Positions 1 through 20,135 of a stretch of 20,135 bases of DNA are shown here, piece after piece. This DNA comes from a virus, in the IMG/VR virus record IMGVR_UViG_3300045110_000174, positions 1-20,135 of that record; one strand, given 5' to 3'. The position numbers and the translations under genes are program-made. Positions within the stretch are counted from its first letter, which is position 1. Each line of letters opens with the position of its first letter. The notes below the pieces were generated by a model. It did no database searches. It was not told the origin of the DNA and was given only the letters and a program-made list of their open reading frames with translations.

Positions 1-121
1 TTATACCGTGTGCGCGGTCTACACACCAAACGGCACACTAACGCCAGAGAAACCCAAGCGTGTCTGCTCTTGCTGCCGACAACGACTGGCAATGGCAACA
101 GCGTTTGACGAGAAAGGCTGA
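1..121 (+). CDS. C-terminal end of a small hypothetical phage protein (5' truncated)
   Basis: Frame 2 of the plus strand is open from the window edge to a TGA at 119-121 and gives the last 39 residues of a protein. The stretch carries a cysteine cluster (VCSCC) about 15 residues before the end, with another Cys near the edge, so a small metal-binding domain is possible but not shown. It lies two bases before the GTG of the next small gene in the same direction, which suggests one operon of small early or accessory phage genes. The start is outside the window. I do not recognise the family. That it is coding is inferred from its protein-like composition and from the tight spacing to the next ORF. 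Confidence 0.5.
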   Translation, partial: YTVCAVYTPNGTLTPEKPKRVCSCCRQRLAMATAFDEKG

Positions 122-123
122 CC

Positions 124-294
124 GTGCCCGACACCGATCTCGAAATCCCGACCGCAATCGAGGCCGCCGCCAAGCGCGCCATGATGGCCATCGACAGCCA
201 CTATCTGCCGGCCCAGCTAAATGCGGACCTCCGCACGCTGATGGAGGCGGCGATGTGCTGGGAGATGTACGAAAAACAAACCTCGGAGAGATGA
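124..294 (+). CDS. Small hypothetical phage protein, 56 aa
   Basis: GTG start at 124, with an AAAGG Shine-Dalgarno-like stretch at 113-117 and a six-base spacer; TGA at 292-294. The product is acidic at its N-terminus (PDTDLEIPTAIEAAAKRA) and then looks helical and Ala/Met-rich, ending in EMYEKQTSER. No transmembrane segment or catalytic motif is visible. It begins two bases after the stop of the preceding ORF and its own stop overlaps the next ATG as TGATG, which argues for a translated mini-operon. It has the look of the short conserved hypotheticals that end early or regulatory cassettes in alphaproteobacterial prophages. I do not know its function. Confidence 0.55.
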   Translation: MPDTDLEIPTAIEAAAKRAMMAIDSHYLPAQLNADLRTLMEAAMCWEMYEKQTSER

Positions 295-500
295 TGCAAC
301 GATATCTGTACGGCTGGCGATGTTGGTGGGAAGGGTTAAGGAAAGCTCGCCGCAAGAAACACGGAGCCGGCAAGCAGCCGTGGTCGCTCGCGCTAAAAAC
401 CGCCGCTTGTTATCGGTTCCTTGTTGACGGCCAGCACTGCAATCCGCCACGGCCGCCGCGATACCTGCGCGGCTTGAGCGCGCCCAATGGGTGGGAGTGA
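294..500 (+). CDS. Small cationic Trp-rich hypothetical protein, 68 aa
   Basis: The ATG at 294 overlaps the preceding TGA (TGATG) and has GGAG at 285-288, five bases upstream, so I prefer it to the in-frame ATG at 291 and to far-upstream starts that would run through the other small genes. The product begins MQRYLYGWRCWWEGLRKARR, followed by a basic middle and a Pro/Arg-rich end. Three Trp and many Arg/Lys within the first 20 residues suggest an amphipathic or nucleic-acid-contacting N-terminus. It stops about 40 bases before the converging end of the late operon. The function is unknown. It may be a chance ORF, but the coupling to the 56-aa gene supports it. Confidence 0.42.
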   Translation: MQRYLYGWRCWWEGLRKARRKKHGAGKQPWSLALKTAACYRFLVDGQHCNPPRPPRYLRGLSAPNGWE

Positions 501-541
501 CGAGATGGGCATTGTCTTTGAGGCGGCGATGCTAAAGCGAA

Positions 542-823
542 TTATTTAGCAGGGTTCACGCTCAAATTTTTCGTCATGACGTCGACAATTCTATCTATGG
601 ATTGCTTGTTCGCCTCGATCTGCTTCTCCAAAACCGTGAGCCGATTGTTGATCTCGCTCAAGTGCGGCGAGCCGCGCACCTCGAGGGTATTGACCCGCGT
701 CTCGAGCCGCACCGAATAAGCCACGATGCTGATCACCGCGGCGCCGATGGCAATGGCTTGCGCAACAAGAAAATAAATTAAGGTCTGGTTTTCCGCGACC
801 CATGACCTGACCTTGTCGATCAT
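542..823 (-). CDS. Holin-like membrane protein with coiled coil, 93 aa
   Basis: This is the last gene of the leftward late operon. After a short amphipathic N-terminus there is one clear hydrophobic segment at about residues 14-37 (from TLIYFLVAQ to SIVAYSV). A long polar stretch of about residues 38-86 follows, with heptad-like leucines and isoleucines (RLTVLEKQIEANKQSIDRIV), typical of a coiled coil. It starts four bases after the stop of the amidase gene, which fits a lysis pair. One membrane helix plus a coiled coil is compatible with a small holin, a pinholin or a lysis accessory protein, but no family motif proves this. The holin role is inferred from topology and position. Confidence 0.6.
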   Translation of the reverse strand: MIDKVRSWVAENQTLIYFLVAQAIAIGAAVISIVAYSVRLETRVNTLEVRGSPHLSEINNRLTVLEKQIEANKQSIDRIVDVMTKNLSVNPAK

Positions 824-827
824 TTTT

Positions 828-1772
828 TTAGGGCCGCCGGTACGGAAAGATAACCTCGACCTCGTCGTCGGTCGTCAGCCCGAGGTCGGCCAGCAGGCCA
901 GGGCTGAGATCCGCGACCCGCCCCGTGGCCTCGTTCGGTCCCCAGTCCGCCGGGAATGCCGTCAGCTCGATGCCGCCCGCCCGCACCAGCGCGAGCTCCT
1001 CGCGCATCATGGCCTTCGGCGTCACGTTGTAGTCCCACCGGCAAGCGACGTAATGGATGTGCGGATTGAGCCGCCGCGCCAGGCCGGTCGTACCCGGTGG
1101 CTGCGACGGCAAAAACAGATGCGGCGCCTGCTCGACCTCACTGATGAAGGCCAGCCCTTCGCTCGGCGAGACGCCGGTGTCGTCCGGCCCGCCGAAATGC
1201 GAGCACTTGCCGCTGGCCTTGAACAACGGCGCCGGCGCCTCGGCAATGCCTTCCAACGGCTCCCCGCCGAGCTCGTCGGCAATGGCCGCGGCGATGTCAA
1301 AGAACTTCGCCTCGTAGAGCTTGGCGTCGGCCTCGCTGTCGACGAAGCAGACTTCGATCAGGATTGCCGGCTTCTCGGTGTTGTTCAGAAAGAACAGGTC
1401 GGTGCGCCGCTTGGCGCCGCGATTGATGAAGCCGCAGGACGCAATGGCGGCCGACATCTCAGCGGCGAGCGCCTCTTGCGTCACGTAGAGCACCTCGACG
1501 CCCATCGGCTTCTCGACCTGCTCGTAGGCGTTGAAGTGGCAACTGATATCGACGTCGCGTTCCTGCGCGTTGTGGAAGTTCACGATCGCGTTCAGGTTCT
1601 CGTTCTGGCTGCGGCTGCTGTTGTCGTGAAACACCATCACATCGGTGCCCCGGCTCTGCAGCTCCTCCGCGACCCGGTTGACGACCCTGCGGGCCTCGTC
1701 GACCTCGTCGAGGATGCCGCAGGCTCCGCGGACGTAGAGACCGTGACCAGACGAGATTACAACTTTTTGCAT
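828..1772 (-). CDS. Endolysin: N-acetylmuramoyl-L-alanine amidase (Amidase_3-like) with barrel-like C-terminal domain
   Basis: The product should cut the amide bond between N-acetylmuramic acid and the stem peptide and so release phage at lysis. From the ATG at 1772 (314 aa) the zinc amidase pattern is visible: His10 in SSGHG, a Glu near residue 26 in the DEVDEAR segment, His79 in ISCHFNA, and the catalytic-type Glu140 in LIEVCFVDS. Residues of about 1-168 form this domain. The rest (about 185-314) contains DWGPNEATGRVADLSPGLL followed by a LG..TDD.VEV end, which resembles the double-psi barrel of RlpA-like proteins. GAGG lies seven bases before the ATG at 1772, so I chose it over the ATG at 1778. 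No signal peptide is seen, so export would need the neighbouring membrane protein. Confidence 0.88.
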   Translation of the reverse strand: MQKVVISSGHGLYVRGACGILDEVDEARRVVNRVAEELQSRGTDVMVFHDNSSRSQNENLNAIVNFHNAQERDVDISCHFNAYEQVEKPMGVEVLYVTQEALAAEMSAAIASCGFINRGAKRRTDLFFLNNTEKPAILIEVCFVDSEADAKLYEAKFFDIAAAIADELGGEPLEGIAEAPAPLFKASGKCSHFGGPDDTGVSPSEGLAFISEVEQAPHLFLPSQPPGTTGLARRLNPHIHYVACRWDYNVTPKAMMREELALVRAGGIELTAFPADWGPNEATGRVADLSPGLLADLGLTTDDEVEVIFPYRRP

Positions 1773-1781
1773 GGCCATGCC

Positions 1782-2366
1782 TCACAAGCTTGTGGAGAAC
1801 GCGATATTCAATGTGTCGCCGTTCACCACCGCCTTGTCGCCGGTCGAGAACGTGCCGGCCGACCAAAGCACGCCGTTGGTGTCGTCCTTGGTGGCGACCG
1901 CGCCGGTGCCGAAGACGAGGAACGCGCCCTTGACCGTGCCGGTGCTGGTGATCGCATATGACAGCGCCGCCGATAGCGCCTTTCCTCCCGCCGTAGCGGC
2001 CGACCACACCGCGGTCTTGCGGTTGCCGGTGTAGGTCGGGGCATTGGCGCCGCCGGCTTCCAGCCATCCCGCATGCGAGACCATGGTATCGCCGGCCGCG
2101 ACCGCCGTGTACGACGTCGACGAGATCAAGCCCATGTACGGCCCGACCACGGTGTAGGCCGCACCCGCAAGGGACGAGTCGAGCATCAGGTTTTTGCCGA
2201 CGGTGCAGACGACGTTGTCGATCACCTCGCGCCACTTGAGCTTGCCGTCCACCGAAAGGCACTCGATCACATACCGGCCGTGCGCCTCGGCACGCTCGCC
2301 GATACCGCCGCCGCGAACAACGGAAGCGTCATTGCATTCGCGCGCGTTGGCGCGTTCGTCAGTCAT
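1782..2366 (-). CDS. Phage tail-tip/fibre-associated structural protein, 194 aa
   Basis: The ATG at 2366 has a good AAAGGAG Shine-Dalgarno six bases upstream. The first 40 residues are charged and variable. From WREVIDNVVCTVGKNLMLDS onward the protein is a beta-rich, Ala/Gly/Thr-rich sequence with GLISSTSYTAVAAGDTM, GWLEAG, and an end of VNGDTLNIAFSTSL. I recognise this as a widespread tailed-phage protein that tends to sit among fibre and lysis genes, but its biochemical role is not established to my knowledge. Its place between the tail spike and the endolysin gene suggests a fibre-tip or adhesion component. No enzymatic motif is visible. Its stop lies nine bases before the amidase start at 1772. 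Confidence 0.7.
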   Translation of the reverse strand: MTDERANARECNDASVVRGGGIGERAEAHGRYVIECLSVDGKLKWREVIDNVVCTVGKNLMLDSSLAGAAYTVVGPYMGLISSTSYTAVAAGDTMVSHAGWLEAGGANAPTYTGNRKTAVWSAATAGGKALSAALSYAITSTGTVKGAFLVFGTGAVATKDDTNGVLWSAGTFSTGDKAVVNGDTLNIAFSTSL

Positions 2367-2388
2367 GGGTTTCTCCTTTGGAATGTCG

Positions 2389-4155
2389 TTAGGTGAGCGC
2401 CGGCAGCGGGTCCAAATAGTATGTCGTTGACGCCTTGGCCGCGCGCACGTTGATGTAGATGAAGCCCTTCATCGCCGGCTGCGGCGAGGTCAACGTGACG
2501 ACGAGCTTGAACGGCGACCAGCCGGCACCCGAGCCGCCGCCGTTCCAACTGCTGCCATCCGAGGACACCGCCGCGTTGGCCGCTAGCGGGTGCGACTTGC
2601 ACGTCGTTTTGAACGAGGCTATCGGCGAGCCCGAGCTGCCGAGGTACTGCACGTCCATCCACAGCTCATCGTTGTTCGGCAGCGATGCGCTGTTGATCGT
2701 GCCGTAGACCGTGACGGTGACATCGGCGCCGGTGGTCTCATTCCAGATCGCCAGCGGCAACATGCGGTAAGGCGTCAGGAATGCGGCCTGTGCGTTGGTG
2801 GCGATCTTGTCGCTCTGCGCCTGGGTGCCGTCGGTCGCGCCACCCACTCGCGTGATCGAGGTTTCGGTGACCTGGGATCCGCTGTATTCGTCGCGGGTGG
2901 CTTTGTAGTTGGTGGCGCCGCTGTCGCAACGCACGGTGACCACGGGATCGGCAGGATAACCCATGGAAACAGCAGACCCCATGCGGGTCACACTGGCATG
3001 GAATTTACAGTCCTCGAACACGAAGGAAGCCGCCGCACCAACCAGCACCAGAGTCCCGGAGTAGGCAGAAAAATCGACGCCACGGCAGACGACGCTATAG
3101 GCCCCGGTGGACTGCGCATTGAACAGGTTGGTCGGAATCGTGGCGCCTTGCAGCGCCGACGGCGTGTTGCGCCACTCGAAACCTGCGTTGGTCACCTTCA
3201 AGCCCTGCCCGACAGCAGCGAATTGCACCGTACAATTGTCCCACAGAACCTGGGTCGGTACCGTGCTGCCAGCGCCAAATGATATGGCATTAACAGAGAG
3301 CGTGCCGCCCACGACGAAAGCACAGTTTTTGCAGACGTGATTGATCGTCGCGCCTTGGATGCCGATGCTTGCCCCCCCAGCAGCATCGCCCGCGGTGAAA
3401 GTCACGCCCTGATAATAGCAGGATCCCATGCTGTTGGCCGTTGCCTGGAGCAAAACGGTGCTGCTGCCGGTCGTCGAAACCTTGGCTCCCGTATTGAAAT
3501 TGGCCTCGACTGGCGGCAACGCCGCCGTGCGATCCACGCAGATCGCATAGGTAGGCCCGGCCGCCGCAGTCGCCGGACTGATCAACGTCATCGCCGTCGC
3601 CTGCGTCTCGGCGTGGTTGTCGGCGAGGAAGAATCTATTCCCGGCCGCACCCCAATTGGCGGCGTAGGCGTTGGCCAGCCGCGCATGCGGAGTGCCCCAG
3701 ACCGGGAAATTTCCCACCGGGCCGAGCGAAGTCCACACCGCCGTGGTGTCGGTCGTGGTGACGCCGGCGGTATCGCTGAACGCCGGTTCGGACGCGCTCA
3801 TTGCCCCTGCCGTCGTGCAAATCTGGTAACTGGCGCCGCTGCTGCGCTTGATGACCTGCCCGAGCACGGCGGGCGTAACGGCTTTTACCTGCGCCCAGGT
3901 TGCCGTCGAGGCCAGGTCACCGTTGACGGCGGGTTGTCCGGTCACCTCCTGAAAGGTGGCCGTGTTTGATACGGTCTTCGCACCACGCGTCAGTGTCCAA
4001 GTAGGCTCACTTCCAGCACTCGTGCCGGCCACGATACACAAAAACACCCGTTCCGAATTTACAGCAGGCGTTGTCAACTGGCGAATCAACTGGCCAGCGG
4101 TGTAAGCCGTGGACACAGCAAACGGCGAGACGGCAGCGTACTTAACGCTGCTCAC
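2389..4155 (-). CDS. Tail spike/fibre protein with beta-helix-like centre, 588-597 aa
   Basis: Probably a receptor-binding tail spike. The N-terminus (VSSVKYAAVSPFAVSTAYTAG, then a SAGSEPTWTLTRGA segment) resembles short adhesion modules seen in phage fibres. The middle third has repeating short strands with asparagine/cysteine turns (CKNCAFVVGG, LWDNCTVQF, FEDCKFHAS), as in right-handed beta-helix spikes. The end is beta-rich (FIYINVRAAKASTTYYL). The GTG at 4155 is the only conventional start near the N-terminus but has no Shine-Dalgarno. A strong one at 4187-4193 faces an in-frame ATC at 4182, which would give 597 aa and add ALVDSTWY. An in-frame TAG at 4194-4192 bars any start further upstream. 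The HNH gene separates it from its upstream tail neighbour. Confidence 0.75.
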   Translation of the reverse strand: MSSVKYAAVSPFAVSTAYTAGQLIRQLTTPAVNSERVFLCIVAGTSAGSEPTWTLTRGAKTVSNTATFQEVTGQPAVNGDLASTATWAQVKAVTPAVLGQVIKRSSGASYQICTTAGAMSASEPAFSDTAGVTTTDTTAVWTSLGPVGNFPVWGTPHARLANAYAANWGAAGNRFFLADNHAETQATAMTLISPATAAAGPTYAICVDRTAALPPVEANFNTGAKVSTTGSSTVLLQATANSMGSCYYQGVTFTAGDAAGGASIGIQGATINHVCKNCAFVVGGTLSVNAISFGAGSTVPTQVLWDNCTVQFAAVGQGLKVTNAGFEWRNTPSALQGATIPTNLFNAQSTGAYSVVCRGVDFSAYSGTLVLVGAAASFVFEDCKFHASVTRMGSAVSMGYPADPVVTVRCDSGATNYKATRDEYSGSQVTETSITRVGGATDGTQAQSDKIATNAQAAFLTPYRMLPLAIWNETTGADVTVTVYGTINSASLPNNDELWMDVQYLGSSGSPIASFKTTCKSHPLAANAAVSSDGSSWNGGGSGAGWSPFKLVVTLTSPQPAMKGFIYINVRAAKASTTYYLDPLPALT

Positions 4156-4186
4156 ATACCAGGTAGAATCAACTAGAGCGATAACA

Positions 4187-4193
4187 CCCTCCT
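4187..4193 (-). promoter_or_regulatory. Strong ribosome-binding site without a canonical start codon
   Basis: On the minus strand the sequence reads AGGAGGG, a near-perfect anti-16S match. Five bases after its AGGAGG core comes ATC (4182-4180), in frame with the tail spike gene. The first GTG in that frame is 27 bases further on at 4155. The site is among the strongest Shine-Dalgarno matches in the window, so it is probably used, either with ATC as a rare start or with weak initiation at the distant GTG. Confidence 0.6.
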
Positions 4194-4207
4194 ATGATAG
4201 AATGCGC

Positions 4208-4237
4208 GGCGGGCCACTGTTTCAGCATTGGCCCGCC
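4208..4237. repeat. Perfect 9-bp inverted repeat (hairpin) between HNH and tail spike genes
   Basis: GGCGGGCCA at 4208-4216 pairs perfectly with TGGCCCGCC at 4229-4237 around a 12-base loop. It lies in the 5' leader of the HNH gene on the plus strand and about 15 bases upstream of the tail spike ribosome-binding site on the minus strand. No T-run follows on either strand, so it is not a typical intrinsic terminator. It could fold at the 5' end of either message and insulate the two divergent genes, or mark the edge of the inserted element. On the plus strand a TATGAT at 4193-4198 could be a -10 box, but no good -35 is seen. Confidence 0.6.
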
Positions 4238-4267
4238 ACTTGACCTCGAACCGATGGGAGCGGATCG

Positions 4268-4771
4268 ATGCCCAGGCGCATAGATATTACTGGCGTGCGG
4301 TTCGGTCGATTGGTTGCAATCCAGCCCGCCGGCCAGGATATTCACCGAAACACGCTCTGGCTTTGTTGTTGCGACTGCCAAAGCCATCATGTCGCCGGTC
4401 TTACCGACCTTCGCAGCGGCAACACGAGGTCCTGCGGATGCTATGGTGGTAGATACCGCCACGGCTACTCTACGAGACAGCGATCTCACGATCTTTACAG
4501 TACATGGGAAAACATGCACCAACGCTGCAATAACCCCAACAAGGATAATTATAAGTGGTATGGCGCGCGAGGCATCAAAGTCTGCAAACGTTGGGATAGC
4601 TTTGTCAACTTCCTCGCGGACGTTGGAGAGCGTCCACCAGGTCTCACAATTGATCGCATCAATAACGATGGCAATTACGAACCTGGGAACGTCAGGTGGG
4701 CCACTCAAGAAGAGCAAAGAAACAACAAACGCCCCCAAAACCGAGTCCCGGTGGAACACCATCACGGCTGA
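4268..4771 (+). CDS. HNH-type (homing) endonuclease, 167 aa, inserted against the late operon
   Basis: ATG at 4268 with GGGAG at 4256-4260. The N-terminal part has the GxRFGRL start and a Cys pattern suited to a zinc ribbon (C35-x-C37 with C56-x-C58, within DLRSGNTRSCGC). The C-terminal part has Y-x-x-W, a RCNNP segment, YGARGIKVCKRW at about 98-109, and TIDRINNDGNYEPGNVRWAT at about 127-146, followed by EEQRNNKR. This is the phage HNH/homing-endonuclease type with the YGxRGI motif. The nuclease core has Asp-Arg where classical HNH proteins have His-His, so catalysis is not certain. It is the only plus-strand gene inside the leftward operon, and its end overlaps the converging 153-aa gene by ten bases. 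This placement is typical of a free-standing homing endonuclease. Confidence 0.85.
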   Translation: MPRRIDITGVRFGRLVAIQPAGQDIHRNTLWLCCCDCQSHHVAGLTDLRSGNTRSCGCYGGRYRHGYSTRQRSHDLYSTWENMHQRCNNPNKDNYKWYGARGIKVCKRWDSFVNFLADVGERPPGLTIDRINNDGNYEPGNVRWATQEEQRNNKRPQNRVPVEHHHG

Positions 4772-5223
4772 CCTAATACTGTTCCCGAGTTCAACCGCGA
4801 GCTCTTGACCGGCGGCACGCCGGAATTGACCTGCACTGGCGATATCCCAGAGATCGTTGCATTGCGCATGATGGCGCTCGCCAGCGTGACGCTTTGCGTG
4901 GAGGCCGCGGTTGCCGCTTCCACCACCGCCGCGCTCCAGACGGTCGGCACCGAAGCTGATTGCGTCGAAATGGCGGTGACCGCCTCGACGACAGCCGCCG
5001 CGTAGGTGAGCCCGGCATTGACGGTGGCGGCAGCGTTCGCCACCTCGCGCATGATCTGGCCGAGGTAGGCGTCGACATGATCGCCGACCGATGCCGGATC
5101 GTCGACCAGCGTGGCGAAAACGACATTACCGGTGCCGGGCGAATCCTGCGCCGTCGCAACCTCGGCCAGATCAGCCGCGATCGCCGCCCGCCGTTGCTGC
5201 TGGCTGACGCTACAGACGAGCAT
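4762..5223 (-). CDS. Small phage tail-region protein with internal repeats, 153 aa
   Basis: The ATG at 5223 follows directly after the TGA of the Asp-box protein (TGAATG), and the gene ends at a TGA at 4762-4764, overlapping the HNH gene tail to tail. The middle has a near-tandem repeat of about 22 residues: AAVVEAVTAISTQSASVPTV is followed by AAVVEAATAASTQSVTLASA. It is very rich in Ala, Val and Thr, as in flexible or helical fibre linkers. The segment GNVVFATLVDDPASVGDHVD resembles a conserved phage hypothetical placed near tail fibres, though I cannot name a family. The last ten residues abut the HNH insertion, so the natural C-terminus may have been altered. The role is probably structural, at the tail tip. 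Confidence 0.7.
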   Translation of the reverse strand: MLVCSVSQQQRRAAIAADLAEVATAQDSPGTGNVVFATLVDDPASVGDHVDAYLGQIMREVANAAATVNAGLTYAAAVVEAVTAISTQSASVPTVWSAAVVEAATAASTQSVTLASAIMRNATISGISPVQVNSGVPPVKSSRLNSGTVLGQP

Positions 5224-6267
5224 TCAGCCCGTGCCCAATGTAGCGGCAATCATGGTCACAACGCCGGCTGTTGTGCTGCCGATCGGCTTCCCCTCTGGGG
5301 TGGTGCCGAGCGAATTCCAGGTCGCGCCATCGTCCACCGAAAACACAACGGCACCGGCCGCGTCGATATCCTGCCCAACAAAACCGCCGGCCATCCAGAA
5401 GCCGTTGACCCCGGCAACGCAGGTCACCTTTTGAATGCCTGGAATAGACACCCTAACGGTTTCCGCCGCGGTCGTGTCCGTGGCCGGCAATGTAACGTCG
5501 ACTAGACTGCCGCCGTGAGTGGTGCCGTCGCTGCTGATGTTGAAGCTGTGCAGCCCCTGCTCGTAAAAGGTGATTGGTGGCAAGACAGGTTTCATCGTTA
5601 CTTCCGTTGCCGTGTCGTGGCGCATGACGCCATCGGGCACGCGCTGGCCGCGCGCGTCGAAGCAGTCATTGGCAGTACAGAACGACGGAAAAGTCGATCG
5701 GTAGGCGGGATCGCCGTCCGTGTTGGTGCTGCTGACCAGGCTCCAGGTCACACCATCTGGTGAGCTCAGTATCTCGTCTTTCAGCCCTGCGCTTCGGTCG
5801 TAATAGAACAAGCCGGTTTCGCCGGCATCCTGGTCCCAAACCAGGTTGACGCCGTTCGTTGTCGCGGAGTCTTCGTATGCCTTCGTCCAGTCGAGACCGT
5901 TGCTCGACTTGCAGATCACCGGATGGGGAATACGCACCGTGATAATGTTCCCGGCGCCGTCGTCGATCTCCTTCACTTCAATCCGTTCCCCAGTGACCAG
6001 AAAGGTACGGACCTGCTCCCCCACAGCGTTTGTCACCAGCGCATAAGACGCCGCCGCATCCCCCAGCTTGTCGGCAGTCGTATTCCCCAGATCGTCGACA
6101 GGCTTTGTCACGACACGCACTTCCGGTGCAGTTGTTTTGTCGCCGAAACTTGCCCGATAGAGATCACCCTGAAGCGTGCCATAAACAAACACTGTGCCGC
6201 TGGCCCATTGCACATTGTAGATGCGAGTCAGCACGTCCTGGGAATACGGCCCAATCTCCGGCGGCAT
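5224..6267 (-). CDS. Tail protein with Asp-box (BNR-like) motifs, 347 aa
   Basis: The ATG at 6267 shares its A with the upstream TGA (TGATG), giving 347 aa; a longer in-frame ORF reaching 6813 only reads through the neighbouring gene. Three Asp-box-like motifs of the S-x-D-x-G-x-x-W type are visible: SSNGLDW at 121-127, SSPDGVTW at 168-175 and SVDDGATW at 310-317. A fourth, degenerate one is SSDGTT near 245. Such motifs mark blades of beta-propeller folds, as in sialidases and other sugar-binding proteins. No sialidase arginine triad or other active site can be assigned, so binding is more likely than hydrolysis. Position among tail-tip genes points to host-surface recognition. Confidence 0.72.
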   Translation of the reverse strand: MPPEIGPYSQDVLTRIYNVQWASGTVFVYGTLQGDLYRASFGDKTTAPEVRVVTKPVDDLGNTTADKLGDAAASYALVTNAVGEQVRTFLVTGERIEVKEIDDGAGNIITVRIPHPVICKSSNGLDWTKAYEDSATTNGVNLVWDQDAGETGLFYYDRSAGLKDEILSSPDGVTWSLVSSTNTDGDPAYRSTFPSFCTANDCFDARGQRVPDGVMRHDTATEVTMKPVLPPITFYEQGLHSFNISSDGTTHGGSLVDVTLPATDTTAAETVRVSIPGIQKVTCVAGVNGFWMAGGFVGQDIDAAGAVVFSVDDGATWNSLGTTPEGKPIGSTTAGVVTMIAATLGTG

Positions 6268-7058
6268 CAGATGTCCGTTCGCAGGAACGGCAGCGTCACC
6301 GACAGGCCGGACGGCGCGGCGTTGTCGGAGGACAGCACCCGCAGCGCATACCTGTCGCCCTCGGCAAAACTCACGGTGGCCGGGATGTTGAACGACCCCG
6401 CCTTGCCGCCGCCGGCATCGAGGCCGCCGACCGCAAACGTGACGGTGCCGATCTGAACCCGGTTCTTCTCGATCGCCAGGGTGATGCTGGTGCCCGTCGC
6501 GATGCCCACGTCCAGATAGGCATAGGCATGCGCGTTGCCGCTCGGCAGGTTCATGGTCCGGCCGGCGACCGCTTGGAACAACACCTCGCCTGCGCTGCGC
6601 TGGACGCTGCCTGGCACGAAGATCGCCGCGTCGTAGTTGACGTCGTACAGCGGCATCCAGAACGAATAGAGCGGGTTGCCGGAACCGTCCGTTGCATTCG
6701 GATCGAAGACCGCCGGCAGCGGCGGCGTCGTGTGCGACACCAGCACCTGGAACATGCCGAGGCCGCGCACCGAAACCATCTGGCCGGGAGTGTACGGCGT
6801 GCCGTTGGTCCACTGCCCGACATAGGTGATGACGGCGATCGGCAGCGGGATAACCTGCGACGTCCCATCGGTAAAATGGAAGGTCATGCTGTTCGGCGTA
6901 TAGGTAACGCTGTCGATCCGCTTGCCTTCGGCCAGGTCGGCATTCAGCGCAACGATGCGCTGGTCGACGTCGTAGAAATTGCCGTCGACCTGGGCCGCGC
7001 TGTTCGGCGCGCCGCTGCCGGCCCCCCAGGCGCCGGTCGTGACGTAGACGATCGTCAT
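6267..7058 (-). CDS. Putative tail-tip/fibre protein, 263 aa
   Basis: The ATG at 7058 overlaps the previous stop as ATGA, and its stop overlaps the next start as TGATG. The N-terminus MTIVYVTTGAWGAG leads to a short helical segment (about 20-45: AAQVDGNFYDVDQRIVALN) typical of fibre attachment regions. A module at about 78-115 (YVGQWTNGTPYTPGQMVSV and then FQVLVSHTTPP) resembles short chitin-binding-like adhesion modules. The C-terminal part, from about 175, is a beta-rich domain with YAYLDVGIATGTSITLAI and a glycine-rich turn, in the style of a jelly roll. I infer a minor fibre or adhesin at the tail tip. No enzymatic residues are seen. Confidence 0.68.
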   Translation of the reverse strand: MTIVYVTTGAWGAGSGAPNSAAQVDGNFYDVDQRIVALNADLAEGKRIDSVTYTPNSMTFHFTDGTSQVIPLPIAVITYVGQWTNGTPYTPGQMVSVRGLGMFQVLVSHTTPPLPAVFDPNATDGSGNPLYSFWMPLYDVNYDAAIFVPGSVQRSAGEVLFQAVAGRTMNLPSGNAHAYAYLDVGIATGTSITLAIEKNRVQIGTVTFAVGGLDAGGGKAGSFNIPATVSFAEGDRYALRVLSSDNAAPSGLSVTLPFLRTDI

Positions 7059-7444
7059 GATGATCGCCGCGTTACGTCTGGTTCTATTGTTGTGACGTTG
7101 GGGCGCTCGGGCGGATCAGCATATACCATCTTGATTGGACCCCCGTCCGTGTCGAGCCTTATTCGCTTCAATCGTTCGACCTCGACGTAATTGCTAGAAT
7201 TGATATTGCCGGCTGAATCCACCTGGTGGACCCTCTCCTTGTCGAAGACCCTGACCGTTTCCTTGGACTCTTGACGTGCCACGCTGACGCTCCAGGTATG
7301 CGGAAGATCGATGAGCTTGCCGCCCGAGCCGCTGATAACGGCAATGCCCTGTTCGGGGTCCTGCTCTGGCGGCAACACCCGCGGCGGTGCCGGCCGGATG
7401 TTTGGGAAAACGGCCGGCCGGACGATGACCTCAAAGCCTGCCAT
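7055..7444 (-). CDS. Small tail-tip hypothetical protein, 129 aa
   Basis: I chose the ATG at 7444, which overlaps the upstream TGA as TGATG, over the GTG at 7447. The product starts MAGFEVIVRPAVFPNIRPAP, has a proline-rich section, then a charged beta-type region (KLIDLPHTWSVSVARQESKE, VEVERLKRIRL) and ends with NVTTIEPDVTRRSS. No membrane segment or known motif is visible. It sits between the large hub-like tail protein and the 263-aa fibre-like protein, with overlaps on both sides, so it is probably a small tail-tip component or an adaptor between them. I cannot name its family. Confidence 0.65.
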   Translation of the reverse strand: MAGFEVIVRPAVFPNIRPAPPRVLPPEQDPEQGIAVISGSGGKLIDLPHTWSVSVARQESKETVRVFDKERVHQVDSAGNINSSNYVEVERLKRIRLDTDGGPIKMVYADPPERPNVTTIEPDVTRRSS

Positions 7445-9507
7445 CACACGGCCTCGAGGTCGTAGCCGGTCGGCACCTTCAGGTCGCTGACCGCAATCTC
7501 GTAATCGCTGGAGAATTCGCGGGACATGCCCTTGAGCTTGAACGTCGCTTTGGTCTCGACCTGCTTCAAGGCGTTGTTGACCGATTCAGCCCGCGCCTCG
7601 ACCATCGCCCGCAGCTCCTCCTCGGTCGGGCCGAAGGCGTTTGCGGGGTTGTATGCCGGGACCGACTCCGCCGCCACGTCCCAATGGGAATGCGACCACA
7701 CATACGCGACCTGGACCGACGCCGGGTTTACGACGGCGAGCGGGACGTCGATCACATCCTCTGCCCGCAGGCTGGACAGGAAGTTGATGCCGTCGTCGTT
7801 GGGGTCGGCGTTCGGCGGCTGATAGCCGACCGAGGTGTCGAACAGGATCGTGCGCCCGGTGAACTGCTGATAGTCGGCCCCGGCATAGGCGACCTCGCAA
7901 TAGGTCGGTGATCCACCTGCAGCCACGGCCGAGCCGCCGCGCCCGATGGCGCAGCCGATGCGGATCTCGCAATTGACCCGGCCATCCGAACCGTCGAGCG
8001 CCAACGAATAGCCGATGACCTTGCCGAGCGCCTCGCCGACCCGCGGCTCCACGAGAAACGCATTCTTGCGCAACGTCACCTCGGGCATGCGCGCGAGCTT
8101 CGGCGCGAACGCGATCTCCACCACCCGCGCCCGCTTCATGAGGTGCGCGCGCGCCAGCGCGATCAGGTGCTCGACGCTTTGGTTGCCGCGCCCGGTCGCG
8201 ATGTAGGACCGCCGGCGCGGGTCGCCGATCGGCACATAGGCATCAATGCCCTCGCCGATGGCTTCGCTCAGGTTGACCGACTTGACGTCGTCGATCCGCA
8301 GCGCCTCGCCGTCCTCGGGATCGGTCAGGACGTGCTGCACGTCGGCGTAGAGCGAGAACGACACGAGCTCGGTGCATTGCCGCTTGGCCGTATAGCCGGC
8401 GAGCATGGTGACTGTGATCTGATTCATCGGCACGACCGCGCCGACCGCCGACCAGTGGCGGCTATAGCTGGATGTGAACTCTGTTTCTGTCCCGAACTGC
8501 GACAAGTCTCCCGGTGTTTTTGTAACGCCGATCTGGTCGTTGACCACCATTTCAGGATAGGTCAAAGCCACGGGTGCCGCCGTCGTGCTGATCGTTTCCG
8601 TGTAGGTTGTGGTCCTGCTCGAGGGGCCGAACCAGGCGCCATCGACGCCGCCCGCTGGCTCTGTGACCTTCATGGTGCTGCCGCTGGTCACGCTGACGAC
8701 CTCATCGCTCGGCGAGCTGGCAGTCGCATCGGTGACGACCCAGCCGTCACCAATCCCGGCCCCGGCCTTCGGCCAATTGTCCGCCGTCAAGGTCAGCGAC
8801 GTGATGTAGTTGGGCCCCGCCTCGGGCCAATTGCCGATCAGGTATCTCGTCAGGTCGACATTGCCCTGCGCAGCTTGCGTCCAGGTGTATTCGGCATGGA
8901 CGTCGACCCGCGCCAGCGGCCCGCTGGTGAGCGTCAAGCCGAGGCCATCATACAAAACCTTGCCGTCTTCGCTGGCACCGTCGAACTCGACCAGCCCGTC
9001 CTCGCCGGTGAGCTCGTCCGAAACGGATAGGACTAGGGTCTCGCGGTCGTAATGCCAGATCTTGCTGTAGCCTTCGAGCACGACTTCCGGGTCGGTGCGC
9101 CGCGCCTCGTCGATCACGACCTCGTCGTAATACGGCAACACCCGCAACGTATCGGCCAAGGCTTCCTTCTGCGCCACGAGATCGATCGGCCGCGCGACGA
9201 ACTCCAGCGTGACGAGCTCATTGAATATCGAGGTCGGGACGCCGACCAGTCGCCCGCGGAACCGGATCAAATCCGGCCCGCAATCCATCGCGAACCAGCA
9301 CCAGATCTTGCGGCCGGGACCGAGCAGCCCGATCGGGTCGCCAGCCATATTGCGCGGACGTTGAACGACGACGGTCAAGCTCGCCGGGTCACCCTCGTCC
9401 TGCTTGAGCGCAAACGATTTGATGCTCTCGTCCCAGCGCAGATGCTCAGGCGCAAACACCGTCTCGCCCGGATCGATCCAAGCGAAATACGGCAGGCCGG
9501 CGGGCAT
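7444..9507 (-). CDS. Large tail-tip/baseplate hub-like protein, 687 aa
   Basis: This is the largest gene after the tape measure and lies where siphophages encode the tail hub or central fibre. The N-terminus (YFAWIDPGETVFAPEHLRWD, SIKSFALKQDEGDPASLTVV) and the FRGRLVGVPTSI segment are typical of beta-barrel hub domains that attach to the tail tube. A region at about 220-330 rich in Thr/Ser (NWPEAGPN, NWPKAGAGIGDGW) looks like an inserted adhesion module, because the hub-type sequence resumes afterwards with ADVQHVLTDPEDG and IATGRGNQSVEHLIALARAH. The C-terminus has a helical section (EEELRAMVEARAESVNNALK). No lytic motif is visible. The ATG at 9507 overlaps the preceding TGA (TGATG). Confidence 0.72.
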   Translation of the reverse strand: MPAGLPYFAWIDPGETVFAPEHLRWDESIKSFALKQDEGDPASLTVVVQRPRNMAGDPIGLLGPGRKIWCWFAMDCGPDLIRFRGRLVGVPTSIFNELVTLEFVARPIDLVAQKEALADTLRVLPYYDEVVIDEARRTDPEVVLEGYSKIWHYDRETLVLSVSDELTGEDGLVEFDGASEDGKVLYDGLGLTLTSGPLARVDVHAEYTWTQAAQGNVDLTRYLIGNWPEAGPNYITSLTLTADNWPKAGAGIGDGWVVTDATASSPSDEVVSVTSGSTMKVTEPAGGVDGAWFGPSSRTTTYTETISTTAAPVALTYPEMVVNDQIGVTKTPGDLSQFGTETEFTSSYSRHWSAVGAVVPMNQITVTMLAGYTAKRQCTELVSFSLYADVQHVLTDPEDGEALRIDDVKSVNLSEAIGEGIDAYVPIGDPRRRSYIATGRGNQSVEHLIALARAHLMKRARVVEIAFAPKLARMPEVTLRKNAFLVEPRVGEALGKVIGYSLALDGSDGRVNCEIRIGCAIGRGGSAVAAGGSPTYCEVAYAGADYQQFTGRTILFDTSVGYQPPNADPNDDGINFLSSLRAEDVIDVPLAVVNPASVQVAYVWSHSHWDVAAESVPAYNPANAFGPTEEELRAMVEARAESVNNALKQVETKATFKLKGMSREFSSDYEIAVSDLKVPTGYDLEAV

Positions 9508-9908
9508 CAGGCGATCACCCGCTGCTCAGCCTCAAGCGACCACGCCACCTCGGCCGCCCACTCGTCGCGCGAGGTGTTCCAGCTCGTGACCTTGGCCATG
9601 ATAGTCAGCACCTCGCCTGCGCCATCGGTGCCGCCGCTGCCGAGGCCGGGGATGCAGGTAATGGTGATGTCCTGGCCGGGCCACACGTCGGTGAGCGTCG
9701 GCGCTTCATGGTCCGTGCAACTGATCGTCACCTTGTGCTGCCGGAACTGCGCCAGCGAAATGTCGGCGAGCTCGCCGCGGCAGTCGCGCGCCAGTGCTGC
9801 CGCCTGATCGATCGGCGCCAATGTCATCGTGATGCCACGCACGGCATAATCGCTGAAGTCAATGTCATCGATCGCGAGCAGCGTATAGGCAGGAACATGC
9901 GTCAGCAT
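9507..9908 (-). CDS. Tail protein directly downstream of the tape measure, 133 aa
   Basis: The start at 9908 overlaps the tape measure stop (TGATG) and the stop overlaps the hub gene start in the same way. The protein is compact and beta-rich, with IDDIDFSDYAVRGITMTL near the N-terminus, a cysteine pair region (RDCRGEL, ISCTDHE), a PGQDITITCIPGL strand and the ending EVAWSLEAEQRVIA. Small proteins at this place are often distal tail or hub-linking proteins. This one shows no recognisable DUF2460 or NlpC/P60 motif such as gene transfer agents carry here. The assignment to the tail tip rests on position only. Confidence 0.65.
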   Translation of the reverse strand: MLTHVPAYTLLAIDDIDFSDYAVRGITMTLAPIDQAAALARDCRGELADISLAQFRQHKVTISCTDHEAPTLTDVWPGQDITITCIPGLGSGGTDGAGEVLTIMAKVTSWNTSRDEWAAEVAWSLEAEQRVIA

Positions 9909-11494
9909 CAGGAATACCGGCTCGGCTTCCGGCCGCCGCTTCTGACTTGTGCCATTGCCGCGGCATTGCGCAACTGATCGACCACCGCGGACGATGCGCG
10001 CAGGCCGCTGATCTCTGGCAGGCCAGGGAAATGGATGCTGACGTGATTCATGCTGCCGGCGAAGGCTGGGATCGACAGCCTGGGCGCGACCATGCCGCCG
10101 AGGGCGAAGCGGCCCATGCCGTTGAGCACGGCACGCAGGTTGCCGCCCGAGAAGCGCAAGGCTTCCAGCAGCGCCAGCACGCCCGGCTGGCTCACGGCGC
10201 GCGCCGGCATGATGTGTTCGCCACGCGAGACCCAGGCGAGGTTGCTGTCGCTCGTGCCGGTACCGCGACCGCCGAGCAGGCCGCCGCCGGCCCTACCGGG
10301 GATGCCGCCGCCCGCAGGCGAAGCGGCCCCGCCGCCGCCGGTGAATACGCTTAAGAACGCCGCCCCCTTCTCGGCCATCCAGTCCAGCGCGCTCTGGAAA
10401 CTATCCTTGAGCCACTGCCAGGCGTTGCCGATGGGCGTCGTGACCCACGCTTCAATGGTGGCGCTGACCTGTGCGACGACAGCATTGAACGCCGCGGGAA
10501 TACTTTGAAAAGCAGCAATGATCGGATCGATTATCGCATGCTCCAGAGCTCCCAGACTCTGCAAGTCCTTTACAAAGTTCGCCAGCCCCGCTCCCAAATC
10601 CTCGACCGGCGCGGGCGCAAAACTGGAAGCCGCAAATGCCTTGCTGATCTTGTCCCAGGCTTGCCCAAGTGCATCCAGCGCCTGCTTATGCCGCTCGGCC
10701 GAGGCCTGACTTTTCGCGAGGGCCGCCGACCCCTTTTCGAGTTCCTTTATGACCTCCGGTGCACCCTTCAGACGCTTTAGCGCATCGTCAAATATGGTTT
10801 GCCCGATCGGCGACAGCCCCTCACGCATCCTCGCAAGTTCAAGAGTAGCCTTCCGAAAATTCGCGCCCAACTTATCCGCATTAGCCCCAATATCGTCGAT
10901 TGATATTTTGGCGGTATCCAGCGCGGTGACGATCGACTTCGCCATTGTCTCCGGCGAAGTCAACGCGCTGATAGTGCTGAAGGTGGTTCTGTTTGCCACC
11001 TTTCCTAAGTTCCCAAGCTCATCCGCAATCAATGCAATGTTGTTTGAAGCGTCTTTGCCACCGGCCAGTTCCGGGTGCATTTCCGCATTGACCTTGGCAA
11101 ACTCGGCCATGGTCGCGGTCGTGGCCTTCAGCTGATCTTCCGCCTCCTTCATCTTGCTCTTGAAGAAAGAGAACGCTGCGGCCGCCGCGAATATGGCGGC
11201 ACCAAGCGTCCCCAGTGTCATCCCAATCCTTGCAATCCCGACCGCGGTGCCGGCCAGCTCGCCCGCGCCCATCTCCTTCATGATCTTGCCGAGGGAGCGC
11301 AGCTCGCGCGACGAAACGCCGGACTTCTGCGAGACCTGATCCAGCCCCTGGCCGAGTTGCTGCGTACCGCCGGCCGTGCTTGCAGCCGTGGCCTGCACTT
11401 CTTCGGTCGCCTGGCCGACCTTCTTGATCTCGGCGGCAGCCTGGTCGGCCCCGTCGACCTCGATCTTGATCGTCTGGACTATCGCGTCAGCCAT
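9908..11494 (-). CDS. Tail tape measure protein, 528 aa
   Basis: It sets tail length and probably helps DNA cross the membrane. Visible are an N-terminal helical region (EIKKVGQATEEVQATAAS), a hydrophobic stretch at about 82-111 (GTLGAAIFAAAAAFSFFK), long Ala/Lys/Glu helices to about residue 330, and then a glycine-rich linker (GGGGAASPAGGG) before 412. The signature GRGTGTSDSNLAWVSRGEHI at about 409-428 matches the C-terminal GTGTSDS...SxGE motif common in tape measures. At 528 aa it is short. With the usual rough rule of 0.15 nm per residue, this would give a tail of about 80 nm. Its ATG lies eight bases inside the end of the preceding gene. Confidence 0.9.
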   Translation of the reverse strand: MADAIVQTIKIEVDGADQAAAEIKKVGQATEEVQATAASTAGGTQQLGQGLDQVSQKSGVSSRELRSLGKIMKEMGAGELAGTAVGIARIGMTLGTLGAAIFAAAAAFSFFKSKMKEAEDQLKATTATMAEFAKVNAEMHPELAGGKDASNNIALIADELGNLGKVANRTTFSTISALTSPETMAKSIVTALDTAKISIDDIGANADKLGANFRKATLELARMREGLSPIGQTIFDDALKRLKGAPEVIKELEKGSAALAKSQASAERHKQALDALGQAWDKISKAFAASSFAPAPVEDLGAGLANFVKDLQSLGALEHAIIDPIIAAFQSIPAAFNAVVAQVSATIEAWVTTPIGNAWQWLKDSFQSALDWMAEKGAAFLSVFTGGGGAASPAGGGIPGRAGGGLLGGRGTGTSDSNLAWVSRGEHIMPARAVSQPGVLALLEALRFSGGNLRAVLNGMGRFALGGMVAPRLSIPAFAGSMNHVSIHFPGLPEISGLRASSAVVDQLRNAAAMAQVRSGGRKPSRYS

Positions 11495-12029
11495 TTTTCA
11501 TCTCGTCCCTGAGCTGTTGACGCATCTTACTTGCTTCATCACGGATGATCCGTAGCAAGTGGAATTTCCTGCGGATGATGACCTTCTTCACCCCGATGTA
11601 TTTCACCTGCTTGTCGTCGGCCGACATCAGCAGCGGCGTGTCGCGCTTCTTGAGCCGCTTGACCTGGAACAAGCGGCCAGGGAATTTACTCGCCGGCGGC
11701 CCGCCCGGCTCCACCGGAATCCAGAGTAACGGGTCGCCTTTGATGGTCGCGCCTTTCTGAAAGATGCGCCACAGGCGCTTGGAATGGTGGAAGACGATCG
11801 TCGTAGACTTACCGTCTTCGCCCGAGATGTCGTAGGTAAAGCCGGATATCCATGCGCCGGTAAACCTGCCGGCAGCGGCAATGTCGGCGCGGCCCTCGCG
11901 CAGAACATTGTCGGCAAACTGCTTGGCTGATGCCGTCACCGTCCCCGCAAACCGCTGCTTCAAACGGTCAACGGTTTCGTCGATCTGTGGCTTTATCGAA
12001 TTTGATCGCAGGCGAATGCGGACTGCCAC
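11487..12029 (-). CDS. Minor tail/neck protein between chaperone and tape measure, 180 aa
   Basis: GTG start at 12029, two bases after the TAG that ends the chaperone extension frame. The sequence is basic (KQRFAGTVTASAKQFADNVL, VKRLKKRD, KKVIIRRKFHLLRIIRDEAS) with a central FQKGATIKGDPLLWIPVEPG segment. That segment and the following KYIGVKKVIIRRKFH resemble a phage protein family found beside tape measures in alphaproteobacterial phages (possibly DUF6441 or HK97 gp10-like; I am not certain which). Such proteins act in tail or neck completion. No membrane segment is visible. Its end overlaps the tape measure start by eight bases. Confidence 0.65.
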   Translation of the reverse strand: MAVRIRLRSNSIKPQIDETVDRLKQRFAGTVTASAKQFADNVLREGRADIAAAGRFTGAWISGFTYDISGEDGKSTTIVFHHSKRLWRIFQKGATIKGDPLLWIPVEPGGPPASKFPGRLFQVKRLKKRDTPLLMSADDKQVKYIGVKKVIIRRKFHLLRIIRDEASKMRQQLRDEMKNG

Positions 12030-12031
12030 GG

Positions 12032-12331
12032 CTAAGGCGTTCCCAGTTCCTTGATGGTTTTCTCGATGGTCTTGCCGTCGCCCTGCGCGCCGATGGCGGT
12101 GATTGCGAGATCGTTCGCCCGCTCCATGCGGTCGAGCCTCTCATTGAGATCGCGGTAGGCGTCGATCTGGCGCCAGGTCAGCGTCATTGCATAGTCGGGC
12201 GGGAAGCCTCGCCTGATGAGGGCGGTGATACCGAGGGCGATTTCTTCAAGCGCACTTTGACGGCCTTTGCTCCTTCGCCCGGCGCCCCGAGGGTCGTTAG
12301 CCGATTGACGAAGGAGCCAAAACCGTTTGGG
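12032..12331 (-). CDS. Frameshift extension of the tail assembly chaperone (gpT-like part)
   Basis: This frame has no well-placed start of its own for its conserved part; it is entered by a -1 shift at 12331-12325. From the CGG codon at 12325 it encodes 97 residues: a basic linker (RQSANDPRGAGRRSKGRQ), then ALEEIALGITALIRRGFPPD and TLTWRQIDAYRDLNERL, a helical domain typical of chaperone extensions that contact tape measure and tail tube. This conserved part begins well upstream of the ATG at 12187, which overlaps the gpG stop as ATGA. A separate 51-residue protein from that ATG would lose half the domain, though it cannot be excluded. The fused product would be about 207 aa. Confidence 0.68.
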   Translation of the reverse strand, partial: PKRFWLLRQSANDPRGAGRRSKGRQSALEEIALGITALIRRGFPPDYAMTLTWRQIDAYRDLNERLDRMERANDLAITAIGAQGDGKTIEKTIKELGTP

Positions 12332-12654
12332 AATGTGAGCCTGATAATTGCATCCAGCAGCTTCAACTGGTCTTCCATCAGTAAATTCACGTTGGCGTGC
12401 TGCTCGTATTTCTCGTCCCCGAGATGCCCGCACCCGGCCGCAATGATCGAGCCGATCGAGGCGCCGAACAATTCGATCAGGACTGGCACGATATTATTGC
12501 CGAAGTCTCCGCTCGCGAGCCGCTTGAGATCCGGGAAACGCGACACGATGGATGCAACCGCATTGCCATGCAAACCGCGCACGACGATCCGCCCGCCGTT
12601 GATCCGCACGACCTCGGATGCCGTCAGCGTTGCTATGTCGAGGAGGTCGGCCAT
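12184..12654 (-). CDS. Tail assembly chaperone (gpG-like), 156 aa
   Basis: The ATG at 12654 overlaps the tail tube stop as TAATG, so I reject the longer in-frame ORF reaching into the tail tube gene. The product is helical: MADLLDIATLTASEVVRING, a RFPDLKRLASGDFG section, a hydrophobic VPVLIELFGASIGSIIAAGC stretch at about 57-76, and LLMEDQLKLLDAIIRLTFPN. Position directly after the tail tube and before the tape measure is that of gpG-type chaperones, which coat the tape measure during tail assembly. The end after the slip site (KSPSVSPPSSGEASRPTMQ) is low in complexity, as expected of the short form. Expression of the long form depends on the slippery heptamer. Confidence 0.78.
   Translation of the reverse strand: MADLLDIATLTASEVVRINGGRIVVRGLHGNAVASIVSRFPDLKRLASGDFGNNIVPVLIELFGASIGSIIAAGCGHLGDEKYEQHANVNLLMEDQLKLLDAIIRLTFPNGFGSFVNRLTTLGAPGEGAKAVKVRLKKSPSVSPPSSGEASRPTMQ
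12325..12331 (-). other. Slippery heptamer CCCAAAC for programmed -1 frameshifting
   Basis: On the minus strand C CCA AAC is in the zero frame of the gpG-like gene (codons at 12330 and 12327). It matches the canonical X XXY YYZ pattern; after slipping back one base the tRNAs pair with CCC and AAA. Reading then goes on in the open frame to the TAG at 12032-12034. I saw no other heptamer of this kind in the overlap of the two frames. Confidence 0.7.
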
Positions 12655-13187
12655 TATGGCACCACCACGGCTTCGTTGATGGTGAACACACCGAAGGTGC
12701 CATCGGTGTCGTCCCGCTGCACCTCGGCCTCGATCTGCAAGGTCGAGAAGTCGTCGGCGTCGGTGATGAAGCTGAAATCGCCGGTCGGGTTGACCGAGAT
12801 GCGGCCGGTGAAATCCACCTTTTGGCCGATGTCGTTGGTTCCCACCACCTGGATGATGCCGACGATCTCCAGCTTTTTGAATGCGCTCACCGTGATGCTG
12901 CCGTCGACATCGGGAGTGCCGACCTCGCCGAGGGTGAAAATGGCGAGGTTCTCTGCGTTGATCTCGTCGAGCGTGAACTTGATGGTGGCGCCGACTTGGG
13001 TGACCGCCGTGAAGTCCTTGACCTTGACGCCCTCTCGGCTCGTGAAGTGTTCTTTTTTCGCAACCGTCGGCGTCCACACAAACGACGGCGCGTTGCCGAG
13101 ATCGAGGAAGGTAGAGCCGCCGTCTTCCTTGAAGCTGACGATACCTTTGCCGATGTGGTAATTGCTGATGCTCGGTGACGCGGGCAT
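12654..13187 (-). CDS. Major tail tube protein, 177 aa
   Basis: The ATG at 13187 has GAGGAG about ten bases upstream. The protein is beta-rich throughout: YHIGKGIVSFKEDGGSTFLD, then a short PSFVWTPTVAKKEHFTSREG segment, and strands such as ATIKFTLDEINAENLAIFTL and ITVSAFKKLEIVGIIQV. The PTGDFSFITDADDFSTLQIE stretch and an acidic end follow. The KKEHFTSREGVKVKD motif with a downstream E-N-L segment is usual for tube proteins of alphaproteobacterial siphophages. Position between a terminator-type protein and the tail chaperone supports this strongly. It would polymerise around the tape measure to form the tail tube. Confidence 0.82.
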   Translation of the reverse strand: MPASPSISNYHIGKGIVSFKEDGGSTFLDLGNAPSFVWTPTVAKKEHFTSREGVKVKDFTAVTQVGATIKFTLDEINAENLAIFTLGEVGTPDVDGSITVSAFKKLEIVGIIQVVGTNDIGQKVDFTGRISVNPTGDFSFITDADDFSTLQIEAEVQRDDTDGTFGVFTINEAVVVP

Positions 13188-13191
13188 GGGT

Positions 13192-13632
13192 TTATAGCTC
13201 CTCTATTTTCAGGGAATACTGGAACATGAACAGCGCCATCAGCACGCCGTGCAGCGAGCGCATCCAGCCGACGTCGGTCTGGCAGCCGAGATAACGGATG
13301 GTGCCATTGCCGCCGACCAGCGCGATCAGTTGCGTGTCGGTGAGCACCCGCCGGATCAGCTCGCGCCGCAGGACAGTCAACTCTGGCCCAACCTGGTCGG
13401 CCTGTTGTGCGACAAGGATTTCCGGCGTCATCCGCACGACATAGGGCCTATTGGCCGGACGCGCCGAGCGGTCGTCTGCGCCGCTGGTTTCCTCGTCGCC
13501 GTCAAACACGATCGCCGCCGGCAACGCCTCTTCCGGTATGTCGACGTTGTTGCGATAGGCCGATTTGATATTTGGAATGCTGGCGATCACCTCGAGCAGC
13601 CGCGCCAGGATTTCCTCGCGGACGTCTCTCAC
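13192..13632 (-). CDS. Putative tail terminator protein, 146 aa
   Basis: GTG start at 13632 overlapping the previous stop as GTGA. Helix-first layout: MRDVREEILARLLEVIASIP, then a short strand (NNVDIPEEALPAAIVFDGDE), a strand-rich middle (RPYVVRMTPEILVAQ) and a second helix (ELTVLRRELIRRVLTDTQL), ending in strands (ALFMFQYSLKIEEL). This alpha/beta pattern and size fit tail terminators of the gpU type, which cap the tube and join the head. Position directly before the tail tube agrees. No exact motif confirms it, so a head-completion role is also possible. Confidence 0.65.
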   Translation of the reverse strand: MRDVREEILARLLEVIASIPNIKSAYRNNVDIPEEALPAAIVFDGDEETSGADDRSARPANRPYVVRMTPEILVAQQADQVGPELTVLRRELIRRVLTDTQLIALVGGNGTIRYLGCQTDVGWMRSLHGVLMALFMFQYSLKIEEL

Positions 13633-13997
13633 CCGAGCGCCGCCTCTTTCAGCAGGAAGCGAACCTCGCCCCAGTCCTCACCCATCGGGCTGCCGCGCAG
13701 TTCCCACGAGCGCGCGATCCAGGTCCGGCCGGAGAAGGCAAGCAGAGCGCCCGCATAATCGGTTCGCGCGATGCCCTTTCCGGCAAGCTCATAGATGCGA
13801 GCAAAAGCCCCTGGCCCGACGCCGCGCGCCTCGGCTGGCCCCGCGGAGCCTGTCACCGCCATCGGCAGCACCTTCGGCTTGGTATCGTCGATGACCGTGA
13901 TGTCGACGGCAGCCGCAACGCCCGCGGTCAATGTCGCCGGCACGCCGAGCTCGGCATAGACCGGATCGAACAGCAGTGCGCTGTAGTCGATGGACAT
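13629..13997 (-). CDS. Putative head-tail joining protein, 122 aa
   Basis: The ATG at 13997 shares one base with the TGA of the membrane protein gene (TGATG); the stop overlaps the terminator gene start (GTGA). The sequence opens with MSIDYSALLFDPVYAELGVP, has a strand run (AVDITVIDDTKPKVLPMAV), an Ala/Gly-rich middle and a last part ISLARTDYAG-like in style (GIARTDYAGALLAFSGRTWI) that closes with WGEVRFLLKEAALG. N-terminal FDPVYAxxG and small beta-barrel character recall lambda FII-type or other head-closure proteins, but similarity is weak by eye. The call rests mainly on order: connector, this gene, terminator, tube. Confidence 0.55.
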   Translation of the reverse strand: MSIDYSALLFDPVYAELGVPATLTAGVAAAVDITVIDDTKPKVLPMAVTGSAGPAEARGVGPGAFARIYELAGKGIARTDYAGALLAFSGRTWIARSWELRGSPMGEDWGEVRFLLKEAALG

Positions 13998-14242
13998 CAG
14001 GCGACGAGCCGCAACGCCAGATCAGCGTGGACGATGCGCCAAGTCGGCAGCCCCAGCAGCATGGCCACGATCATGTACAGAACGATCAGCAGCACGACGA
14101 GCAGGTACAGCCGCTGCACGTTCCAGTCGATGCTGTAGCTGAACCACTTCGCGACCATGACGATGATCGCGCCGATCAGCACGAAGATGGCGGCCACGAT
14201 TGCGGCATTGAGCACGCCGAGCAGCAACCCGGTCAACGACAT
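13997..14242 (-). CDS. Small membrane protein with two helices, 81 aa
   Basis: The ATG at 14242 has GAGGTG six bases upstream. Two strongly hydrophobic segments are visible: from about residue 5 to 30 (GLLLGVLNAAIVAAIFVLIG and on) and from about 45 to 65 (YLLVVLLIVLYMIVAMLLGL), separated by a polar loop KWFSYSIDWNVQR. Such a two-helix protein resembles a class II-like holin or a moron product more than a virion part. It lies between the connector and the head-tail joining gene, far from the lysis cassette, and is coupled to its neighbours. I do not know its role. Confidence 0.7.
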   Translation of the reverse strand: MSLTGLLLGVLNAAIVAAIFVLIGAIIVMVAKWFSYSIDWNVQRLYLLVVLLIVLYMIVAMLLGLPTWRIVHADLALRLVA

Positions 14243-14251
14243 GGCGGCACC

Positions 14252-14881
14252 TCAAACATAGATACGCATGTATTTGTAGAGCATGGAGTCGATGGTATCG
14301 GTCGCCGTCTGCAACGGCGCGGCGAGGCCGGCCTTGCCGAACATCTGCACCGGATCGAAATACTGCACGCGGGTGTCGCCATGCATGACCGACCGCAGAC
14401 CGCTCGTCATGCGTGCCTGTCCCCGCGCCGCCTGGATCAGCATTCCGGTCGCCGCCTTGAGTGCCGGCGGCGCCGCATCGGGCAACGCATAGCCGCCGCT
14501 ATAGGTCACGGTGACCGGCTCGGCCCATGCGCCCTCGATGCGTAACTTGCCGGATGCGTTCTCGAGCTCATAGATCGTCGGGTCGAGGACACTGCCGCGC
14601 GGCGATTCCACCGAGACGAGGTCGGCATCGGCGACAGGATAGCGCGTCAGAAACAATCGCGGCGTGTCGCTGCAGCGCCAAGTCTCCTCGACAGTCTCGT
14701 AGGCAAACACACGGTTGCACATGGTGGCGACCACGTCGCTGTACTGATCGATCAGCATCTGCAACTGCGTGTCCTCGCTGGTGTCGGACAGCGGCACGTT
14801 AAGGATGGCCTTCAGCTCGTCCAGCGTCAGCAGCGCGTAGCTGGTGGCAGGCGTCAGCACCTTGACCCAGATGTCCGCCAT
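14252..14881 (-). CDS. Head-tail connector protein (HK97 gp6-like), 209 aa
   Basis: The ATG at 14881 lies two bases past the stop of the collagen-like gene; a longer in-frame ORF to 15277 merely reads through that gene. The N-terminal helical region LLTLDELKAILNVPLSDTSE and QLQMLIDQYSDVVATMCNRV, followed by ETWRC and a strand region (PRLFLTRYPVADADLVSVES), is the classical pattern of gp6-like connectors, which form a ring under the portal. Later helices include PALKAATGMLIQAARGQ and a C-terminal tail. It is the first clear head-tail gene after the portal in this operon, although capsid genes are missing in between. Confidence 0.85.
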   Translation of the reverse strand: MADIWVKVLTPATSYALLTLDELKAILNVPLSDTSEDTQLQMLIDQYSDVVATMCNRVFAYETVEETWRCSDTPRLFLTRYPVADADLVSVESPRGSVLDPTIYELENASGKLRIEGAWAEPVTVTYSGGYALPDAAPPALKAATGMLIQAARGQARMTSGLRSVMHGDTRVQYFDPVQMFGKAGLAAPLQTATDTIDSMLYKYMRIYV

Positions 14882-14883
14882 TT

Positions 14884-15654
14884 TTAGCGCGCCTCGTCGT
14901 GAAACTGCTCGAACAAGCTGCGCAGTTCGAGTGCCGGCGCCTCGCTCTTGTCGGACAGGATCGGAATCGCGGCGTAGGCCTTGCGGTCGATCTTCCACCC
15001 GATGATCGTAGGCGCGGACGTTCCCGGCAACCCGCGCGCGCCTACGGCGCCTGTCTCCCCGCGCTCGCCCGCCGGCCCCTTGCTGCCCTGTCGGCCGGCG
15101 GACGCGATCAACTGCCAGCCCTCGCCTGGACACGCCCCAGGCGCCGCGCGCCGCGCGATGAAGCTCGAGCCGGTGAGCGCGACGATGTCGAGCGCCGCAT
15201 AGGTCTCGGCTTCGCTCCAGGTGCCGCGCACCTTCGGCATCGCCGCATCGCGACCGGGGCAGGCAATGCAGATCCAATCGGCATGCCCCGGCGCCTGCCC
15301 GGTATCGCAGCTAGCCTGCCAGGTGCCGCCGCCATGGGTGACCACGACGCCGGCGTAGTGGACGGTGTCCGACGCCCATTCCCGCACCGCCGGCAGCGTT
15401 CCAGGCTCGCCCTTCTGGCCGCGCGCGCCGTCCGTGCCATCGAGGCCGGCCGCCCCTGCAGGCCCAGGCAACCCCTTCTCGCCGCGCTCGCCCTTCTCGC
15501 CGGCCTCGCCTTTCGGGCCGCGCTTACCTTCCGGGCCGGGAATGCGGGCCAGCGCGCGGACCTCTTCCAGGGCGCGCCGCCCCAGTGCCAGGCAAGTGCC
15601 GACCGCTTCGAAGAGCGTGTATTGTGGAACGGGGACGGCCGGTTTGTCGCTCAT
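14884..15654 (-). CDS. Collagen-like phage fibre protein with two chitin-binding-like modules, 256 aa
   Basis: Residues 40-85 form sixteen Gly-X-Y triplets (GPEGKRGPKGEAGEKGERG and on), and 187-211 form nine more. Between them are two copies of a W-x-x-x-x-x-Y-x-x-x-x-x-V module: REWASDTVHYAGVVVTHGGG ending ADWICIA, and RGTWSEAETYAALDIVALTG ending GWQLIA. These resemble CBM5/12-type carbohydrate-binding folds. Gly-X-Y parts would form a triple helix, so a trimeric fibre or head decoration is likely. I chose the ATG at 15654 because GGGAGA lies about four bases upstream; ATG at 15672, overlapping the previous stop as ATGA, is an alternative. The C-terminal 45 residues (from KIDRKAYAAIPILSD) may cap the trimer. 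Confidence 0.78.
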   Translation of the reverse strand: MSDKPAVPVPQYTLFEAVGTCLALGRRALEEVRALARIPGPEGKRGPKGEAGEKGERGEKGLPGPAGAAGLDGTDGARGQKGEPGTLPAVREWASDTVHYAGVVVTHGGGTWQASCDTGQAPGHADWICIACPGRDAAMPKVRGTWSEAETYAALDIVALTGSSFIARRAAPGACPGEGWQLIASAGRQGSKGPAGERGETGAVGARGLPGTSAPTIIGWKIDRKAYAAIPILSDKSEAPALELRSLFEQFHDEAR

Positions 15655-15668
15655 GCCGTCTCCCATAA

Positions 15669-16313
15669 TCATGCCGCCAGCAGCCACACAACCGCGGCGG
15701 CTTCGTCATCGTCCTGCCGGCCGGTGGCGACCGCTTCCAGGGTGCCGATCACGCCGAAACCCTTGCCGCGCGCGCCGATAGAACCCGCACCGGCAACCTT
15801 GAGGCTGAGAACGGCCACCGCCGTGCCCTTCGCGCCGCGCGCGCCGCTGGCCGCCGCCTTGACCGTGAGAGGCCCATTCCCTTGCCCACCGGCGCCGGCC
15901 GCACCAGTGGCCTCGCCAGCAAGACTGCGCAGCACCGCAGCGCCGATGCTGACTGCAACAACGACGCCGTGAGCCTCGCCTTCGAGTGCCGGGAGTATTC
16001 CGTAACCGACGCCCTCGACGAGGTCCGGCCGCAACTGTTCACGACGACCTCCGCCGGGAAGGATGACAACGAACGCCGGCTGGACGACGGCATCGGCGAT
16101 GTCCGCGGCGGATGCGGCCTCGGCCACGCTGACGACGATCGGCAGCACGTCCGGCGGCGGAATGGTCGGAACGGTGCTGATAGGCGCAGCCGCGACCGGC
16201 CCGAAACCGAGCACACCACCGGAACTGATAGACGGCGGCTGAACCGCCTGCGGTGGCTGGGCGACTGGAGCCGTCGCGAGCGGCGCCGCCGAGACCGGAC
16301 AAAACCCGAGCAT
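15669..16313 (-). CDS. Low-complexity repeat protein of the fibre block, 214 aa
   Basis: The ATG at 16313 is three bases past the stop of the S74 fibre gene. The N-terminal part has two copies, 33 residues apart, of a Gly-Phe-x-Pro motif: LGFCPVSAAPLATAP at 2-16 and LGFGPVAAAPISTVP at 35-49, set in Pro-rich linkers. The C-terminal half is Gly/Ala/Val-rich with recurring short strands (ASGARGAKGTAVAVLSLKVA, then GSIGARGKGFGVIGTLEAVA), which suggests a repetitive beta structure. No enzyme motif or membrane anchor is evident. Between a fibre and a collagen-like protein, it is probably a fibre or decoration part. I do not recognise a named family. Confidence 0.62.
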   Translation of the reverse strand: MLGFCPVSAAPLATAPVAQPPQAVQPPSISSGGVLGFGPVAAAPISTVPTIPPPDVLPIVVSVAEAASAADIADAVVQPAFVVILPGGGRREQLRPDLVEGVGYGILPALEGEAHGVVVAVSIGAAVLRSLAGEATGAAGAGGQGNGPLTVKAAASGARGAKGTAVAVLSLKVAGAGSIGARGKGFGVIGTLEAVATGRQDDDEAAAVVWLLAA

Positions 16314-16316
16314 CGG

Positions 16317-17837
16317 CTATGCCGCCCCTTCCAGCGCCGCGACCCGCGCTGCCAGTTCCTTGACGGCATTAACCAGCGCGAACGTCAACGCAGTGGTGTC
16401 GAGCACGCGCAGATCGGCAACCGGCTTGCCGTCGACAAATCCGATCTCAGTCGTCACCATCTCGGGCATCGGCACTTCGGCCTGCTGCGCGATGAGGCCG
16501 ATAAATTCTTTCAGCTCTTCCGCAGGCTTTGGAGCCGGCCGATCCTTCGGGTCCGGCGACGGAGCTGACTTGCTGTAATTCCCCTTGAATTTATACCGCA
16601 CCGGCAAAAGCTGCAGCACCTCGGCGAGCCCGTGCGTGTAGTCGCCGACCACATCCTTGATGCGTTCGTCGGACGGTGCAGTCCAAGAACCGCCGCCAGG
16701 TTTGTAAGCCACGCCGGTAATGTTGAGATCGCCCGCCACGTCGAGCTTGGAACCCGGTGCCGACGTGCCGATGCCGACGTTGCGGATGTTATCGACAAAA
16801 AGCGCGCTCGTGTTGCCGATACGTAAGCCGATTGTCCCCGTCGCGGCGGCGTTCACGTAAGTGTTTTGACCGTCTCCGTAGATGGAGTAATTAGCCGCGG
16901 TGACAGCGACACTCCCGACAAAACCTATGAAGCTGCCGGGAGACAAAGAAAGATTGCCCGTCATGGTGTCGCCGGCCTTCGACACCTTGCCGTCGAGACC
17001 GGCCTGCGTCGCCGTGCTGACAGGCTTGCTGGCGTCGCTGGTGTTGTCGACGTTCGCCAGTCCGACATCGCTTTTCGTTAGCGTCACCGTGCCGGTGCGA
17101 CCGGCGACACTCTGAACCGGCGCGGCGGCCGAAGCCCGCACATTGGTATAATAAAGATTGACCGAGCCTTCCGGCACCGCATCGGTCGAGCCTGGCGACG
17201 GCGAGATCTCGATATAGGCCGAGCCAGACCAGCGATAGATTTTGCCGGTATCGAGCGCGACATAAATGATGCCTGTCGCACCCGTGGCCGGGAACGCGGC
17301 AAGGTTGGCAAATTCCAGCACGTCGTCGACATAGCTTGGGAGTTGGGCGGCCGGCACCTTCGTGCTCGCATCGAGCGAGGCGTAGCCGTTGGCGATGCCC
17401 TTGCTTGCCTTGTCCTCTTTTGCATTGAGGGCAGATATGCCGGCCGCTTCGGTCCAGGCCGCATCCTTGCGGCCATAGGTTTTTCCGTCTGACGGTGCGT
17501 CGTCGAGCTTGGCCTGCAACGCGATGATCACGCTCGCCGGCAGCGTGCAAAACACGTTCTTCGTCCCGGCCGCAAAGTTCACCAGCGCATCCGCATTGGA
17601 CGATTGCCGCACGGTGTCGCGCACCAGCGTGGTGGCGCCGGACAGGTGCCCCGTGCCGATCTCCCAAGAGCCGTTCGGCGCGCCGGTGGCGCCATCAATG
17701 GACTCGATGCAATAGTCGAACGACGGCCCGACGCCGAAGGCCGTGTTGAAGCTCTCGAAACCGGTGACGGCCCCACCTAACGTGAATGCGCCGGTGCCGG
17801 TCGCTGCCGACAGTTCCTTGACGCGGTCGGCGATCAT
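16317..17837 (-). CDS. Tail fibre with C-terminal S74 intramolecular chaperone, 506 aa
   Basis: The N-terminus MIADRVKELSAATGTGAFTL, with a WEIGTGHLSGATTLVRDTV section and LVNFAAGTKNVFCTLPA up to residue 101, is a common phage fibre attachment domain. The stem includes DVGLANVDNTSDASKPVSTA at about 257-276 and KAGDTMTGNLS at about 287-297, typical of trimeric fibres, and VGIGTSAPGSKLDVAGDL near 354-371. The end is an S74 peptidase/chaperone domain: Ser389 and Lys394 in SDERIK form the expected dyad, so self-cleavage before Ser389 would release a 118-residue chaperone after trimerisation. A short coiled coil (VNAVKELAARVAALEG) closes it. The start overlaps the previous stop as ATGA. Confidence 0.86.
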   Translation of the reverse strand: MIADRVKELSAATGTGAFTLGGAVTGFESFNTAFGVGPSFDYCIESIDGATGAPNGSWEIGTGHLSGATTLVRDTVRQSSNADALVNFAAGTKNVFCTLPASVIIALQAKLDDAPSDGKTYGRKDAAWTEAAGISALNAKEDKASKGIANGYASLDASTKVPAAQLPSYVDDVLEFANLAAFPATGATGIIYVALDTGKIYRWSGSAYIEISPSPGSTDAVPEGSVNLYYTNVRASAAAPVQSVAGRTGTVTLTKSDVGLANVDNTSDASKPVSTATQAGLDGKVSKAGDTMTGNLSLSPGSFIGFVGSVAVTAANYSIYGDGQNTYVNAAATGTIGLRIGNTSALFVDNIRNVGIGTSAPGSKLDVAGDLNITGVAYKPGGGSWTAPSDERIKDVVGDYTHGLAEVLQLLPVRYKFKGNYSKSAPSPDPKDRPAPKPAEELKEFIGLIAQQAEVPMPEMVTTEIGFVDGKPVADLRVLDTTALTFALVNAVKELAARVAALEGAA

Positions 17838-18196
17838 GGCATCACCAGACGGAACGAGTGCAGCCGCACCGGGCTGTTGCGGAAGATTTGGGTCGTGTTG
17901 AGCTTGATCACGGCATCCGACTTTTCGTCGCCGACGTCGCAGGAAAAAACCAGGCTCCCATCGGCGGCCGTAATACGAGCAGCCGCCGCATTACCTTGAG
18001 CCACCGCGGCGTCCTCCTCGGCAATCCGGTTAAACACCAGTTCGCCGCCGACCGCTTCCTGGGCGGCCGGATTGGATAGCGGCAACACGGCCAAGGTGCC
18101 GGTGTCCGATAGCAGTTCGATGCTGCCACCATTCATCATCTGCGCAAGCGCATCGAGCATGGCGTTACTCGCTGCCTCGGACAGGTTGACTATCAC
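17834..18196 (-). CDS. Small phage structural-type hypothetical protein, 120 aa
   Basis: GTG start at 18196 overlapping the upstream stop (GTGA). The N-terminus IVNLSEAASNAMLDALAQMM is a helix. It is followed by IELLSDTGTLAVLPLSNPAA and FNRIAEEDAAVAQGNAAAAR, and then a beta section (ITAADGSLVFSCDVG). This order recalls a widespread phage family with an N-terminal AxNAxLDAI helix, a loss-of-value style strand section and a DGTxVFxGxVG segment, usually encoded beside fibre genes. The similarity is from memory and weak, and the function of that family is unknown to me. Coupling to the S74 fibre suggests a role in fibre attachment or decoration. Confidence 0.6.
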   Translation of the reverse strand: MIVNLSEAASNAMLDALAQMMNGGSIELLSDTGTLAVLPLSNPAAQEAVGGELVFNRIAEEDAAVAQGNAAAARITAADGSLVFSCDVGDEKSDAVIKLNTTQIFRNSPVRLHSFRLVMP

Positions 18197-18459
18197 TGTT
18201 GCGGCTCACCATAGACCGGCACAAAGGCGCCGCTCTCGTCGCGCTCGATGCGCGTTACCCTGGCCGCCGATGTTTCACGTGACACAATCGGCGGCAGCTC
18301 ATGCAGCATGCGGGCCGCACTCGCGACCTCTTCGGCAAGCTCGGGCGGCAGCATTGCGACCTGGCGGTCAAGGCCAATCTTGAACACGGCGTCTGCCACG
18401 CATTCGCGCACGAACGGCGCCAAACCTTTGGCGAGTGCCTCTACGGTTTCGTCGTCCAT
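18193..18459 (-). CDS. Small hypothetical protein downstream of portal, 88 aa
   Basis: The ATG at 18459 overlaps the portal stop as TAATG. The first 24 residues (DDETVEALAKGLAPFVRECV) form an amphipathic helix; the rest is mixed, with PPELAEEVASAARMLHELPP and a charged VTRIERDESGAFVPVYGEPQ end. No membrane segment or motif is visible. In many phages a head protease would follow the portal at this point, but this protein is far too short and has no catalytic serine or histidine pattern. I infer a small phage-specific protein with unknown function, possibly linked to the portal or to the fibre block that follows. Confidence 0.6.
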   Translation of the reverse strand: MDDETVEALAKGLAPFVRECVADAVFKIGLDRQVAMLPPELAEEVASAARMLHELPPIVSRETSAARVTRIERDESGAFVPVYGEPQQ

Positions 18460-19880
18460 TACGCGGCAGCCTTCAATGCCAGGGTGAACGCAGCGGTCAA
18501 TTCCTCGCCCGATTTTTTGGGCGCACCGGGCGGTGGTGGCTTTGCCGGATCGGCGGCAGCATCCGACGCCGCGGCCGGCAGCGCCGCGGGAGGACTAGGC
18601 GGCGCTGCCGGAGCAGGTGTCTTCCCGATCTGACTCAAGGGGACGACCTGCTGCTGGACGCGAGGCTCGTCGCCGAACGAAACTGCCTCGTAGCCTTCGA
18701 GCGCACGCGCTTCGTTCGGGGCGAAGATGCCGCCTTGCACGCCGCGCGCCAGGCTCTCGATGCGGTCCTTCATCGCCGAGCGCAGCAGCGCCGCGGTGTC
18801 GAATTCCACATACTCGTCGGGCTGGCCTTTGAGATCGAACAGCAGCCCAAACGCCTCCTCGATATGATTGAGCGCAAATCCTAAACCGCTTGCGACCCAA
18901 CTCTGCATCAGCATTTCGGTCGAACTGTACGACGTGCCGCCGATGCCGAGGATCTGCAGCGGGATGCGGAACGCCAGCGCAATGGCCTCGTTCGACAGCT
19001 TCATCATCTCCGCGGTACCGGCATCCTTGCCGCTTTGCGCCCACGGCTGGACTTTCAACCCGGCGGTGAGGATCGGCGTCCCGCCCTGGTGCAAGCCCTT
19101 GGTCTGGTCGTTCCAGCGGTCGCGTAACTGCTGGACTTCTTCCTGCTTGAGCTTCAGGTCGGTCGAGAGCACCGCCGAGGGCCGCGCCTCGTTGAGGTAG
19201 TACCCCATCTGCTGGCGTGCGATCGCGTTGGTAACGCCGATGTCGCTGTAAGCCGCGACGATCGGACTCTCGCCGATCAGCGGCACCGGCCAGCGATGCC
19301 GCACCGTATGCAGCCGGATGTGCAGGACGTCGCGCTGTGGCACGATCAGCGGCTCGCCGCCAAGCCGCTTCTCGATCACCTGGTTGCCGTGCAACTGATA
19401 GAAAACATCGCCGGTGGAAGCGAGCCGCGGGTGTGACTGCAGCGGGTCCATCAGGTGCAGCTCGTCGATCTCGAAGCGGTCGTTGCGCAACCCGAGCGCG
19501 TAGGCATTGCCCTCGAGGTAGAGCGATCGCGTCACGTTCAGCAGGAAATCCGAGATCGACTGGTAGTCGTTGGGATGGCGCAGCAGGCGCGAGAGTGCCG
19601 ATGTCTTGACGCGCTCGCGCCCGCCTTTGTCGTTGAGCCGCCAGTGGTCGCCGGGGCACATGGCAACGGTCTGCGCATAGGCCGAGACGCAAGCCTCGAC
19701 CATGGCCGACTGAGCGCCGAGGCTGACCGGCGTATAGCCCTGCTGCCACCAGTTGTCGGCGACACCGGCGGGCACCCACCCGCCAGTGACCGGCAAATAG
19801 TAAGGGCCGGGCCGATATTGGCCTTCGCCCTTACCGACAAGCTGGGCAGCGACTCGTGTCAGAAACCCGCGGACGGTCAT
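18459..19880 (-). CDS. Portal protein (HK97 family), 473 aa
   Basis: The product forms the dodecameric ring through which DNA enters and leaves the head. The family pattern is clear: SAMVEACVSAYAQTVAMCPG near the N-terminus, LLRHPNDYQSISDFLLNVTR followed by LYLEGNAYALGLRND, and the ARPSAVLSTDLKLKQEEVQQ stretch before LRDRWND. GGTPILTAGLKVQPWAQSGK follows, with EMMKLSNEAIALAFRIPLQI and SYSSTEMLMQSW. An RSAMKDRIESLARGVQGGIF and NEARALEGYEAV section ends the core. Residues of about 420-473 are a Pro/Ala-rich tail that is probably disordered. The start at 19880 overlaps the upstream stop (ATGA). Next downstream are small and fibre genes, not a protease and capsid. Confidence 0.92.
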   Translation of the reverse strand: MTVRGFLTRVAAQLVGKGEGQYRPGPYYLPVTGGWVPAGVADNWWQQGYTPVSLGAQSAMVEACVSAYAQTVAMCPGDHWRLNDKGGRERVKTSALSRLLRHPNDYQSISDFLLNVTRSLYLEGNAYALGLRNDRFEIDELHLMDPLQSHPRLASTGDVFYQLHGNQVIEKRLGGEPLIVPQRDVLHIRLHTVRHRWPVPLIGESPIVAAYSDIGVTNAIARQQMGYYLNEARPSAVLSTDLKLKQEEVQQLRDRWNDQTKGLHQGGTPILTAGLKVQPWAQSGKDAGTAEMMKLSNEAIALAFRIPLQILGIGGTSYSSTEMLMQSWVASGLGFALNHIEEAFGLLFDLKGQPDEYVEFDTAALLRSAMKDRIESLARGVQGGIFAPNEARALEGYEAVSFGDEPRVQQQVVPLSQIGKTPAPAAPPSPPAALPAAASDAAADPAKPPPPGAPKKSGEELTAAFTLALKAAA

Positions 19881-20135
19881 GTTGCTGGCGTCGCGGTCCT
19901 GGTCTGGTAGCTGCCACGTTTGCCGGCCTCGGCCTGCTTTGTCTGCGGCTCGTTCGGGTCGGCGCTGCCGTCGTGCTCGTGTTCCATGAGGTGGACGCCC
20001 AAGGCGGCGAGGTCATTCTCTTCCTGCGTCGGAGTCGGTTTTACCCCGCTCGCCATTTTGGCCTGCGCCTCGTTGGCCTTGTCGCGGGCCGCGCGGTCGT
20101 CGGCGAGCCGCTTTTTCGCGGCTGTCGTGTGTTCG
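19877..20135 (-). CDS. C-terminal part of a small hypothetical phage protein upstream of portal (start outside window)
   Basis: The minus-strand frame beginning at 20134 is open to the TGA at 19879-19877 and gives 85 residues. They start HTTAAKKRLADDRAARDKAN, a charged helix, pass through SGVKPTPTQEENDLAALGVH and an acidic MEHEHDGSADPNEPQ section, and end KRGSYQTRTATPAT. The stop overlaps the portal ATG as ATGA, so it is translated in the same operon. Small proteins of this kind, helical then acidic with a KPTPTQEEND-type motif, lie next to the terminase and portal in rhizobial-type prophages, as far as I recall. The function is unknown. A shorter product from the internal ATG (59 aa) cannot be ruled out. 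Confidence 0.7.
   Translation of the reverse strand, partial: EHTTAAKKRLADDRAARDKANEAQAKMASGVKPTPTQEENDLAALGVHLMEHEHDGSADPNEPQTKQAEAGKRGSYQTRTATPAT

Follow-up and report, generated by a model that had tools for sequence, protein, structure and literature searches.

Background

The frameshift heptamer of phage lambda is GGGAAAG. The established model for this phage assigns binding of the tape measure protein to G and binding of the major tail protein to the T portion of the frameshift product G-T, the ratio of the two products being controlled (PMC5009743). E. coli more typically slips on AAG than on AAC as the second codon, and the sequence C_CCA_AAG is highly shift-prone; in haloarchaeal viruses, AAC-ending sites serve G-T expression (PMC5009743).

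Within the Casjensviridae, the protein family PF23789 bears the name 'pre-tape measure frameshift protein', and in known relatives the frameshift site lies at or shortly after an LTF motif. The heptamer is AAAAAAG in Burkholderia phage AH2 (a site also predicted in PMC3483164), Providencia phage Redjac, a Loktanella phage and Salmonella phage Chi, and Phobos and PspYZU01 have GGGAAAG or GGGAAAA; the overlap of RcPescado contains no heptamer of the X XXY YYZ type. Annotation joins the two frames into a single CDS in AH2, Redjac, RcPescado, Suzuki and Chi; in AH2, Chi and Redjac the product carries the name pre-tape measure frameshift protein. For gp18/gp19 of Burkholderia phage KL1 the heptamer GGGAAAC has been predicted, directly before the gp18 stop codon, and in KL1 an extra tail gene separates the chaperone from the tape measure gene (PMC3483164).

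The DNA analysed here, referred to below as the window, is a stretch of 20,135 nucleotides covering positions 1 to 20,135 of the IMG/VR virus record IMGVR_UViG_3300045110_000174. A first-pass annotation of its letters had proposed that a tail assembly chaperone is extended by a programmed -1 frameshift at CCCAAAC, and had remarked that frameshifted chaperones as such are known; it was unaware that PF23789 already owes its name to the frameshift of its cultured members. We consider it highly probable that a long-tailed phage here uses programmed -1 ribosomal frameshifting to express its tail assembly chaperone gene. The mechanism is known, as are frameshifted tail chaperones in many tailed phages; to judge from the sequences, the locus is set apart by its heptamer and by a T domain unrelated to the known ones.

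Identity of the chaperone gene

The zero-frame gene, G, extends over 12184..12654 on the minus strand and encodes a protein of 156 aa. Directly upstream of it lies the gene of the major tail protein (12654..13187, minus strand; phrog_807, E 5e-19), whose product is similar to AH2 gp57 and to other major tail proteins of Casjensviridae. Downstream follows the tape measure protein gene (9908..11494, minus strand; phrog_6090, E 6.7e-12), with one gene in between (11487..12029, minus strand) that gave a weak DUF6441 match of 24.3 bits, under the cut-off of 27. G itself reaches 32.2 bits against PF23789 (Pre_tape_measure), for which the curated cut-off is 27, and the family is matched by 38 of 38 aligned homologs at E <=0.001, with a best value of 7e-14. 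The G profile aligns with Casjensviridae G proteins at an hhalign probability of 96, and the predicted fold of G matches proteins of Phobos, phiAxp-2 and Sano (E 7e-5 to 1.5e-3, TM about 0.5); lambda-like chaperones yielded weak fold matches only, such as N15 GT at rank 24 with E 0.044. Both the gene neighbourhood and the PF23789 membership thus back the tail assembly chaperone identity that had been proposed on first reading. Searches of the PDB for similar folds returned nothing significant, and no relative was found in the bacterial genomes scanned with the G and T alignments. Since tblastn of G, T and a consensus against cultured phages gave no match, relatives were reached via the major tail protein and PF23789.

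Two of these, Stenotrophomonas phage Suzuki and Xanthomonas phage AhaSv, possess a G protein of the same family as the window. As in the window, their chaperone gene is flanked by that of the major tail protein upstream and by the tape measure gene downstream, a T domain is encoded in the -1 frame, and an X XXY YYZ heptamer ending in AAC is followed by a hairpin that starts within about 8 nt. They differ in several respects: the heptamer of Suzuki and AhaSv is GGGAAAC instead of CCCAAAC and lies, relative to the LTF motif, about 12 residues deeper in the protein, the overlap past the heptamer measures 115-121 nt compared to 145 nt in the window, their T domain has no detectable relation to that of the window, and they lack the further gene that the window has between chaperone and tape measure. 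AH2 (gp56/gp55) and Redjac, both of which were tested, share with the window a PF23789 G protein. However, AH2, Chi and Redjac have the heptamer AAAAAAG and no comparable hairpin right behind it. KL1 resembles the window in its AAC-type heptamer and its extra gene before the tape measure, but not in the position of the site immediately before a stop codon. With lambda the window has in common the layout, the -1 direction and, presumably, the way in which G and G-T share the work (PMC5009743).

The slippery heptamer

The heptamer C CCA AAC is found at 12325..12331 on the minus strand, within the 156-aa zero-frame gene, as the first-pass annotation had described and as sequence and translations bear out; it also differs, as stated there, from the heptamer of lambda. 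The codons around the site are TTC CCA AAC GGT, so that CCCAAAC stands in the -1 slippery phase, TT[C CCA AAC]. By number, CCCAAAC is not above chance in the window (4 copies versus 1.82 expected). The heptamer alone is therefore unremarkable in a single sequence, and the case rests on the comparison of homologs.

IMG/VR was searched with the G of the window, with a divergent G and, separately, with the T domain, which yielded 112 distinct complete zero-frame genes. The T-domain patterns exclude the heptamer region, and the T-seeded search consequently represents an independent route of sampling. In all 112 distinct homologs the aligned site reads CCCAAA, the next base being C in 109, T in two and G in one. 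A homolog without the heptamer, which had been named in advance as evidence to the contrary, was not encountered: 0/112 lack CCCAAA[C/T/G] at this codon position. The codon of P109 is CCA in 112/112 and that of F108 is TTC in 110/110 homologs, while G111, an invariant neighbour of the heptamer, is encoded by four codons. A comparison of 38 divergent genes shows 27 codon columns with an invariant amino acid, and just three of these, F108 and P109 in the heptamer region and Q156 (CAA) in the overlap of the two frames, are restricted to one codon. On a tree built from codons 1-104, the third positions of codons 108, 109 and 110 require 0, 0 and 3 Fitch steps, compared to 24 steps at codon 111 and a mean of 21.6 over codons 1-104. 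The silent sites of the heptamer are thus conserved by selection that acts on the nucleotides rather than on the peptide.

A hairpin behind the heptamer

A hairpin with the 5' arm GCTCCTTCGTC (12307..12317, minus strand) and the 3' arm GGCGAAGGAGC (12269..12279, minus strand), separated by a loop of 27 nt, begins 7 nt after the heptamer; the stem pairing in the window is GCUCCUUCGUC/GGCGAAGGAGC. The first-pass annotation made no mention of a downstream hairpin. Of 58 divergent representatives with identities below 83%, 50 form a stem of 7 or more bp that begins 5-8 nt past the heptamer, whereas the same test is passed by 12% of dinucleotide shuffles, by 33-35% of synonymous-codon shuffles (irrespective of whether the -1 frame was kept open) and at 2-41% for other anchor positions in the gene. 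The mean folding z-score is -1.79 right after the heptamer, compared to -0.39 to +0.38 in other 70-nt segments, and the stem named above has 82% of its cells paired versus 42-65% for slid versions. Covariation by column is modest: six pairs show two-sided change, and 33 of 500 shuffles have as many.

RNAalifold did not return this stem as a consensus of the whole alignment, since the 3' arm is not the same in every lineage; folding of each sequence combined with the positional stem test resolved this miss. In several divergent lineages (e.g. L229, L240 and L248) the position of the hairpin is kept and its arms are different. A conserved pseudoknot was not found, the pairing between loop and downstream sequence scoring 16.2 versus 14.1 in shuffled sequences (sd 2.8). 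The hairpin probably stimulates slippage, and a conserved element of this kind would help a site of the AAC type. Stimulatory RNA structures behind the slippery site are frequent in frameshifted tail assembly chaperone genes, though not required.

A Shine-Dalgarno-like stimulator upstream of the heptamer was considered as well, and was rejected with a frequency of 7% among homologs compared to a background of 14%.

Two overlapping frames and the T domain

In the window the -1 frame is already open 5' of the heptamer and stays so until the stop codon at 12034-12032; its translation includes ALEEIALGITALIRRGFPPDYAMTLTWRQIDAYRDLNERL. The -1 portion of the fusion, comprising a linker and the T domain, spans 12032..12325 on the minus strand; a -1 shift at the heptamer computes to 207 aa, in agreement with the sizes of 156 and 207 aa originally given for G and GT. 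Between the heptamer and the zero-frame stop the -1 frame is open in 112/112 homologs, but in only 25% of synonymous-codon shuffles, and the +1 frame is open over the overlap in a single homolog (1/112).

The substitution pattern changes along the overlap. Third-position change drops from 22.4 steps in codons 97-104 to 12.0 steps in codons 113-120, directly past the heptamer, and in codons 137-156 the fastest-varying site is zero-frame position 2, which is the wobble base of the -1 frame. Frame by frame, this pattern indicates that constraint acts on G until the heptamer, on both frames over the following 25 or so codons, and on T at the end. The AlphaFold models of G and T agree with this shift: G is ordered to about residue 123 and of low confidence from residue 125, and its C-terminal part past approximately residue 124, where it overlaps the T frame, is predicted to be disordered. 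The earlier suggestion that the -1 frame encodes a C-terminal domain gains support both from its openness in all homologs and from the constraint on T late in the overlap, and the alignment of homologues that had been proposed as a check reveals the heptamer kept and both frames maintained in 112 distinct genes.

The conserved T domain (12035..12262, minus strand) is predicted to be all-helical (AlphaFold mean pLDDT 85.8). It matches only phrog_13355, a family of unknown function in PHROGs, and has no detectable relation to the T domains of AH2, Chi-like phages, Phobos and Suzuki (hhalign probability 2-7%). Its first helix, at about 12253-12212, is situated upstream of the sole nearby start codon, the ATG at 12187, and the T segment is modelled as confidently helical from segment residue 4 onwards, likewise upstream of this ATG. 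In 88/112 homologs no -1 frame ATG, GTG or TTG precedes the T domain, and none occurs in its N-terminal part in any of the 112. The statement of the first-pass annotation that the -1 frame begins long before any plausible start needs qualifying for the window, in which a formal GTG is present at 12433, upstream of the heptamer; it holds for the stretch between the heptamer and the T domain, which is free of start codons in 110/112 homologs. In these 110 homologs no -1 frame start can supply the first helix of the T domain.

In a few homologs (L039, L046, L047 and L079) the T frame ends 77-95 nt past the zero-frame stop, compared to about 150 nt otherwise, and the T domain is shortened.

The stop-start overlap and alternative explanations

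At the end of G, the zero-frame TGA overlaps an ATG of the -1 frame in the sequence GCAATGA (12184..12190, minus strand), a possible site of termination-reinitiation. GCAATGA is present in 111/112 homologs and ACAATGA in 1/112, Q156 is always CAA, and the residue encoded directly behind the ATG may be T, S, M or N, yet its codon always starts with A, preserving the TGA. Neither protein frame alone explains this nucleotide constraint. Short stop-start overlaps are common in the operon, and a third, reinitiated product consisting of T only is thus possible. Both routes might be in use, with the -1 frameshift giving rise to G-T next to G and a restart at CAATGA giving rise to a short T-only peptide. 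The invariant CAATGA, on top of all evidence for the frameshift, speaks for such a set of three products, and if they exist, two independent recoding devices would set the ratio G : G-T : T. Nevertheless, we regard the combination as unlikely. A Shine-Dalgarno-like 4-mer precedes the ATG at 12187 in 0/112 homologs, in contrast to 90% at the start of G, and a T-only peptide would miss the first helix: the ATG lies inside the T domain, no start codon precedes it within the first part of the domain, and hence it cannot yield the whole domain. Moreover, the conservation of CAATGA could reflect efficient termination. A second zero-frame stop follows two codons past the first in most homologs, and these tandem stops (TGACGCTGA) may point to selection on termination instead of restart.

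Far less probable still is that T constitutes a separate gene of 51 aa, translated from the ATG at 12187 by termination-reinitiation at the overlapping TGA, with the heptamer being incidental. On the one hand, CAATGA is invariant in 112/112 homologs, a constancy beyond the demands of the -1 frame protein on its own, other genes of the operon often meet in stop-start overlaps of 1 or 4 bases, and the 58-residue profile of phrog_13355 roughly covers T, which is consistent with gene callers splitting T off. On the other hand, the fold of T and the conservation of the -1 frame start about 22 residues before this ATG, the complete lack of a Shine-Dalgarno-like sequence weighs here as well, and the absolute conservation of the heptamer and the hairpin would be left unexplained.

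Transcriptional slippage instead of ribosomal frameshifting would likewise join both frames, and we give it next to no credence: runs of three bases are too short for typical RNA polymerase slippage, the site has runs of only three C and three A, and its codon phase and the spacer of 5-8 nt to the hairpin suit a ribosomal site. An ordinary gene overlap, in which the heptamer is kept for the nearly invariant peptide LTFPNG, can be practically dismissed: a peptide does not fix silent sites, and among the 25 other invariant codon columns of the initial 38-gene set the codon varies, Q156 (CAA) in the overlap being the only further column with a single codon.

Proposed mechanism and significance

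The programmed -1 frameshift therefore remains the preferred reading, supported by the conserved heptamer, the hairpin and the two maintained frames; that slippage occurs, at what rate, and which roles G and G-T play is what we infer. Most ribosomes would make G (156 aa), while a minority would pause at the hairpin 7 nt past the slippery site, where the P- and A-site tRNAs could re-pair one base back on C CCA AAC. The resulting G-T (207 aa) would consist of the first 110 residues of G, a basic linker and the all-helical T domain. By analogy to lambda, G may coat the tape measure protein, and the few G-T molecules may recruit the major tail protein through their T part; the anatomy of the window fits this G/G-T model.

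Our data add a large group of uncultivated phages, with more than 100 distinct sequences, for which the comparative evidence for a frameshifted tail chaperone is strong; in this group the slippery site is CCCAAAC, and the position of the hairpin is conserved even where its arms are replaced. Because the T half is represented in PHROGs only as an unknown family, ordinary annotation of such genomes would miss the fusion. The set of homologs also provides good natural data on AAC-type slippage in bacteria.

Further genes in the window

An ORF of 167 aa that runs opposite to the tail operon (4268-4771, plus strand) resembles by eye HNH-type homing endonucleases of phages (CxCC motifs, YGxRGI, NDGNYEPGNVRWAT), and it has no Pfam match at E 0.001. 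The block of structural genes contains a collagen-like protein with Gly-X-Y repeats (14884-15687, minus strand; PF01391, E 2e-13). Between the portal-side and the tail genes, a tail fibre-like protein with a C-terminal Peptidase_S74 intramolecular chaperone domain is encoded at 16317-17837 (minus strand). An endolysin-like protein of the Amidase_3 type is encoded at 828-1778 (minus strand; PF01520, E 6e-25).
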